Source of the DNA: Oceanicoccus sagamiensis
Lineage (GTDB): Bacteria > Pseudomonadota > Gammaproteobacteria > Pseudomonadales > Dasaniaceae
Length of the DNA stretch: 64,000 nt
Reading direction: 5' to 3'
Assembly: GCF_002117105.1 (NCBI RefSeq)
Contig: NZ_CP019343.1
Location: 2,728,001-2,792,000, forward strand
The notes beneath the pieces are model-generated. The model ran no database searches. It was not told the DNA's origin and saw only the letters and a program-made list of their open reading frames with translations. This document shows positions 1-64,000 of the stretch, one piece after another; position 1 is the first letter of the stretch, and each line of letters starts with the position of its first letter. The translations under genes and the position numbers were made by a program.

Positions 1-57
1 GAATCGTTAACAGCTCACGCCCGTTCTGCGGAATACCGTATTAAAAAATAACCTTAT

Positions 58-133
58 CCGTAGGGTGGATTATAATCCACTACATCCTGCCTCCTGATCG
101 TTCAAAATGGGTGGATTATAATCCACCCTACGG
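58..133. repeat. Long palindromic intergenic repeat, copy 1
   Basis: Two 23-bp arms (58-80 and 111-133) are exact reverse complements around a 30-bp loop. Each arm is itself nearly palindromic around GATTATAATC, so it can fold as two small hairpins or one large one. Three further copies lie at 3903, 9541 and 61192, all in gaps beside gene ends. It follows the 3' end of the DegS-like gene and could act in transcript ending. The copy number and conserved arms suggest a REP/MITE-like element. No transposase is visible nearby. Confidence 0.85.
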
Positions 134-140
134 GGCGGTT

Positions 141-1337
141 TTATTCTCTGGAGTTTGGTCGGCTGCCCACTACGGCATTCACATTCATGGTTTGACCTTC
201 CCTGACAATTTCAATAGCGACTTCTTCGCCGGGGCGGGTGGCGGCAATAAGATTCATTCCCGCATGGCCATCACCTACCGGTTGGCCGTTAATACTGGTA
301 ATAATATCGCCCCCCATTAAACCGCTGTCGTCAGCTGGTCCGTCGCGATAAGTGCCGGTGATAATAACGCCATTGTTAAAGGGCAAGTTATACGATTCTG
401 CAATCGTGCCGGGTACTGCCTGCACCTCAATACCCAGCCAGCCCCTGATTACTTTTCCATACTGGATAAGGTCGGACATAATTCTTAAGGCCAGATCAGA
501 AGGCGTGGCCAGGCCAATGCCCTGTGAGCCACCGGAATTACTTTGAATGGCCGTATTAATCCCGAGCAAATGGCCCTGAGCATCAACTAATGCGCCACCT
601 GAATTACCGGGGTTAATCGCAGCATCGGTTTGAATAAAATTTTCATAGGTGGTCAGCCTTAAACCATAGCGGCCCGTGGCGCTGATAATGCCCTGGGTCA
701 CGGTGTGGCCAAACCCATAGGGGTTGCCAATAGCCAGTACCACATCGCCGACCATGGCCTGTGACGGATCGCCGATGGTAATAGTTTCGAGATTGTTTAA
801 GCTGATTTTCAATACCGCTAAATCGGTTTCCGGGTCGGTACCTATCACCGAGGCCAGTGCTTCGCGGCCATCTTGCAGCAGCACTAAAATTTCATCGGCA
901 TCTTTAATCACATGATTGTTCGTTAGAATATAGCCATTAGGATTAATAATAATGCCGGAGCCCAAACTGCGTTCTACCCGTTCTTTCTGCCGGATATTAT
1001 TTTTCTGTAAAAAGTAACGGAAAAAAGGGTCTCTGTATTTAGGGGGTAGCTCCTGAGTGACTCTCTTGCTGGTATAAATATTTACCACGGCAGGGGCTGC
1101 TTGCTTTACCGCTTGTGAATAAGAATAGGGGCCTTGTGAGCCAGGTGGGGCTGTAATTTGCTGGCTTTGGCCGCTGCCCGGATGATTGTTTAGCCCTAAC
1201 AGGTTGGGGAAGTGGTCCAAAATAATTATAGCGGCTAATAAACCGCATACTACCGGCCAGCGCAAAAATTGGAGCAGCTCTTTCATCGTTTGGTTAAACC
1301 ACGCTTGAGATTTACTATTGATGCTGTAGCCTACCAT
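141..1337 (-). CDS. degS: DegS/AlgW-type membrane-anchored serine protease
   Basis: This is a periplasmic HtrA-family protease that probably senses misfolded outer-membrane proteins and cleaves the anti-sigma-E factor. An N-terminal membrane anchor lies at about residues 28-48. It is followed by a trypsin-like domain with His142 (TNNHV), Asp172 (ETDLAVL) and Ser246 (NPGNSGG), and one PDZ domain at about 290-390. The single PDZ and the anchor separate it from DegP/DegQ. At 398 aa it is slightly longer than E. coli DegS (about 355) and close to AlgW. A second ATG at 1286 would give 381 aa. Neither start has a clear ribosome site. It is divergent from the Nif3-like gene, with a 32-bp gap. Confidence 0.88.
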   Translation of the reverse strand: MVGYSINSKSQAWFNQTMKELLQFLRWPVVCGLLAAIIILDHFPNLLGLNNHPGSGQSQQITAPPGSQGPYSYSQAVKQAAPAVVNIYTSKRVTQELPPKYRDPFFRYFLQKNNIRQKERVERSLGSGIIINPNGYILTNNHVIKDADEILVLLQDGREALASVIGTDPETDLAVLKISLNNLETITIGDPSQAMVGDVVLAIGNPYGFGHTVTQGIISATGRYGLRLTTYENFIQTDAAINPGNSGGALVDAQGHLLGINTAIQSNSGGSQGIGLATPSDLALRIMSDLIQYGKVIRGWLGIEVQAVPGTIAESYNLPFNNGVIITGTYRDGPADDSGLMGGDIITSINGQPVGDGHAGMNLIAATRPGEEVAIEIVREGQTMNVNAVVGSRPNSRE

Positions 1338-1369
1338 GAGTTTTGTTTGAGTACTAAGAGTGAGTCGCT

Positions 1370-2131
1370 ATGCCGGTTAGTTTAAAAGAGCTTTTAAGCT
1401 GTACAAATACGTTATTAAAGCCTGAGGTTTTTAATGATTACTGCCCCAATGGTTTACAGGTACAAGGCAGCGATACGATCCAGACATTGGTTGCCGGTGT
1501 TACCGCCAGTCAGGCGTTGATTGATCGGGCTATAGCCGCCAACGCCGATGCGTTATTGGTTCATCATGGTTTTTTCTGGAAAGGGGAAGACCCTTGTGTG
1601 GTCGGTATCAAATATCGGCGTCTCCAGGCGCTGCTGGATCATAATATTAATTTAATCGCCTACCATTTGCCCCTCGATGCTCATCCGGTGATGGGTAACA
1701 ATGCCCAGTTGGCCAATCTACTGGGTTTAACGGTTACCGGCGGTTTGGAGCCCCATAACCCAAACTCGGTCGGCAATGTCGGGCGTTTAGCCGCGGCTAT
1801 GCCCGCCGCCGATTTTTGTCAGCAAGTGGCCAAAGCGCTGGGCCGTGAACCTTTATTAATCCAGAGTGGTGATCACCCTATTGAGACTATCGGCTGGTGT
1901 ACTGGCGCTGCTCAGGGTTATATCGATCAGGCGGCTATGCAGGGGGTGGATGCTTATCTTTCCGGCGAGGTGTCTGAACCTACGGTACATAGTGCCCGAG
2001 AATTGGGTGTGCACTATATCGCTGCCGGGCATCATGCAACAGAGCGTTACGGTGTGCAGGCGGTGGGGGAATATTTAGCGGCGGAGTTTAAACTGGATTA
2101 CCAATTTATTGATATTGATAATCCGGTTTAG
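1370..2131 (+). CDS. Nif3-like dinuclear metal-center protein (YbgI family)
   Basis: The 253-aa protein matches the Nif3/YbgI family along its length. Metal-ligand motifs are visible: HHG (LLVHHGFFWKG), a histidine/aspartate pair in YHLPLDAH, and a C-terminal AAGHHATE motif. Family members form a hexameric toroid with two metal ions per subunit. They are called GTP cyclohydrolase 1 type 2 in databases, but their true activity is not settled. A purine-rich stretch (AAGAGTGAG) lies just upstream of the ATG. The gene often sits next to degS/algW in pseudomonad-like genomes, as here. Confidence 0.88.
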   Translation: MPVSLKELLSCTNTLLKPEVFNDYCPNGLQVQGSDTIQTLVAGVTASQALIDRAIAANADALLVHHGFFWKGEDPCVVGIKYRRLQALLDHNINLIAYHLPLDAHPVMGNNAQLANLLGLTVTGGLEPHNPNSVGNVGRLAAAMPAADFCQQVAKALGREPLLIQSGDHPIETIGWCTGAAQGYIDQAAMQGVDAYLSGEVSEPTVHSARELGVHYIAAGHHATERYGVQAVGEYLAAEFKLDYQFIDIDNPV

Positions 2132-2146
2132 TGAGGGCATAAACCC

Positions 2147-2632
2147 CTACATTCTGTCTTCAGATGCCAACACGCCTTCAATTTCTTGCTGGCGTTCTTG
2201 TTTCTCCAATCCAAACTCTTCATTCAGCATGCCGGGTTCGTTCGGAGCCACTTTAGGCGCATAGTCTAACGGTGGAGTGATGGTGTCCGTGGCGACATTC
2301 TCTATCGTGGCGGCATCGTTATCATCACCTAGCGCTTTTAAGGATTGGCTGGCATTGTCGCCGGCTAACAGTTGTGCCCCTTTGGCCAGATGGGTATGTA
2401 CATCCCGGTAGCTGGTGGTTAACTGATTCAGTAGCTCGGCGGTTTCTACAAAATGCTCAGACACTTCGCTCTGGTAGCTTTCCTGTTGCTGCTGCATTTC
2501 ATTAAGGTGCTGTTCAAGCTGCTGCTGTGACTGCCGTGAAGGGGAGGTGCGTTGAGTAATGATATAGCCTGCGACTAAACCAATAATAGCGGCGGCAATA
2601 GCAACAGTAATAACAAGTTCCAGAGAGTACAC
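2147..2632 (-). CDS. zapG: ZapG (YhcB, DUF1043) inner-membrane protein
   Basis: The 161-aa protein has one N-terminal transmembrane helix (about residues 6-25). A Gln/Glu-rich coiled coil (about 35-75) and a polar C-terminal tail follow. This is the YhcB/DUF1043 plan. In E. coli, YhcB/ZapG is linked to cell division and envelope growth. It converges on the Nif3-like gene and is divergent from zapE, whose product is also tied to division. Confidence 0.8.
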   Translation of the reverse strand: MYSLELVITVAIAAAIIGLVAGYIITQRTSPSRQSQQQLEQHLNEMQQQQESYQSEVSEHFVETAELLNQLTTSYRDVHTHLAKGAQLLAGDNASQSLKALGDDNDAATIENVATDTITPPLDYAPKVAPNEPGMLNEEFGLEKQERQQEIEGVLASEDRM

Positions 2633-2789
2633 TAAGTCAGTCCTTCATGATGGGTGGGTTTGTGCGGCTAGTATAACCTTTAAATCTGTCCGTACCCAGA
2701 GTTCTATGTCCATCCCCTTCAATTGCCAACCCTGCTTTATCTAGGTAAAGTGGCCGGCTTTTATCGATCGACGCAATTATTCAGTCATT

Positions 2790-3899
2790 ATGACCCCAAA
2801 AGAGCGCTATCAAGCTGATTTGCAACAGCCCGATTTCTCCTATGACCCCGCTCAGGAGCAGGCCGTAGAATATTTGCAGGATATGTACGAGCGCCTGCTG
2901 GCCGCTGAAAAGCCCGCTGCCGAGAGCCTGCTGTCGCGCGTTATGGGCAAGTTTAAGGCCCCTGTGCCTGCGGAGCCGGTTAAAGGCCTTTATTTTTGGG
3001 GTGGGGTGGGCCGCGGTAAAACCTACCTGATGGATGCCTTCTACGACTCATTGCCCTTTGAGCAGAAAATGCGCGCCCACTTCCATCGCTTTATGCAACG
3101 GGTACACAAAGACCTGGCAAAGCTTGATGGCCAAAAGAACCCCCTAAATCTGGTGGCCGATCAGTTGGCCAGTGAGGCTAAGGTGATCTGCTTTGATGAG
3201 TTTTTTGTTTCGGATATTACCGATGCAATGATTCTGGCGGGGTTGTTCGAGCAATTATTCGCCCGTGGTGTCAGCCTGGTGGCTACCTCCAATATTGTGC
3301 CTGACGGCCTGTATAAAGATGGCCTGCAACGCAGCCGCTTTCTCCCCGCCATTGCGCTATTAAATGCACATACCGAAGTGGTTAATGTGGATGGGGGTAT
3401 TGATTACCGCCTTAGGGCTCTGGAGCAGGCCGAGCTCTACCACTTTCCGCTAGATGATGAAGCGGATAAAAGCCTTGAAAGGTCGTTTACCAGCCTTAAT
3501 CCTGACGAGCAGCATATTCTGCGCAATGAGCCGCTGGATATAGAGGGGCGCCCGATTATTGCCCGCTGTGTCTCAGATGATGTGGTCTGGTTTGATTTTA
3601 CAGCGCTGTGTGACGGGCCCCGTAGCCAGAATGACTATATTGAGCTGGCCCGCGAGTTTCACGCTGTGCTGGTTAGTGATGTGCCCCAAATGGATACCCA
3701 TGCCGATGATCTGGCACGCCGTTTTATCAATCTGGTTGATGAGTTTTATGACCGCAATGTCAAATTGGTGATTTCTGCTGAGGTGTCCCTCGAGCAATTG
3801 TATTTGGGCAATAAGCTCAGTTTTGAATTTGAGCGTACCCAGAGTCGTCTATTAGAAATGCAGTCCCATGACTACCTGGCTCTGGAGCACCGCCCCTAA
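2790..3899 (+). CDS. zapE: ZapE, AFG1-like cell-division ATPase
   Basis: The 369-aa P-loop ATPase belongs to the AFG1/ZapE family. The Walker A motif is GGVGRGKT (about residue 72) and Walker B is VICFDEFFV. The HFHRFMQ segment between them is family-typical. ZapE acts at the constricting Z-ring in E. coli, and the mitochondrial relative handles respiratory proteins. No good ribosome site is visible before the ATG. The gene ends just before repeat copy 2. Confidence 0.92.
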   Translation: MTPKERYQADLQQPDFSYDPAQEQAVEYLQDMYERLLAAEKPAAESLLSRVMGKFKAPVPAEPVKGLYFWGGVGRGKTYLMDAFYDSLPFEQKMRAHFHRFMQRVHKDLAKLDGQKNPLNLVADQLASEAKVICFDEFFVSDITDAMILAGLFEQLFARGVSLVATSNIVPDGLYKDGLQRSRFLPAIALLNAHTEVVNVDGGIDYRLRALEQAELYHFPLDDEADKSLERSFTSLNPDEQHILRNEPLDIEGRPIIARCVSDDVVWFDFTALCDGPRSQNDYIELAREFHAVLVSDVPQMDTHADDLARRFINLVDEFYDRNVKLVISAEVSLEQLYLGNKLSFEFERTQSRLLEMQSHDYLALEHRP

Positions 3900-3902
3900 T
3901 AA

Positions 3903-3970
3903 CCGTAGGGTGGATTATAATCCACCAGAACAGGCTGCCAGCAAAAAGGTGGATTATAATCCACCCTACG
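3903..3970. repeat. Long palindromic intergenic repeat, copy 2
   Basis: The arms at 3903-3926 and 3948-3970 match those of copy 1 and enclose a 21-bp loop of different sequence. It lies 4 bp after the zapE stop codon and upstream of the rplM promoter, so it could separate the two transcription units. Confidence 0.85.
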
Positions 3971-4034
3971 CTAAGTCATTGGAATATTGGGTAATAAGCC
4001 CGTTATTTCTCTCTGAATTAACTCGCCAAAGCCC

Positions 4035-4063
4035 TTGATCTACCGCCCTCATCTCTGTACAAT
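4035..4063 (+). promoter_or_regulatory. Predicted sigma-70 promoter of rplM-rpsI
   Basis: TTGATC (4035-4040) and TACAAT (4058-4063) are separated by exactly 17 bp, about 70 bp before the rplM start. This is a good sigma-70 match at a place where a strong promoter is expected. Confidence 0.6.
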
Positions 4064-4134
4064 CCGCGCTCTTCGTAAATACGAGTCCCTGCTCTCAAGT
4101 TAGTAGCACCTCTACAATATAGGTTGTTAAAAAG

Positions 4135-4563
4135 ATGAAAACCTTCAGTGCAAAGCCGGATTCTGTACAGCGCGATTGGTTCGTGGTAGATGCCGATGGC
4201 AAAACCCTGGGTCGATTAGCTACAGAAATCGCACACCGCTTGCGTGGCAAGCATAAAGCCGAATACACCCCACACGTTGATACAGGCGATTATATCGTCG
4301 TTGTTAATGCTGAGAAAATCCAGGTTACTGGTAATAAAGCAAAAGACAAAATCTATTACCGTCACACTGGTTATGTTGGTAACTTAAAGTCCATCAGCTT
4401 CGAGAAGCTAATCGATAAAGCCCCTGAGCGCGCCATTCAGAATGCGGTTAAAGGCATGTTGCCTCGCAATCCTCTGGGTCGCACTATGTTTAGAAAGCTG
4501 AAAGTCTATGCTGGTTCTGAACATCCCCATGCTGCTCAGCAGCCTCAACCACTTAACGTATAA
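4135..4563 (+). CDS. rplM: 50S ribosomal protein L13
   Basis: The 142-aa protein is full-length L13. It carries the usual opening (MKTFSAKP), the LGRLA and HRLRGKHK segments, and the MLPRNPLGR motif. It assembles early into the large subunit. In E. coli L13 also represses its own operon through the leader, and the 70-bp leader here could serve the same role, which is inference. It forms an operon with rpsI, with an 11-bp gap. Confidence 0.98.
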
Positions 4564-4574
4564 CGGACGGAACT

Positions 4575-4967
4575 ATGTCAGCTACTCAATATTACGGTAC
4601 CGGCCGTCGTAAAACTTCAACAGCCAGAGTTTTCTTAAAGTCTGGTTCCGGTGAAATCACTATCAATAAGCGTTCTATCGACACCTACTTCGGTCGTGAA
4701 GTGGCCCGTATGATTGTTCGTCAGCCTCTAGAACTTGTCGAAATGACTGATAAGTTTGACCTGAATATCACTGTTGCCGGTGGTGGCAGCTTTGGTCAGG
4801 CCGGTGCAATCCGTCACGGCATTACTCGCGCTCTTATGGAGTATGACGAGAGCCTGCGTCCAGCTCTGCGTGCTGAGGGTTATGTAACCCGTGATGCTCG
4901 TGAAGTTGAGCGTAAGAAAGTTGGCCTGCGTAAAGCACGTAAGAAGCCACAGTTCTCAAAACGTTAA
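4575..4967 (+). CDS. rpsI: 30S ribosomal protein S9
   Basis: The 130-aa protein is full-length S9, with [12 protein letters not shown] near the start and the basic C-terminal tail ending QFSKR that reaches the P-site tRNA. A GGACGGA ribosome site lies just before the ATG. It is the second gene of the L13-S9 operon and is followed by a hairpin-plus-T-run terminator. Confidence 0.98.
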
Positions 4968-5026
4968 TTGTTGGTTGTATTTCGCGCTTGGCAGGGTTGT
5001 TAACCGCATTGCCAAGCCTCGCAAAG

Positions 5027-5062
5027 AAACGTCCACGATTGCTAAAGTCTGGGCGTTTTTTT
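5027..5062 (+). terminator. Rho-independent terminator after rpsI
   Basis: AAACGTCC (5027-5034) can pair with GGGCGTTT around a loop, with a run of seven T to 5062. A second hairpin (GCTTGGCA/TGCCAAGC, 4986-4993 with 5010-5017) lies just upstream without a T-run. Confidence 0.6.
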
Positions 5063-5263
5063 ATGACTGTTGATAGGGTTTTCGCTATCAATGGAGAAAA
5101 CAGCAGATTTTGACTGTTTACTTTTTGGTTTTGACTGTTATACAGGGGGAAGCCCTTGAATTATCTAGGGTTAATTCTTGTAAGCAGGGGGCAACTTCTT
5201 TACTATTTGGCCCCATTCAAAGCAGATATCTGCGGTTTTAGAGAAACTTTTCAAAAATCCGTG

Positions 5264-5298
5264 CCAGGAGTGACTACCTTAAGGGTAGTAAAGCCTGG
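5264..5298 (+). promoter_or_regulatory. Nested hairpin in the petA leader
   Basis: CCAGG (5264-5268) pairs with CCTGG (5294-5298). Inside it, CTACC (5274-5278) pairs with GGTAG (5284-5288). No T-run follows, so it is not a terminator. It lies 40 bp upstream of the petA start and may affect translation or RNA stability. The rest of the 5063-5337 gap holds a 12-bp palindrome (5222-5233) and two TTTTGACTGTT repeats near 5107-5137, but no clear promoter. Confidence 0.4.
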
Positions 5299-5337
5299 TT
5301 TGGTTTAAAACTTGTTAGCCTGTAGGGGGATTACGTC

Positions 5338-5937
5338 ATGAGTAATGACGGCGTTAATACTACGCGGCGACGCTTTTTGACAGGAGCTACCTCAGTGGTA
5401 GGTGCTGCGGGAGCTGTCGGTATCGCTGTTCCATTTGTTGGTTCATGGAACCCAAGTGCCAAGGCGAAAGCCGCTGGTGCTCCAGTAAAATTTGATGTCA
5501 GCAAGCTTGAGCCTGGTGAGATGAAAGTCGTTGAATGGCGCGGTAAGCCCGTTTACGTTGTTCGTCGTACCGCTGAGTCTATTGCTGAACTTAAGAGCCT
5601 TGAAGGCTCTCTAAAAGACCCTGCCTCTGATACGGCTGACCAGCCTGAGTATATCGAAGGCGCTGAGCGTTCACTAAACCCTGAATATATGGTGCTAGTC
5701 GGTCTATGTACTCACCTCGGTTGTGCGCCAAAATATCGCCCTGAAGTGGGTTCGATTCCAACCAGTGACGGCAGCGATTGGGTCGGCGGTTTCTTCTGCC
5801 CCTGTCACGGTTCTATGTTTGATTTATCCGGGCGTGTTTACAAAGGTGTGCCAGCATCAGCCAACCTTGTAGTACCCCCTTATTCTTTTGAAACTGACAC
5901 TGTCATGGTGATCGGTGTGGATCAGGAGGCAGCCTAA
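5338..5937 (+). CDS. petA: Rieske iron-sulfur subunit of cytochrome bc1
   Basis: The 199-aa protein carries a twin-arginine signal (TTRRRFLTGAT) and an N-terminal hydrophobic anchor. The two Rieske cluster motifs are CTHLGC and CPCHGS, giving two Cys and two His ligands for the 2Fe-2S center plus the structural disulfide cysteines. It passes electrons from quinol to cytochrome c1. Its stop codon overlaps the start of the cytochrome b gene by one base (TAATG), so the two are translationally coupled. Confidence 0.97.
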   Translation: MSNDGVNTTRRRFLTGATSVVGAAGAVGIAVPFVGSWNPSAKAKAAGAPVKFDVSKLEPGEMKVVEWRGKPVYVVRRTAESIAELKSLEGSLKDPASDTADQPEYIEGAERSLNPEYMVLVGLCTHLGCAPKYRPEVGSIPTSDGSDWVGGFFCPCHGSMFDLSGRVYKGVPASANLVVPPYSFETDTVMVIGVDQEAA

Positions 5938-8171
5938 TGATCAATATGCTAGTAGGATTGAGAGATTGGGTTGACGATCGTCTGCCAATTATGCGCGCCT
6001 GGAACACCCATATGGGTAAGTACTATGCGCCAAAAAACTTTAACTTCTGGTACTTCTTCGGTGTGCTATCGATTGTTGTATTAGTTAACCAGTTGCTGAC
6101 CGGTATCTGGCTCACCATGAGCTTTACCCCTAGCGCTGAAGAAGCCTTTAAGTCCGTTGAATACATCATGCGTGATGTGGATTACGGCTGGATTATCCGC
6201 TATATGCACTCCACCGGCGCCTCGGCGTTCTTCGTGGTGGTTTATCTGCATATGTTCCGCGCCCTGATTTACGGTTCGTACAAAAAGCCACGCGAGTTGG
6301 TGTGGTTGTTCGGTATGGTGATCTTTGTTGCCCTGATGGCTGAAGCCTTTGTAGGTTATGTACTACCTTGGGGCCAGATGTCTTACTGGGGTGCCCAGGT
6401 AATCATCTCCCTGTTTGGTGCTATCCCGGTTGTCGGTGAAGATATCGTACAGTGGATTCGTGGTGACTTCCTGATCTCGGGTATTACCCTGAACCGCTTC
6501 TTTGCTCTACACGTTGTTGCGTTGCCTATCGTACTGCTAGGCTTGATCGTGATGCACTTGTTAGCGCTGCACGAAGTGGGTTCAAACAACCCTGACGGCG
6601 TAGATATCAAGAAAAACAAAGATGAAAACGGCGTACCTTTAGATGGCGTTGCTTTCCACCCTTATTACACCGTACACGATCTGCAAGCGATTGCAGTGTT
6701 CCTGTTTGCCTTCTGTGCGATTCTATTCTTTGCGCCGGAAATGGGCGGTTACTTTATTGAGTATGCAAACTTCGAGATTGCCAACTCGCTGAAAACGCCA
6801 GAGCATATTGCACCGGTTTGGTACTTCACCCCGTTCTATTCTGTACTGCGGGCCGTACCTGACAAGCTACTAGGTTTTATCGCCTTCGCAGCGTCGGTAG
6901 CGATTCTATTTATCCTGCCATGGATTGATCACAGTAAAGCCAAGTCATTCCGTTATAAAGGCAAAGTACCTGCCATTATGATCGGTGTTTTTGCTGCGGC
7001 CTTTATTATTCTGGGTGTGTTGGGTGTTAAATCTCCAACGCCTGGCAGAACTATTCTGGCGCAGGTCACGACGATTGTTTACTTCGCGTTCTTCCTGACA
7101 ATGCCGTTCTGGACCAACAAGGCTTTTGCGGCCTTACGTTTTGCTAGCATGTGGTTCACTGGTTTGTTCTTGCTGTTTATCGGCTTGGATGGTTTTGATC
7201 CTGGGTCAGCAGAACCCTTGTACTCAGCGCGTATCTACGCTGTTCTGAATGCAGCCTTGTTCTTTGCCTTGCCCTTTATGGTTGCTAAAAACCAGGAGCT
7301 GCCTGAGCCTGAGCGTGTCACTATGAATGGTGGTATGGGCTTCTGGAAAACACTGGGTTCCTTAATTGCGATTGCGGCCTTGTGTCTGGTTCCTTTAACC
7401 GCAGTTGGCGCATCAGCCAAGGTTGATTTGGACCATATCGACGTGGATGCGACAAACAAAGCTTCATTGCAAAGCGGTGCTCAGATTTATATGAACTACT
7501 GCATGGGGTGTCACTCTATGCAGTATGCTCGTTACGAGCGTACCGCTAACGATATCGGTGTACCGGTTGAATTGTTTGAAGGCAATCTGAAGTTTGAAGG
7601 CATGTCAGGCGAGATTGAAGGTTCTGCCAAAATTGGTGACCTGATGGAAAACGCGATGCCAAAGCCAATGGCTAAAAAATGGTTTGGCGCAGCGCCGCCG
7701 GATTTGACGCTGGTAGCTCGCTCTCGCGGTGCTGATTGGTTATACACCTACTTGCGTACCTTTCATGCTGATCCAAGCCGTCCTTATGGGGTGAATAACA
7801 CAACCTTTAAAGATGTCGGTATGCCCCACGTTTTGCTTGAGCTGCAAGGCTTGACAGAATGTGCTCCTGGCCCGGTTCAGGCTGCTAACGGTGGTATTAA
7901 GCGTGATGAGCTAACCGGTGAAGAAGTCTTGTTTGCCGAAGATGGTTCCGCCTTAAACCCCTGTGGTCGTTTTGTGGTTACCGAGCCTGGCCTGTTGACG
8001 CCAGAAGAATACGATCAAGCGATGTATGATCTGGTTAACTTTATGGCCTATGTTGCCGAGCCTATGGTTGAAGACCGTAAGCGTATCGGTATTTATGTTT
8101 TATTATTTATCACTCTGTTCTTTGTCTTTGCCTATTTGCTAAACCGCGAATATTGGAAGGATGTGCACTAA
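5937..8171 (+). CDS. petBC: Fused cytochrome b-cytochrome c1 of the bc1 complex
   Basis: One 744-aa frame encodes cytochrome b (about 1-460) and cytochrome c1 (about 475-744). The b part has the paired haem histidines in helices B and D and a Qo-loop PVWYF motif in place of PEWY. Near residue 465-490 a hydrophobic stretch ending VGASA looks like a signal peptide for the c1 part. That part has the haem motif CMGCH (Cys522, Cys525, His526) and a C-terminal anchor ending REYWKDVH. The Bradyrhizobium FbcH precursor is organised this way and is cut after export, so a similar maturation is likely here. Most gammaproteobacteria are thought to have separate petB and petC genes. Confidence 0.93.
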   Translation: MINMLVGLRDWVDDRLPIMRAWNTHMGKYYAPKNFNFWYFFGVLSIVVLVNQLLTGIWLTMSFTPSAEEAFKSVEYIMRDVDYGWIIRYMHSTGASAFFVVVYLHMFRALIYGSYKKPRELVWLFGMVIFVALMAEAFVGYVLPWGQMSYWGAQVIISLFGAIPVVGEDIVQWIRGDFLISGITLNRFFALHVVALPIVLLGLIVMHLLALHEVGSNNPDGVDIKKNKDENGVPLDGVAFHPYYTVHDLQAIAVFLFAFCAILFFAPEMGGYFIEYANFEIANSLKTPEHIAPVWYFTPFYSVLRAVPDKLLGFIAFAASVAILFILPWIDHSKAKSFRYKGKVPAIMIGVFAAAFIILGVLGVKSPTPGRTILAQVTTIVYFAFFLTMPFWTNKAFAALRFASMWFTGLFLLFIGLDGFDPGSAEPLYSARIYAVLNAALFFALPFMVAKNQELPEPERVTMNGGMGFWKTLGSLIAIAALCLVPLTAVGASAKVDLDHIDVDATNKASLQSGAQIYMNYCMGCHSMQYARYERTANDIGVPVELFEGNLKFEGMSGEIEGSAKIGDLMENAMPKPMAKKWFGAAPPDLTLVARSRGADWLYTYLRTFHADPSRPYGVNNTTFKDVGMPHVLLELQGLTECAPGPVQAANGGIKRDELTGEEVLFAEDGSALNPCGRFVVTEPGLLTPEEYDQAMYDLVNFMAYVAEPMVEDRKRIGIYVLLFITLFFVFAYLLNREYWKDVH

Positions 8172-8181
8172 CAGTGTGTTA

Positions 8182-8210
8182 ACGGCGGATTCGATGTCCG
8201 CCGTTTTTTT
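8182..8210 (+). terminator. Rho-independent terminator after petBC
   Basis: A perfect 8-bp stem, ACGGCGGA (8182-8189) with TCCGCCGT (8197-8204), encloses a 7-base loop and is followed by a T-run to 8210. It separates the bc1 operon from sspA. Confidence 0.88.
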
Positions 8211-8261
8211 GAATGTTATTTATTTATTGTTAAAGAGCTGACTTCAGCTAAGGAAAACCAA

Positions 8262-8909
8262 ATGGGTGTTGTTGCAAAACGGTCTTCAATGACTTTCTTC
8301 TCCGATGCAAATAGCCACTATAGTCATCGTGTGCGCATTGTATTAGCCGAGAAGGGTGTTACCGTTGATGTAATCGAGGCGGATGCAGATAATATTCCTG
8401 CCGAACTAACGGATATGAACCCTTATAACAGTCTGCCAACTTTGTTGGACCGTGACCTGGTGTTATACGAATCTAAAGTGATGATGGAATATCTTGATGA
8501 GCGTTTTCCTCATCCACCACTGTTGCCGGTTTACCCGGTAGCTCGTGGAGCAAGCCGTCAGTATATTTACCGTATTGAACGCGACTGGTGTGTACTGGTT
8601 GATAGCCTGGTAGAAGGTACTGCCAATGCCAAAACGCTGGAAAAGCAGCGTAAAGAATTAAAAGAAAGCTTGATGGCGATTGCGCCTATTTTTACTGAAA
8701 AGCCTTATTTTATGAATGAAGAGTTTACTTTGGTGGATTGCTGTTTGGCTCCCATCTTGTGGCGCTTGCCGGCTTTAGGTATTGAAATGCCGAATAACAA
8801 GCAAACTAAGCCGCTGCTGGCTTATATGGACTCTTTATTTGAGCGTGAGTCGTTCCAGGCTAGCTTGTCAGAAATGGAAAAAGAAATGCGTGCTCCTCAA
8901 GTTGGCTAA
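8262..8909 (+). CDS. sspA: Stringent starvation protein A
   Basis: The 215-aa protein has a glutathione-S-transferase fold. A thioredoxin-like N-terminal domain (RVRIVLAEKGV, then NPYNSLPTL) is followed by a helical C-terminal domain. SspA binds RNA polymerase and alters transcription in stress and stationary phase, and it is not an active transferase. The opening KRSSMTFFSD matches E. coli SspA. The order bc1-sspA-sspB is common in gammaproteobacteria. Confidence 0.95.
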   Translation: MGVVAKRSSMTFFSDANSHYSHRVRIVLAEKGVTVDVIEADADNIPAELTDMNPYNSLPTLLDRDLVLYESKVMMEYLDERFPHPPLLPVYPVARGASRQYIYRIERDWCVLVDSLVEGTANAKTLEKQRKELKESLMAIAPIFTEKPYFMNEEFTLVDCCLAPILWRLPALGIEMPNNKQTKPLLAYMDSLFERESFQASLSEMEKEMRAPQVG

Positions 8910-8930
8910 TAGCCTCGCTAACAGAAAAGC

Positions 8931-8960
8931 AAAAAGGGATGATCAGTCATCCCTTTTTTT
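8931..8960 (+). terminator. Rho-independent terminator after sspA
   Basis: GGGATGA (8936-8942) and TCATCCC (8947-8953) form a perfect stem with a TCAG loop. An A-run precedes it and seven T follow. It implies that sspB is at least partly transcribed from its own promoter. Confidence 0.88.
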
Positions 8961-8987
8961 TGCTTGGCATAGCGTGAGATATACAAT
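8960..8987 (+). promoter_or_regulatory. Possible sspB promoter
   Basis: TTGCTT (8960-8965) and TACAAT (8982-8987) are 16 bp apart, just after the sspA terminator and 49 bp before the sspB start. The match is moderate. Confidence 0.35.
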
Positions 8988-9035
8988 AGTCTGTCTTAAC
9001 TCGCCTGTTAGGGCAGCACAAACGGTAATCAATCC

Positions 9036-9485
9036 ATGACAATGACATCAAGTCGTCCCTATATTGTAAGAGCACTCTACGAGTGGATACTTGAAAATGA
9101 CTGCACACCCTATGTGCTGGTCAATGCGATGGCTGATAATGTCGAAGTGCCGCAGCAGTTTGTAAAAAACGGGCAGATTGTGCTGAATGTATCACCGGTT
9201 GCGGTGATGGACTTATTGCTGACCAATGAGACCATGGAGTTTAACGGTCGCTTTGGTGGAATGCCGATGGATATCTATGTGCCTATGACGGCCGTGATGG
9301 GTATCTATGCCCGTGAAAATGGGCAGGGTATGATCTTTGATATGGATGACTCCAATCCCGAGCCTCCAGTACCTGATGATGACGGACCTAAACCCACCGG
9401 TCCTAAACCAGTAACCCCTAAAAGTTCTGGTCCAAAATCCGATACCTCAAATCAGAAAAAACCGGGCTTAAGGGTCGTAAAGTAA
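9036..9485 (+). CDS. sspB: ClpXP protease specificity-enhancing factor SspB
   Basis: The 149-aa protein has the SspB substrate-binding fold (about residues 5-105, with SRPYIVRALYEWI and NVSPVAV). A long Pro/Asp/Lys-rich flexible linker follows, ending in the KKPGLRVVK tail that docks on the ClpX zinc-binding domain. SspB delivers ssrA-tagged proteins to ClpXP. Confidence 0.95.
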   Translation: MTMTSSRPYIVRALYEWILENDCTPYVLVNAMADNVEVPQQFVKNGQIVLNVSPVAVMDLLLTNETMEFNGRFGGMPMDIYVPMTAVMGIYARENGQGMIFDMDDSNPEPPVPDDDGPKPTGPKPVTPKSSGPKSDTSNQKKPGLRVVK

Positions 9486-9813
9486 GTGTTATTCTGACAA
9501 AGCGCATTACTGTCTGGAATCAATACATGCTTTTGGTGGCCCGTAGGGTGGATTGTAATCCACCGGTTATAACGGGCTTTTGGCAGGGCTTGGTGGATTG
9601 TAATCCACCCTACGGTGCTTGAAAGGCTGCGAGAGCTTGAAGAGTGAGTAAGGACTGGGCTTTTACGAGCCTTCAGGGATGGGTGTGTAGCGTCTTCTCA
9701 CTCCACTCCCAATATCCCATTCCGGCGATTATTGCCCCTTCAAGGCGCGGCACCATCCAATACAGATATTCGCCTCGGACAGCAGCGTATACAGGCGAGC
9801 ATGACTTCCACGA
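9486..9813. other. Gene-free gap holding repeat copy 3
   Basis: Between the convergent ends of sspB and dolP there is repeat copy 3 (9541-9615). The rest (9616-9813) shows no convincing gene. A 91-codon open frame here lacks any recognisable family feature and runs into the 3' end of dolP on the other strand. Confidence 0.6.
9541..9615. repeat. Long palindromic intergenic repeat, copy 3
   Basis: The arms at 9541-9564 and 9592-9615 enclose a 27-bp loop. Both arms read GATTGTAATC on the plus strand, so they mismatch at the arm centers if folded together. Read on the minus strand, its loop and left arm resemble copy 4, which suggests the element has a direction and that copies 3 and 4 lie in opposite orientations. 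Confidence 0.85.
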
Positions 9814-10386
9814 CTATATATATTCAAAAATCCTAACGACTTTTTGTACACCGCCGGTGGTTCTGGCGATCTCTGCCGCACGGGCTGCTTCGTCTTTGGT
9901 GACCAGCCCCAATAAGTAAACTACACCATTTTCAGTGACCACTTTAATCCGTCCGCCTTCTACCTGGCTACTGGCTAACAGCTTTGTTTTGACCTTGGTG
10001 GTAATCCAGGAGTCATTGGAGCGGGCAACCATCGTGGTGGTGCCGGAGACCGTAATTTCATTATGAACTCTGCGCACTTTATTAATTTTTGCGACCGTTT
10101 CCGCTGCGAGAATCCGTAGCTCAGCGGTATTAACCTGACCTGCTAGCAACACCACGCCATTAAAACTGACGACCACTATATTGGCCTGTGCCAGTTGCTC
10201 ATCGGCTTTATCAAGGTTAACCAGCGCCACCGTTTCAATAATTTCATCATCCAATGCTGAGCCGGTTGTGCGCTCATCCTCTTCTACTTCGATAGGGTCT
10301 GCGGTGGTTGCGGATAAGATAGAGCTACAGCCCTGGATAGTGAGCGTCAGCAGGGCGATAAAAAACAGGCTAAAAAAGGTTTTCAC
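9814..10386 (-). CDS. dolP: BON-domain outer-membrane lipoprotein DolP (YraP)
   Basis: The 190-aa protein has a lipoprotein signal with lipobox IQGC at about residue 20. Two BON domains follow (about 45-115 and 120-190), each with the VVLLAGQV / VVYLLGLV-type core strand. DolP sits at division sites and supports outer-membrane integrity and BAM function in E. coli. It is the last gene of the lpoA-yraN-diaA-dolP run and follows diaA by 5 bp. Confidence 0.9.
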   Translation of the reverse strand: MKTFFSLFFIALLTLTIQGCSSILSATTADPIEVEEDERTTGSALDDEIIETVALVNLDKADEQLAQANIVVVSFNGVVLLAGQVNTAELRILAAETVAKINKVRRVHNEITVSGTTTMVARSNDSWITTKVKTKLLASSQVEGGRIKVVTENGVVYLLGLVTKDEAARAAEIARTTGGVQKVVRIFEYI

Positions 10387-10391
10387 AGGAC

Positions 10392-10982
10392 TTAGTGGCT
10401 CCCAAATAATTGTTGATCGATTAGCTCAGACAGATAATTAATAACTTGCATATGCGCTTCCATAACCCGGGCATTGTTATCGCTGGGTATCGGTAGCTCA
10501 ATATCTTCAGGTTGAAAGAGGGCGCTAAAATCATTGCTTTGCTGGTTGCTTAAGCAAATAACAATCATTTCTCTGTCGTGGGCTGCTTTAATGGCTTCTA
10601 AAGTCGTTCCTGAATTGCTGCTATTGGAGATAATAAATAAAACATCCCCTGGCTGTCCCAGAGCGCGCACCTGGCTGCCGAAAATATCTTTAAAATTGCC
10701 ATTGGCAGAGAGGGCGGTGATCGTGGTGGCATCACTGCTTAAATTAATGGCCGGTAGGCTGGGGCGCTCATAGTCAAAACGATTGAGCAGATGAGCGGAA
10801 AAAATTTGCGCTAGAGCTCCGTTGGTGGCTTCGCCACAGCAGAGGATTTTATTTTCACTAAGCAGGCATTGGACCATCAGTGTGGCGCAATCACTCACCC
10901 GTGCGGCTTGCTCGTCCAGTGTGCGCATCGTGGTATCGATGCTGCTATGAAAAAGCTCTATAACGTGCTGGTCTAAATCCAT
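10392..10982 (-). CDS. diaA: SIS-domain protein DiaA (phosphoheptose isomerase-like)
   Basis: The 196-aa protein is a single SIS domain of the GmhA/DiaA type. The sugar-phosphate-binding segment IISNSSNSGTT is clear. In E. coli DiaA binds DnaA and promotes timely replication start. Placement between yraN and dolP favours DiaA over the heptose enzyme GmhA, although sequence alone cannot fully separate them. Confidence 0.85.
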   Translation of the reverse strand: MDLDQHVIELFHSSIDTTMRTLDEQAARVSDCATLMVQCLLSENKILCCGEATNGALAQIFSAHLLNRFDYERPSLPAINLSSDATTITALSANGNFKDIFGSQVRALGQPGDVLFIISNSSNSGTTLEAIKAAHDREMIVICLSNQQSNDFSALFQPEDIELPIPSDNNARVMEAHMQVINYLSELIDQQLFGSH

Positions 10983-10994
10983 AATGTGTATTCG

Positions 10995-11381
10995 TTAGTT
11001 AGTAAATGCATCCTTTACCCAAGTCCAGTGTAGTTGGTCGTGGCAGCCAGGCTTTGCGGCTACAACATCAAATCGGCAAGGCATACTGTTCAGTCGTTTT
11101 TTTTCTTGTAAGTAGCAGGCCGCTGCTTTTAGTAATTTCTGTTGTTTGCGCCAAGTGACACTTTCCAGACCGTCACCAAAACTACCCTGCTTGCGGTAAC
11201 GTACCTCAACAAAAACCAGTTGCTGGCCGTCCCGCATAATAATATCAATTTCCCCAGCTTTGCAGCGATAATTGCTGGCTATATAGCTTAAGCCTTGCTG
11301 TTGCAGCCATTGCCTGGCTTTTTGCTCTGCGGCCGCACCGGTATCGCTGGCTTTAGTTATCCGTGTCCCTATCATTATCAA
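10995..11381 (-). CDS. yraN: YraN family (UPF0102) putative nuclease-fold protein
   Basis: The 128-aa protein has a Holliday-resolvase-like core with GEIDIIMRDG and the VEVRYR motif, the same variant as in E. coli YraN. The C-terminal WVKDAF segment is also typical. Its biochemical role is unknown. The start overlaps the 3' end of lpoA by 29 bp, indicating tight coupling. Confidence 0.9.
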   Translation of the reverse strand: MIMIGTRITKASDTGAAAEQKARQWLQQQGLSYIASNYRCKAGEIDIIMRDGQQLVFVEVRYRKQGSFGDGLESVTWRKQQKLLKAAACYLQEKKRLNSMPCRFDVVAAKPGCHDQLHWTWVKDAFTN

Positions 11382-13236
11382 CGCCTTCCTTGCCGTTTAA
11401 GTTCAGATCAATCGTTTGTGTTGCAGTTGGAATAATGGTCGCTTTATTGCGTTTAAATTGGGCAAATAACATTTGCCGCTCTATTTCATTGCGCGCATTT
11501 AATTTTAACCGGCCGGTATGACCATAGACCCGGCTATTGGCTGTTTCTTGCAGTTGCCGTAGCCTTGGGTGCAGCTGAAAGCTATCAATACCTAATGCGT
11601 ACATACGGTGGTATTGCTTGCTCTGTTTGATTTCCGTGCTGATAGTTTGGTGCAATGCTGAGGGCTTATTCAGTACCCAGGGCATATCCGTAAACCTTAC
11701 ACCGTTAATATCCCGGTCTTTGCGGGTATCTTCATAGCCGGTGTATAAGCGGGAGGTGCCATAGACCGGTAAGTCGCCGGCATAGTGGAAGGCCAGTAGG
11801 GGTTTTAAAGAGCGAGCTTGTTGTGGTCTGGCTAATAGAAAGACCATATCGATATCCTGACGCCGTCTCGGTAAAAACTCCAGTGGCTCGCCAATTAAGC
11901 GCTCAATACGTTTGGAGCGGTCTTCACTGGCTTGCAGCAATAAGGACTGCTTGAGTGAGCTGGAGTAATCCGTTTGGCCGGTATACAGGCTGCGTTTGAC
12001 GGTTTCTCCGCCCAGCGTTTGCCAGCGTTCACTAAAGGCTGTGCTGACCTTATCGCCCCAGTCGCCTTTAGGGGCAATAATTAACGCTTTGCGATGGTCT
12101 TCCAAAAAAGCAATATCGGCTACCTGGCTGGCTTCATCCTGCGGTGCTAAGCCGAATTGGAATAGCTGTGCGGGGGCATCACCATAGTTGCTAACGCGGT
12201 TTAGCCCGAGGGTGGGTACCGGTAAATCACCCGCATCAAACAATAAGCTCAGCCGCTGTTTTTCCAGTGGCCCAATGACCATTTCGGCACCTTCAGCAAT
12301 GGCCTGTTGGTAGAGGGCCATAAAGTCGCTATGGTCTTCAGTATTATAGACTTTGAGTTTGGGAACTTTACCACCGCGGTTGCTGGTTTCGTAAAGGCCT
12401 GCAATAAAGCCGTCACGCACAGCTTTGCCAAAGGGGGCGAGCTTGCCAGTGAGTGGCAGCAGCAAGGCGACCTGTTGGGGCCTGTTGGCAGCCAGTTCTT
12501 TGATCAGTTGCAGTCCGCCGGGTAATTCTGCATTGGCGGGGTGGTCTTGCCATTGCTGTTGCCAGCTTTCCAGCTGGGCTAGTTGTTGTTCAAGGTCGCC
12601 CTGATTGTCTTTGGCAATAACCGCCAGTTCCAGCCAGCCTTGATACTCGCCACCAAAACTGGTTTTTTGATAATGCAGTAGATCCTGAGTGGGTACATAC
12701 ATTAGTGAGTTCCAGATTGCTTCGCGGTTGCTGCGCTGGTTCTCGGGGCTTAGCAGGGGGTTGATATAAATGCGTTGCTGGGCACTGGCGATATGGCTGC
12801 CTAGCAGGGCAAAGACTTCGGCCCTTAGTAGGCTGTGCGTCAGTTGCCGGGTTGTGGAGAGGGTATCAAGATTGTCCAGCAGGCGAGGGGTTTCCAGCAG
12901 GAACCTGGCTTCTTCGTACTCCCCTTGCTGAATATGCAGTTCGCTGCTGACCTCAACATAGCGCGCAAAATCTCTTAGCGGTAGCTGTTCCGGCTGCAGT
13001 TGATCGATGATTTGCTGGGCCAGATCCAGTTGCTCTTCCTCCAGCAATAGCGCAGCCGCCTTGAGTTGCTTGCGCTCTTTCTCTGGGGGCATGCTGGTCT
13101 GGGCTTGGTTAAGTAGCTCTTGAATCCGTTCCGCTGTCGACAGCGTTTGCTGCTCTGGGGAGCTGGTTTTGCTGGGTTGGCCACCACAGGCCAGCAGCAA
13201 GCTACTCAATAGTATTAATAAAAAAGTTGTTCTCAT
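11353..13236 (-). CDS. lpoA: Penicillin-binding protein activator LpoA
   Basis: The 627-aa protein has a lipoprotein signal with lipobox LLAC at about residue 17. An N-terminal helical TPR-like domain (about 30-250) and a C-terminal periplasmic-binding-protein-like domain (about 255-590, starting QVALLLPLTG) follow. LpoA reaches from the outer membrane to activate PBP1a. It heads the operon with yraN, diaA and dolP, and is divergent from rsmI across 69 bp. Confidence 0.92.
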   Translation of the reverse strand: MRTTFLLILLSSLLLACGGQPSKTSSPEQQTLSTAERIQELLNQAQTSMPPEKERKQLKAAALLLEEEQLDLAQQIIDQLQPEQLPLRDFARYVEVSSELHIQQGEYEEARFLLETPRLLDNLDTLSTTRQLTHSLLRAEVFALLGSHIASAQQRIYINPLLSPENQRSNREAIWNSLMYVPTQDLLHYQKTSFGGEYQGWLELAVIAKDNQGDLEQQLAQLESWQQQWQDHPANAELPGGLQLIKELAANRPQQVALLLPLTGKLAPFGKAVRDGFIAGLYETSNRGGKVPKLKVYNTEDHSDFMALYQQAIAEGAEMVIGPLEKQRLSLLFDAGDLPVPTLGLNRVSNYGDAPAQLFQFGLAPQDEASQVADIAFLEDHRKALIIAPKGDWGDKVSTAFSERWQTLGGETVKRSLYTGQTDYSSSLKQSLLLQASEDRSKRIERLIGEPLEFLPRRRQDIDMVFLLARPQQARSLKPLLAFHYAGDLPVYGTSRLYTGYEDTRKDRDINGVRFTDMPWVLNKPSALHQTISTEIKQSKQYHRMYALGIDSFQLHPRLRQLQETANSRVYGHTGRLKLNARNEIERQMLFAQFKRNKATIIPTATQTIDLNLNGKEGVDNDRDTDN

Positions 13237-13305
13237 TCTCGACTTCGTAGTCTCTGCATTGTTAGGCTAGTGTCTTTCATAATATCCGATGATTAGGACG
13301 TATCC

Positions 13306-14157
13306 GTGACTCCAGGCTCAGGCTTTAATTCATGTCTCTATGTTGTAGCAACACCCATTGGCAATCTGGGTGATATGGTACCCCGTGCAGTAGAGGTACT
13401 ACAATCAGTAGATGTGATTGCTGCCGAAGATACTCGCCATAGCAAGCGCTTAATGCAGCATTTTAACATCTCGACCCCGTTGGTGGCATACCATGATCAC
13501 ACCGGGGCCAATATCATTGACGCTCTGGTTGAAAAACTGAGCAATGGTCAGTCAATTGCCCTGATCTCGGATGCCGGCACCCCATTAATTTCAGACCCGG
13601 GCTATCGTCTGGTTGATGCGGCGTTAAGTGCCGATATTCAAGTGGTGCCGGTTCCCGGTGCCAGTGCGGCTATTGCGGCCTTAAGTGCTGCGGGTCTTCC
13701 TTCTGACCGGTTTGTCTTTGAAGGGTTCCTGAATGCCAAACAGCAAGCTCGCTGCAAGCAACTTGAGGCGCTGAAAGGTGAAACCGCAACGCTGATTTTC
13801 TACGAGGCTCCGCACCGGGTTTTGGCCTGCTTAAGGGATATGTCAGAGGTTTTGGGTGACGATCGACAAGTGGTTATGGCCCGTGAATTAACCAAAACCT
13901 TTGAAACGATCAAGCGGGCACCGGTGGCTGAGTTGGCTGATTGGGTTGAGGCTGACCACAATCAGCAAAAAGGGGAGTGTGTGCTGTTAGTGCATGGCGC
14001 TGACAAAACCGATGGCTCTGACTCTGAAGGTCATCGGGTGTTTGATATCCTCGTGGCCGAGCTGCCTTTAAAACAGGCTGCTGCCCTGGCGGCCAAAATC
14101 ACTGGCGTTAAGAAAAATCAGCTCTACCAATATGGTCTGGACCAGCAAAAGGATTAA
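13306..14157 (+). CDS. rsmI: 16S rRNA (cytidine-1402-2'-O)-methyltransferase RsmI
   Basis: The 283-aa tetrapyrrole-methylase-fold enzyme starts at GTG. Motifs are LYVVATPIGNLGD, AAEDTRHS, ALISDAGTPLISDPG and VVPVPGASA. It methylates the ribose of C1402 of 16S rRNA using SAM. The rsmI-rnpB order is conserved in many gammaproteobacteria, usually with mraZ next; here a genomic island follows instead. Confidence 0.96.
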   Translation: MTPGSGFNSCLYVVATPIGNLGDMVPRAVEVLQSVDVIAAEDTRHSKRLMQHFNISTPLVAYHDHTGANIIDALVEKLSNGQSIALISDAGTPLISDPGYRLVDAALSADIQVVPVPGASAAIAALSAAGLPSDRFVFEGFLNAKQQARCKQLEALKGETATLIFYEAPHRVLACLRDMSEVLGDDRQVVMARELTKTFETIKRAPVAELADWVEADHNQQKGECVLLVHGADKTDGSDSEGHRVFDILVAELPLKQAAALAAKITGVKKNQLYQYGLDQQKD

Positions 14158-14205
14158 GCCTTAGTCGGCTTGTTATTCCCCTCAAAGCATGGCAATCTCC
14201 CGCCC

Positions 14206-14613
<408 letters not shown>

Positions 14614-14689
14614 ATCTTTTCCCAATATATCGGTAACTCTTTGTTATAACTGGAAAAATTCTCTTCTATTATGCCTCTAGCCCTTAGAG

Positions 14690-16003
14690 GTGTTACATAA
14701 AGTGCTACATAAAAGGTACTTGTTTAAGCGTGGTTCAGTATTTTATTTTAGGTGGCGTGTACCAGATTTGCTAAGGCCCCAGTTAGGTCGAACAGAGGTT
14801 GTTCAGTCACTGCATACTGATAGCTACAAAACTGCTCAAGTAAGAGGTGCGAAGCTCTTTATTCAGGTAGCTGGTCTGAGAGATGCCTATAAGTCTTATC
14901 AAAATCACGAAATTACCGAATCACAATTTCAAAGTAGGCTGATCGAGTTCAATGTCCTTAAATCGTCCCAGAAGGGGTTTATAGTAAATGGAACGATTAG
15001 TAGTGATGTGAGTCATGGTTTTCCAGAGAGTTCTCGTATGAGTCTTTCTGAGGTATTCATTAGCTTTCTTGAGTATAAAGCACGGAATGGTTTGTCTATT
15101 CGTATTCAGCAGGAGTATCGCCGCTATTTTGAAGTCATTCTTCACCTGTTGGGTGATAAGCCAGTAGATCAGGTTACTCGAAAATGCCTCAAGGGTGTGA
15201 TTCAGGCATATTCAAAGATGCCAAAGAGGAATCTAGGTGAGTACAGGAATTTGGGTATTGAGGAGCTAGTTAAAGTAGATGTGCCTATAGATCATAGAGT
15301 TGCTCCAAAGACTGTTGGGCAGGTTAAGAAGCTCCTCCATGGTATTTTTGTTCATGCTGTTTATGAGTTGGAAGTGGTGGAAAGTTCACCAGCAATAGAC
15401 CTTAAGGTGAATCTGAAGGCTAATACAACATTTGCTGCTTTTAATGATTCAGATATAAGGAAGTTATTGGCCGTATTAAGTAATCAAAAAAAGGAGTGGC
15501 ATAAATGGGTATTGCTCCTAGGGATTTATACTGGAGCTAGGAGGGGAGAGTTAATCAAGCTATGTAGCAGGGATGTAAAAAGGGATGAAGTAACAGGACG
15601 CTATTACATCATGATTACCGACGAGTATGGATCAGTTAAAACGGAAGGGTCAATTCGTCAGGTTCCTATGCATTCTGAGTTGCTTCGGGCTGGATTTATC
15701 AATTTCTCATCAAGTAGGTCGGGGGTTCTATTTCCTGAGCTGAAGCAGCAGCAAGTTACAAGTTGGTTTATGCGACTTAGAGATTCTCTAGATATTCCAT
15801 CTGTGGATGATTATGGTAATCGCAAGGTTTTTCATTCATTGCGTCATACATTTATTACAAAGGCTAGGTCAGCAGGTGTCTCTGTTGATAAGGTTCAGCA
15901 GGTAGTAGGGCATGAGAAGAAGGGTTCGGGTGTAACAGATCGTTATACTCACCGCTTTCCTCTTGGTGATGTTTTAGATGTGGTAGATGTTATAAAGTAC
16001 TAA
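14690..16003 (+). CDS. Tyrosine recombinase (island integrase)
   Basis: The 437-aa integrase has a short N-terminal domain typical of phage-like integrases (RGSVFYFRWRVP). A SAM-like core-binding domain (about 115-225) follows, and then the catalytic domain. The full catalytic set is visible: Arg284 (TGARRGEL), probable Lys317, His382 and Arg385 (HSLRHTF), His408 (VVGHEKK) and nucleophile Tyr419 (DRYTH). The first GTG at 14690 overlaps two TACATAA repeats and gives an odd LHK repeat, so the GTG at 14702 or a later start may be the true one. It should catalyse recombination at rnpB. Confidence 0.93.
   Translation: MLHKVLHKRYLFKRGSVFYFRWRVPDLLRPQLGRTEVVQSLHTDSYKTAQVRGAKLFIQVAGLRDAYKSYQNHEITESQFQSRLIEFNVLKSSQKGFIVNGTISSDVSHGFPESSRMSLSEVFISFLEYKARNGLSIRIQQEYRRYFEVILHLLGDKPVDQVTRKCLKGVIQAYSKMPKRNLGEYRNLGIEELVKVDVPIDHRVAPKTVGQVKKLLHGIFVHAVYELEVVESSPAIDLKVNLKANTTFAAFNDSDIRKLLAVLSNQKKEWHKWVLLLGIYTGARRGELIKLCSRDVKRDEVTGRYYIMITDEYGSVKTEGSIRQVPMHSELLRAGFINFSSSRSGVLFPELKQQQVTSWFMRLRDSLDIPSVDDYGNRKVFHSLRHTFITKARSAGVSVDKVQQVVGHEKKGSGVTDRYTHRFPLGDVLDVVDVIKY
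14692..14712 (+). repeat. Phased TACATAA repeats at left island end (candidate arm sites)
   Basis: GTTACATAA (14692-14700) and GCTACATAA (14704-14712) lie exactly 12 bp apart, 80 bp inside attL. The same motif recurs three times at 12-bp spacing near attR. This fits integrase arm-type binding sites. Confidence 0.6.
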
Positions 16004-16019
16004 TAAGAGACTTTTAAAA

Positions 16020-16997
16020 TCATATTAAGTCTTCATTTGATAGGTATAGAGTGTTTATTGAGTCACCCTTTATTCTCCATAAGAAGCCATGATCTTTAAT
16101 TTTCTCACCTTTCTCTGATAGTGTGAAATCCAAATAAATTTTCCCTTCTCTAACGAGTCTCAAAAAGCGAATAATTGATGGGTGTTGGCAGTATTTTACA
16201 GAATTGATAGTGAAGCTCGGAGGAGAACTCTTAGCTGTGATGTAAATATATGCAGTTCTTGTGTGTTTGGATAAAAGCGCTGATTCAATATCTTCTGCTT
16301 CATAAGAGCAAAGTTCTCGATTTTTATGCATTACTGATATTTTTTGATCAGTTGTTGCTAGGTAGAATCCTAAGCTGTCAGGGGTATTATTAAAGGATGT
16401 GTATAGAGCTTTTCTTCCTCTTTTAGGGTCTTGATAGGCGAACTTTCTAAATAGATCGTTTTTATCTATTGCATAATTGTAGTTGCTCGGTGTTCTCGAA
16501 AACAAAGTTTGTAAACTCTTATCTTTCTTTGTTTTAAGTTCTATGCCCATGAAATCAGGTTTCTTGCTGCTGTTTGCAGATATGCCTAGGGCTTCTTCCA
16601 GTGCTAGGCCATGCTTTCCTGTTCCTTTTTTATCTGCTTTTATCGCTCCCTTATTCTTCAGGAATGACAGCTTCTCCCGAAGTATTTCATGGGGTTCAAG
16701 TGAGGGGATGGGTGTTCGGTCTAACTGGTCTAAAACAACCAGTCTGAGTAGTTTTTGGTAGTTGAATCTGGGTTTGAGGCCGTTGCAATATGGTAAGTTT
16801 TCATTGTGAAGTACGGCACTGATATTCTGGAACTTAAGCTCAAATGATTTTGGAGTGCGATTTGGGTGAAGTTTAGAAAGATCGTTATATATGTGGGATT
16901 TAACAGGCTTTTCACCATTCTTTTCAGCGCTATATAGCTTTAGATATGCTGTAACTGCTGCGGATACCTCCTTTTCTGACCAGTTGCTTCCCCTCAT
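16020..16997 (-). CDS. MvaI/BcnI-family restriction endonuclease with N-terminal targeting domain
   Basis: The 325-aa protein has two parts. Residues 1-90 (NWSEKEVSAAVTAYL to KFQNISAVL and GLKPRFNYQ) form a domain I recognise from the N-termini of many bacterial HNH and restriction proteins. Residues 100-325 resemble MvaI/BcnI nucleases: Glu134/135 in LALEEALGI, then Asp148, Glu153 and Lys155 in PDFMGIELKTK form a PD-ExK site. MvaI/BcnI enzymes are monomers that cut short sequences. No partner DNA methyltransferase with a DPPY or Pro-Cys motif is seen on the island. It converges on the integrase. Confidence 0.75.
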   Translation of the reverse strand: MRGSNWSEKEVSAAVTAYLKLYSAEKNGEKPVKSHIYNDLSKLHPNRTPKSFELKFQNISAVLHNENLPYCNGLKPRFNYQKLLRLVVLDQLDRTPIPSLEPHEILREKLSFLKNKGAIKADKKGTGKHGLALEEALGISANSSKKPDFMGIELKTKKDKSLQTLFSRTPSNYNYAIDKNDLFRKFAYQDPKRGRKALYTSFNNTPDSLGFYLATTDQKISVMHKNRELCSYEAEDIESALLSKHTRTAYIYITAKSSPPSFTINSVKYCQHPSIIRFLRLVREGKIYLDFTLSEKGEKIKDHGFLWRIKGDSINTLYLSNEDLI

Positions 16998-17010
16998 ATC
17001 GCAGTTGTCC

Positions 17011-17766
17011 TCATTCCACTACAGTCTTTATAGATGATAAGCCGAGGCTTCTCCTCTTCTTGAGTATTAGTCCAGCTATTGCAGAAGTAAATAACACTGC
17101 TGATGGAGGTAGGGGGATTTCAGTGGTTCTGACTAAATACGATCCGAACGCATTAGTTGCAGAGTTAGAGGAGGGGTATGTTGTTGTCCAGTATTTTCCA
17201 ATAGAACCCTCGTCATCAATACTGTCGTTTGAATCAAAATGTAAAGTATTTCTATGAGGTGCAGCTCTGTAATATATTTCCATGTCACTGACTAATCCCA
17301 TTTGTTGGCCAAAACCAAAAGTATCACCAAGAATTCCTCTTGTGCGCCCAGCAGCATAGCTTGGGATGTCGAACTGATATACATTGGGGTCAGTTGAATT
17401 ATCATAATACCAATCTTGAGTATCCCCAAATAACTTTATAAAAGATTCAATCTCCTCATCAGTTCCAATAGTGTATGACCTTCCTCCGGAGTAATTCCTT
17501 CTAAACCAGTTTGAAACAAGTGTATGAAATTCAGATGTTGTGGCATATCTCCAGCCTTGTTTGCCAAGACCGGAAGTTGAGTTTATCTCAGTAAAAACAT
17601 CGTTATAGCTTCTTCCAGCTGTCTCCGTAACATCCAGCCATTCGAGGCTTGTGTTAGTGTCAAGAGTAATGTTTCCTAAATCGATAAAAGCTGCTTTTAC
17701 AGATAATGAAAGCGTTAGGCCCACTAGGACCAATGTGTTTTTTAGCATGGAGAAGCTCCTTTTCAA
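17011..17766 (-). CDS. VPLPA-CTERM-like secreted protein with DUF1566/Lcl-like domain
   Basis: The 251-aa protein has a signal peptide (about 1-25) and the opening DLGNITLDTNTSLEWLDVT shared with DUF1566/Lcl-type surface proteins. At the C-terminus are IPLPPSAVLF, a hydrophobic helix and a basic KKRR end. This tail is the exosortase-type sorting signal (VPLPA-CTERM class). It is paralogous to the gene at 19147. No exosortase lies in the window, so sorting would need a host enzyme. Confidence 0.7.
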   Translation of the reverse strand: MKRSFSMLKNTLVLVGLTLSLSVKAAFIDLGNITLDTNTSLEWLDVTETAGRSYNDVFTEINSTSGLGKQGWRYATTSEFHTLVSNWFRRNYSGGRSYTIGTDEEIESFIKLFGDTQDWYYDNSTDPNVYQFDIPSYAAGRTRGILGDTFGFGQQMGLVSDMEIYYRAAPHRNTLHFDSNDSIDDEGSIGKYWTTTYPSSNSATNAFGSYLVRTTEIPLPPSAVLFTSAIAGLILKKRRSLGLSSIKTVVE

Positions 17767-17948
17767 TTATGAGTATAATTTTTATTTGTGTTAAATATCT
17801 CAAATGAAAGGCATTAAGTAAAGCCGGGGTTTGTATTGGCTTGATAATCATGATGCTAATAGATGTCAGGGAGATTCAGCTCATGAAACCCCAAATAGTT
17901 GTATGGAATACTGATTTATGGGGTGTAAATAATTATAAGGTATTATAG

Positions 17949-18361
17949 ATGTTGATGTTTTTTATGAGTATCTCGATGAAGAGTATTCTCTTGATGCTGG
18001 TTGTATAAAGTCAGCAGTCGCTGAAGTGGAGTGCTTGGAGCTTTCTGCTCAGGCTGTTTGTAGACTTGGTTTAAGGTTAATGGATAATGCTCATCATTCA
18101 GAGTACGTTATTGTGATACCTGATCAGCGTACTGAGGATTATCTAAAGGAGATTTACTTTCCGTTTGCCAACTATCATGGGTATATTGTTAAGGATGAGG
18201 AGCAGAGAATTGCTGGTAGAAAGAGGGGGGATAAGAATAAAGGTACTCAGGCAAAGGTTGAAAGGGTTGACAGTTTGCGTGCTGGTGGGATGTCATTAAA
18301 TAAAGCAGTTGATGTGGTAGGTATTGGTAAGGGTACTTATTATAATTATAAGAAGTTATAA
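17949..18361 (+). CDS. Small protein with C-terminal resolvase-like helix-turn-helix (probable frameshift)
   Basis: The clear open part runs from GTG 18026 to 18361 (111 aa) and ends with a Hin/resolvase-like HTH (SLRAGGMSLNKAV then GKGTYYNYKKL). The same frame stays open and protein-like upstream to about 17939 but lacks a start codon. Adding one T to the T6 run at 17958-17963 joins it to an ATG at 17949, which has an AAGG ribosome site, giving about 137 aa. The protein may regulate the island. Its middle part is not recognised. Confidence 0.5.
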
Positions 18362-18390
18362 CTGTTATCTATATATTTTACTGTAGTTAT

Positions 18391-18807
18391 ATGAATAATA
18401 ATAAGTTTAAAGGGATGCTTGGCATGAATGAAGAATTTGGTGGTTATGTAGTAATTTTATTATTGATATTCTGTTTTTGGTGGGTTGAGCCATTTGGCTT
18501 TTTTAGTAGTGAAATAGACTTTTACCCTAGGGTGTGTGTGGATGATTCCTTTTCAAAAGGTGAGTGTGAAAAGTGGAAGATTGAGGATTTAATTAGATTT
18601 AAGGTGTATGAGGATGGTCAAAAAGTTATTCGTAAAGGGGGTTCTAGTATCCGCTCTCTTAAGGATTGCCATGTTTGGGATAAGAATAATTGGGAGTGTA
18701 GTACGCTTCAGGTTGTTGATGGGGAGTTGTCTGGTATTTATTTAACTCGGTATAGTTTTATTACTAAGCCTGAATGGTATGTTCTTAATTTTTTTCGTAA
18801 GCCTTGA
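18391..18807 (+). CDS. Hypothetical single-span membrane protein
   Basis: The 138-aa protein has one hydrophobic helix near residues 18-38 (YVVILLLIFCFWWV) and a polar C-terminal part with several cysteines. I do not recognise a family. It starts 29 bp after the HTH gene and could be co-transcribed. Base composition is AT-rich like the rest of the island. Confidence 0.5.
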   Translation: MNNNKFKGMLGMNEEFGGYVVILLLIFCFWWVEPFGFFSSEIDFYPRVCVDDSFSKGECEKWKIEDLIRFKVYEDGQKVIRKGGSSIRSLKDCHVWDKNNWECSTLQVVDGELSGIYLTRYSFITKPEWYVLNFFRKP

Positions 18808-19146
18808 TAGGTGTTTAATGTGAATGGAGGTTTTGATAGGTGTGGCGGGAAGTGCAAGGGCTTACAAAGCTGCTGTTGTCTGTTCATAACGGCGAGATGG
18901 AGTTGGTTTTTCAACTTTAATAAATCTAGGTAAGTATGCTTGATGAGCTTATAAACGAATGAGAGAGCTGCTGAAGGGCTGGTTAGGGGTTTATGAGGTT
19001 GTTGATAGTGATGCTGCTTAGGAAGAGGCTTTAATCACTTGTACTTTGATCTAGTTCAAAAGTATTAGATAGGTTGAAGCTGATAACTGGTAAGATTGGT
19101 TACATAAATAAACATAATTATAAATACTACGAAAGGATGCACTCTC
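18808..19146. other. Gene-free stretch inside the island
   Basis: I see no gene, tRNA or terminator here. A lone GTTACATAA occurs near 19101-19109, matching the island-end repeats but without a phased partner. A GAAAGGA ribosome site just before 19147 serves the next gene. Confidence 0.5.
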
Positions 19147-19766
19147 ATGCTGAAACAAACCTTGGCCCTGTTGGGCCTAATACATTCACTGTCTGTTAAT
19201 GCTGTCATTGTAGATTTGGGGAGTATTACCCGTGATACTTCAACAGGGTTAGATTGGCTAGATTTAACCGAGACAAACGGTCGGAGTTACGTTGACGTAA
19301 GTGGAAAACTGGGCGAGGGCCAAGAGTTCGATGGCTGGCGATACGCTTCTGTAGATGAGGCTCAAGCTCTTTGGAAAAACTTTGGAATCAGTAGTGGCAC
19401 GATGGTAAGTATTAGTAGGGCAGACACGCTCCAGTATAATAGCCTTGTGGTGGCTGTTGATGTTTTGGGTAATAGCGTTCTCGATATTGGTGACAATTAT
19501 TTTGATTTTGGTGCGATTGGCTTTACAGCTGACACTGTGTTCAATGACTCGGGGGAGGCTTTGTACCAAAAAGTTTCAGGTTTCTTTAGTAATCCTAATG
19601 AAGATTATGTGAATGCTTATTCACCTGATGCTCCAGCGCTTTTTCCTTCCGGCGACCCGGTATTGGGAGTTATCTTGTGAGGCCGTCTGCTGTGCCAGTC
19701 CCACCAGCTGCTTGGCTATTTGTCTCGGCTTTAATAGGTTTGATAGGCATCAAGCGCAGAAAGTAA
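19147..19766 (+). CDS. VPLPA-CTERM-like secreted protein (frameshifted near its sorting tail)
   Basis: The first frame gives 177 aa: a signal peptide (1-19), then DLGSITRDTSTGLDWLDLT and GWRYAS, paralogous to the protein at 17011. It stops at 19680. The next frame directly continues with SYLVR, VPVPPAAWLF, a hydrophobic helix and KRRK (stop at 19764-19766), the expected sorting tail. One extra G in the GGG at 19665-19667 restores a 206-aa protein. This is either a real inactivating deletion or a homopolymer miscall. Several other genes in the window show the same pattern. Confidence 0.72.
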
Positions 19767-19794
19767 GTAGTTTATACAGGCTGATTACACTGTC

Positions 19795-19818
19795 GAGGCT
19801 CCCCGTTGGGGCCTTTTT
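19795..19818 (+). terminator. Rho-independent terminator after the VPLPA gene
   Basis: AGGCTCCCC (19796-19804) pairs with GGGGCCT (19808-19814) around a GTT loop, with one bulged base, and is followed by a T-run. It closes the transcript of the upstream secreted protein. Confidence 0.7.
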
Positions 19819-19860
19819 AAATATCTGGTAAGTTTTCTCTTTATTGATAAATTGGTAGCG

Positions 19861-20457
19861 ATGATGAAGCTTTTTTATTTGCATGGTTTTAATAGTGGGT
19901 CTAAGCCCAGAGCTGAAAGAATAAGGCTGCTACAAAATAAGGAGTTTGAGGTTGTTTGCCTTGACTATGACAGCTCCGCTATATTTCCTCTTTTGGTTGA
20001 GTACTTTGATAGGATGCTTCTTGAGTATAAGGGTAATGATATAGGGTTTGTTGGTACATCTCTTGGTGGGTTCTGGGCTAATTTCTTAGGTGATAGGTAT
20101 GGGTGTGGATGGGTCTCTATAAATCCTTCCTTGGTGCCTTCTGCCTCTTTAAAAAAATATTTGGGAAAAGCTCTTACTAACTATGTAAGTGGTGAAAAGT
20201 GGGTTTTGGGTGAAGATGTTCCGGATTCATACTCCATTGCGTTTCAGTTAAATGTCGATGGGCTAGTTATTTTAGATAAAGGGGATGAGGTTATTGATTC
20301 TGTAGTTACTATAGAGAAATTGGATGGTACTGGCGTTGAAGTTATTAGTTATGAAGGTGGCGGGCATCAATTCGACCATTGGAAAGAGGCTGTTGAAGAA
20401 ATAAGCTTTCATTTTAATTCTAGATTAATTGGTGTTGGTGGTGAGTTTAATGGGTGA
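19861..20457 (+). CDS. YqiA/YcfP-like alpha/beta-hydrolase (UPF0227 type)
   Basis: The protein of about 198 aa has the esterase plan of the YqiA family: YLHGFNSGSKP at the N-terminus, the nucleophile elbow GTSLGGFWAN and a C-terminal GGGHQF histidine. It probably hydrolyses small esters; the substrate is unknown. The open frame begins at a TTG (19852), but ATG 19861 or 19864 fits family length better. Confidence 0.78.
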   Translation: MMKLFYLHGFNSGSKPRAERIRLLQNKEFEVVCLDYDSSAIFPLLVEYFDRMLLEYKGNDIGFVGTSLGGFWANFLGDRYGCGWVSINPSLVPSASLKKYLGKALTNYVSGEKWVLGEDVPDSYSIAFQLNVDGLVILDKGDEVIDSVVTIEKLDGTGVEVISYEGGGHQFDHWKEAVEEISFHFNSRLIGVGGEFNG

Positions 20458-20508
20458 TGAAAAATTGGTATCTTTTAATGATAGAGATGCTTAGTCTAGG
20501 AGATCGTT

Positions 20509-21261
20509 TTGGAAAATTTTAGATACTATGTGTATGAGATAAGAACTCCGGATGGCGAGGTTTTCTATGTAGGTAAAGGAGAGGGTGGTCGAAAAGATGC
20601 GCACCTTAAAGAAGCTCTTAGCTCCGAAAAAAATAGTGATAAATTAACAAGATTAAGGGATATTATAAATCAGAATCAGGAACCTCTCGTAAGGGTGGTT
20701 GGTCGCTTTAAGACTGAGTCAGAAGCTTTTGCTGTGGAGTCAACCTTGATACATTGGGTGTATGGAATTGACAATCTGGCTAATGATCAGTCGGGTCATG
20801 GGTCAGATTACATTCGCCCTAAAGGGTTGTTGGATCATATAGACGGTATTGATACTGCCGAAAATGTGAATTTACAGGACTTGAAAAATCAAGTTACTCA
20901 GCGTGGAGGGAAGTTGGAGCTTGTTTTTGATGTGTTAACTAAGCGTGTGGCTGGTAGAGATGTTTCGATGATTCAGGCTGGAAAAAAAGATAAGTACATG
21001 TCTATAAAAATCTCTAGTGATGTGGCATTACGGGTGTATGTGACTTCAGGAAAAGATACCCGTCTTAATACTTGGTTTGGATTGGAGCCGGGAGGGGATA
21101 AAAAGAAGTTAAATGAATTTGCTAGCGCTATTAACTGTCGTGTTGATTCCAATGGTGTGTTCCGTCCTGATGCGTGGCTTAAAGTTAAGATTGGGCTTGA
21201 TGATATAGATATGTTGGTAGAAAAAATATGTGAAGCTGATGATTTGTTTGTCAGTTCGTAA
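20509..21261 (+). CDS. GIY-YIG nuclease-domain protein (LEM-3-like)
   Basis: The 250-aa protein starts at TTG, with an AGGAG ribosome site 8 bp upstream. The N-terminal GIY-YIG domain (about 5-95) has YYVYEI and YVGKGEGGRK, with a Glu (SEAFAVEST) where the metal ligand is expected. This form resembles the LEM-3-like subgroup. The C-terminal half (about 130-250) is not recognised. It is followed on the same strand by an HNH nuclease and a methyltransferase, which suggests a DNA-processing or defence cassette. Confidence 0.75.
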   Translation: MENFRYYVYEIRTPDGEVFYVGKGEGGRKDAHLKEALSSEKNSDKLTRLRDIINQNQEPLVRVVGRFKTESEAFAVESTLIHWVYGIDNLANDQSGHGSDYIRPKGLLDHIDGIDTAENVNLQDLKNQVTQRGGKLELVFDVLTKRVAGRDVSMIQAGKKDKYMSIKISSDVALRVYVTSGKDTRLNTWFGLEPGGDKKKLNEFASAINCRVDSNGVFRPDAWLKVKIGLDDIDMLVEKICEADDLFVSS

Positions 21262-21293
21262 CTCGTATATAACCTATCTTTTAGTCGTTTGGA

Positions 21294-22316
21294 ATGTCGG
21301 TTTATATGGAATTCTACGAAATAACCCCAACATTAGAAAACTACTGGAGAGGTATTATTCTCTTTGGTAAGAACTCTGCTTCATATAAGTTTGCTCTAGG
21401 AAAATCCTTGATTGATCTTGCTGGTAGTCAAAATGACCTAATTAAGATCGAAGACTTGGCTGTTCCGTATTCAAAGTATCTTTGTGGGCATATTGAAATT
21501 GCTGACAAGCAGGGTAACAGTGATGGAGAGTTTCTGCGTACGTGCAGGAAGTATAATTTAAACGAAGTTTCCCATGAGGAATTGATTTCAAAGGCAATAA
21601 GGCTAGGCTTTGGTGATGTTCTAAAGGCTTTTCATAACGTGCCTTCTGGTGAGGTTCCAGTAAAATTCTTTATTGAAGAAGGGAGGGGGGTCAAAAAAGG
21701 AATTAGAATCACAGATAATTTTCTCAATCTCTTTGCAGATGTTGATCGTCATGATCTGTATGAAGAAACGGAGTCTCGCTGGAGGCTTGTTGAAACTGCT
21801 TGGGAGTTAAATGTTTCAAGAAATCTTATTGCTGTTAGTGCTAGTCGTGATGGAGATGAATTGTATGCTAATAATAGGGGTAGGCGTATTAATATAACAA
21901 GTAGTAGACCGGCTTTAAATGGTTATCAGAAAGGCAGTTGCTTTTATTGTTATGGTACGATTGAAATTACAGCTGGCAGTAAAGAGTTGGCTGATGTTGA
22001 TCATTTTTTGCCTCATACTTTAATGGTTAATAATATAGTTGGTAATCTTGATGGGGTTTGGAATTTGGTTTTGGCCTGTCAGTGCTGTAATAGTAAGAAG
22101 TCTTCTAAATTGCCAGCTATAAAGTTTCTGGAGCGTATTCATAGAAGGAATGAATATCTGATTACTAGTCATCATCCTTTGAGAGAGACCTTGATACGTC
22201 AGACAGGGAATAATGAGCAGGCAAGAGTAGCGTATCTTCAGGATAGTTATAATAAGGCAAAAGAGGTTTTAATTCATACTTGGGAGCCTGATCCAAAAGG
22301 CCCTGAAACATTCTAA
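21294..22316 (+). CDS. HNH endonuclease
   Basis: The 340-aa protein has a C-terminal HNH domain (about 220-275): zinc cysteines in SCFYCYG and CQCCNSKK, the catalytic DH in VDHFLPH and the central Asn in VWNLVLAC. The N-terminal 200 residues are unrecognised and may sense or bind a target. It ends 4 bp before the methyltransferase start, so the two are probably translated together. Confidence 0.8.
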   Translation: MSVYMEFYEITPTLENYWRGIILFGKNSASYKFALGKSLIDLAGSQNDLIKIEDLAVPYSKYLCGHIEIADKQGNSDGEFLRTCRKYNLNEVSHEELISKAIRLGFGDVLKAFHNVPSGEVPVKFFIEEGRGVKKGIRITDNFLNLFADVDRHDLYEETESRWRLVETAWELNVSRNLIAVSASRDGDELYANNRGRRINITSSRPALNGYQKGSCFYCYGTIEITAGSKELADVDHFLPHTLMVNNIVGNLDGVWNLVLACQCCNSKKSSKLPAIKFLERIHRRNEYLITSHHPLRETLIRQTGNNEQARVAYLQDSYNKAKEVLIHTWEPDPKGPETF

Positions 22317-22320
22317 GAAT

Positions 22321-22905
22321 ATGACTGATACCAATAAATACTACGAAGATCATGCTGAGGAGTTTTATCAATCTACTGTTGAGGTTGATATGAGTCCTAT
22401 CTATCAGAGGTTTCTACCATTGATACCTGAGGGTGGGGCTATTCTAGATGCTGGATGTGGTTCAGGTAGGGATTCTTTGTATTTCAAGACGAATGGTTAT
22501 GAAGTGACTGCTATGGATGCTTCTGAGGCTCTCTGTAAGCTCTCTGGAGAGTTGTTAGTTCAAGATGTTCATTGTATGGGGTTTGAGGATATGGCTTGGG
22601 AGGATAGCTTTGATGGTGTCTGGGCATGTGCTTCATTGCTTCATGTAAGTAGAGATAACCTTCCTAGTATTATGAATAAGTTCTCAAGGTCTCTTAAAGC
22701 TGGTGGAGTCCTGTATGCTTCTTTTAAGTATGGTGATACTGAGAGAGAGCAGGGTGGAAGGGCTTTTACGGATATGAATGAAGAGTTGTTTGATCAGTTG
22801 CTAAAGTCTACTCCAAGTTTAGAGTTGATAGAGAGTTGGGTAACTGTTGATAGAAGAGTTGATAGAGATGAGAGTTGGTTGAATGTTGTTGTGGCCAATA
22901 GTTAG
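22321..22905 (+). CDS. Class I SAM-dependent methyltransferase
   Basis: The 194-aa protein has a Rossmann-fold SAM site (ILDAGCGSGRDSLYF), the acidic loop AMDAS and motif IV WACASLLHV. It lacks the DPPY or Pro-Cys motif of DNA methyltransferases, so it probably acts on a small molecule, protein or RNA rather than protecting DNA. Its tight link to the HNH gene suggests a shared role. Confidence 0.8.
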   Translation: MTDTNKYYEDHAEEFYQSTVEVDMSPIYQRFLPLIPEGGAILDAGCGSGRDSLYFKTNGYEVTAMDASEALCKLSGELLVQDVHCMGFEDMAWEDSFDGVWACASLLHVSRDNLPSIMNKFSRSLKAGGVLYASFKYGDTEREQGGRAFTDMNEELFDQLLKSTPSLELIESWVTVDRRVDRDESWLNVVVANS

Positions 22906-23002
22906 GATATATCTGATCTTATTTAAGAGGAGCTGTTTTGCATGGTCGAAATCTTCGGATTACTACCTAAATTTTATTGTGAGATAGTTTTAGGGGGGAT
23001 AG

Positions 23003-23296
23003 GTGAAAAGCATCAGAGATACAATAATTTTTTTATCCTTGGTATATGTGTGCTTCAGCGATGTGGACTTAATGCTGTCAATAGTTCTTTTTGCTTTTGG
23101 GTCACTTGCGTTGAGGTATTATGGTTTCGTTCGCGTTTACCCTTTAGGTGACGATGAAGAGATAAACAAAGAAATTAAACTATTACTAAAGGATGAGTTG
23201 AAGGCCAATTACCACCTTTTTTTTCTGGGTTGTGCCTTTGCCGTTGTGATTGCGGCGATATATCTACTCATTCAAGACTTGGGGTTAATGGCTTAG
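23003..23296 (+). CDS. Small two-span membrane protein
   Basis: The 97-aa protein starts at GTG, with a strong ribosome site (AGGGGGGAT) just upstream. Two hydrophobic segments (about 8-40 and 70-93) flank a charged middle (DDEEINKEIKLLLKDELK). No family is recognised. An overlapping frame from 22942 has no such support. Confidence 0.55.
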   Translation: MKSIRDTIIFLSLVYVCFSDVDLMLSIVLFAFGSLALRYYGFVRVYPLGDDEEINKEIKLLLKDELKANYHLFFLGCAFAVVIAAIYLLIQDLGLMA

Positions 23297-23386
23297 TGTT
23301 GTAACCATTCTGCATCTTGGTTTCTCACCGCTTGGGCTTGTTAGTATGGTTGTATAAATTTATATAAATATAAAAGGTAGTTTTCT

Positions 23387-23728
23387 ATGGTCAAAAAAGT
23401 CCTGATTTTAGTTGTTTTAATTTCAATACCATTAAGCGAAATTGCAGCTAAATCTTATACGCCAAGTCAGTTACGAAGTATGGTTAATTCAGGGGATTAT
23501 CCAGATCAAGGTGGTGTGTCAACTGAAACTCAATCAATCTCATTTTCTGCGTGTGTTACAAAAGTCAAAGGTGTTCTGTCTTCGGTTTCTGGTCAATACC
23601 CATATAAAATTATTGTTAACACCAATGTTTTATATACATCTAAACTGTGGACAAATGATGCTGCAATGACTCTCTCATGTAGCTCTCTTGATAGAAAGTT
23701 AGTTATTACAACCGCAAAGTATAAATAG
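23387..23728 (+). CDS. Hypothetical secreted protein
   Basis: The 113-aa protein has a signal peptide (VLILVVLISIPLSEIAA, cleavage near residue 21) and two cysteines (in SACVTK and LSCSS) that could form a disulfide. I do not recognise a family. An AAGGTAG ribosome site lies upstream. It is the last gene of the island. Confidence 0.55.
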   Translation: MVKKVLILVVLISIPLSEIAAKSYTPSQLRSMVNSGDYPDQGGVSTETQSISFSACVTKVKGVLSSVSGQYPYKIIVNTNVLYTSKLWTNDAAMTLSCSSLDRKLVITTAKYK

Positions 23729-23988
23729 ATAGGAATAGTTGCTGCTCCTGAAATCAAATTTAGACTCGTCCACATACTTTTTAACTGTTCTTCGGCCGCT
23801 AGGGAGGCCTTTGGCAAACCCTTACCCCTAAATAGGGTTTAAAGCCCTGTATAGGCCGATTTGAGGGTGTTTGAGGTCTTTGGGGTGGTTGGTAGAGGAT
23901 TGTAAAAGGGCTGTAGGAGGCTTGTAAGGCTATTGTTATGGGGTTGTACCTGTCTTTGCTAGTTAGCTCAGTAATTTCCACTTTAACT

Positions 23989-24021
23989 GCTACATAAAGT
24001 GTTACATAATTTGCTACACAA
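23989..24021 (+). repeat. Phased TACATAA repeats at right island end (candidate arm sites)
   Basis: GCTACATAA (23989), GTTACATAA (24001) and GCTACACAA (24013) are spaced exactly 12 bp apart, 120 bp inside attR. They mirror the two copies next to attL. The rest of the 23,729-24,139 gap shows no gene. Confidence 0.6.
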
Positions 24022-24139
24022 ACTCATTCTTGGTGTAGTAGAAGATGTTTTTTCGGCAACGTAAGATTTATCTATAAATTGGCTGTAGCCCTTATTCCGC
24101 GTGGTCTGGGTACATTCTCTAAAATACTTTGGTAGTACT

Positions 24140-24191
24140 TGCGTAGATGAATGACTGTCCAACGACAGAACCCGGCTTATCGGTTGGCTCA
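24140..24191 (+). repeat. attR: displaced 3' end of rnpB
   Basis: This is the right copy of the 52-bp direct repeat, with one mismatch to attL at 24184. It presumably is the original host 3' end of rnpB, pushed 9.6 kb away by integration. Confidence 0.92.
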
Positions 24192-24200
24192 AAAAAATCA

Positions 24201-24236
24201 AACCCTGCGGTAACTTTTGTTATCGCAGGGTTTTTT
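24201..24236 (+). terminator. Strong terminator after attR (probable original rnpB terminator)
   Basis: AACCCTGCG (24201-24209) pairs with CGCAGGGTT (24224-24232), and the inner TAAC/GTTA extends the stem to about 14 bp with a TTTT loop. A T-run follows. It sits 10 bp after the displaced rnpB end, where the native rnpB terminator would be. Confidence 0.88.
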
Positions 24237-24407
24237 ATAACCAGCTATCACTCAGCTACATATTGGCTAACACATTGCATGTCAGGGAGGCTGACTGTGA
24301 TGTTGTCGTTATGGGGTGGCCATTAAGAGAGTCATTGAGATAGTAGATCAGTGGGATCTCAGCTTTTCAGTGTATAACACTGGTACTTATCGCCAGCTCC
24401 CGAAAAA

Positions 24408-25040
24408 CTAGAACTCCCCCTTTATCCATGCGACAAGGCTGTATCGGCGGCCTTTAGTGACCGGTGTCACCCGGTGCAAGATAAAGCTGGGGAACACAAT
24501 AGCGGCTCCCATTTTCTGGGGTAAACTAATGCTATCACCATTAATATTAAACTCGAGATTGCCGCCCTCATACTCACTGGGGTCATTGAGAGGGATCGAA
24601 ATGCTAATCTTACGCTGCAAAGCACCGCCGCCCCAATCCATGTGCCAGCGATAAAAACCTTGCACTGATTCATCATAAATGGCTAGTTGAATCCGCTGAT
24701 CGATAGCGCTAATTTTAAACTGGTATTTCTTATTGCTGTTTTCTGCAATACCCAGCACCGTTTGGTAAATGTGTTCATGTTTATCGGGGGCAAGCCAGTG
24801 TACCTGGGAGCGCCGCACTTCATCGTTGTTTGTAAATTCTTCTTTCTTGGAAACGATACTTTGAATACTGTCTTGGTTTACTAAGCTCCGCAGTTCAGCC
24901 GTTTGTTGTGGGCTTAGAGCGTTATCTACAGACATGATAATAGATTCACCGGGTTGAAGGCCTTCTCTCTTTACCTTTGAGTCTTCAGTATGCGAGTTTA
25001 CGTTACGCATTTGTTGCTGCATTCTCTCAAATGGGTCCAT
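24408..25040 (-). CDS. 2OG-Fe(II) oxygenase (PKHD-type hydroxylase-like)
   Basis: The 210-aa protein has a jelly-roll dioxygenase core with the iron triad His133 and Asp135 (RWHMDWG) and His189 (FILHRV), plus Arg199 for 2-oxoglutarate. GGNLEFN is typical of the PKHD/prolyl-hydroxylase group. It probably hydroxylates a protein or peptide side chain. The N-terminal 35 residues are polar and disordered-looking. It lies alone between attR and decayed tlpA and rnpB fragments, so it may be cargo of an earlier insertion. Confidence 0.78.
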   Translation of the reverse strand: MDPFERMQQQMRNVNSHTEDSKVKREGLQPGESIIMSVDNALSPQQTAELRSLVNQDSIQSIVSKKEEFTNNDEVRRSQVHWLAPDKHEHIYQTVLGIAENSNKKYQFKISAIDQRIQLAIYDESVQGFYRWHMDWGGGALQRKISISIPLNDPSEYEGGNLEFNINGDSISLPQKMGAAIVFPSFILHRVTPVTKGRRYSLVAWIKGEF

Positions 25041-25149
25041 GCTAATCCTATTTATTTTTTAAATTATTGACTTGTAATATGTACTTGGATCAAAGCTAAG
25101 TCAATATATAACAGATATGTTTTATATAGACTGGTTGCAATGACTATGC

Positions 25150-25242
25150 ATTCAATAATTCCAATAAAGTCTGCTCTGTCAGGGGGGCGCTATAATTTGT
25201 CGGCCAGGTTTAAATATACATGTGGCGGGTAAAATATTTGGT
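25150..25242 (-). pseudogene. Decayed 3' end of a tlpA-like thioredoxin gene
   Basis: Read on the minus strand, this stretch encodes a tail (TEQTLLELLN) almost identical to the C-terminus of the intact TlpA-like gene at 28817 (TEQTLLDALN). The match continues at the DNA level up to GGGTAAAA near 25,230 with small deletions, then breaks where the rnpB-like remnant begins. It is a fragment, not a working gene. Confidence 0.6.
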
Positions 25243-25371
25243 GGTTCACGTAGCAAGGGCGAATAGGCCCGTTATGGCGCTTGGCTGAGCTGTAAACGGT
25301 GAGGTTGCCGGTGACGCAAAGTGTAGATTAATAGCTGTGCAAGACAGAATCCGGCTAATCGGCGGTCTCAC
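25243..25371 (+). pseudogene. Decayed rnpB 3' fragment (remnant B)
   Basis: It aligns with rnpB 14466-14613: the conserved block reads AGCAAGGGCGAATAGGCCC, followed by GAGGTTGC, GTAGATTAATAG and a near-complete end (AGACAGAATCCGGCTAATCGG). Many substitutions and deletions mean it cannot be a functional RNase P RNA. The remaining bases to 25,632 show no gene. Confidence 0.7.
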
Positions 25372-25632
25372 TCAGCAGTCATCATGGGCTTTGGAGCGAT
25401 ATGAGGTCCGTTTGTTACCATGGCTCTTTCCAGGGCTGTGCCCAATGTCTTCAGTTAGCAGAGCCTGTCAGCCACTATTGGGCATAAGAAGCTCAAGAGC
25501 TCTCAAGCTGTGTTTTACGGTATTAAACCCAATATGTTTGTTGGCTTAATTTATAGGCTCCTGTATTCTGTAGTGATACGTTGTTGTTTAGGCTTTAAAT
25601 AATAAAAAACCGATAAATTGGTAATAATAGTC

Positions 25633-26823
25633 ATGGCAAAAATCATCTCAGATAATCCGGTTGTCAAAAATATTATGGAAAGTATGGTCCTGCTGATAGA
25701 AGAGCAGGGCGGGTCAATCCACAAAAAAATTGAAATACGATGCCAAAATAATGAGCTTAGTCTCCATTCAAAACTCAGCTCAAAACTTAAAGATGATGTC
25801 ATCTTTATTCCAGATAGTTGCCTGCCTTCTATTGATGATTTCGACTTTCAGTTAAAGGGCAGTGTCATTACATGCAAAGCTAAAACAGACAGCGTTGTAC
25901 AGTCACAACAAAGAATCATGGAATTACTTGTTAGTTTGTATTCTGAAACCAATAAATTTTCCAATGTAGAAGCGTCTATACCAGCCCTTTTTTATAGAGA
26001 TAATCCTGAAATAACAAAGAGTTTTAATTCATTTGGGCATAAACTGGAGGGTGTGGCTGAGATTGACGGTCAGGCTCTTATTAGTGCGTTTTTTGGTACA
26101 AGGGTTGTTAGTTACTATCCTTTTGGTGAGGACAGCTTCCGGCGCAATCTTCTTATGCCGCTCATTGATAGTGTCAATCATTATTCACGTTGTTTTTCTT
26201 TAAATACTCTCTCCACTGATTCTCAGCAGGGTTTGTCTTTGCCGCATCAAAAAATTGATGGTCAGGGTGATCAGCTGTTTTACCGTTACCTTAAAATGGA
26301 TGCGATGCGATGCTTTCTTAATTATGGTTTTTTTGACCAGGCTGCGCTATTTGTAGCGTCAGTGCCCACTGAGATAACGATTAAAGAACATACTTTTATT
26401 ATTGATAATGCGCAGGTTTTTAACACTAAGAAGGTTTATGGAGAGGCATTGTTAGAACAAATTCGCTTCTATCTGCCATCGGTAGAGCATAATGGCAATA
26501 CTCTGGAACTTAGTTCTATTTACATTCCTGTTTCAGAGAATGCACCCGTTCTTCGCCTGGTATTGCAGATTTTGGCGCTGCAAGCGCTTGGTATCAGTGA
26601 GCCTAATGAAACTTCCCAGCAATATGTGAAAGAATTAGAAGATCATATTATCGAGGCTACGCTTGATTTTTATCAGAGCCTAATGGGATTGATGTCTGAA
26701 GATTTCCAGTCAGAAAATATTGCTATGGATAGTGCGCTGAAAAACACGATTGAGTTTAGTGTTAAGCTTGTTCAGCAATATAAATATAAAATGCGAAATT
26801 ATCCTTATATTTTTAACCACTAA
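25633..26823 (+). CDS. SET-domain protein, LSMT/SETD3-like lysine methyltransferase
   Basis: The 396-aa protein starts from ATG 25633; the frame extends five codons to a TTG. It shows the SET plan of Rubisco-LSMT relatives: VIFIPDSCLP, then LMPLIDSVNHYS with the SAM-binding Asn-His (about 182-183), then GDQLFYRY and NYGFFD with the catalytic Tyr (about 231). A helical C-terminal region (about 300-396) fits the LSMT substrate-binding domain. Such enzymes methylate protein lysines and are uncommon in bacteria. It is followed after 46 bp by a two-domain 2OG oxygenase, so they may act in one modification pathway. Confidence 0.65.
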   Translation: MAKIISDNPVVKNIMESMVLLIEEQGGSIHKKIEIRCQNNELSLHSKLSSKLKDDVIFIPDSCLPSIDDFDFQLKGSVITCKAKTDSVVQSQQRIMELLVSLYSETNKFSNVEASIPALFYRDNPEITKSFNSFGHKLEGVAEIDGQALISAFFGTRVVSYYPFGEDSFRRNLLMPLIDSVNHYSRCFSLNTLSTDSQQGLSLPHQKIDGQGDQLFYRYLKMDAMRCFLNYGFFDQAALFVASVPTEITIKEHTFIIDNAQVFNTKKVYGEALLEQIRFYLPSVEHNGNTLELSSIYIPVSENAPVLRLVLQILALQALGISEPNETSQQYVKELEDHIIEATLDFYQSLMGLMSEDFQSENIAMDSALKNTIEFSVKLVQQYKYKMRNYPYIFNH

Positions 26824-26869
26824 GACTTTGGTTGGTATGTGATGGTTTCAAGAAAAAAGAGGTAGTGCT

Positions 26870-28093
26870 GTGACCATGCCAGTAGAACTTGATGAATCGC
26901 CAGAGGGAGATTTGATATGTCAGTTTCCTAATGCAAAAAAATTAGGCGGTGACAAGGATGAGCTTTATGTGCTTGAGGGTTTTTTGGATGCTGATGAATG
27001 TGAGTTGTTGATCAAGAAAATCCGAGGGGGCCGAATTAAACAGCAGAAATCCAACGCAGAGTATCAAGCTGATAGTAACAATCTGGGTTTGGAGATAGTT
27101 CCGCTTAATCAGTCCGACAGTATAAGTAAAGTGGTGGATGATCGAATCAAAGAATATATGGGGGTCACGGTAAGTGAGCCTGTCAATATTGTTGGGCACT
27201 ACCTTGCTCCAGAATTACATCAAAATGAAACCTTAAATGGCACTAATGATACCGCTGGTTGGTTTTACACCGTACACTTGAATAATGTTGAAGAGGGTGG
27301 GGCCACTAAATTTGTCACCGCTTCTACCGGGGAGATTGTCATTTCAGCCAAAGCTGGGCAGGCAGTTTTTTGGCGAGGAAGCAGTGATGATATTCAATAC
27401 CAGGAACAGTCGGTAACCACGGGTGAGAAATTTATTATCTCAAAACAATGGCCTGGTTTTTCTGACAAATTTAAACCCCATCTGCATAAATATATCCCTG
27501 CATTTACGGAAATTGGGTTTGAAAAATTCCAGGTTCCATCAGAGATTTATCAAAAGATTAAGGCCTTCTACCAATCGAATAAACATTTAGAAATCGATGA
27601 AAAGTTGGGTAAACGCCTTACCTCTATTAAGAAGAACCACCCTAGTAGTTATCTGGAATTGCCTGATGTCCTGAGGCAGGAGATGATTGATACGCTGGCG
27701 CCTATGTTTGAACAATGGAGTGGGCAGAAGCTGCTAATAACGTCAATTTACGGCGTGCGCTCCTATAAAAAAGGGGCTAACTTGAGTATGCATGTCGATC
27801 GCTATCGAACACATATTATCAGTGCCATTATCAATGTGGATCAAGCTGTCACTAAAAAATGGCCGCTGCATGCCTATGATCATTTTGGTAGATTGCATCG
27901 CATTTATCTTAAACCAGGTGAAATGATTTTCTATGAATCAGCGAGAGTACCTCACGGTCGACCGACGCCACTTAATGGTAAAAACTTTGCCAACTTGTTT
28001 ATTCATGCTCAGCCAGTGGGTTGGCAACTCTATGAGAAAGCCTTGACAAAGTTGATATTAAATAAGACAGCGGTAGAGCAGGTGGTATTTTAA
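26870..28093 (+). CDS. Two-domain 2OG-Fe(II) oxygenase with degenerate N-terminal P4H domain
   Basis: The 407-aa protein has two jelly-roll modules. Residues 31-196 resemble prolyl-4-hydroxylase (YLNxxEEGGxTxF-like VHLNNVEEGGATKF, and SKQW with the 2OG lysine), but the iron ligands are replaced: no His-x-Asp after Tyr111 and no distal His. Residues 255-388 have an intact triad: His308 and Asp310 (SMHVDRY) and His362 (PHGRP). The N-terminal module is probably a binding domain. The GTG start has an AGAGG ribosome site; ATG 26876 is an alternative. It probably hydroxylates a protein. Confidence 0.75.
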   Translation: MTMPVELDESPEGDLICQFPNAKKLGGDKDELYVLEGFLDADECELLIKKIRGGRIKQQKSNAEYQADSNNLGLEIVPLNQSDSISKVVDDRIKEYMGVTVSEPVNIVGHYLAPELHQNETLNGTNDTAGWFYTVHLNNVEEGGATKFVTASTGEIVISAKAGQAVFWRGSSDDIQYQEQSVTTGEKFIISKQWPGFSDKFKPHLHKYIPAFTEIGFEKFQVPSEIYQKIKAFYQSNKHLEIDEKLGKRLTSIKKNHPSSYLELPDVLRQEMIDTLAPMFEQWSGQKLLITSIYGVRSYKKGANLSMHVDRYRTHIISAIINVDQAVTKKWPLHAYDHFGRLHRIYLKPGEMIFYESARVPHGRPTPLNGKNFANLFIHAQPVGWQLYEKALTKLILNKTAVEQVVF

Positions 28094-28169
28094 ACTGTTG
28101 ACTGAAGTATGTATAAATAGGCCCCTGATGGCCCACTGAATACTCTTTTTATAACAGCACCTAGCAGTA

Positions 28170-28300
28170 ATGTCTGGCATGGCCCCCGTTTGTAACAAGG
28201 TAAATAAGCCCGTATAGCGGTGTACTTGCACTGTGGGGTGGGGGGTTAATAAAGCATTAGAGCGGCGTAATGCTTAGAGAAATAACGGTTCAAGGCTGCG
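28170..28300 (+). pseudogene. Decayed rnpB 3' fragment (remnant C)
   Basis: It aligns with rnpB from GCATGG (14452) onward: AACAAGGTAAATAAGCCC matches the conserved AGCAAG block, followed by GTGTACTTGCACTGTGGG, TAAAGCATTAG and GCGTAATGCTTAGA. The final P1-proximal bases are hardly recognisable. It is more decayed than remnant B. The rest of the 28,094-28,397 gap holds only a possible AAATAGGCCC scrap near 28,115. Confidence 0.6.
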
Positions 28301-28397
28301 TTCGACGTATAGATATAGAGTGGCTTATTTTTATGATTAATTATTCCTGAGAATGCTCCTTAACGCCAATACCTATCGTTTACTATAGGCTGCTATG

Positions 28398-28766
28398 TCA
28401 CAGTGTGCTGTCTGGGATTTCACCAAAAAAACCAATAACACAGGTCACTTTCTCCAGTTCATTGGTTTCTGTTACATCGAAACCGGATATGATTAACTGC
28501 CCTTCTTGATGAATAGCCCAGTGATAACGGTGGAAATTATGCTGAGAATCTACACCGCTGGTTCTGGAGTAAACAGCACCGGGTAATCTGGATTGAACGT
28601 CATGTACATTCTTTTCAAATCCGTCAATGCCAGAAACATCGATTGAAGGGTCAACAAAGCGGATGGCTGTACCCAGTGCTTTTTCAAGATGGCTACGCAC
28701 TTTAGTCGAGTCAGGTTCATTCCATGCAGCCAGCATATGATCGAGTGCTTCAGGATAATTTGCCAT
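28398..28766 (-). CDS. SnoaL/NTF2-like protein
   Basis: The 122-aa protein fits the NTF2-like cone fold: an N-terminal helix (YPEALDHMLAAWNE), IRFVDPSIDVSGIDGFEKNV and a C-terminal beta sheet with RYHWAIHQEGQLIISGFDV. Members include small enzymes and binding proteins, and the ligand here is unknown. A good AGGAG ribosome site precedes the ATG. It is downstream of the tlpA-like gene on the same strand. Confidence 0.7.
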   Translation of the reverse strand: MANYPEALDHMLAAWNEPDSTKVRSHLEKALGTAIRFVDPSIDVSGIDGFEKNVHDVQSRLPGAVYSRTSGVDSQHNFHRYHWAIHQEGQLIISGFDVTETNELEKVTCVIGFFGEIPDSTL

Positions 28767-28816
28767 GGTTTACGTCTCCTAAGGTATCAGTTGAGTCCTG
28801 CCACCGGTTGGTGTTA

Positions 28817-29263
28817 TCAATTCAAAGCGTCCAATAATGTCTGCTCAGTCTGGGGGCCTTTTAGTGAGCGATGCAGTTTTCCCTCTGGGTTAAAAATTAA
28901 CGTTGTGGGTAAAACATTGGGGCGCTGATACTGCAAGCTAATTGCGGGGTCGGTGGTCAGGACCGGGAAGTTGATGCCCAGTTTATCAATACCCTGTTGC
29001 AGTTTCTCCCCTTGGTTGTTGTCATAATCAACGCCGAATAAAACCACGGTGTCGCTATTGCTCTCGGCAAAGTGATTAAGCTCCGGGATCTCTTCAATAC
29101 AGGGTTTACACCACACCGCCCAGTAGTTGATGATCATCCACTTACCCTGATAGTCGCTGAAGTTACCACTATTGCCGCGGTGGTCTTGAAAGTCACTTTT
29201 TCCGCAGCCGCTTAATGCGACAAGAATACAGAGTAGAGAGAGGGTGGTTATATTTTTTAGCAT
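28817..29263 (-). CDS. TlpA-like thioredoxin-fold lipoprotein
   Basis: The 148-aa protein has a lipoprotein signal (lipobox LSGC, about residue 20) and the active-site motif WCKPC. The cis-proline region VLPTTLIFNPEGK is typical of TlpA/ResA thiol-disulfide proteins. It likely reduces periplasmic disulfides. ATG 29263 was chosen over an upstream in-frame start because it begins the signal peptide and lies 4 bp after the yihY stop. A decayed copy of its 3' end occurs at 25150. Confidence 0.88.
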   Translation of the reverse strand: MLKNITTLSLLCILVALSGCGKSDFQDHRGNSGNFSDYQGKWMIINYWAVWCKPCIEEIPELNHFAESNSDTVVLFGVDYDNNQGEKLQQGIDKLGINFPVLTTDPAISLQYQRPNVLPTTLIFNPEGKLHRSLKGPQTEQTLLDALN

Positions 29264-29267
29264 GGTT

Positions 29268-30509
29268 TTAAGCGTGTTCTGTGTTATCAGTAAATAATTC
29301 GGCGAGAGGTGTATTGAGTGTGGCCTGATTGCTTTGCCGGGCGATCTCGATTTGGTCAACGCAGCGCTTAAACCATAACGGCTGTGGCTCATCGCTACCA
29401 GAGCGGGTTTCCGGGGCTTTGCCCATTAATTGAATCAAATCCCATAGCGTAAAACCATTGAGGTCGCGACCTAAAATATAATGCCCGGCATTGGCGGTGC
29501 GCAATAGGCCGCCTTTAAACAGTTTGTCCCGTAACGGTGTCCAGCGGTCGGCGGAGATGCTGTGGCGATCAAATAACCAGGGCTTTTGTAATAGATATTG
29601 TTCGCTAACGGTTTTGCCTTGTTGGTGACGTTGCCAGAGTAATTCGATAATACTTAAGGTCATAACCATATCGCTATAGTTATCGTCATCTAATGAATTA
29701 AAGCCACTAATCGCATGGACTAAAACAGCTCCCGCCAACACAATTAGCCATGACAGATAAATCCATAATAAAAATAACGGCACCGCGGCAAAAGTGCCGT
29801 AGATGGTTTGGTAGCTGGTATTGGAGACAATGCCGGTAAATAGTTGCTTGGCCAATTCAAAAACCAGTGCGGTAATTAAACCGCCAATCAGGGCGTGTTT
29901 GATCGGGACTCGACAATTGGGTACCGCAGCAAAGATTAAAGTAAACGCCGCTGAGGTCAGCAGGTAGGGCATCAACCGCAATAACTGTGGACCAATACCT
30001 ATCACATCGACCTGGTCAAACATTACCGATAGAGAAACCAGGTAAGTGCTGATACCCAGGGCCAAACCAATAAAAATCGGACCAAGGCTTAAAATGGCCC
30101 AATACAGTAAAAAGCTGGAGAGGCCGCTGCGGTTTTCCCGGGTTTTCCAAATGGCGTTAAAGGCCTTTTCAATATTCTTGAGCATCAGGATGGCGGTTAT
30201 CCCAAGAAAGGCAATCCCCACGCCGGTCAGCTTTCTGGCCTGCTGGGAAAACTCCGTCAGGTAGTTTTCGACTTCCTGACCGGTGGCGGGTACAAAGTTA
30301 TCAAAAATCAGCTCTTGAATTTGTATCCCCACTTCCTGAAAGGCTGGTACGGCGGAGAGAATGGCGTACATCACGGTCAGCAGTGGCACCAGGGCAAACA
30401 GGCTCATATAGGTCAGTGCAGCGGCACTGTGGCTACAGCCATCAGCCACATAGCGTTTCTGCACATAGCGGCCTAATTTTAAACAATCCTGTAATGAGGG
30501 TATTGTCAC
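29268..30509 (-). CDS. YihY/BrkB family inner-membrane protein
   Basis: The 413-aa protein has about six transmembrane helices (residues 25-290), with ALTYMSLFALVPLL and the GTFAAVPLFLLWIYLSW segment characteristic of YihY/BrkB. A soluble C-terminal domain (about 300-413) follows. The family was once called RNase BN; that assignment is obsolete and its function is open. It is co-transcribed with the tlpA-like gene. Confidence 0.9.
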   Translation of the reverse strand: MTIPSLQDCLKLGRYVQKRYVADGCSHSAAALTYMSLFALVPLLTVMYAILSAVPAFQEVGIQIQELIFDNFVPATGQEVENYLTEFSQQARKLTGVGIAFLGITAILMLKNIEKAFNAIWKTRENRSGLSSFLLYWAILSLGPIFIGLALGISTYLVSLSVMFDQVDVIGIGPQLLRLMPYLLTSAAFTLIFAAVPNCRVPIKHALIGGLITALVFELAKQLFTGIVSNTSYQTIYGTFAAVPLFLLWIYLSWLIVLAGAVLVHAISGFNSLDDDNYSDMVMTLSIIELLWQRHQQGKTVSEQYLLQKPWLFDRHSISADRWTPLRDKLFKGGLLRTANAGHYILGRDLNGFTLWDLIQLMGKAPETRSGSDEPQPLWFKRCVDQIEIARQSNQATLNTPLAELFTDNTEHA

Positions 30510-30553
30510 GATTAGCTTCTCTTTTTATTGATTAGCGGTATCTGGCTGAGCTC

Positions 30554-30580
30554 TTGTATCAAGGCGCTCTCGTGTATAAT
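30554..30580 (+). promoter_or_regulatory. Possible promoter of the arsC-wrbA operon
   Basis: A perfect TATAAT (30575-30580) is preceded by TTGTAT (30554-30559) at 15 bp, shorter than ideal. It lies 47 bp upstream of the arsC-like start. Confidence 0.45.
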
Positions 30581-30626
30581 GCTTCGCAGTATACACAGTC
30601 ATTTACCGCAGGACGATATTCGCACT

Positions 30627-31584
<958 letters not shown>

Positions 31585-31611
31585 GCCCCTTTAACAAGAG
31601 TTCTATTATTC

Positions 31612-31998
31612 ATGCCTAAGGATTATAAAACGCTGGCAAAACGCAGTTGGCAAATAACACAAGTGAGCTATTGGCTGCTGGTCTTCGTATTAGTCTTAAA
31701 TACGGTGGTGTTACCCAGTTGCAATCGTGACAGTAATGCAGTCATTCTTGGGGTTCAGCTGTTTCTGTTGCTGGTTTTTTTACCGGGGATGCTGAAACAA
31801 AATATACGTTCCTATATTTGGCTAACACTGGTGTTACTGGGATTTTTTATGGCGGCGGTATCCACCGCGTTTGCTTGCACTTCCGTATTTACCGTGGCCG
31901 AAGTTTTGTTAATTGTTAGCTTATTTACGGCTGCGATGCTTTATATCCGCTGGCGTTCCCGCGAGCTTAAACAGGCCGTTACAGAATTGGAGAAGTAA
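31612..31998 (+). CDS. DUF2069 membrane protein
   Basis: The 128-aa protein has four predicted transmembrane helices (about 18-36, 44-62, 66-86, 90-110) with short loops. It matches DUF2069, whose genes usually follow wrbA. Function is unknown. It ends 6 bp before sppA. Confidence 0.82.
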   Translation: MPKDYKTLAKRSWQITQVSYWLLVFVLVLNTVVLPSCNRDSNAVILGVQLFLLLVFLPGMLKQNIRSYIWLTLVLLGFFMAAVSTAFACTSVFTVAEVLLIVSLFTAAMLYIRWRSRELKQAVTELEK

Positions 31999-32004
31999 CA
32001 ACCA

Positions 32005-33867
32005 ATGGAAGAGAAAAAACCAGGTTTTATCCGCCGTAACTTTCGCCGCTTGATGACCCTACTGTCCACGCTGCGTATTGTGGTCACCAATCTACTGTTT
32101 TTAGTGGTATTGGGGGTGTTGTTTTTGGCTTTTTCCGGTGGGGAAATTCCAACCATCCCCGGCAAAGGTGCGCTGGTACTCAATATTCAGGGTAGTCTGG
32201 TCGACCAGAAAAATTACGTCGACCCTCTGGTACGAATTATGGGGGAGTCTGATCCTTCACAATACGAGACCCTGTTACAGGATGTGATCGATGCGATAGA
32301 TTACGGCAGGGAGGATGAGCGAATTACCACGTTAGTGTTGTCGCTGGACGATATGATGTATGGCGGCATCGCCAAAATGCAGGAGCTGGCTCCGGCCTTA
32401 CAACGCTTTCGAGACAGTGGTAAAAAAATTATTGCGGTCGGCGATAATTATCTGCAAGACCAGTATTGGTTGGCCGCCCAGGCCGATGAAATTTATATAA
32501 ACCCCAACGGTGCGGTTTTGATTGACGGCTATGGTTTGTACCGTAACTACTTTAAGCAGGCACTGGAGAAGTTACATATTGATTTTCATGTGTTCCGTGT
32601 GGGTGAATATAAATCGGCGATGGAGCCTTATATTCGCAATGACATGTCAACCGAAGCCAAACAGGCTAATCAGGTTTGGTTAGGGGCGTTGTGGGATGAG
32701 TATGTGGTCGGTGTTGCAGAGCGCAGAAGCTTTTCCAAAGCTGACTTGAACCAGTATATCAATCAGTTTGACCAGCGTCTGGCTGATTATCAGGGCAATA
32801 CCTCTTCAGCGGCTATGGCGGCTGGTTTAATTGATGGCATCAAAACCCGCGATGAAATAAACCGGTATTTAGTGGATGTGGTTGGCGCTGTTGATGAAGA
32901 CGGTAACTATCAGGGCATTGGTTTTGAACGATATCTTTGGGTTAAAAATATAGAACTGTCAGAGGCTGCTGAAAGTGCCAGAGTGGGTGTTATTGTCGCC
33001 GCAGGCAATATTGTTGATGGTGAGCAAGCGCCTGGGGCGATTGGCGGCGATACCCTGGCTTCGTTAATTCGTGAAGCCCGGCGTGATGCGACCATTAGGG
33101 CGGTAGTGCTGCGTATTGATAGTGGTGGTGGCAGCGCTTTTGCCTCCGAGATTATCCGTCAGGAATTACTGCTATTAAAAGCCGAAGGCAAACCGCTAGT
33201 GGTTTCCATGGGAGGCATGGCAGCTTCTGGAGGTTATTGGATTGCAGCGGATGCGGATGAAATTTGGGCCCTGCCTTCAACCTTAACCGGTTCTATCGGT
33301 ATTTTTGGTGCCTTCCCTACGCTGGATAAAAGTCTGGCTGCACTGGGCATCACTACCGACGGCGTTGGCACGACCAATATGGCCGGTGCGATGAGAATTG
33401 ATCGCCCCCTACAGCCCATTGCAGCCCGCTCGATCCAGAGTATTCTTGAGCGAGGCTATGCGCAGTTTATAACCATTGTTGCAGAGGGGCGCGAGCTGCC
33501 GAAATCGGAAGTAGAGGGGCTGGCAAAGGGGCGCGTCTGGTCGGGTAAGGATGCACAGCGCTTAGGTTTGGTCGATCAGTTAGGCACGCTGGATCAGGCC
33601 ATTGCCTCGGCGGCAGCGTTGGCAGAGCTGGATGCTTATGAAAAACAGCTGATTGATATTCCATTAACGCCCCAGGAGCAGTTTCTCAGGGAGCTAACCG
33701 GTGAAGTAGAGTTGCGAGGTTTAATGCTTGCCGGTGGTATTGATACGCGTTTTTTAAAGCAGGCTCAACAATGGCTGGCTCCGTTTAAAGGCGCGCTAAG
33801 CTTTGCCAATAGCATGAATGACCCACAGGGTTTGTACCTGCATTGTTCAAACTGTATGGCGCCCTAA
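32005..33867 (+). CDS. sppA: Signal peptide peptidase SppA, 67K type (protease IV)
   Basis: The 620-aa protein has an N-terminal anchor (about 25-45) and two tandem peptidase-S49 domains. The catalytic Lys lies in GEYKSAMEPY (first domain, about residue 209) and the nucleophile Ser in GMAASGGYW (second domain, about 407), as in E. coli SppA. It degrades cleaved signal peptides in the inner membrane. It converges on glpE, overlapping by 4 bp. Confidence 0.95.
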   Translation: MEEKKPGFIRRNFRRLMTLLSTLRIVVTNLLFLVVLGVLFLAFSGGEIPTIPGKGALVLNIQGSLVDQKNYVDPLVRIMGESDPSQYETLLQDVIDAIDYGREDERITTLVLSLDDMMYGGIAKMQELAPALQRFRDSGKKIIAVGDNYLQDQYWLAAQADEIYINPNGAVLIDGYGLYRNYFKQALEKLHIDFHVFRVGEYKSAMEPYIRNDMSTEAKQANQVWLGALWDEYVVGVAERRSFSKADLNQYINQFDQRLADYQGNTSSAAMAAGLIDGIKTRDEINRYLVDVVGAVDEDGNYQGIGFERYLWVKNIELSEAAESARVGVIVAAGNIVDGEQAPGAIGGDTLASLIREARRDATIRAVVLRIDSGGGSAFASEIIRQELLLLKAEGKPLVVSMGGMAASGGYWIAADADEIWALPSTLTGSIGIFGAFPTLDKSLAALGITTDGVGTTNMAGAMRIDRPLQPIAARSIQSILERGYAQFITIVAEGRELPKSEVEGLAKGRVWSGKDAQRLGLVDQLGTLDQAIASAAALAELDAYEKQLIDIPLTPQEQFLRELTGEVELRGLMLAGGIDTRFLKQAQQWLAPFKGALSFANSMNDPQGLYLHCSNCMAP

Positions 33868-34166
33868 AACTGGGTGCGCCATAATTCAAAGCCACCATCT
33901 ACGCTGTATACCTCGGTAAAGCCCTGCTCGGCTAAAAACTGCCCCGCATTTTGGCTGCTATTGCCATGATAGCAATACACAATAACCGGGGTATCTTTGG
34001 CGGTGCTGCTGATAAAGCTATCGACACTGTTATTGTCTAACAGTAGCGCACCTTCGATATGACCATTATTAAATGACTGCGCATCGCGCACATCGACAAT
34101 GCTGGCTGTGCCGGTATCGATCAGCGCTTTGGCCTCTATCGTTGAGATGCGTTTAAAATCCGCCAT
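33864..34166 (-). CDS. glpE: Thiosulfate sulfurtransferase GlpE
   Basis: The 100-aa single-domain rhodanese has the active-site loop CYHGNSS (Cys near residue 64), identical in type to E. coli GlpE, and the IVDVRD opening. It moves sulfane sulfur from thiosulfate to an acceptor such as thioredoxin or cyanide. Confidence 0.93.
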   Translation of the reverse strand: MADFKRISTIEAKALIDTGTASIVDVRDAQSFNNGHIEGALLLDNNSVDSFISSTAKDTPVIVYCYHGNSSQNAGQFLAEQGFTEVYSVDGGFELWRTQF

Positions 34167-34267
34167 TGTGTTTATCCTATTCTATGTTGGTGACCAGTGC
34201 TGTTATTATACGGCCAGACTCCATTGGATGGTAATCCACCTATTAAGAAAAGAAAGAGGACAAGCGT

Positions 34268-34833
34268 GTGCCAAAAGCGAGTGATCTAAAAAAAGGGGAT
34301 GTTGTTGATTATAAAGGAGCCCCCATATTGTTAAAAGTATTGTGGTTAACAATCCCTCTTCCAGAGGCGCGGCTACCTTATATAAAATTCGTCTCAACCA
34401 TGCCAAAACCGGCCAGAAAGTTGATGAGAGTTTAAAGGGCGGTGATATTCTGCCGGATATTGATTTTGAACGCCGCAAAATGCAGTACTCGTATATGGAC
34501 GGTGAGAGCTATGTGTTTATGGACGATGAAGATTACAGTCAGCATACCCTCAGTGAGTCTGATCTGGGTGATGGCAAGCTGTATATTTACGAGGGCATGG
34601 ACAGTGTCGTTGGGATGATTGTAGACGAGCAGCTTATCGGTATTGAGCTACCCAATTCCGTGGTGATGAAAGTCACCGATACCGCGCCGGGGATTAAAGG
34701 TGCATCTGCTTCCGCCAGAACCAAGCCGGCTACCATGGCCACAGGTCTGGTTGTACAAGTACCGGAATATCTGGAAGTGGGTGAAAGCATTAAAATTAAT
34801 ACCGAAGATAATCGGTTTATATCCCGCGCCTGA
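34268..34833 (+). CDS. efpL: Elongation factor P-like protein EfpL (YeiP), one-base frameshift
   Basis: The GTG start at 34268 follows an AGAGGA site. The first frame gives PKASDLKKGDVVDYKGAPILLK, then shifts; the next frame resumes with IVVNNPSSRGAATLYK and runs through GIKGASASARTKPAT to 34833. One extra A in the AAAA at 34333-34336 yields a 188-aa protein matching E. coli YeiP (190 aa), with the loop arginine in SSRGAA. EfpL helps ribosomes past proline-rich and related stalls. The break looks more like a homopolymer miscall than real loss, but that is inference. Confidence 0.88.
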
Positions 34834-34834
34834 T

Positions 34835-35899
34835 ATGTGTGCGATGGTCCGGCAAATGGCCCGATACAGTGTGGCTATGATTTGCTTACTGCTACTGACC
34901 GGTTGTGAAACACTCGGGTACTACTCGCAAGCAGCGGCGGGGCAGTGGTCACTATGGTGGCAACGTGAACCGATTGAGGACCTGTTAGCGGATAAGGCAA
35001 CTGATCCGCAATTAAAGCAGCGTCTGCAACAAATCCTGATAATGCGAGACTTTGCCTCCTCCGACCTTGCCCTCCCCGATAATAAAAGTTATCGCTATTA
35101 CACCGCCTTAGAGCAACCCTATGTGGTGTGGAATGTTTTTGCGGCGCCAGAGTTTTCTACCACAGCGATGCAGTGGTGTTTTCCTATTGCCGGTTGTGTG
35201 AGCTACCGCGGCTATTTTTCTGAGCAGGCTGCCAGGCAGTATGCCGAGAAGATGACAGCGCAGGGTTACGACACCTATGTCGGCGGGGTGGCGGCCTATT
35301 CAACTCTGGGCTGGTTTGCCGACCCGGTACTCAGCACCTTTATGGGCCGTGATGATGTGCGCCTGGCGGCCCTGTTATTTCATGAGTTGGCGCATCAACA
35401 GGTTTATTTACCCGGTGATACCCAGTTTAATGAAAGCTTTGCTACCGCAGTGGAGATTGAAGGGGTTAAGCGCTGGCTGGCCAGTATTGATGCTGAGCCC
35501 TTATTGGCAGGCTATTTACAACACCGCGCCATCCAGCAAGATTTTGTCAGTACGATGTTAGCCGCCCGGGAAAATCTGGAGGCTTTATATCAGTACGATG
35601 TAACGGATGATAATAAACGTCAGGCCAAACAGCAGTTACTGCACCGTATTGTGGCAAAAGACTATGCCCGCTTTCAGTTACGCTGGGGTGGTCTTAGCGA
35701 TTACGACCGCTGGGTTAACACCGATTTAAACAATGCCAAACTGCTTACCCTTGCCAGCTATAACCAATGGTTACCGGCTTTCCAGCAGCTGCTGGACATG
35801 CAGGCCAATGACCTGCCGCGTTTTTATCAGCGCGTGGCTGAGCTGGCGGCTCTTGATTCAGAGCAGCGCAGGAATCAGTTGCAAGCCTTGATGCCATAA
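34835..35899 (+). CDS. Putative lipoprotein aminopeptidase (Aminopep/PF10023-like)
   Basis: The protein of about 354 aa has a lipoprotein signal (lipobox LTGC) and the zinc motif HELAHQ (HExxH type), followed by a downstream FNESFAT glutamate. CFPIAGCVSYRGYF is typical of the family. It is probably an outer-membrane or periplasmic metallopeptidase. ATG 34835 overlaps the region right after the efpL stop; ATG 34844 or 34856 are also possible and give a shorter signal. Confidence 0.8.
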   Translation: MCAMVRQMARYSVAMICLLLLTGCETLGYYSQAAAGQWSLWWQREPIEDLLADKATDPQLKQRLQQILIMRDFASSDLALPDNKSYRYYTALEQPYVVWNVFAAPEFSTTAMQWCFPIAGCVSYRGYFSEQAARQYAEKMTAQGYDTYVGGVAAYSTLGWFADPVLSTFMGRDDVRLAALLFHELAHQQVYLPGDTQFNESFATAVEIEGVKRWLASIDAEPLLAGYLQHRAIQQDFVSTMLAARENLEALYQYDVTDDNKRQAKQQLLHRIVAKDYARFQLRWGGLSDYDRWVNTDLNNAKLLTLASYNQWLPAFQQLLDMQANDLPRFYQRVAELAALDSEQRRNQLQALMP

Positions 35900-35981
35900 T
35901 AAGTCCTTTTTAATCATCACCTTAAAGATTCTAATCTTCTGCTAAACTAACACTCATTAGTGCCCAATAAAGAGACGGTTA

Positions 35982-36647
35982 GTGAAACTATTTGAAGACC
36001 TAAGTTTATCCCCCGGGGCCTCGGTGCAGGTGCTTGTGGTGGGTAATGATCACCAAAGCTATAGTTTAGATACGGTTTATATTGGCTCCCTGTCGCTGCA
36101 CTCGGTGATTGTAGCGATGCCCTCAAAACACACTGAGGTGATCTGGCGTAGCGGTATGAATGTTGCTATGACCGTGGTGGTCCCTACCGGTGTCGCCACC
36201 TTCAAAACCCGAATTGATGCTATTGGCGAACGGCCCTATAGCTATATGCATTTAGCTTACCCACATCAGGTTAAATTTCGGGAAGTCCGTGGAGCGGCCA
36301 GAGTCAAAGTTGAGCTACCCGCGGAAGTGGCCAATCTCAGCGGTCATGCCCAGCCCAGTCATTTTAAGTCCCATGTGCTGGATATTAGTGTCACGGGTTT
36401 GAAATTGGCGACGGATACCAATATTGGCAAAGTGGGGGACGAGTTAACCATTCATATTGCGATGCATTTTGCGGGTGAAGAAAGGCATTTGTCGATCAAG
36501 GGCGTGATCCGTGCCCGCCTGGGGACGGTGGCAGGCCATGAGTACTCTAATATTTTTGGTGTGCAGTTTTTACCGTTGGCAGACGAGCAGCGAATACTAT
36601 TACATGCCTTTGTGCTAAATGGCTTACAGGCGGGCAGTTTTGCCTAA
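35982..36647 (+). CDS. PilZ-domain protein, YcgR-like
   Basis: The 221-aa protein starts at GTG with an AGAGACGG site. The N-terminal part (about 10-105) resembles the YcgR N-domain. The C-terminal PilZ domain (about 105-215) has the arginine region VRGAARVKV and DISVTGLKL, the two c-di-GMP contacts, though the first motif is not a full RxxxR. It may couple c-di-GMP to motility or envelope functions. It overlaps dgkA. Confidence 0.82.
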   Translation: MKLFEDLSLSPGASVQVLVVGNDHQSYSLDTVYIGSLSLHSVIVAMPSKHTEVIWRSGMNVAMTVVVPTGVATFKTRIDAIGERPYSYMHLAYPHQVKFREVRGAARVKVELPAEVANLSGHAQPSHFKSHVLDISVTGLKLATDTNIGKVGDELTIHIAMHFAGEERHLSIKGVIRARLGTVAGHEYSNIFGVQFLPLADEQRILLHAFVLNGLQAGSFA

Positions 36648-37023
36648 GTCCAAGCCAGAGCCGTTTACGCTCAAATCCCGCTTCCAGAGTATGGGCTACG
36701 CCCTGGCAGGGGTGGCGGATTTATTACGTCATCAACACAATGCGCGCTTGCATGCGGTTGCCGCGCTGCTGGTGCTGATGCTGGCTTTTCTATGCTCTGT
36801 GCAGCGCTGGGAATGGGCGGTATTACTACTGGCTATTGGCGGCGTATGGTTGGCTGAAGCGATCAATACGGCGATTGAATATCTGGCTGATGCCTGTCAC
36901 CCCGAACAACACCCATTAATCAAGCGCGCAAAAGATGTGGCTGCGGCCGCTGTGCTATTATTTTCACTAACGGCATTGCTAGTAGGCTTATTAGTCTTTG
37001 TTCCTTACCTGGCGTTGCTGTGA
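36619..37023 (+). CDS. dgkA: Diacylglycerol kinase
   Basis: The 134-aa integral membrane kinase has three helices and the catalytic region LAEAINTAIEYLAD (Glu/Asn metal and lipid contacts). It phosphorylates diacylglycerol released during periplasmic glucan synthesis. The ATG at 36619 overlaps the PilZ gene by 29 bp; a TTG at 36640 is another option. The two genes are likely co-translated. Confidence 0.93.
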   Translation: MAYRRAVLPKSKPEPFTLKSRFQSMGYALAGVADLLRHQHNARLHAVAALLVLMLAFLCSVQRWEWAVLLLAIGGVWLAEAINTAIEYLADACHPEQHPLIKRAKDVAAAAVLLFSLTALLVGLLVFVPYLALL

Positions 37024-37054
37024 CAAAAAGTGTTTTAAACAGGTTTTAACAATT

Positions 37055-37732
37055 ATGCGTTTTAACGAGCTGTCGTTGCCGGTAGGCAAAAAAATGTCCA
37101 TGCATGTGGTGGGTTTGGATTATAAAAAACACCAGATCGATGCCCAGTTACTTGGCTACTATGAAGGCAAAAACCTGATGGTGGCTTTGCTGGCCAAACC
37201 CGGGCAAATTTTATTACAGCAAGGGCAGGCGGTTAGTCTGGCGGCGCAGCTACCAGAAGGCAGTGTGCAATTTGAAACGGAAATAGAGCATATTCATGAA
37301 TCTCCTTTTCTCTATGTGGTACTGGATTATCCTTTAGGCGTTAACTTTACCCCTATGCGCCAGCATAGCCGCTTGCCCGTCGATACACCGGTGGAGGTAA
37401 CCGGGCATACCGGTATGGGGATGACCACTAGTTCAATCCACGGCAATATGCTCGATATCAGCCGCAGCGGTGCCCGTCTGGTATTGGAAAAAGAGCTGAC
37501 GACCATGGTGACAAAAATTTCGCTGGGGGTCATGCTGGAGTCGCAAGGTTTAGAGCGTGATATGACCTTAACGGCTCAGGTGCGTAACACCGCAGAGACT
37601 TCCGATTTATATCCGGAGTGTGGCTTTGCCTACGGTGTCGAGTTGATTGACGTTGATGAAGTCGATGAGTTGTTTTTGCGCAGCTATTGTTTACAGGAAA
37701 TAAACCGTGGCCGCGCTTTATTATGTCCCTAA
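37055..37732 (+). CDS. PilZ-domain protein, YcgR-like (second copy)
   Basis: The 225-aa protein parallels the one at 35982: a YcgR-type N-domain and a PilZ domain with MRQHSRLPV and DISRSGARL. ATG 37055 begins at MRFNELSLPVGKK, matching the start of the first copy. Two PilZ proteins flank dgkA in one operon, suggesting a duplication. Its 3' end overlaps the convergent RND gene by 12 bp. Confidence 0.83.
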   Translation: MRFNELSLPVGKKMSMHVVGLDYKKHQIDAQLLGYYEGKNLMVALLAKPGQILLQQGQAVSLAAQLPEGSVQFETEIEHIHESPFLYVVLDYPLGVNFTPMRQHSRLPVDTPVEVTGHTGMGMTTSSIHGNMLDISRSGARLVLEKELTTMVTKISLGVMLESQGLERDMTLTAQVRNTAETSDLYPECGFAYGVELIDVDEVDELFLRSYCLQEINRGRALLCP

Positions 37733-40700
37733 AGTTTTTTCAGCAGCGCTGCCAGCTATAGTGCTGTTGCCCTTCCAGAGTCTGGCAATATCATCGAGTA
37801 CCATATAAAGGCAGGGCACCAATAGCAGAGTAATCACTGTAGCGAAAATAATACCAAAGCCCAGTGAAACGGCCATAGGGATCACTTGCTGTGCCTGGGT
37901 GCTGGTCTCCAGCAGCATAGGCAGCAGGCCAAAAAATGTGGTGAGGGAGGTAATAAGAATCGCTCTAAAGCGTTTGGCCCCCGAGTTAACAATAGCTTCA
38001 AATTTATTAGCCCCCCGGCTTCTGCTTTATTAACAAAGTCCACCATAATCAAGCTGTCATTAACCACCACACCGGATAAGGCGATAATGCCAAAAAATGA
38101 CATCATATCGAAGGGAATTCCGACCACCATATGCCCGACCATGGCGCCAATAATACCAAAGGGTATGACCGACATAATTATCAGCGGTTGGGTATAGGAT
38201 TTTAACGGGATCGCCAGCAGGGCATAAATACCCAAAAGTGCGATGGCAAAGCCTTTGAATAAGCTACCAAATAATTTGGTCGTCTCTTCGCTTTCACCAT
38301 CGAGCTTATAACTGGTGCCCGGATAGCGTGCCTGTAAATCCGGCATAAAGTGTTTAGTAATATCGTCCACCACCTCAGAGGGTTCAGACACGGCTTTATC
38401 GAGTTCGGCACTAATCTTAATCGCGCGCTCGCGATTAATACGGGTCGTTTTGCTATAGCCCGGTGCAATCTCTAATTCTGCCACTGAACTAAAAGGGACT
38501 TCGTCGCCGTCCGGGGTTCTGATATACATATTTTCCAGACTGGCAATATTGCTGCGCTCAGATTTGGGGTAGCGCACCATGACTTTGATTTCATTGGTTT
38601 CCCGCTGCATACGCTGTGCCTCGGCCCCATAAAAAGCGTGGCGAACTTGTCGGCCTAAGTCAGCCAGAGTAATTCCCAGGGCCTCAGCTTTCGGTTTTAC
38701 CGCTAATATAATTTCATCCTGCGCCGGGCTGACATTATTGCGAATATCATAAATACCGTTATAGGTCGCCAGTTTCTGTTCCAGCTCGGTGCCAGCTTGT
38801 TTTAGTTGGTCGAAATCCTGGCCAATCAGTTTAAAAGCAACCGCCGCGCCGCCATGCCCCTGCATATCGCTAATCGATAAGACCTTGGCACCGGGGATCT
38901 CACCGACCAGCTCACGCCATTGTTCAGAAATTTCACCACTGGACATACTGCGGTCTTCCGCTTTAGTCAGTTCCATCATCGAGTTGGAAAAACGGCCGTC
39001 ATTGCCCCATGAAAAAATATGGTGGACCAGACCGATCTCATTCCCCGTATCGGCTTTATAGCGTTCATCGAGTGTATAGATCGCATTAATAACCTTATTG
39101 TGTGCTTCGGTGGTTTGGCTATCCGTGGTGCCCTCTACCATCTCCAGCTCAGCGCGGAGAAAATCCCCCGGCATAGCGGGGATCAGTACAAAGCGAATAA
39201 TGCCACCGGCTAACAGACCACCAATAATAATCAGCATGGCCAAAAATACCGCAAAGGTAGTGTAGCGATTGCGGATACAGCGCATTAAAAATGGCATATA
39301 GCTATTTTGAACAAAGTGACTCAGGCGCCGGTTATTGCTATCGGGAAAGCGATTTAAGATACCCCAAACCCCTTCATGTGACGGTTTGCTATGGGCCAAA
39401 TGTGAGGGCAGGATCCATTTGGATTCAATCAGTGAAAAGATCAGGCATAGAATAACAACCCAGCCCAGTGCCTCCGGGAAGACCGCAAATAAGCCTTCCG
39501 TAAACAATGTGGGCATAAATGCGACAATGGTGGTCAGCACTCCAAAGGTGGCGGGGGTGGCAACCCGTAAAGCCCCTTCGATAATATTGTCGACACTGTG
39601 GCCCTTTTCTTCCGTGGCTGTATAGGCGCTTTCGCCGATAATAATGGCATCATCGACCACAATCCCCAGGATTAAAATAAATCCAAACAGGCTGATCATA
39701 TTGAGGGTGACGTCAATAAACGCCAGCGGCATTAAAATAAAGGTGCCCAGAAAACACACCGGCAAACCAGCCATAACCCAAAAGGCCAGCTTAATATCTA
39801 AAAACAGTGCCAGCACAATAAACACCAGCAGCGCTCCCAGGGCCAGATTTTTTAGCATCATATCCAGCCGGCCTTCAAGGTAATAGGTAATATCTGCCCA
39901 GTGATCAATGCTAACGCCAGCGGGTAGGGTGGGGCGTTTTTTATCAACATAGTCTCTGCCAGCGCGGGCGACAGTAATGGCATCCTGATCACCTACGGTC
40001 ATCACTTTAATCGACATACTGAATTTGTTATCAAAGAGCGCAAAGCCCGTAGTTTCTACAAAGCCATCTTTGATCGTGGCAATATCGCCCAGAGTTAACC
40101 GGGTGCCGTCGGGCCGGGTAATTAATACGACCCGCTCGAAGTCATATTGCTCGTAGGCCTGGCCTTTGGTGCGCAGCATAATATCGCCGTTTGCAGTTTT
40201 TACGGAACCTCCCGGCAGGTCGACGGAGGATTGGCGAATAGCCTGTGCCACCTGGTCCAGGGTCAGGTTATATTTACGCAGTGTCAGTTCAGTGACTTCA
40301 ATGGTAATTTCATAGTCTCTGGCTCCGAGAATTTCGGCATAGGCAATATCTGGCTCCTGCAATAATTCATTTTTTACTTCATCCGCCAGAGTTTTAAGTG
40401 CTTTTTCATCCAGATTGCCATAGATTTGAATAAAGATAGCGTGGTCGCGTAATTGCAGTCGTTTGATAACCGGCTTTTCGGCTTCTTCGGGAAAACTGCT
40501 AATGGCGTCAACCGCCGATTTAACTTCATCGAGTACCGCGAGCACATCAAAGTCTTCATAAATAGAAAGGCTGACGGAGGCCATCGACTCACTGGAGGTG
40601 GACTCCACTTTTTTAATCGACTCGATATCCTTAACCGCTTCTTCAATTTTTAGTACCAGGCCCTGTTCCACTTCCAGAGGGGCTGCGCCGGGGTAGGCCA

Positions 40701-40863
40701 TATTGATGGTAATAATATTGGTGACGATTTCCGGGTCAATCGCCCGTTGAATATTGTAGGCGGCATTGCCCCCAACAATAAAAATAAACAGCATTAATAG
40801 ATTGGCCGCTACAGGATTGCGGGCAAACCAGGCAATAATCCCTTTGTGGTTGGTTTCACTCAT
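37721..40863 (-). CDS. RND efflux transporter permease (frameshift near C-terminus)
   Basis: It is an inner-membrane proton-driven pump of the RND/HAE-1 type, with ARNPVAANLLM at the start, 12 expected helices and VVDDAIIIGE in helix 4. The main frame reads 947 family-like residues and then goes wrong after VDFVNKAEAGG. A second frame (37721-37918) supplies the missing MLLETSTQAQQVIPMAVSL tail. One extra base in the six-C run at 38011-38016 joins them into about 1,047 aa, the usual length. It overlaps its MFP partner by 4 bp. Confidence 0.9.
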
Positions 40864-42187
40864 GCTGCCTGATCCTTGTTAACCGTGCCATTGTCGCTGG
40901 TATTTTCATCTTGCAGCGACGTTGGCGGTGTTGCGGGGGCCAGATTGAGTGATTTTTCGGCGGGCTTCGGTGATGTTTCCGGCAGAGTTTGTTGCTCCAA
41001 TAATTGGTTGGTTGCTGTAACCGTGGAAATGCGTACCTCAGTCCCCGGGATCGCGCCAACAATATTCGACAAGCTAATTAATTCACCCTCTTTTAAACCC
41101 TGGGTAATATAAATCTCCGTCCCTTCGGTGCGCAAAATATTGACCTTGCGGTTTTGCAGGCGCTGTTGCTCATCAATAACCCAGACATAATTACCCGCTC
41201 GCAATAGATGGCGTGGCAGGGTGATTAAGCCCGTTATTAAGCGGCCTTCTATATTGGCATCGACAAAGGTGCCAATCCGCAATTCTTCCGGGTGGTCGCT
41301 ATTAATGCCGTAGGGGTCGTCAATTTCTGCCACCGCAAACAAGACTCGGCTACGCTCGTCAAACACACCTTCAGTGCGCATAACCTTGCCTTGCCAGTGT
41401 CTGACCGTACCACCGATTTCGGCATACAAATCTACCTTGGGGTGTACGCCCAGTTCGCGATCGGCAAGGGTGGGTAGTTCCAGATAATGTAATTTATTTT
41501 CTGGCAAGGCCATACGCAGCTCAGCAAAGTCGATAGCAAAGGTTTCTGCCAGGGCGCTTCCTACATTGACATATTGGCCTATATCCACCTGCTTTGACCT
41601 GACCAGACCATCATAGGGGGCGCGAATGGTGGTGCGGTCCAATTGGTCGCGGGCATTGTCGAGGTCGGCAATCGCAGACTCCAGTTTTGCCCGGGCATCT
41701 TCCAGTTGCGGCTTGCGCAGGGCCAGATCATTGGCCGCTTCGCTGCGTTGGACGGAACTCTTATATTTTACCCAATCTTGATAGGCGACTTCTGCGCGGC
41801 CCTTTTCCGAGGCTAAATTACTTTTGGCACTGGCCACCGCTGCTTCTGCACGTTTTAGATTGGCGAGATAATCCCGCTGGTCAATGCCCAGGATAATATC
41901 GCCTTTATGGAAAAAGCCACCGGCTTTAAAATCCTTGGCCACCGAGGTAATTCGGCCAGCGACTTCAGCAATCAAGGTGGTTTTGGTTCGGGGGTAATCA
42001 TACCCTGAGCTCGAACCGATACCCGAATATCTTCTTTAACCGCTTTGGCGGCATTGACCAGCAGTGGGCGATGCTTGATCTCGACCTGCTCTGGGGCAGG
42101 GCGGTTTAAATACAGCCCGGTGGCTATCAGAACGGCAACCAGAATAATGGCAACGGGTTTAATAATAACGGCGTAATTCGCTGGCAA
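40860..42187 (-). CDS. RND efflux periplasmic adaptor, MFP family (frameshift near N-terminus)
   Basis: The adaptor links the pump to an outer-membrane channel. The N-terminal frame (from 42187) gives a membrane anchor and VRAQGMITP, then stops. The other frame (from about 41975) continues with LIAEVAGRITSVAKDF, the lipoyl domain, a coiled coil (about 75-145) and beta-barrel parts. One extra base in the five-G run at 41990-41994 restores about 442 aa. A second MFP gene at 62039 shows the same motif order unbroken. Confidence 0.88.
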
Positions 42188-42459
42188 TTTAATAATCCTT
42201 TGAATGAATAGCTTGAAAATGTAAAGAATAAGTCAGGTGTAGCAGGCGGGCCGATGGACACGGCCTCTGGAATTGCCTAATTATATATCATCGAAGCGTT
42301 ATTCCACCATTATTGTAAGGTTAAATATTCGTTAAAATAGGTGTATCTACGTAAGTTTGAGTAAGGCATTCAATCTTTGCGTTAGTTCCTTATGCCTTTA
42401 GGGATTGAATCACCGGCTTTGATCACAGCTTTTTGGGGCTGTTTGTCTATACTGTAGTT

Positions 42460-42495
42460 ATGAATGTAGTTATGAATGTAGTTATGAATGTAGTT
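42460..42495 (+). repeat. Three perfect 12-bp tandem repeats upstream of the Cys-repeat gene
   Basis: ATGAATGTAGTT is repeated three times without change (42460, 42472, 42484), directly after a possible TATACT -10 box at 42448-42453. The array ends 7 bp before the first possible start codon. Copy number could vary between strains and change leader length. The remaining 42,188-42,459 gap shows nothing else. Confidence 0.85.
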
Positions 42496-42502
42496 TTAAA
42501 GA

Positions 42503-43810
42503 GTGGGTAAATTGAAGCCTGATATGTTGTTATTACGCCTGTTATTAGTAGCAAGTTTGTTATTGGCTCACAGTGCCCTGGCCGTTGATGCCAAGCGTAT
42601 GTGGCTGCCCAAAAAATATGCCGCCGTAAAACCCAAACTATTGCATGCAGCCAGAGATGCCGAAAGCACTGAGCGTTGCAACACCGTGGTGGCCGGTGAA
42701 ATGATTGTGCGTAAAAACACCGCAGAGAACTACTACTTTGTGATTACCTGCCGCGATAGCAACTTGAAAACCTACAATTTAACCTACCAATACCCTGTAG
42801 CGGGCACAGCCCCCGATTTAGTGGCAGAGCAGCGTTCAAAAGAAGCCCAGAAGAAAAACAAAACGGTAGAAATTGAAGAAACCGGGGTTAGTGGTGCGCA
42901 GGCCTTGCAGCTTTGTCTGAATGCGTTTAATAAAGCCACTGATGAGTTAGACGAAGTACAGGTGCTAGAGCAACCTGCTCCCGTGGAACTGGCCCCCAAC
43001 TACCGCTATAGCCTGCCCTTTACTGCCCAAAGCGAGCTGGGCAACGATGTGCTTTACAGTGCCCATTGCCAGGTAGAGAGCAAAGGTGAAACCCAGATTG
43101 AGCTGGTTTTGGAAGAAATGGGCGCGGTTGCTATTTGTCGCGACAGCTTAAGGGCCGAAGCTATTCTTTATGGCCGTATTAATATTGATACTGAGGCCAT
43201 TGAGTCGCTGCCTACTGAAGTCGAGGGTGGCTATATGATTGAACTCCCCTTCGATGTGACCAACCGGATCGGCTCGACAATTCGCTATGGTTCCCGCTGT
43301 ACCATTGATGCCGAAGGCTATAGCGAAGTGACTATTCATTTGCTGCCTGCCGGTGCTCTCGCTATTTGTAAAGACGGCCTGTTAACCGAGACGCTGTTGA
43401 TGAAATCGGTAACAATCGCGGAGCAGGCTTCGGCCGAGGGTATCAATGGCAACCGCTTTAATTTTGAGATCCCATTTAAGGCCAATGACCCTGATGGTAA
43501 TCAACGCAATTTTAAAGCCTTCTGCGAAGTGGATGAAGAAGGTGAAGCCTATGTCAGCACTGAAATTGATCGCGACGCGATAGTGGCCGTGTGTATTGGT
43601 GAAGTAAAGCGTAAAACCAGTAAAATGAAAGGGGTGGTGATTCTGGAAGATGAAATTCCCGCTTTGGCAGGTGATGAAGAATCTGGCTATGTCGGTATTA
43701 TCCCTTTTGATGCCACTAACCCGATGGGCAAGGCCTTACATTACCAGGCCGATTGCCGTGTGGGTGGCAATGGGCGCAGCACTATCAAACTGGGTGCCAG
43801 AAGGCGCTAA
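42503..43810 (+). CDS. Secreted protein with Cys-containing internal repeats
   Basis: The 435-aa protein has a signal peptide (LLLRLLLVASLLLAHSALA) and four to five related units of about 90 residues. Each carries a cysteine pair, a PFDVTN- or PFKAND-like strand and an AICKDGLL- or AICRDSLR-like helix. The repeats suggest disulfide-bonded modules on the cell surface or in the periplasm. I do not recognise a family. The first GTG is used, but TTG 42512 has a better placed ribosome site. Confidence 0.6.
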   Translation: MGKLKPDMLLLRLLLVASLLLAHSALAVDAKRMWLPKKYAAVKPKLLHAARDAESTERCNTVVAGEMIVRKNTAENYYFVITCRDSNLKTYNLTYQYPVAGTAPDLVAEQRSKEAQKKNKTVEIEETGVSGAQALQLCLNAFNKATDELDEVQVLEQPAPVELAPNYRYSLPFTAQSELGNDVLYSAHCQVESKGETQIELVLEEMGAVAICRDSLRAEAILYGRINIDTEAIESLPTEVEGGYMIELPFDVTNRIGSTIRYGSRCTIDAEGYSEVTIHLLPAGALAICKDGLLTETLLMKSVTIAEQASAEGINGNRFNFEIPFKANDPDGNQRNFKAFCEVDEEGEAYVSTEIDRDAIVAVCIGEVKRKTSKMKGVVILEDEIPALAGDEESGYVGIIPFDATNPMGKALHYQADCRVGGNGRSTIKLGARRR

Positions 43811-43828
43811 CTCTTACAGGTTATGCAT

Positions 43829-43866
43829 AAAAAAGGCCGCCTATCGCAAGATAGTCGGCCTTTTTA
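43829..43866. terminator. Bidirectional terminator between the Cys-repeat gene and algP
   Basis: AAAAAGGCCG pairs with CGGCCTTTTT, and an inner CTATC/GATAG pair closes on a GCAA loop. A- and T-runs at both sides let it work for both convergent genes. Confidence 0.9.
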
Positions 43867-43882
43867 GCTTTAGCTAAAGGTC

Positions 43883-44638
43883 TTACTTCTTTTTAGCTTT
43901 AGCGGCTTTCTTGGCAGGCTTCTTAGCGGCTTTCTTGGCAGCTTTTTTAGCAGGCTTTTTGGCTACTTTCTTAGCGGCCTTTTTAGGAGCAGCTTTTTTG
44001 CTGGCCTTTTTAGCTTTAGCAGCGGCTTTCTTGGCTTTTGCCTTCTCTTTAGCAGCGGCTTTTTTGGCAGCGGCTTTAGCTTTGGCAGCGGCTTTCTTGG
44101 CAGCAGCTTTTTCTTTAGCAGCGGCTTTCTTGGCAGCAACTTTAGCTTTGGCAGCGGCTTTCTTAGCGGCTACTTTAGCTTTGGCAGCGGCTTTCTTGGC
44201 AGCGGCTTTGGCTTTAGCGGCGTCTTTCTTGGCCTTGGCAGCAGCAACTTTAGCAGCAGCCTTCTGGGCAGCAGCTTCTACTTTAGCGCTAGCAGCGGCA
44301 TTTTTAGCAGCAGCATTGGCTTCAGCCAGTACAGCCTTGGCAGCTTTAGCAGCAGCTTTAGCGTCAGCATTGGCAGCTTTAGCAGCAGCAACAGCCTGGC
44401 TTGCTTTAGCAGCTTGTTGCTTCGCAGCTGGAGTTTTCTTGGCTTTGGCGCTGGCCAGCTTTTTAGAGGCTGAAGTCAGAGCGGCTTTAGCCTTAGCGGC
44501 TGCTTTATTTGCTTTAGCGGCGTTCTTGGCTGCGTCAGCGGCTTGCTTGGCAACTGCTTTAGCCAGTTTGGCTTGAAGTTGTGCAATTTCTTTTTCAAGT
44601 TGAGCAACAGGGTTTGCTGCTTTCTTTGCTACTGCCAT
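43883..44638 (-). CDS. AlgP-like histone H1-like Ala/Lys-rich protein
   Basis: The 251-aa protein is mostly Ala and Lys. A short N-terminal coiled part (about 10-35, AQLEKEIAQLQAKL) is followed by long AAAKAK/AAKKAAAK repeats and a KKPAKKAAKK tail. It resembles AlgP/AlgR3 of Pseudomonas, a nucleoid-associated protein once linked to alginate control. It should bind DNA by charge. An AAGGA ribosome site precedes the ATG. The repeats make length changes between strains likely. Confidence 0.8.
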   Translation of the reverse strand: MAVAKKAANPVAQLEKEIAQLQAKLAKAVAKQAADAAKNAAKANKAAAKAKAALTSASKKLASAKAKKTPAAKQQAAKASQAVAAAKAANADAKAAAKAAKAVLAEANAAAKNAAASAKVEAAAQKAAAKVAAAKAKKDAAKAKAAAKKAAAKAKVAAKKAAAKAKVAAKKAAAKEKAAAKKAAAKAKAAAKKAAAKEKAKAKKAAAKAKKASKKAAPKKAAKKVAKKPAKKAAKKAAKKPAKKAAKAKKK

Positions 44639-45025
44639 TGTGTGGATCCTTATCTATGAATAAAAAGAAAAATTAATAAAAAGTTTATATAAACGTGATT
44701 AAAAAAATCGGACGAATTATAGCCATTTTTCAAAGGCTTGCTACTAAAATGGTGAAAAAAAGTTCAAAACATTTGTTTTTTTTCAATTAATTTTACAATG
44801 TGGGCGTAAATTCACTTTTATTGACCCGTTTCACCTTAGTGGTATCGTTATTGATACGGATAAAAAACAAATATGCAGTGATTCAATCCAGAAATTAAAT
44901 CAGTGTTATTATTCTTTTTTGCGTTATAACCAGAAATTTGAACGGCTGCTTGTTACACTTTGACACACTGCGGTGACATAAACTGTGTTATGACTGAATC
45001 GATAAATAAAAAAAGAGGCACCAAT
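44639..45025. other. AT-rich divergent intergenic region
   Basis: This 387-bp gap between algP (minus) and the DUF1244 gene (plus) must hold both promoters. I see AT-rich tracts but no clearly scored promoter, RNA gene or repeat. Confidence 0.5.
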
Positions 45026-45319
45026 ATGGACCAGGAAAAAACAACAGAGGTTGAAGCGGCCGTTTTTCGTCGTCTGCTAGCCCATTTAGATGCGAATAAA
45101 GATGTGCAAAATATCGATTTAATGATTTTGGCAAATTTTTGCCGCAATTGTTTATCCAAATGGTATATGGCTGAAGCAAAAGAGCTGGGAGAGTCTGTGG
45201 ATTATGATCAGGCTCGTGAAATTGTCTATGGCATGCCCTATAGCGAGTGGAAAGATAAACACCAGTTGGAAGCGACCCCTGAGCAATTAGCACAATTTGA
45301 GAGCAAACAATCCTCCTGA
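45026..45319 (+). CDS. DUF1244 protein
   Basis: The 97-aa protein matches DUF1244: FRRLLAHLDANKDVQNIDLM, FCRNCLSKW and YGMPYSEWKDKHQ. Function is unknown; the CRNC cysteine pair might bind metal. ATG 45026 has an AGAGG site; an earlier in-frame start lacks one. Confidence 0.9.
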   Translation: MDQEKTTEVEAAVFRRLLAHLDANKDVQNIDLMILANFCRNCLSKWYMAEAKELGESVDYDQAREIVYGMPYSEWKDKHQLEATPEQLAQFESKQSS

Positions 45320-45365
45320 ATCATTGATGCTAATGGTTAGCCCTATGCTTACAGAGGCCGTCTCA

Positions 45366-46211
45366 ATGATAAATAAGCTTTGTTATATGGTGCTTATTGG
45401 ATCGTTGCTGATGATCGTTCAGCTCGCTGCCGCGTCTGATGATGATTTAGAACCGGCCAATTACGCGTTTTCTAATTATATTGGCAATGGTATTTATCGC
45501 GCATCCGGGCAGCGGGTGACGGTATTTAATCTGCCTTTTGATTATATTCCTCCGGCCCAGTCTGAGCTGTCGGCCAATGACCCTGAAGCCACCAGTTATT
45601 TCTTTCGCCTGCCGGTATCGCTGGGTTTTTATAACTTCGATTTTGATGATGTGATTGGTGGCGATATTCCCAACCGGGCTGATACCTTCACTTTTGTACC
45701 CGGTATCGAGTGGCGTGTTCCCCTGAATGAGCGTTTGCTGATTAGCCCCTATATCGACTTGGGTTTGGGTAATAATTTCAGCACGGGTGAGCAAGTGATG
45801 ATTTATTCTACCGGTGTATCCAGTCAATACAGTTGGGGAGGGAATAATCAGCACTTATGGGTTAACCGGCTATTTTATGCCGCTTATCGAGGATTATCGG
45901 TCGATATCAATGATGCCTATGGGGCTATGCAATCAGGTGTCGATTATCGCCTGCCATTATCCTTTGACTCACTGGGCCGCCGCAGTTTTTTTACCGCCTA
46001 CGGTCTGGCTATTTGGAATTTTAATCGACTTGAATTTACGGTGCCGGGTGAGCGGGCGGTGGGTATTAATAAAAATTACGAGGCCGGTTTTACTTATGGT
46101 TGGGACCAGCCCCTGGAATATGGTCCGTTTCAGTTAAAGCGCATAGGTATCGGCTACCGTACTGGCGACCGCTTAAAAGTATGGCGCCTGTCCTTTAATC
46201 TGCCGATTTAA
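45366..46211 (+). CDS. Putative outer-membrane beta-barrel protein
   Basis: The 281-aa protein has a signal peptide (about 1-24) and many alternating-residue strands with aromatic girdles (FRLPVSLGFYNF, SPYIDLGLGNNF, RIGIGYRTGDRLKVWRL). This suggests a barrel of about 8-12 strands. No specific family is recognised. ATG 45366 begins the signal peptide; an AGAGG lies upstream. Confidence 0.6.
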   Translation: MINKLCYMVLIGSLLMIVQLAAASDDDLEPANYAFSNYIGNGIYRASGQRVTVFNLPFDYIPPAQSELSANDPEATSYFFRLPVSLGFYNFDFDDVIGGDIPNRADTFTFVPGIEWRVPLNERLLISPYIDLGLGNNFSTGEQVMIYSTGVSSQYSWGGNNQHLWVNRLFYAAYRGLSVDINDAYGAMQSGVDYRLPLSFDSLGRRSFFTAYGLAIWNFNRLEFTVPGERAVGINKNYEAGFTYGWDQPLEYGPFQLKRIGIGYRTGDRLKVWRLSFNLPI

Positions 46212-46219
46212 GCGCTTGC

Positions 46220-46627
46220 CTAGAGCAGTGGGCCATGGGGTAAATATTGATTGCTGCTATGGGCTTTAATCCACAGCACCAGCTCGCGATTTATTCCGGT
46301 ACCGCGTTGTTTGAGTATTTTCCCTAACCAGATTACCGGTGATTTTGCTTCGGCTTCCCAGCCGGGCAATTTTTCCGCTACGGTAAAAAATTGCATTAAA
46401 GACTGAATTTGCTGATCGGTTAGCGTCTCTGCGGCACTAAACCATAGCGCTTTATCCAATTGCATTAAGCCTGCATGCTGTTGTTGCTCTTCAGGGGAGA
46501 GCAGGGTGGCTAGATCGTCTAATTGGTCGTTTTCACTCAATTGAATAAAATGCAGTAAGTTGTCACTGTTAATGGCTGTAGGTTGTGGCGATGCTTCAAG
46601 TGATGGGTCCCAGCTACCGATGGACAT
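46220..46627 (-). CDS. Conserved hypothetical soluble protein
   Basis: The 135-aa protein from ATG 46627 has a GGAAG ribosome site; the longer frame to 46723 lacks one. It is helical and acidic-to-neutral, with WFSAAETLTDQQIQSLMQFF, PVIWLGKILKQRG and LVLWIKAHSSNQYLPHGPLL. I recall similar short proteins in related genomes but no function. It is divergent from dinB. Confidence 0.6.
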   Translation of the reverse strand: MSIGSWDPSLEASPQPTAINSDNLLHFIQLSENDQLDDLATLLSPEEQQQHAGLMQLDKALWFSAAETLTDQQIQSLMQFFTVAEKLPGWEAEAKSPVIWLGKILKQRGTGINRELVLWIKAHSSNQYLPHGPLL

Positions 46628-46742
46628 AGGGCTTCCTGTTATTGGGTGGTTTGACATGGGATTGTAGCATTTTAACGGCTGTGGCAACGAGCCAGCTTGC
46701 CCAATCTGCCAAAAACTGGCCATTTACACCATATTAGATATA

Positions 46743-46758
46743 CTGTGCATCTATACAG
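46743..46758. promoter_or_regulatory. LexA (SOS) box upstream of dinB
   Basis: CTGT-N8-ACAG (CTGTGCATCTATACAG) with flanking TA matches the gammaproteobacterial LexA consensus. It lies 25 bp before the dinB start, so dinB should be repressed by LexA and induced by DNA damage. Confidence 0.88.
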
Positions 46759-46782
46759 TTAATAAGAAGTCAAAGCCTGCCA

Positions 46783-47928
46783 ATGACCATATTGCTACCG
46801 CGAGTAGGGATTCAAACACGCCATAAGGATAATAAAAGTACTGAGCCCCAGCGCAAGATTATCCATTGCGATGCGGACTGCTTCTTTGCGGCGATAGAAA
46901 TGCGGGATGATCCCAGTTTGAGAAATCGCCCTATTGCGGTGGGAGGCTCCTCTGACCGACGCGGGGTGATCTCCACCTGCAATTATGAAGCCCGTGCTTA
47001 TGGGGTACGTTCCGCCATGCCTACCGCGACGGCTCATCGTCTATGCCCGGACCTGCTAGTGGTGCCGGGGCGGATGGAGCGCTATAAAGAAGCCGCCCTG
47101 CAAATTCGCGATATCTTCTTCGATTACTCCGAGCTGGTAGAGCCCTTATCCCTTGATGAAGCGTTTATCGATGTCAGTGGCAGCCCTGCCTGTTATGGCA
47201 GCGCTACCCTAATCGCCGAAGAAATTCGCCAACGTGTTTTTGAGACCGTGGGTATTACCGTGTCAGCGGGGGTTGCGCCGAATAAATTTCTCGCCAAAAT
47301 TGGCAGTGATTGGAATAAACCCAATGGCATCACCGTTATTCCGCCGGCTAAAGTGGACGATTTTGTCCAGTATCTGCCGGTAGATAAGCTATTTGGCGTG
47401 GGCAAAGTCACCGCGGAAAAAATGCACCGCTTAGGCATACAGAACTGTGGTGATGTGCGGGCCTATAGTATTTATGAGCTATCAGAGCTTTTTGGCAGCT
47501 TTGGCCCGCGACTCTATGATTTGTGCCGGGGTATCGACCAGCGGCCAGTCAAAACCAGCCGTAACCGAAAATCCCTGAGCGTAGAGCATACTTATGCGGC
47601 AGACCTGCCCTCAGTACAGGGTTGCTTAGGCCAGTTGCCTGCTTTGTTTCAGCAACTAAGCCAGCGCCTGCACAAATTAACCGATGGCGCCGCGGCTAGC
47701 CAATACCGTGTACATAAGCAGTTTGTCAAAGTGAAGTTTAATAACTTCCAGTCTACAACGATGGAGTGTGTGACCGCAGGCACGCCCCGTATCGCCGTAT
47801 TTAAACAATTGTGCAGTGATTCCTTTCAGCGCGGTGATGGTTTGCCTGTGCGCTTATTAGGGCTTGGTGTGCGTTTCGAGGACAGCAGTATGGATGACCC
47901 GCAGCAGTTGCCCCTATTTACCCACTAG
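46783..47928 (+). CDS. dinB: DNA polymerase IV (DinB)
   Basis: The 381-aa Y-family polymerase has catalytic acids in HCDADCFFAAIE and SLDEAFIDVS, the palm and finger segment CNYEARAYGVRSAMP, HhH motifs near KLFGVGKVTAEK and a C-terminal clamp-binding QLPLF. Translesion synthesis past damaged bases is the expected role. The N-terminus is about 23 residues longer than E. coli DinB. A LexA box sits just upstream. Confidence 0.96.
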   Translation: MTILLPRVGIQTRHKDNKSTEPQRKIIHCDADCFFAAIEMRDDPSLRNRPIAVGGSSDRRGVISTCNYEARAYGVRSAMPTATAHRLCPDLLVVPGRMERYKEAALQIRDIFFDYSELVEPLSLDEAFIDVSGSPACYGSATLIAEEIRQRVFETVGITVSAGVAPNKFLAKIGSDWNKPNGITVIPPAKVDDFVQYLPVDKLFGVGKVTAEKMHRLGIQNCGDVRAYSIYELSELFGSFGPRLYDLCRGIDQRPVKTSRNRKSLSVEHTYAADLPSVQGCLGQLPALFQQLSQRLHKLTDGAAASQYRVHKQFVKVKFNNFQSTTMECVTAGTPRIAVFKQLCSDSFQRGDGLPVRLLGLGVRFEDSSMDDPQQLPLFTH

Positions 47929-48028
47929 CTACGCTAGCGTTACACTGCGGAGACTTAGCCCTGATTAATTCTTCGCCCTGATTAATCCTTGGCCCTGATA
48001 ATAGAACGGACCCCTGGAGCAAGAGACA

Positions 48029-48592
48029 GTGAAACACCAACTAGCTATCGTTATTACCACCCTATTGTTGACAGCCTGTATTGGTAGCAAAGTCGTGGTC
48101 AAGCCCGACAGTACCTTTGACGCAGCCAACTACCAGCGCTTTGCCTGGATGCACGAGGCCATTACCAACGATGGCCGCAATAGTGCTTACTACAATCTCG
48201 ATCGCTCCATTCGCAAAGGCATAAGCGCCGAGTTGGTCAAAAAGGGTTATCAGCAGGTGGCTAAAGAGCAGGCGGAATTTTTATTGGACTACAGTTTTTT
48301 CCAAAGTGTTTCACCAGACCGTGGAGGTATTATCTCTCCCCGGGATGAAAGCAATGCCGCCTGGGATAATGGTAGCGATATCAATGGCACCTCATTACAC
48401 AACCACTATATACCCGCTGAAATCCAGCGCGGTAATCTGTCATTGAGTATTAGTGACGCTAAACAGGGGCATGAAGTGTGGCAGGTCACGATGACCAAGG
48501 TGATAGAAAACCAGATGGAAGATGAGGCCGCGGTTAAAAAAAGTGTGCGCGGCCTGATACCCAAATTATTAAGAGAGCTGCCTGCTAAATAA
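48029..48592 (+). CDS. DUF4136 lipoprotein
   Basis: The 187-aa protein starts at GTG with a GGAG/AGAGA site. A lipobox (LTAC, about residue 16) is followed by YQRFAWM and a C-terminal KKSVRGLIPKLLRELP, as in DUF4136. It is probably an outer-membrane lipoprotein of unknown function. Confidence 0.75.
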   Translation: MKHQLAIVITTLLLTACIGSKVVVKPDSTFDAANYQRFAWMHEAITNDGRNSAYYNLDRSIRKGISAELVKKGYQQVAKEQAEFLLDYSFFQSVSPDRGGIISPRDESNAAWDNGSDINGTSLHNHYIPAEIQRGNLSLSISDAKQGHEVWQVTMTKVIENQMEDEAAVKKSVRGLIPKLLRELPAK

Positions 48593-48610
48593 TGTTATAG
48601 CGGCTTACCA

Positions 48611-49786
48611 TTACAGATCTTTGGCATCTTCTTTAGGTAGCGTGAAATGCAAGAAAAAATAACCAAAAATAGCCGAGGCAAAAGACCCCATCAGGATACC
48701 CAGTCGGTCCACGGCTAAATAATCTTCTCCTGTCTGTTCAAAGGCGAGTGAACCCACAAACAAGCTCATGGTAAAACCAATCCCACACAGGATTGAAACA
48801 CCATAAAGTTGTGACCAGCTAATGCTGGGTGGCGGTGCCAGTTTGATTTTTACTGCCAGCCAACTTAAGCCAAAAATACCCACCTGCTTGCCGAAAAACA
48901 AGCCCAGCGCAATGCCCAGTGGAATGGCGGTAAATGCTTCACCCATCGCCTCGCTGTTCATCACCACCCCGGCGTTCATAAAAGCGAATAAAGGCAGGAT
49001 AAAAAAGGCGACGGTGCCATGTAAGTCGTGCTCCAGTTCTTTAACCGGTGAGCCGCCTTTATCATCTAAATAGGGGATAAAGAAGGCCAGTGCGACACCG
49101 GCCAGGGTAGCGTGGACGCCGGACTTTAATACGGAAGCCCAAAGGATCAGTCCAAATATGATATAGGGCGTCAGGCTGGTAACACCGCGCCGGTTTAAGA
49201 CAAATAAAGTGATTAAACAGGCTGCAGCGATCACCAGTGAAGTCACTGACAAATCACTGGTATAAAACAGGGCAATAATAATAATGGCGCCAATATCATC
49301 AATAATGGCCAGTGAGACCAGGAATATTTTCAGGGCCGTAGGTACACGCTTACCCAATAAGGTCAAAATGCCCAGTGCAAAGGCTATATCGGTAGCGGCA
49401 GGGATGGCCCAGCCTTGCATGGCGGCTGAATTATCCCAGTTAAACCAGCTGTAGACCAACGCCGGTACTGCCATACCTCCGACAGCAGCAATAGCGGGTA
49501 AAATAATCTTGCTGGGGGATGACAGTTCGCCATCGACCAGTTCCCGCTTTAGCTCCAGACCAACCAGGAAAAAGAACACCGCCATTAAACCATCGTTAAC
49601 CCAAAGTAATAGGGGCTTGGCGATTTCAAACTCAGCAAAGCGTATTTGTACCGGAATATCTAAAAAACCGCCATACATCGCTTGTAGCGGGGTATTGGCA
49701 AAAATCAGCGCCAGTACGGTGGCGATAACCAGCATAATGCCACCGGCGCTTTCCAGTCTTAGAAAGTTTTTAATCGGTTCAATCAT
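48611..49786 (-). CDS. nhaA: Na+/H+ antiporter NhaA
   Basis: The 391-aa protein has the NhaA plan: about 12 helices, [16 protein letters not shown] near the start, and the ion-binding ALIFANTP and AIIDDIGAI aspartate pair region. It exports Na+ in exchange for H+ and fits a marine lifestyle. Confidence 0.95.
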
Positions 49787-49861
49787 AATGCCCAGTATCC
49801 AGTCGTTCTTTGTCGGTTAGGTAGTGCCGTTAGTAGTGCTGCATGTCTAACTTAGCATAGC

Positions 49862-50806
49862 TTATTCGGTAGAGCTTGAGATAGTTAGCTTAAGGTGGTG
49901 GCTATCGTTAGCCGCCAGTTGGATATAATCCTGCTCTGCATTGGCGGTTTCAATACAGAGCATACGCAGATAATCGTCGTCGGCAAAATTAGACAAGCGT
50001 TTGGATTTTTCTATCCATGGGTTCCAGACGATACAGCTATGACTGCCCTCGCTGTTGATAGTCATCCGTCGCTGGGCATCTTTGATGGTGATCGCGTGGT
50101 TGGTGCCCCGGTAAATGCGATCGACTTCCTGATCAATCACCAGGCTGCCATGCTGTTGCTTTTCCTGCCAGTCGTCCAGGCTGTCGATATAGCTGTGTTC
50201 ATCAAGGCCGCCCACTATCGTATCGTCAATGGCATTGACGCCAAAATAGCTGTGCAGGGCGCTGGCAAAGTGAACAGTCTTATCACTCAGGTTGGTGACA
50301 GAGAAATCCAGGCTTAGGGTTTCACCAACGCTAATAACCATATTCAGTTCGCAGGCCGAAGGCCATAGCGGCTCCTGGTCCGCGGCAAGCTGCAATTGCA
50401 GGTGCAGGCGGGTGGTGTGTGGGTCGGGTGTTGCTACCGAGACTACATCCCATAACCGGCTGCGTACAAAGCCGTGGGCACTGACACCCTCATGGTCGGG
50501 GATTTGCTGCTGCACCGCCTCGGGATTGCGGGCAATATCGCCAAACCAGGGCCAACAGACAGGAATACCACCTCTAAGGGGGGTGCCTTCACGGTAATCA
50601 CTCTCGTCACTGCACCAGATCAGCGCAGGCTGCCCCGGAGTCTGGTAATGACTGAGCTGGGCACCCTGTAAAAACACCGTAGCGGTAGCGGCCTTATTGG
50701 TGATACGCACCGCCAGCAGCTCCTTATGTAATTCAATCACCACGCCTTCTAACTGGCCAAACTGGCTATAAAGTTGCTGCATTTGGTGGCCAATATCTGA
50801 ACTCAT
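49862..50806 (-). CDS. yeaD: D-hexose-6-phosphate mutarotase (YeaD)
   Basis: The 314-aa aldose-epimerase-fold protein has PLRGGIPVCWPWFG, the catalytic His in EGVSAHGFVRSRLW, and HSYFGV and the late Glu region LRMLCIETAN. It interconverts anomers of glucose-6-phosphate-type sugars. It is divergent from rapA. Confidence 0.88.
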   Translation of the reverse strand: MSSDIGHQMQQLYSQFGQLEGVVIELHKELLAVRITNKAATATVFLQGAQLSHYQTPGQPALIWCSDESDYREGTPLRGGIPVCWPWFGDIARNPEAVQQQIPDHEGVSAHGFVRSRLWDVVSVATPDPHTTRLHLQLQLAADQEPLWPSACELNMVISVGETLSLDFSVTNLSDKTVHFASALHSYFGVNAIDDTIVGGLDEHSYIDSLDDWQEKQQHGSLVIDQEVDRIYRGTNHAITIKDAQRRMTINSEGSHSCIVWNPWIEKSKRLSNFADDDYLRMLCIETANAEQDYIQLAANDSHHLKLTISSSTE

Positions 50807-50929
50807 GGTTTTTCCTGCTAAGGTGTTAAATGGGGTACTGAAAAGCCGTTAAGCTTATAGGGAATATTGAGTAGATAAAACCTTTGCTGTTGGTTTTCTT
50901 ATCCCTTATTATCCGCGCCCATTGCAGCG

Positions 50930-53905
50930 TTGCCTACGGTGGCTGTGAAGCTATTAACTGACTTGCGAGAACTGTTTGTGCCCTCACCCGTTTTTGTCCC
51001 CGGCCAGCGCTGGATAAGTAATACCGAATCTGAATTAGGTCTTGGCATCGTGGTAGAGCTGGCCAACCGGCGGGTAGAAATTAGTTTTCCCGCCTCCGGT
51101 GAGCGCCGCACCTATGCTGTGGATAATGCCCCTATCAGCCGCGTGCAATACGAGGCAGGGCAACAAATCCACAATGAGCTGGGCGAGCTGATTACGGTTA
51201 ATGATGTATTGGAGAACCAGGGCTGCCTGATCTACAACGGGGTGAATGAGCAGGGCGAAGCGGTGATTTTGCCTGAGATTGATCTCAACAGTTTTATTCA
51301 ATTCAGCAAGCCACAGGACCGCCTGTTTGCGGGTCAAATCGATAAAAACCGCGCCTTCCAATTGCGCTGCCAGACTCTGGAGAATATTCGCCACCAGCAG
51401 CAATCACAGGTAAGGGGCTTATTGGGCCCCAGAGTTCAGCTGTTACCCCACCAGCTCTATATTGCCAGTGAGGCCGCTAACCGACATGCCCCCCGGGTAT
51501 TATTGGCCGATGAAGTCGGTTTGGGTAAAACCATTGAAGCGGGTTTGATTTTGCACCAGCAACTTATCAGTGGCCGCTCCAAGCGGGTTCTGGTGGTGGT
51601 GCCTGATAGTTTGCTACACCAGTGGTTAGTTGAAATGCTACGCCGTTTTAATTTGTCCTTTACCATTTTGGATGAAGCGCGTTGTGAAGGTTTGGAAGAG
51701 TTGGGCGATGTGGAAAATGACCCCTTTTTCGATGAAGAACCGACACCGCAAGACGATAGCTATAACCCCTTTGAAAGCGCACAGCTGGTCTTGTGTACCT
51801 TATCATTTTTGACCAATAACCCAGAGCGCCAGGCCCAGGCGGCAGCGGCGGATTGGGATTTGTTAATTGTTGATGAAGCCCACCACCTACAGTGGAGTGA
51901 GGCTGAAACCAGCCCGGCTTATCGCTGTATAGAAACTCTGGCCCGCCAGGCTCGGGGCCTGTTACTACTGACTGCAACCCCGGAGCAGTTAGGGGTGGCC
52001 AGCCACTTTGCCCGGCTGCGCTTACTGGACCCCGATCGCTACTACGATCTGGCAACCTTTATTGAAGATGAAAAGAAACATAAGCCGGTTAATGAGCTGG
52101 TGCAGCATTTATTAGCTGATGATGTCTTTGAGCAATTGCAAAGCAACCCGCAATTACTACAGCAGCTTAGTGCTTACTTGGGGGATGCCTCGGTAGCGCC
52201 GTTGCAGCAGGCTTTATCAGGGGGGGGCGGTGAAGAATTTGATCAGGCAATTGCTACTGTAATCAGTGATCTGCTGGACCGTCATGGCACCGGCCGTGTG
52301 TTATTTCGCAATACCCGTTCATCCGTAGCCGGTTTTCCGGATCGACAATTACATCAATACCCATTGCAGCCCGCTGATCGTTATAACGATGCGATTATGC
52401 ATGCTGCGATGGAAGAGTTACTTGCTCCTGAACTGTTATTGGGTAGTAGCTGGATTGCCGAAGACCCAAGAGTCGGCTGGTTGTCTAGCTGGCTCAAAGA
52501 TCATCGCTCAGAAAAAGTGTTAGTGATTTGTGCTCGGGCAGAAACCGCACTGGATTTAGAAGAGCATCTCAGGCTGCGCGGTGGGGTACAGTCGGCGGTT
52601 TTTCATGAGGGCTTATCGCTGGTGGCCAGAGACAGAGCGGCGGCTTTTTTTGCCGACGATGAAGAGGGCGCACAGGTATTAATTTGTTCCGAGATTGGCA
52701 GTGAAGGGCGTAACTTTCAGTTTTCCCACCATTTAGTGCTGTTTGATTTACCGCTTAACCCGGATTTACTGGAGCAGCGGATTGGTCGTTTGGACCGTAT
52801 TGGCCAGCGTTATACCGTCGATATTCATGTACCGTTTTATGAAGATACCGCCCAGCAGGTGTTGTTGCGCTGGTATCACGAAGGTATCAATGCCTTTGAG
52901 CGTACCTGCCCTGCGGGTTTAGCGTTGTACCAGCAGTTTGAACAGGCGCTGATTCAGTGTTTGAACGACGGTGATAATGGTGCTGCCATGGAGCAATTAA
53001 TCAGCGAAACTAAAACAGCAACCGCTGCTACCTTGCAGACCTTGCAACAAGGTAGAGATCGCCTGTTAGAGCTCAATTCCTGTAATCATGAAAAAGCGGA
53101 TGCCATTGTCGAGACAATGATTGAAGAAGAGCGCCGCCAGGAATTATCCAATTATATGGAGCAGGTGTTTGACCAGTACGGTGTCGAGCAAGAGCATCAC
53201 AGTGCCGCCAGTGTTATTTTGCGCCCTGGTGATCATATGTTGGAGCATAGCTTTCCCGGCTTAACTGAAGAAGGTGTCACCGCCACTTATTCCCGCGAAG
53301 TCGCCTTATCCCGAGAAGATATGCAGTTTCTTAGTTGGGAGCACCCGATGGTTGCCGGTGCGATGGATATGGTACTTAGCGGTGAGTTTGGTAATACTGC
53401 TTTTTGTACCCTGAAGTTACCGCCCTTAAAAGCGGGCACCGTGCTATTGGAAGCCATCTTTATTGTCCATTGTACGGCCCCCAGTGAGCTGCAAATACAA
53501 CGTTATTTACCTTTAACCACTATGCGTATAGTCGTCGACAGTAATAATACTGACTTGAGTAAAGTGCTGACACCAGCGCATTTGGATAAGTTGGGGCAAA
53601 AGGTGCCGAAACGCAGTGCACAGGATTTGATCCGCCATGCCCGCCCGCAAATCAGCGCGATGATTAGCCGTGCTGAACAATTGGCTGAACCCAAAAAGGA
53701 TGGGCTTATTGAAGAGGCGGCAGGAAAAATGCAAACCGAGCAAGTGGCTGAGTTGGGACGATTAAAAGCACTGGCTGCTGTTAACCCTAATATCCGTCAG
53801 GAAGAGGTTGAGTACTTAAAACAGTCGGCGGTGAGTTTGCAGCGTTATTTGCAGGGCGCACAATTAAAATTGGATGCGGTGCGGGTTGCCCTGGTGACGG
53901 ATTAA
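50930..53905 (+). CDS. rapA: RNA polymerase-associated helicase-like protein RapA (HepA)
   Basis: The 991-aa Swi2/Snf2 ATPase has FVPGQRWISNTESELGLG at the N-terminus (two Tudor-like subdomains), Walker A ADEVGLGKTIEAG, the DEAH box VDEAHHLQW, and motif VI RIGRLDRIGQ. RapA recycles stalled RNA polymerase. The frame opens at TTG 50930; GTG codons shortly after (50939, 50945) are possible starts. E. coli RapA is 968 aa. It converges on the cNMP-HDOD gene with 2 bp between stops. Confidence 0.95.
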   Translation: MPTVAVKLLTDLRELFVPSPVFVPGQRWISNTESELGLGIVVELANRRVEISFPASGERRTYAVDNAPISRVQYEAGQQIHNELGELITVNDVLENQGCLIYNGVNEQGEAVILPEIDLNSFIQFSKPQDRLFAGQIDKNRAFQLRCQTLENIRHQQQSQVRGLLGPRVQLLPHQLYIASEAANRHAPRVLLADEVGLGKTIEAGLILHQQLISGRSKRVLVVVPDSLLHQWLVEMLRRFNLSFTILDEARCEGLEELGDVENDPFFDEEPTPQDDSYNPFESAQLVLCTLSFLTNNPERQAQAAAADWDLLIVDEAHHLQWSEAETSPAYRCIETLARQARGLLLLTATPEQLGVASHFARLRLLDPDRYYDLATFIEDEKKHKPVNELVQHLLADDVFEQLQSNPQLLQQLSAYLGDASVAPLQQALSGGGGEEFDQAIATVISDLLDRHGTGRVLFRNTRSSVAGFPDRQLHQYPLQPADRYNDAIMHAAMEELLAPELLLGSSWIAEDPRVGWLSSWLKDHRSEKVLVICARAETALDLEEHLRLRGGVQSAVFHEGLSLVARDRAAAFFADDEEGAQVLICSEIGSEGRNFQFSHHLVLFDLPLNPDLLEQRIGRLDRIGQRYTVDIHVPFYEDTAQQVLLRWYHEGINAFERTCPAGLALYQQFEQALIQCLNDGDNGAAMEQLISETKTATAATLQTLQQGRDRLLELNSCNHEKADAIVETMIEEERRQELSNYMEQVFDQYGVEQEHHSAASVILRPGDHMLEHSFPGLTEEGVTATYSREVALSREDMQFLSWEHPMVAGAMDMVLSGEFGNTAFCTLKLPPLKAGTVLLEAIFIVHCTAPSELQIQRYLPLTTMRIVVDSNNTDLSKVLTPAHLDKLGQKVPKRSAQDLIRHARPQISAMISRAEQLAEPKKDGLIEEAAGKMQTEQVAELGRLKALAAVNPNIRQEEVEYLKQSAVSLQRYLQGAQLKLDAVRVALVTD

Positions 53906-53907
53906 AG

Positions 53908-55182
53908 CTACTGATTAAAGATAGCCCTTAACTCAGCAATTTGATCTTTGGCTTCGTTAATAATAGCCGTAGTTTGCTCAGAACTTAGCTGGCGTTTTTT
54001 CAGTTTTTCAAAGGCGGGGACAGAATTAATTTCTGGCAGTGAAGGGCTGACATCGTCTTTCCCTTGCAGGGCATATAAAGTGGCCACCTGCACCAAGTCA
54101 CAGTAATCAAAATCTGAACCATCCTCAGCAATAGTGCCATTGCCCCGCATCCAGTCGCCGGATTCTCTGGCGACGGTAATTAAATCTTCGGTAAAGTCCC
54201 AGCGGCTTAGTACCATTTCCCCGAGTTTGCCCCGCAGGTTGGTGGTGGCAATATTTAAACGGTTTTCATCGGTGGATAAATCGTAAAAACGCTCAGCATA
54301 AGTCAGTACGACAATCTCACCAATGCTGTGAATTAAACCGGCTAATAAGGCTTCTTCTTCATTAAAGCGCGGTAGTTGTTTGGCTAATACATAGCTATAA
54401 GCGGCCACCTCAATACTTTGTTCCCATAATCTGTGCATATGGTCTTTAAATAAATGGGACTTGGTTTCAAATAGCGCCAGCACGGCAAAGCTGGTCACCA
54501 GTTGTTTGGTGGTAATCAGGCCGAGCCTGGCAATCGCCGTTTGCGTATCATCACAATGGCTGGCTCCGCGGTACATCACACTATTAGCAACTTTGACTAA
54601 CTTGGTGGCAATCGCCGGATCGGTATTCACCAGTTTGGCCAAATCCTCCATGCTGCATTCCGGGTTATCAATCAATTCCCGAATACGAAAGGCAACCTCT
54701 GGCAAACTGGGTAGTACAAAGCGACCGGTATTTAATTCCTGCTCAAATTCATAAATCAGTGAGTGGCCTTCTTCGCCGGCCTTTTGTTGCATTTCTTTGA
54801 CCACAACCCTGCTGTCAATTTTACGGGTATTACTTTGCAGTTCATCCAGTACCGAGGCGCTAATGACAAAATAACTAATGGGGCTCGCAGCTTTAGCGGT
54901 ATACATACGCGGGCGAAGGCGGGCAATAGGGAAGCGGGCATTGGTGCTGTCAGTGCTGATCAGGTTTTCGCGGCCATCCTGGGCAATCAGGCTAATAGTG
55001 CCGCTGATTAAATAGAATTCATTGCTATCAAAGTCACCGTGTTCAAACAGGCATAGACCAATATCGCCGGTTTTGATATTGATATCTTTGGCAAGCAGGG
55101 TTAATAGCTCATGGTCGAGGCTGTTAAAGGGGGAGTATTTGGGTAATAGCTCCATTAGCGTCGAGATATCGGCTTCGCTCAT
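53908..55182 (-). CDS. Cyclic-nucleotide-binding-like domain plus HDOD protein
   Basis: The 424-aa protein has an N-terminal cNMP-binding-like fold (about 15-125, FEHGDFDSNEFYLISGTI) and a C-terminal HDOD domain (about 155-355, FVLPSLPEVAFRIREL and the degenerate HD-type region LIHSIGEIV). HDOD proteins act in signalling, often around c-di-GMP, and are not usually hydrolases. Whether it binds cAMP or c-di-GMP cannot be told from sequence alone. Confidence 0.82.
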   Translation of the reverse strand: MSEADISTLMELLPKYSPFNSLDHELLTLLAKDINIKTGDIGLCLFEHGDFDSNEFYLISGTISLIAQDGRENLISTDSTNARFPIARLRPRMYTAKAASPISYFVISASVLDELQSNTRKIDSRVVVKEMQQKAGEEGHSLIYEFEQELNTGRFVLPSLPEVAFRIRELIDNPECSMEDLAKLVNTDPAIATKLVKVANSVMYRGASHCDDTQTAIARLGLITTKQLVTSFAVLALFETKSHLFKDHMHRLWEQSIEVAAYSYVLAKQLPRFNEEEALLAGLIHSIGEIVVLTYAERFYDLSTDENRLNIATTNLRGKLGEMVLSRWDFTEDLITVARESGDWMRGNGTIAEDGSDFDYCDLVQVATLYALQGKDDVSPSLPEINSVPAFEKLKKRQLSSEQTTAIINEAKDQIAELRAIFNQ

Positions 55183-55306
55183 CGTGGTACAGGTATTCCT
55201 TTAGGGGTCATCAATATGTCACTAAGTTTATACGTTAAAACGGTTTTTGTCCGTCCGTCTATCTAGCAGTTCTTCCGTTTATCCCAGCTCGGGATGGATA
55301 ATGGGC

Positions 55307-55720
55307 TTAGAAGCTGGGTTTGCCCCTGAGGGACTTGGTTTTACCGCGCTGGGTTTTTTTATCCATACGTCGCCTCTGTGAGCCTTTGGTGGCCTTGGTC
55401 GGGCGGCGTACTTTGGTCAGTTTGGTGGCTTTTTTAATCAGTTCCTTTAGCCGTTGCAGAGCATCTTCGCGGTTTTTTTCCTGAGTTCTATGGGTTTGGG
55501 CTTTGATAATAATAATGCCCTCTTTACTGATGCGCTGGTCACTAAGCTGTAATAGCCGCTGTTTGTAAAAATCCGGCAGCGATGATGCCTTGATATCAAA
55601 GCGTAAATGAATCGCAGAAGAGACTTTGTTGACGTTCTGCCCACCCGCACCCTGTGCTCGAATGGCGGTAATTTCCAATTCGGAGCCGGGAATAATAACG
55701 TGGCTGGAAAGCGTCAGCAT
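55307..55720 (-). CDS. arfB: Ribosome-rescue peptidyl-tRNA hydrolase ArfB (YaeJ)
   Basis: The 137-aa release-factor-like protein has the catalytic loop GAGGQNVNK and a long basic C-terminal tail (RRPTKATKGSQRRRMDKK) that enters the mRNA channel of stalled ribosomes. It hydrolyses peptidyl-tRNA without a stop codon. It lies 8 bp downstream of the pyruvate kinase gene. Confidence 0.93.
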   Translation of the reverse strand: MLTLSSHVIIPGSELEITAIRAQGAGGQNVNKVSSAIHLRFDIKASSLPDFYKQRLLQLSDQRISKEGIIIIKAQTHRTQEKNREDALQRLKELIKKATKLTKVRRPTKATKGSQRRRMDKKTQRGKTKSLRGKPSF

Positions 55721-55728
55721 GCTCTGGC

Positions 55729-57162
55729 CTAACCTGGATACTCAAGAATTTTTAAGGTGTTCGTCATACCTCCAGAGCCGCGAATATCACCACAGGTGAT
55801 AATCACTCGATCACCGGCTTGGAGAGCGCCGGTATCCGCTATGGTCATCATCGCGTTGTGGTAAACATTGTCTTCGCCATCATTTAAGTCGACCAGAATA
55901 GGGACTACACCGCGATAGAGGGCCATTCGTTGGCAGGTTTGCTGGTGACGGGACATACCATAGATCGGCAAGCTTGAGCTTAGTCTCGACATAATTAAGG
56001 CGGTTTCACCGGATTCAGTTAAACATATACTGGCCCTGACATTTTCCAAATGGTTGGCGGCATAAATCGCCGATAAGGCAATCGACTCGTTAGTCGTTTC
56101 AATCATTTTATCAATGCGATAACGGGAGGTGCGGGTTTCCGGATGTTGCTCTGCACCCAGGCAGGCATCGGCCATCGCAGCCACGACTTTTGTGGGGTGT
56201 TTGCCGGTGGCCGTTTCGGCCGAGAGCATCACCGCATCGGTACCATCGAGCACTGCGTTAGCCACATCAAACACTTCGGCTCGTGTCGGTACCGGGGAGT
56301 GAATCATCGACTCCATCATTTGGGTGGCGGTAATCACCGGTTTATTGGCGCGCCGGGCCTGGCGAATAATCTTCTTTTGCACACCAATTAATTGTGCGTC
56401 ACCAATTTCAACTCCCAGATCACCACGGGCTACCATCACGCCATCTGAGGCAGCGATTAACGCATTAAGGGTGTCATCCGAGGCGACGGCTTCGGCCCGC
56501 TCAATTTTGGAAATAATATTGATATTGGCATTCAGCGCTGCCAGTTTGTCTTTCACCGGAATTAAATCATCGGCACAACTGGGAAAGGAAACTGCCAAAA
56601 AGTCCAGTTTAAGCTCCACCGCCAGCTCAATATCGGCTACATCTTTTTCCGTAATCGCTGGAGCAGAGAGACCGCCCCCTAAACGGTTAAGGCCTTTGCG
56701 TGATTTTAACTCACCACCGACTTTGATCTTGCAATGGACGTCATCCCCTTCGACTCCGCTAACGGTTAGCTGGATCAGTCCATCATCCAGCAAGAGGGTA
56801 TCACCGGCCGCGACAGAGCCGGGCAGGGCTTTATAGCCTACCGATACGCAGTTATCTGTTTTGGCTTTGCTGTCGTCAATGGTCAATGTGATATCGCCAC
56901 CATCAAGCAGTGTCAGTGACTCTTTATGTAAATCACCTATGCGAATTTTAGGGCCTTGCAGATCGCCCAAAATCGCGGCATTGATCTTCTTATCGGCGCA
57001 GACTGCTCTAATAATACTGGCTTGTTCGCGGTGGCCATCCGCTGAACCGTGAGAAAAGTTAAGACGAAAGACGTTGACGCCCTTATCTAACAGTCGGGCT
57101 ATCATTTCAGCGCTGCCGGAGGCGGGGCCTATGGTGGCAACAATTTTGGTTCTTCTAACCAT
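55729..57162 (-). CDS. pyk: Pyruvate kinase
   Basis: The 477-aa glycolytic enzyme converts phosphoenolpyruvate and ADP to pyruvate and ATP. Motifs are RRTKIVATIGPAS, ISKIERAEAV (catalytic Lys), MVARGDLGVE and TATQMMESMI. The length and sequence fit the PykA type. An AAGGATCC site precedes the ATG. Confidence 0.95.
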   Translation of the reverse strand: MVRRTKIVATIGPASGSAEMIARLLDKGVNVFRLNFSHGSADGHREQASIIRAVCADKKINAAILGDLQGPKIRIGDLHKESLTLLDGGDITLTIDDSKAKTDNCVSVGYKALPGSVAAGDTLLLDDGLIQLTVSGVEGDDVHCKIKVGGELKSRKGLNRLGGGLSAPAITEKDVADIELAVELKLDFLAVSFPSCADDLIPVKDKLAALNANINIISKIERAEAVASDDTLNALIAASDGVMVARGDLGVEIGDAQLIGVQKKIIRQARRANKPVITATQMMESMIHSPVPTRAEVFDVANAVLDGTDAVMLSAETATGKHPTKVVAAMADACLGAEQHPETRTSRYRIDKMIETTNESIALSAIYAANHLENVRASICLTESGETALIMSRLSSSLPIYGMSRHQQTCQRMALYRGVVPILVDLNDGEDNVYHNAMMTIADTGALQAGDRVIITCGDIRGSGGMTNTLKILEYPG

Positions 57163-57370
57163 GGTGGATCCTTATCACTATTGTGCTTCTAGTATGGTTC
57201 AAGTTGCTGATAATTCTACTAATCACCCCGAGCTTTTTGGTGATTTTGTGACATTGATGGTTTTTTCATCAGCAGTGAATATTCCTTACAGTCTACGGTG
57301 TTTATAAGGCCGTTTTCACAGTAAACTATGGCCTTATCGAACGATTAAAATAACAGTGAATATCGCCATC

Positions 57371-58018
57371 ATGTCACAGCAACAGCCGATAAAAATAGAA
57401 GTCGTCTCAGATTATGTCTGCCCCTGGTGCTACGTGGGTAAACGCCGCCTTGAAAAGGCTCTGGCCCAACGCCCGGATTTGGCCGTTGAAGTCAGCTTTC
57501 GTCCCTTTCAGTTAAACCCGGATATGCCCCGAGAGGGCAAAGATCGCAAAGCGCATATGATCAGTATTTTTGGTGCTGAACGTGCCGAGACGATTATGGG
57601 GAGTATGGGGGAAATAGGCCGTGAGGAGGGTATTACCATCGCCTATAAGGAAGGCTCGCGCTCTCCTAATACCCTGTCGGCCCATGTGATATCCCAGTTG
57701 GCGCTTGAGCATGGCAAGCAGGATGCGATGTCAGAGGCTTTATTCAAAGCTTTTTTTACGGATTGTGACGATATAGGTGATAGTGACGTGCTCACTCGCT
57801 TGGCGGTGGAGGTAGGTTTAGACAGGGCTACTGTGACTGCTGCGCTGGCGAATGCTGATGCCGAACATGCAGTTATCGAAGGGGTTGAAGTCGCCAGGCA
57901 GCAAGGGGTTACTGGTGTGCCCTTTTTTATTATTGATAACCGCTATGGTTTGTCCGGTGCGCAACCGGCGGATACTCTGGTTGAAGTGTTAGACAAAGTG
58001 ACGCAGGAGGTGGCGTAA
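57371..58018 (+). CDS. DsbA-family oxidoreductase (FrnE-like)
   Basis: The 215-aa thioredoxin-fold protein has CPWC in SDYVCPWCYVGKRRLEKAL, the helical insertion, and the cis-Pro region GVTGVPFFIIDN. It has no signal peptide, so it is cytoplasmic, as FrnE-like proteins are. The frame opens at GTG 57356, but ATG 57371 suits the family. The next gene starts within its stop codon. Confidence 0.88.
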   Translation: MSQQQPIKIEVVSDYVCPWCYVGKRRLEKALAQRPDLAVEVSFRPFQLNPDMPREGKDRKAHMISIFGAERAETIMGSMGEIGREEGITIAYKEGSRSPNTLSAHVISQLALEHGKQDAMSEALFKAFFTDCDDIGDSDVLTRLAVEVGLDRATVTAALANADAEHAVIEGVEVARQQGVTGVPFFIIDNRYGLSGAQPADTLVEVLDKVTQEVA

Positions 58019-58560
58019 TGGCCGGTTCACTACAGGATCAATTATTAAAAGCGGGTCTGGCGGATAAAAAGAAAGCGAAACAAATTAAAAAGCAAAAGAC
58101 CAAGCAAACCCAGCAGCAGCGTAAATCCAAAGAATCTGTGGTGGATGAAACCAGGCAGCAGGTAGAGCAAGCACGGCAGGAAAAACAACAGCGTGACCGC
58201 CAGCTCAATGAAGAGCGTATGGCGGAGGCGGATAAGAAAGCGATTGCGGCACAGGTGAAGCAGCTGATCGAAGTCAATCGCTTATCCCGCGAAGGTGCCG
58301 AGCTTGATTATAATTTTACCGACGATAAAAAAATTAAGAAGATACTGGTCGACCACATCATGTTGGAACAATTGAGCCGTGGCCGTTTAGCCATTGTCAG
58401 TTTGAACGATAAGTACGAAGTCGTCCCAGCAGGGGTGGCGGAAAAAATACAGCAGCGTTTACCGGCGCGGGTCATTGTTGCCAACGAAGTCGCCAGCAAT
58501 GATATTGATGAAGATGATCCTTATGCCGATTATCAAATCCCCGACGATTTAATGTGGTAA
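58018..58560 (+). CDS. DUF2058 (YaiL) protein
   Basis: The 180-aa protein has a basic N-terminus (DQLLKAGLADKKKAKQIKKQK), a charged coiled coil (about 35-85) and a C-terminal globular part ending DDPYADYQIPDDLMW, all typical of DUF2058. It is a nucleoprotein-like protein of unknown role. Its ATG overlaps the previous stop. Confidence 0.87.
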   Translation: MAGSLQDQLLKAGLADKKKAKQIKKQKTKQTQQQRKSKESVVDETRQQVEQARQEKQQRDRQLNEERMAEADKKAIAAQVKQLIEVNRLSREGAELDYNFTDDKKIKKILVDHIMLEQLSRGRLAIVSLNDKYEVVPAGVAEKIQQRLPARVIVANEVASNDIDEDDPYADYQIPDDLMW

Positions 58561-58564
58561 GGCG

Positions 58565-58885
58565 ATGTTTGAATTAGGAGATGTTTTTGTCGGCTTTGTT
58601 TTTATCGCGTTTGTGATGTTGTGGTGGAATGCCCAGGGGGTAAAGCAAAAAGCGTTGATGGCAACCCGGGACCACTGCAAGCGCATGAACGTGCAATTGC
58701 TGGATGACGGTGTGGCGCTCAAAGGTTTTTGGTTTAAGCGCCATAACAATGGCAATTTAATGTTGTGGCGCTCCTATAATTTTGAATTTACCAGCACAGG
58801 GAATGAGCGGTATAAGGGCCAGGTGATTATGCTAGGTCGTTTTGTCGAGAAAATTCAAATGGATGCCTACCGCATCAATGATTAG
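58565..58885 (+). CDS. DUF3301 membrane protein
   Basis: The 106-aa protein has one N-terminal helix (about 7-24) and DHCKRMNVQLLDDGVAL, then LWRSYNFEFTSTGNERYKG, the DUF3301 pattern. Function unknown. It follows DUF2058 by 4 bp. Confidence 0.82.
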   Translation: MFELGDVFVGFVFIAFVMLWWNAQGVKQKALMATRDHCKRMNVQLLDDGVALKGFWFKRHNNGNLMLWRSYNFEFTSTGNERYKGQVIMLGRFVEKIQMDAYRIND

Positions 58886-58943
58886 TGCAGGGTAAAATAT
58901 CTAAGGCTATGATGTTTAATTTGGCCGGGGTTGTTCGCTGTTG

Positions 58944-59168
58944 TTAGGGCTTGTTAGCTTTTTTTAACGGCTGGATAATCTCATCCTGTCCGTTCACTTT
59001 GATTTCCAGTGTCAATTGCATCAGCATGCCCAGCTTGCCTTCAGGAAAGCCTTTTTTCTCAAACCATAATAAATATTCTTCGGGCACATCGATAAGAGGC
59101 CGCCCCTGATATTTGCCAAAGGGCATAGCCATATTGGCGATGGTTACTAAGTCTTCCTTTTCAAACAT
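58944..59168 (-). CDS. DUF3820 protein
   Basis: The 74-aa protein has MPFGKYQGRPLIDVPEEYL and WFEKKGFPEGKLG, the DUF3820 signature. This family is annotated as a putative quorum-sensing-regulated virulence factor on thin evidence. It lies 38 bp downstream of the CBS gene on the same strand. Confidence 0.85.
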   Translation of the reverse strand: MFEKEDLVTIANMAMPFGKYQGRPLIDVPEEYLLWFEKKGFPEGKLGMLMQLTLEIKVNGQDEIIQPLKKANKP

Positions 59169-59206
59169 AGGTTCGAGGTGTCGTTTCGAGGTGTCGTTTC
59201 GGGGTG

Positions 59207-59617
59207 TCAGGCTTCTTCTAAGGTGGCAGCCTGATAAAGGCCGTTGATAATATCGGTTTGGGTCAGCAAACCAATCAGCTTATTGTCCCGGTTAATCACC
59301 GGTGCATGGCGAATACCTTCTTCACGAATAATATCAACAGCTTCAAACAGGGTGTGATCTTCCTGGATAGTAATCGGGTTGGTAGACATAAAGTTTGCTA
59401 CCGAAAGCGAGTCCCAACTAACATCCGCTAGCATATCCGCCAGGATAGTAACCATATCCCGTTCCGTAATAATGCCGATAGGCGCCTCGTCTTTGGTGAC
59501 AACCAAACAAGAGAATTTTTCACTGTGCAGCATTTTGACCACATCGGTTAATAATGTCTCAGCTTTGCAAGTGGTGACCTCGCGGGTCATTAGGTCGTTA
59601 ACCCAGATATCATGCAT
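59207..59617 (-). CDS. Tandem CBS-domain protein
   Basis: The 136-aa protein consists of two CBS motifs (about 8-62 and 73-128), with LMTREVTTCKAETLLTDVV, then GIITERDMVTI and MSTNPITIQEDHTLFEAVD, and GLLTQTDIINGLY. Such pairs bind adenine nucleotides and regulate partners. No fused catalytic domain is present and the partner is unknown. Confidence 0.9.
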   Translation of the reverse strand: MHDIWVNDLMTREVTTCKAETLLTDVVKMLHSEKFSCLVVTKDEAPIGIITERDMVTILADMLADVSWDSLSVANFMSTNPITIQEDHTLFEAVDIIREEGIRHAPVINRDNKLIGLLTQTDIINGLYQAATLEEA

Positions 59618-59708
59618 GCTATTGCTATCCCGTTAGAGTGTTAATGATCCATATTGGATATTACTGTGCTGGCTATTATTTATAGCACACTATGACTGAT
59701 AGTAAATA

Positions 59709-60718
59709 TTACTCTGTAGTGGGGGTATTAGAGCCTTTTAGCTGCTGCTTTAGGGATTTGGGGATTTCTTTAATGGTTAAAGTACCGGAGGCTTCATCAT
59801 AGACAATATTTTGCCCAAACATATCGGCAGAAAAACTGATGCTCATATTTTTATCTCGGCCAAAATAGCGCACATAGCGTTTTAGACTGCCCCGGTCGGT
59901 ATAGATCTCAGGCTTGGGGGCTTCTTGCTTTGACGATACAAAATCAGCGAACTCTTTTGGCTGTTGTTCGTTTAATTGTGTGGAGATATCCTCAAAGACC
60001 ACAGGGGCGCCTTGTTTGTCTTGCTCAACACAGTAGTCGAGAATTTTGCCTTTGTAGTCGGTCACTTTCTCTTCCGGCAGTGAGTCGGCATACTGGTCGA
60101 CAATGGTTAAAAACTCGCTGGTTTCAACCACCAGATCCAGCCCGGTAGAAAAGCCCAGAAAACCACTAAAAGCATCGCTAAGGTTTTTATTACCACGGCT
60201 GGTAATAATTGAAAGATATTTTTGTGAATCTTCTTCTAACCACTCTTCAATAAACAGGCGTGCACTGTAGAGCATTTTATTGCTGTCGATATAGCGGCTG
60301 GGAGCGATATCCAGTGTGTTGTCGATATGGGCGGCTTCGATATGGTTAAACCAGAAAATATAGAGCTGGTCCTGGTCCATAATGGTTTCCAGGGCAATCA
60401 TAATATGTGCGGAAAAAGCTTCGTCATTATCCCCCATCTTTTGTTGCAGCTGTTCTAACAAGCGCTGGCTGGTTCTGGCAAAGGGAGATTTACCCTGCTG
60501 ATGTTCCTGTAGCCAACCGGGCACCGGGTTATCAGATAGCTCCTGATCAAAGTGACCATACTGCTTTTGGCTGCTGCGCTGGTAGCTTTGCTTTAATTGC
60601 TCGAATAATGAATAGGCGGGCCGGAACTGCTGTTCTCTTCATCACGCAGGGTGGTGGTGAGGTCTGCGCCGGGTACGGGCCGTTCAATCTGGTGAATAAT
60701 ACAGTGCTTTAAGGTCAT
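59709..60718 (-). CDS. ndpA: Nucleoid-associated protein NdpA (YejK), one-base frameshift
   Basis: The main frame (59709-60524 and upstream) carries the NdpA core (FARTSQRLLEQL, DIAPSRYIDS, SGFLGFSTGLD, RYVRYFGRDKNMSISF). The first codons lie in another frame from ATG 60718 (MTLKHCIIHQIERPVPG). The frames meet near 60,615-60,640. One extra base, for example in the GGG at 60618-60620, gives 336 aa, close to E. coli YejK (335). A ribosome site is not obvious. The break may be a base-calling error. Confidence 0.85.
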
Positions 60719-60727
60719 GATGGTCTA

Positions 60728-61012
60728 TTAGTGAGAGCTAAAGATTTGGATGGAGTAACCCGAGGCAAGGGCTTCTTTAAGGGCTGGGTCGGCATCGATT
60801 AGCTTTTGGTCAACAAGAAATTTATCTTCGATCAACTTTCTTTTTTCGATAGCGGGTCTTTCAAAGCCCTGTTGCTTTAAATAAATTTGGCACAGTTGTT
60901 CGGCACCAAACAGATCTTTGAAATTGATATACATAATAAAGGGGACTTCAGCGCCTTTGGCAAAGCCCTCAAAGGCTTTTGGTGTGCGCGCATTCACGGA
61001 AAATACATACAT
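60728..61012 (-). CDS. Hypothetical protein upstream of ndpA
   Basis: The 94-aa protein shows VPFIMYINFKDLFGAEQLCQIYL and a C-terminal helix plus strand. I do not recognise a family. It ends 9 bp before the ndpA start, so it is probably in the same operon. Confidence 0.6.
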   Translation of the reverse strand: MYVFSVNARTPKAFEGFAKGAEVPFIMYINFKDLFGAEQLCQIYLKQQGFERPAIEKRKLIEDKFLVDQKLIDADPALKEALASGYSIQIFSSH

Positions 61013-61191
61013 AATCTGGGCTTGTTATAACGGCTATAAAAGAGGCGGGATCATACCATAAGTTGGTGGCGTGTACTCCTGTGTTTATAGCTTTGATAGT
61101 GGCGCATTGCTGTAAGGGGTAAATGCCTTAAATAAGGCCAGTGTCTTTCAAGCCAAGGAGACGTTCACCCCTCCACCAACAGCCGAATACT

Positions 61192-61264
61192 GTAGGGTGG
61201 ATTACAATCCACCAAGCCCAGCCATGAGCATCCATATACCGGTGGATTATAATCCACCCTACGG
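61192..61264. repeat. Long palindromic intergenic repeat, copy 4
   Basis: Arms at 61192-61213 (with GATTACAATC) and 61241-61264 (with GATTATAATC) enclose a 27-bp loop. In reversed orientation copy 3 has the same TACA arm and a similar loop start (AAGCCC). It lies in the 61,013-61,405 gap, which otherwise shows no gene. Confidence 0.85.
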
Positions 61265-61405
61265 GTTAACCATTTGAAGAAAGCGCAACCCCCTACCCAG
61301 TGCAGATCGTGCCAAGCCTATGTAAAAAACGATAGCCCCCCATTTATTCTGGGCAGCAATGCTCCTTAACGGAACTGACGGTTTGCTTTAGCCGCAATAA
61401 CCCAA

Positions 61406-61663
61406 TTAGGCCGCATATAGCCATTCCAACTCAGAAGCCGCTGGCAGCGCCGAGCTGCGAATAAAGTACTCCGCCGGGTAGCAGTGGCCATTGGTATCAA
61501 TAGAGGCGGCGTGAACGATAGCCTGGATATCACCTTTGCTATCGTAGATGGCGGTTTCGTAGCCTTTGCCTTTGACGGTGTTGGTGGTGATATCGGCAAG
61601 GTGTTGACGGAATTGACGGTAGTCGACTTGGGTAAATACGCTATTGCTGGCTGAATTTTTCAT
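61406..61663 (-). CDS. Small protein of unknown function, probably SOS-controlled
   Basis: The 85-aa protein starts from ATG 61663, which has a GAGAGAGA ribosome site; the frame extends to ATG 61735 (109 aa). Features are VDYRQFRQHLADI, YETAIYDSKGDIQAIVHAA and EWLYAA. No family is recognised and it is not like SulA or YebG. A perfect CTGT-N8-ACAG LexA box lies upstream (61756-61771), which suggests induction by DNA damage. Confidence 0.65.
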   Translation of the reverse strand: MKNSASNSVFTQVDYRQFRQHLADITTNTVKGKGYETAIYDSKGDIQAIVHAASIDTNGHCYPAEYFIRSSALPAASELEWLYAA

Positions 61664-61755
61664 GGTTTCTCTCTCTTTGCTCTCTGCTGTCTGGTCTTTA
61701 ATATCATCGTGGCGAAGTACTGTATTGATTAACATGTCTGTATCAATAATCAGTA

Positions 61756-61771
61756 CTGTATAACTATACAG
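61756..61771. promoter_or_regulatory. LexA (SOS) box upstream of the small gene at 61406
   Basis: CTGTATAACTATACAG with flanking TA matches the LexA consensus at every conserved base. It is 93 bp upstream of ATG 61663 and 21 bp upstream of ATG 61735. The rest of the 61,664-62,038 gap shows only the -10-like box at 61989. Confidence 0.8.
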
Positions 61772-61988
61772 CTTAGTGGGCTTTGTTTATCCTGCAAGTT
61801 TTAACATGAAAAAAAGCGTTATTTTTTTGCTGAGGATACTCAGCTCTTGCATTGCTGGACATAAAATAGTCAATAAGATCAAATAGATAGCAGCTAAATA
61901 GCGTTGATATTTGTCAACGTGGGCGGGCTGTTATCGGCTTATGATGCTTTTCTGCAACTAAATACCCTGTAAATCAGTCATAGCTGCG

Positions 61989-61994
61989 TATAAT
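61989..61994 (+). promoter_or_regulatory. Possible -10 box of the second MFP-RND operon
   Basis: TATAAT lies 45 bp before the MFP start. The -35 region (CTGTAA at 61967) is weak, so strength or activator dependence is uncertain. Confidence 0.4.
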
Positions 61995-62038
61995 GCGCAG
62001 CCAGTCGGTTGTTTCGCACTAATTAGAGGAAGTTTTGA

Positions 62039-63211
62039 ATGAGTCAGGTTTGGCTAAAACGTTTATTGCCTGTTGCCATTATTATTGTTGCTGTGTTGAT
62101 TGCCCAGGCCATGATTGCCCTGCAGACCGCTCCAGCCAAAAAGCCTAATGTCCAGCCAAGCCCCAATGTAGAAGTGAGTACCATTAAGAATGGTCCCTTG
62201 ACTCTAAGTGTCCGTTCGCAGGGCACGGTAGGTGCAAGGCGAACGATAGAGTGGGCCAGTGAAGTCGCTGGACGTGTTATATGGGTATCTCCGAGTTTCG
62301 TTGAAGGGGCCCATATTGAGGCGGGTACACTGCTAATGAAGCTGGACCCGACTGATTACCAAGTGGCCCTGGCTGAAGCCGAGGCCAGTGTGGCTGATGC
62401 CAATCTATCCCTGACTGAAGAGCGCAATGAGTTTCGCCGGGGCACGACTTACCGCAGTAATAATAAGCAGTCAGCTACTGCCAGCTTGCGCCAGCCCAAA
62501 TTGGCTTTGGTTGAAGCACGCTATAAGGCCGCTGAAGAAAAACTCAAGCAGGCAAAAGCCGATTTGGCGGCGACGGAGATCCGGGCACCCTTTGATGCCG
62601 TGGTAGATAACAAGCAGGTTGATCTGGGGCAATATGTGTCCAGCAATGCCGTGCTGTTTACCTTATACAGTACCAATACCGCCGAGGTCAGGTTGCCGGT
62701 CACCGCCGCTGAAATCTATTTTATTGAAGCCATCCCTGCTGAGGGTGGCGAGTTGCCCAAGGTCGAACTCAGTGCCAATTTTGGTATGACCCGCCAGCAA
62801 TGGCAGGGGCGCTTGGTTAGAATAGAGCGTCGGGTTGATGCCAATACCCGCACCTTTTTTGTCGTTGCCGATGTAGACCAGCCTTATAATGCTGAGCAAT
62901 ATCCGATCCCTTTATCGGTAGGCTTGTTTGTGGATGCCGTGATCGATGGTATTACGATTGAGAGTGGCGTGCGTATTCCCCGGTCGGCACTGCATGGCGA
63001 TAACTTTGTCTATGTGGTCGATAACAGCACTCTGGTATCCAGACAGGTTACGGTAGCCAGGCGTGAGCGTGATGCGATTGTGATTAGTGATGGTCTGAAA
63101 GATGGTGATCAAGTCGTTATGACCAAGCTGGACCTCATGGTAGAAGGTATGCAGATTACGGTGGTCCCGGAACAGCAGCTCTCGGTGGGTTCACCGGCCC
63201 CGGAGGCATAA
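62039..63211 (+). CDS. RND efflux periplasmic adaptor, MFP family (second)
   Basis: The 390-aa protein has an N-terminal anchor (about 9-28), lipoyl half-motifs (EVAGRVIWVSPSFVEGAHIEAG and ATEIRAPFDAVV), a coiled coil (about 105-180) and beta-barrel parts. An AGAGGAAG site precedes the ATG. It is similar in plan to the adaptor at 40860 and lies directly before an RND permease. Confidence 0.93.
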   Translation: MSQVWLKRLLPVAIIIVAVLIAQAMIALQTAPAKKPNVQPSPNVEVSTIKNGPLTLSVRSQGTVGARRTIEWASEVAGRVIWVSPSFVEGAHIEAGTLLMKLDPTDYQVALAEAEASVADANLSLTEERNEFRRGTTYRSNNKQSATASLRQPKLALVEARYKAAEEKLKQAKADLAATEIRAPFDAVVDNKQVDLGQYVSSNAVLFTLYSTNTAEVRLPVTAAEIYFIEAIPAEGGELPKVELSANFGMTRQQWQGRLVRIERRVDANTRTFFVVADVDQPYNAEQYPIPLSVGLFVDAVIDGITIESGVRIPRSALHGDNFVYVVDNSTLVSRQVTVARRERDAIVISDGLKDGDQVVMTKLDLMVEGMQITVVPEQQLSVGSPAPEA

Positions 63212-64000
63212 ATGAGTACACCTCCAGCAATACCGCCAACCCCTCCCTTGGAAACCGGCATTATCGCCTGGATGGCCCGCAACCCTGTGGCTGCCAATCT
63301 ATTGATGCTGGTAGTAATGGTGGCGGGTATCCAGTCCCTGTTCACTATCACCAAAGAAGTTTACCCCACGTTCTCTAATGAGGTGGTCACCATTACCGTC
63401 CCCTATCCGGGCAGTTCGCCGGAAGAGGTTGAGCAGGGCATTCTGATTAAAGTTGAAGAGAAAATTCAGGATATTGTCGGTATTCGGGAAATTCGCTCGA
63501 CGGCTAATGAGGGCAGTGGTGTGGTGCGGGTTGAGTTCGATCCGGGTACTGATATGTCGGCGGCGACCAGCAAAGTCAAAGTGCGGGTTGATAGTATTGC
63601 ATCCTTTCCGCTTGATGCGGAACCACCGGTTATCGAAGAGGGCATTACCCGTAACCGTGTGCTTAACCTGACCTTGTATGGTGACTTAAGAGAAGAGCAG
63701 TTAAAGCAGTTAGCCGATAATGCAAGGGATGAGTTACTGGCCATGCCTGATATTACTCAGGTCGATGTAACCGGGAGCAGGGACTATGAAATAGCCATTG
63801 AGGTGTCCAACCTTGCCCTGCGTCAATACGGTTTACAGTTTGACGATGTAGTCAATGCGGTGCGCAATCAATCGAAGGATTTACCCGGCGGTAAATTGCG
63901 CACCGATTCCGGTTCTATCAGTTTGCGTTCTATGGGGCAGGCTTATACGGAGCAAGAGTTTGAAGCGCTGACATTAGTTAGCCGGGAAGACGGCACCCGG
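63212..64000 (+). CDS. RND efflux transporter permease, 5' part (cut by window end)
   Basis: The start ATG at 63212 follows directly on the MFP stop codon. The visible 263 residues include ARNPVAANLLMLVV (first helix), the porter-domain segments VTVPYPGSSPEEVEQ-like VPYPGSSPEEVEQ and VRVDSIASFP, and DLPGGKLR. The frame stays open to the window end. It resembles the N-terminal quarter of the RND gene at 37721. Confidence 0.93.
   Translation, partial: MSTPPAIPPTPPLETGIIAWMARNPVAANLLMLVVMVAGIQSLFTITKEVYPTFSNEVVTITVPYPGSSPEEVEQGILIKVEEKIQDIVGIREIRSTANEGSGVVRVEFDPGTDMSAATSKVKVRVDSIASFPLDAEPPVIEEGITRNRVLNLTLYGDLREEQLKQLADNARDELLAMPDITQVDVTGSRDYEIAIEVSNLALRQYGLQFDDVVNAVRNQSKDLPGGKLRTDSGSISLRSMGQAYTEQEFEALTLVSREDGTR

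Follow-up and report, generated by a model that had tools for sequence, protein, structure and literature searches.

rnpB and three downstream pieces of its 3' end

The window, by which we mean the whole 64-kb stretch of DNA analysed, contains a single intact class A gene for RNase P RNA (rnpB), as detected with RF00010. RNase P RNA is an essential ribozyme present in nearly all life. Three additional pieces of the 3' part of rnpB lie to the right of the intact gene, all on the plus strand like rnpB itself, and are referred to as fragments 1, 2 and 3 in order of distance (Table 1). A blastn analysis of the rnpB surroundings recovered fragment 1 over its tabulated interval, part of fragment 2 (25310-25373, 77% over 65 positions) and part of fragment 3 (28214-28293, 72.5% over 80). 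When used alone, the Rfam class A model RF00010 scored fragment 2 at 24.6 bits, barely detected fragment 1 (17.9 bits, E 0.012), and gave no match with fragment 3; the covariance search that had been suggested in the sequence-only reading of this DNA would thus miss one of the pieces. For this reason, we used a nucleotide profile built from the rnpB genes of 28 relatives. The profile placed fragment 1 at 24139-24192 (38.1 bits, E 1.1e-10), fragment 2 at 25248-25372 (47.6 bits, E 1.4e-13) and fragment 3 at 28160-28296 (21.1 bits, E 1.6e-5). The best score obtained from 2,000 dinucleotide shuffles of the 23.9-28.9 kb region (10 Mb in total) was 7.3 bits, so the pieces score far above chance. The sequence-only reading had described a near-perfect attR followed by two diverged rnpB 3' fragments starting at 25243 and 28170; this description was confirmed, with the profile placing both starts within a few bases of those positions.

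Identity to the present rnpB is 52/53 (98%) for fragment 1, 94/125 (75.2%) for fragment 2 and 90/119 (75.6%) for fragment 3, and the best alignments of fragments 2 and 3 are with rnpB of the same genus. Fragment 2 starts approximately 151 bp, and fragment 3 approximately 170 bp, before the rnpB 3' end, distances that fall inside the range of extant relatives. These data support the identification of the pieces as displaced 3' ends of rnpB. It had been proposed that decay increases with distance from the gene, which holds for fragment 1 relative to the other two but not between fragments 2 and 3, whose identities are equal. The lack of the rnpB 3' terminus in fragment 3 was counted against its derivation from an earlier integrated element.

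Table 1. Features of the rnpB locus, in window coordinates.
Feature	Position	Strand	Evidence or description
rnpB (RNase P RNA, class A), target gene	14205..14617	+	RF00010 315.7 bits
attL copy of common block	14562..14614	+	blastn; 53 bp, 52 identical to 24140-24192
Tyrosine integrase (Phage_integrase, DUF6538, DUF3258)	14690..16003	+	Pfam; start 72 bp after rnpB
Left arm-type repeats TGYTACAYAA, two copies	14691..14712	+	Exact motif scan; 12-bp spacing; overlap integrase start
Cargo	16020..23728	.	Pfam: MvaI/BcnI-type restriction endonuclease, UPF0227 protein, GIY-YIG and HNH proteins, methyltransferase, small proteins
Right arm-type repeats TGYTACAYAA, three copies	23988..24021	+	Exact motif scan; 12-bp spacing; before fragment 1
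Fragment 1, attR of present island	24140..24192	+	blastn 52/53; profile 38.1 bits
Strong hairpin and T run after fragment 1	24193..24240	+	Sequence; folding -24.5 kcal/mol
2OG-Fe(II) oxygenase, segment 1-2	24408..25040	-	PF13640, E 2.5e-15
Fragment 2, old displaced rnpB 3' end	25243..25374	+	Reaches rnpB 3' terminus; 10-nt deletion in P18
401-aa protein, fold not assigned, segment 2-3	25618..26823	+	No Pfam match; no PDB match
407-aa protein, C-terminal 2OG oxygenase motif, segment 2-3	26870..28093	+	34% identical to PF13640 protein in G078
Fragment 3, old displaced rnpB 3' part	28167..28296	+	Without last ~30 nt of rnpB

The present island

Fragment 1 is the attR of an AT-rich island of 9.5 kb, whose integrase gene lies directly 3' of rnpB on the same strand. 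The interior of the island has a GC content of 39.0%, and stretches of equal length in the flanking core never fall below 47.1%. An exact scan of the 64 kb for the 10-bp motif TGYTACAYAA found five copies (starts at 14691, 14703, 23988, 24000 and 24012) compared to 0.5 expected, and no copies outside the island ends. The crossover of this island must fall within 14562-14614. The present rnpB is not followed by a terminator hairpin as strong as that behind fragment 1. Displacement of the old 3' end together with its terminator would account for this difference; the hairpin is probably the former terminator of rnpB, and we infer that the present rnpB 3' end was supplied by the island.

The older segments and their cargo

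The segments between fragments 1 and 2 and between fragments 2 and 3 are 1.05 kb and 2.8 kb in length, respectively. Both look foreign, based on GC contents of 42.6% for segment 1-2 and 39.9% for segment 2-3 compared to a core median of approximately 48.5%; the GC content of segment 2-3 is lower than that of any core stretch of equal length. The 2OG oxygenase originally proposed for segment 1-2 was verified by its match to PF13640. A SET gene and a second 2OG oxygenase had been proposed for segment 2-3, of which the oxygenase is retained: the protein encoded at 26870-28093 aligns with a 2OG protein and keeps the HxD...H...R motif. A SET domain for 25618-26823 is unsupported, as profile searches of Pfam, NCBIfam and PDB gave no usable match. 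A paralog of the 401-aa protein in the same genome (G000:C1:4346869-4347918) likewise had no Pfam or PDB match, and a single-sequence AlphaFold model of 25618-26823 was unusable (pLDDT 35).

No congener searched contained a gene for the 401-aa or the 407-aa protein. For the 2OG gene of segment 1-2, G001 and G002 gave no match and all matches are distant, the nearest in a congener being a partial one in G003 (59% over 83 residues). No integrase ORF is present between 24193 and 28159, and the exact motif scan found no TGYTACAYAA arm repeats in either older segment. Paralogs of the 2OG and 401-aa proteins lie side by side elsewhere in the same genome (G000:C1:4346869-4348667, 4.347-4.349 Mb), adjoining a second oxygenase, a methyltransferase and sulfotransferases; neither the surroundings of this 4.35-Mb locus nor those of the other oxygenase loci contain rnpB pieces. 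Because these paralogs are adjacent, the cargo of the two supposedly separate insertions is likely to represent one functional set. Adjacent paralogs are not predicted by two unrelated insertions and count against them.

An integrase family at rnpB

GTDB genome contigs were searched with protein patterns only, based on three integrases, and yielded 18 relatives. Sixteen of these follow rnpB in the same orientation, and for 12 of them the distance is no more than approximately 0.1 kb; the relatives at a greater distance are partial matches. The rnpB-linked relatives come from Saccharospirillaceae, Thiotrichaceae, Methylophilales, Oleiphilus, Motiliproteus, Methylophaga, Marinomonas, Oceanospirillaceae, Shewanella, Limnobaculum, Microbulbifer, Pseudoalteromonas and an Osedax symbiont. 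Relatives directly behind rnpB occur in many Gammaproteobacteria and in one Methylophilales genome. In a phylogenetic tree, the window integrase groups with those of Thiotrichaceae, Methylophilales, Shewanella, G296 and Saccharospirillaceae (support 100/99), those of E. coli and Limnobaculum form a second clade, and those of Oceanospirillales-type elements form a third. The phage collection contained only distant integrases (under 30%). In the plasmid collection, the top-scoring entry proved to be a chromosome of E. coli deposited as a plasmid, and its integrase lies at rnpB; in a Klebsiella plasmid match the integrase is not at rnpB.

Five intact elements carry a displaced rnpB tail at their far end, with lengths of 175 bp (Marinomonas, G177), 161 bp (G296), 141 bp, 117 bp and 176 bp. 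The next gene after the tail is mraZ in three of the five (L083, L085 and G177), mraZ being the usual neighbour of rnpB in other families. The Marinomonas profundimaris element (G177, locus L087) has the same order as the window island, rnpB followed by integrase, cargo and displaced rnpB tail, and differs in its 175-bp tail, its cargo and its integrase, which is 37% identical. All differences between its attL and attR lie to the right of AAAT|AGG, in the 3' two thirds of the 175-bp block, and a congener matches attR at the differing sites, indicating that attR holds the host alleles. From these two observations the crossover falls in the first ~58 bp of the block. Its position near the 5' end of the block differs from that of the window island, supporting the use of other crossover points within rnpB.

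Comparison with E. coli and with other known systems

Of 5,426 complete E. coli genomes, 33 encode a related integrase, which lies right after rnpB in all five neighbourhoods read (H7, ECC-1470, Z1323CEC0007, G3/10 and NCTC9966). The cargo of H7, ECC-1470 and NCTC9966 includes flagellin, and the site of this flk-type islet is, as seen in our analysis, rnpB. The ECC-1470 islet has been described as the FlkA islet, with the ability to cause unilateral phase variation (PMC5422975). Like the window island, the flk-type islet is small, lies directly 3' of rnpB, and combines a related integrase with unrelated cargo; unlike the window island, it has its crossover in approximately the last 28 bp of rnpB, it carries flagellin, and its integrase belongs to a separate clade. 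K-12 served as the empty-site comparison. Relative to K-12, left-hand identity of the E. coli elements stops at the rnpB 3' terminus and right-hand identity resumes in 113-bp repeats, several tandem units of which lie behind rnpB in K-12, with rnpB 3' pieces in them and no genes between. The part of rnpB used by these elements is limited to roughly its last 28 bp.

Islands in tRNA and tmRNA genes with displaced 3' ends are documented in the TIGER/Islander resource (PMC12424338), and leftover tRNA gene fragments have been described (PMC9897764). The likeness is that the RNA gene is restored by the element, its 3' end is displaced, and fragments stay behind as scars. The differences are that the target here is the RNase P RNA and that several crossover positions occur in one gene. 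Searches of the open literature recovered no paper that treats rnpB as an attachment site, a result that does not establish absence since island-mapping and flk-islet papers fell outside their scope.

Relatives of the same genus and order

In G001, G003 and G005, the block that lies to the right of the array (thioredoxin to SppA) is found elsewhere and without rnpB pieces. An rnpB piece also adjoins this block in the sister species G002, there with another right end. Arm-like repeats of the kind TATCAGTTTATG precede the rnpB piece of G002, and repeats similar to these follow rnpB in its close relative G006. The congeners differ at the right flank of rnpB, the contigs of G002 and G006 break beside rnpB, and a clean empty site was observed only in E. 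coli. G002 carries a different rnpB scar at the same flank, and these comparisons indicate repeated use of the rnpB site within this genus. A survey of 390 genomes from the order identified a clear second rnpB piece in four, namely the window genome, G002, G177 and G296. Old pieces such as fragments 2 and 3 escape BLAST.

Origin of the stacked rnpB pieces

We propose that small integrative islands of one family, which share a dedicated type of tyrosine integrase, use the 3' region of rnpB as their attachment site. Each island would bring its own copy of the rnpB tail. On crossover inside rnpB, the gene would acquire the 3' end brought by the island, and its previous 3' end, in this case together with the terminator, would be shifted to the opposite island boundary. 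The present island (14.6-24.2 kb) shows this organization at both ends. Each new insertion at rnpB would move the older scars outward. Fragments 2 and 3 would be the tails left by at least one earlier element whose crossover lay nearer the 5' side of rnpB and whose integrase was subsequently lost. The data argue strongly that the rnpB 3' region is an integration hotspot with displaced rnpB tails, and we assign a probability of roughly 0.8 to fragments 2 and 3 being scars of earlier elements at rnpB. The greater length of the older fragments had been tentatively attributed to different crossover points, an idea that has been strengthened: such lengths fit other crossover points, given the tails of 117-176 bp in intact relatives and of ~28 bp in E. 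coli.

The K-12 repeats, which resemble the window in having several rnpB 3' pieces stacked downstream of rnpB, provide the best model for a competing origin, namely that plain tandem duplication of the rnpB 3' end produced fragments 2 and 3 and that foreign genes entered between them later. The K-12 units are, however, head-to-tail and gene-free between, whereas in the window kilobases of sequence with AT-rich genes separate the pieces, which begin at different positions in rnpB and have lengths resembling the attR tails of real islands. We therefore regard tandem duplication as unlikely. A still less likely view is that the whole stretch represents the ancestral neighbourhood of rnpB with a partial rnpB duplication. 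The outer flank is indeed common to G002, which also has an rnpB piece there, but the genome comparisons contradict this view: the outer flank lies elsewhere without rnpB pieces in G001, G003 and G005, the 401-aa and 407-aa genes were found in no congener searched, and mraZ is what follows rnpB in other families.

How many earlier elements were involved is a separate question. Fragments 2 and 3 might frame one old composite element, with the 2OG, 401-aa and 407-aa genes forming one set obtained in a single cargo acquisition. The adjacent paralogs at 4.35 Mb, the equal decay of the two fragments and the lack of an integrase in either older segment all favour this proposal. A single insertion leaves a single tail, however, and the starting points of the two tails within rnpB differ; two crossovers at rnpB would still be needed at some time, and we consider a composite element possible but doubtful. 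As to the successive insertions envisaged in the sequence-only reading, displaced rnpB 3' ends at a hotspot are upheld, and the segments may have been separate elements. Two independent older insertions are what we infer, and we put it no more firmly because the segments have neither integrase nor arm repeats and the cargo has paralogs side by side. The claim that the outermost piece is the oldest had been drawn from graded decay; since fragments 2 and 3 are equally decayed, it is solely the geometry of the array that points to this order.

Implications for the RNase P RNA gene

We lean slightly towards a broader view in which one integrase family of proteobacteria is specialized for the RNase P RNA gene and has moved its crossover point within that gene many times, giving tails of ~28 to 176 bp. 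The essential ribozyme would thereby have been rewritten repeatedly by mobile DNA, with the scars keeping earlier versions of its 3' domain. A dedicated, tail-replacing integrase family of this type would link mobile DNA to the evolution of the RNase P ribozyme, and rnpB would take its place beside the tRNA and tmRNA genes among the landing sites that can be mapped. It also suggests a search rule for such islands, an integrase plus a displaced rnpB tail of ~28-176 bp, and connects the flagellin islet of E. coli with a wide and mostly marine integrase family. Decayed rnpB tails would provide a record of past occupancy that BLAST misses. An independent stack of two rnpB scars is present at locus L097 of the Osedax symbiont.

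Variation at the 3' side of rnpB

In Marinomonas profundimaris, the island-supplied and host forms of the rnpB tail disagree at eight sites, among them the highly conserved AGATGAATGACTG, which reads AGATGACTGACTG in the island-supplied form. The host form remains only in attR, the displaced host tail at the far end of the island. This species could possibly carry an altered RNase P RNA; an assembly error is also a possible source of the differences.

The 113-bp repeats behind rnpB in E. coli K-12 (L115) and the rnpB scar in locus L096 share an insertion following ACGACA as well as an altered GAAAGCGGCTTA, and because of this the K-12 repeats may also have descended from old att sites. The genes to the right of rnpB are wholly different across the window genome and the congeners G001 (where a psp operon is found) and G003, with no islands visible in the congeners; the rnpB 3' side may therefore also be a rearrangement breakpoint.

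Related loci and island proteins

A Microbulbifer relative of the island integrase is located away from rnpB; a second integrase copy in the same genome is at rnpB (L094). The gene row elsewhere in the window's own genome looks like a modification gene cluster akin to the window cargo. One of the two secreted proteins of the present island is weakly Lcl_C-like.

Coordinates of features
Feature	Location	Content
rnpB scar	L096 9559-9707	
rnpB 3' part, Marinomonas profundimaris	L087 9769-9943	
Integrase relative, Microbulbifer	L086 10001-11230	
Gene row	G000:C1:4344295-4350359 (= L108 6295-12359)	methyltransferase, Asp/Asn-type oxygenase, 401-aa paralog, 2OG paralog, TPR sulfotransferase
Two mutually related secreted proteins, present island	window 17011-17766 and 19147-19680	opposite strands
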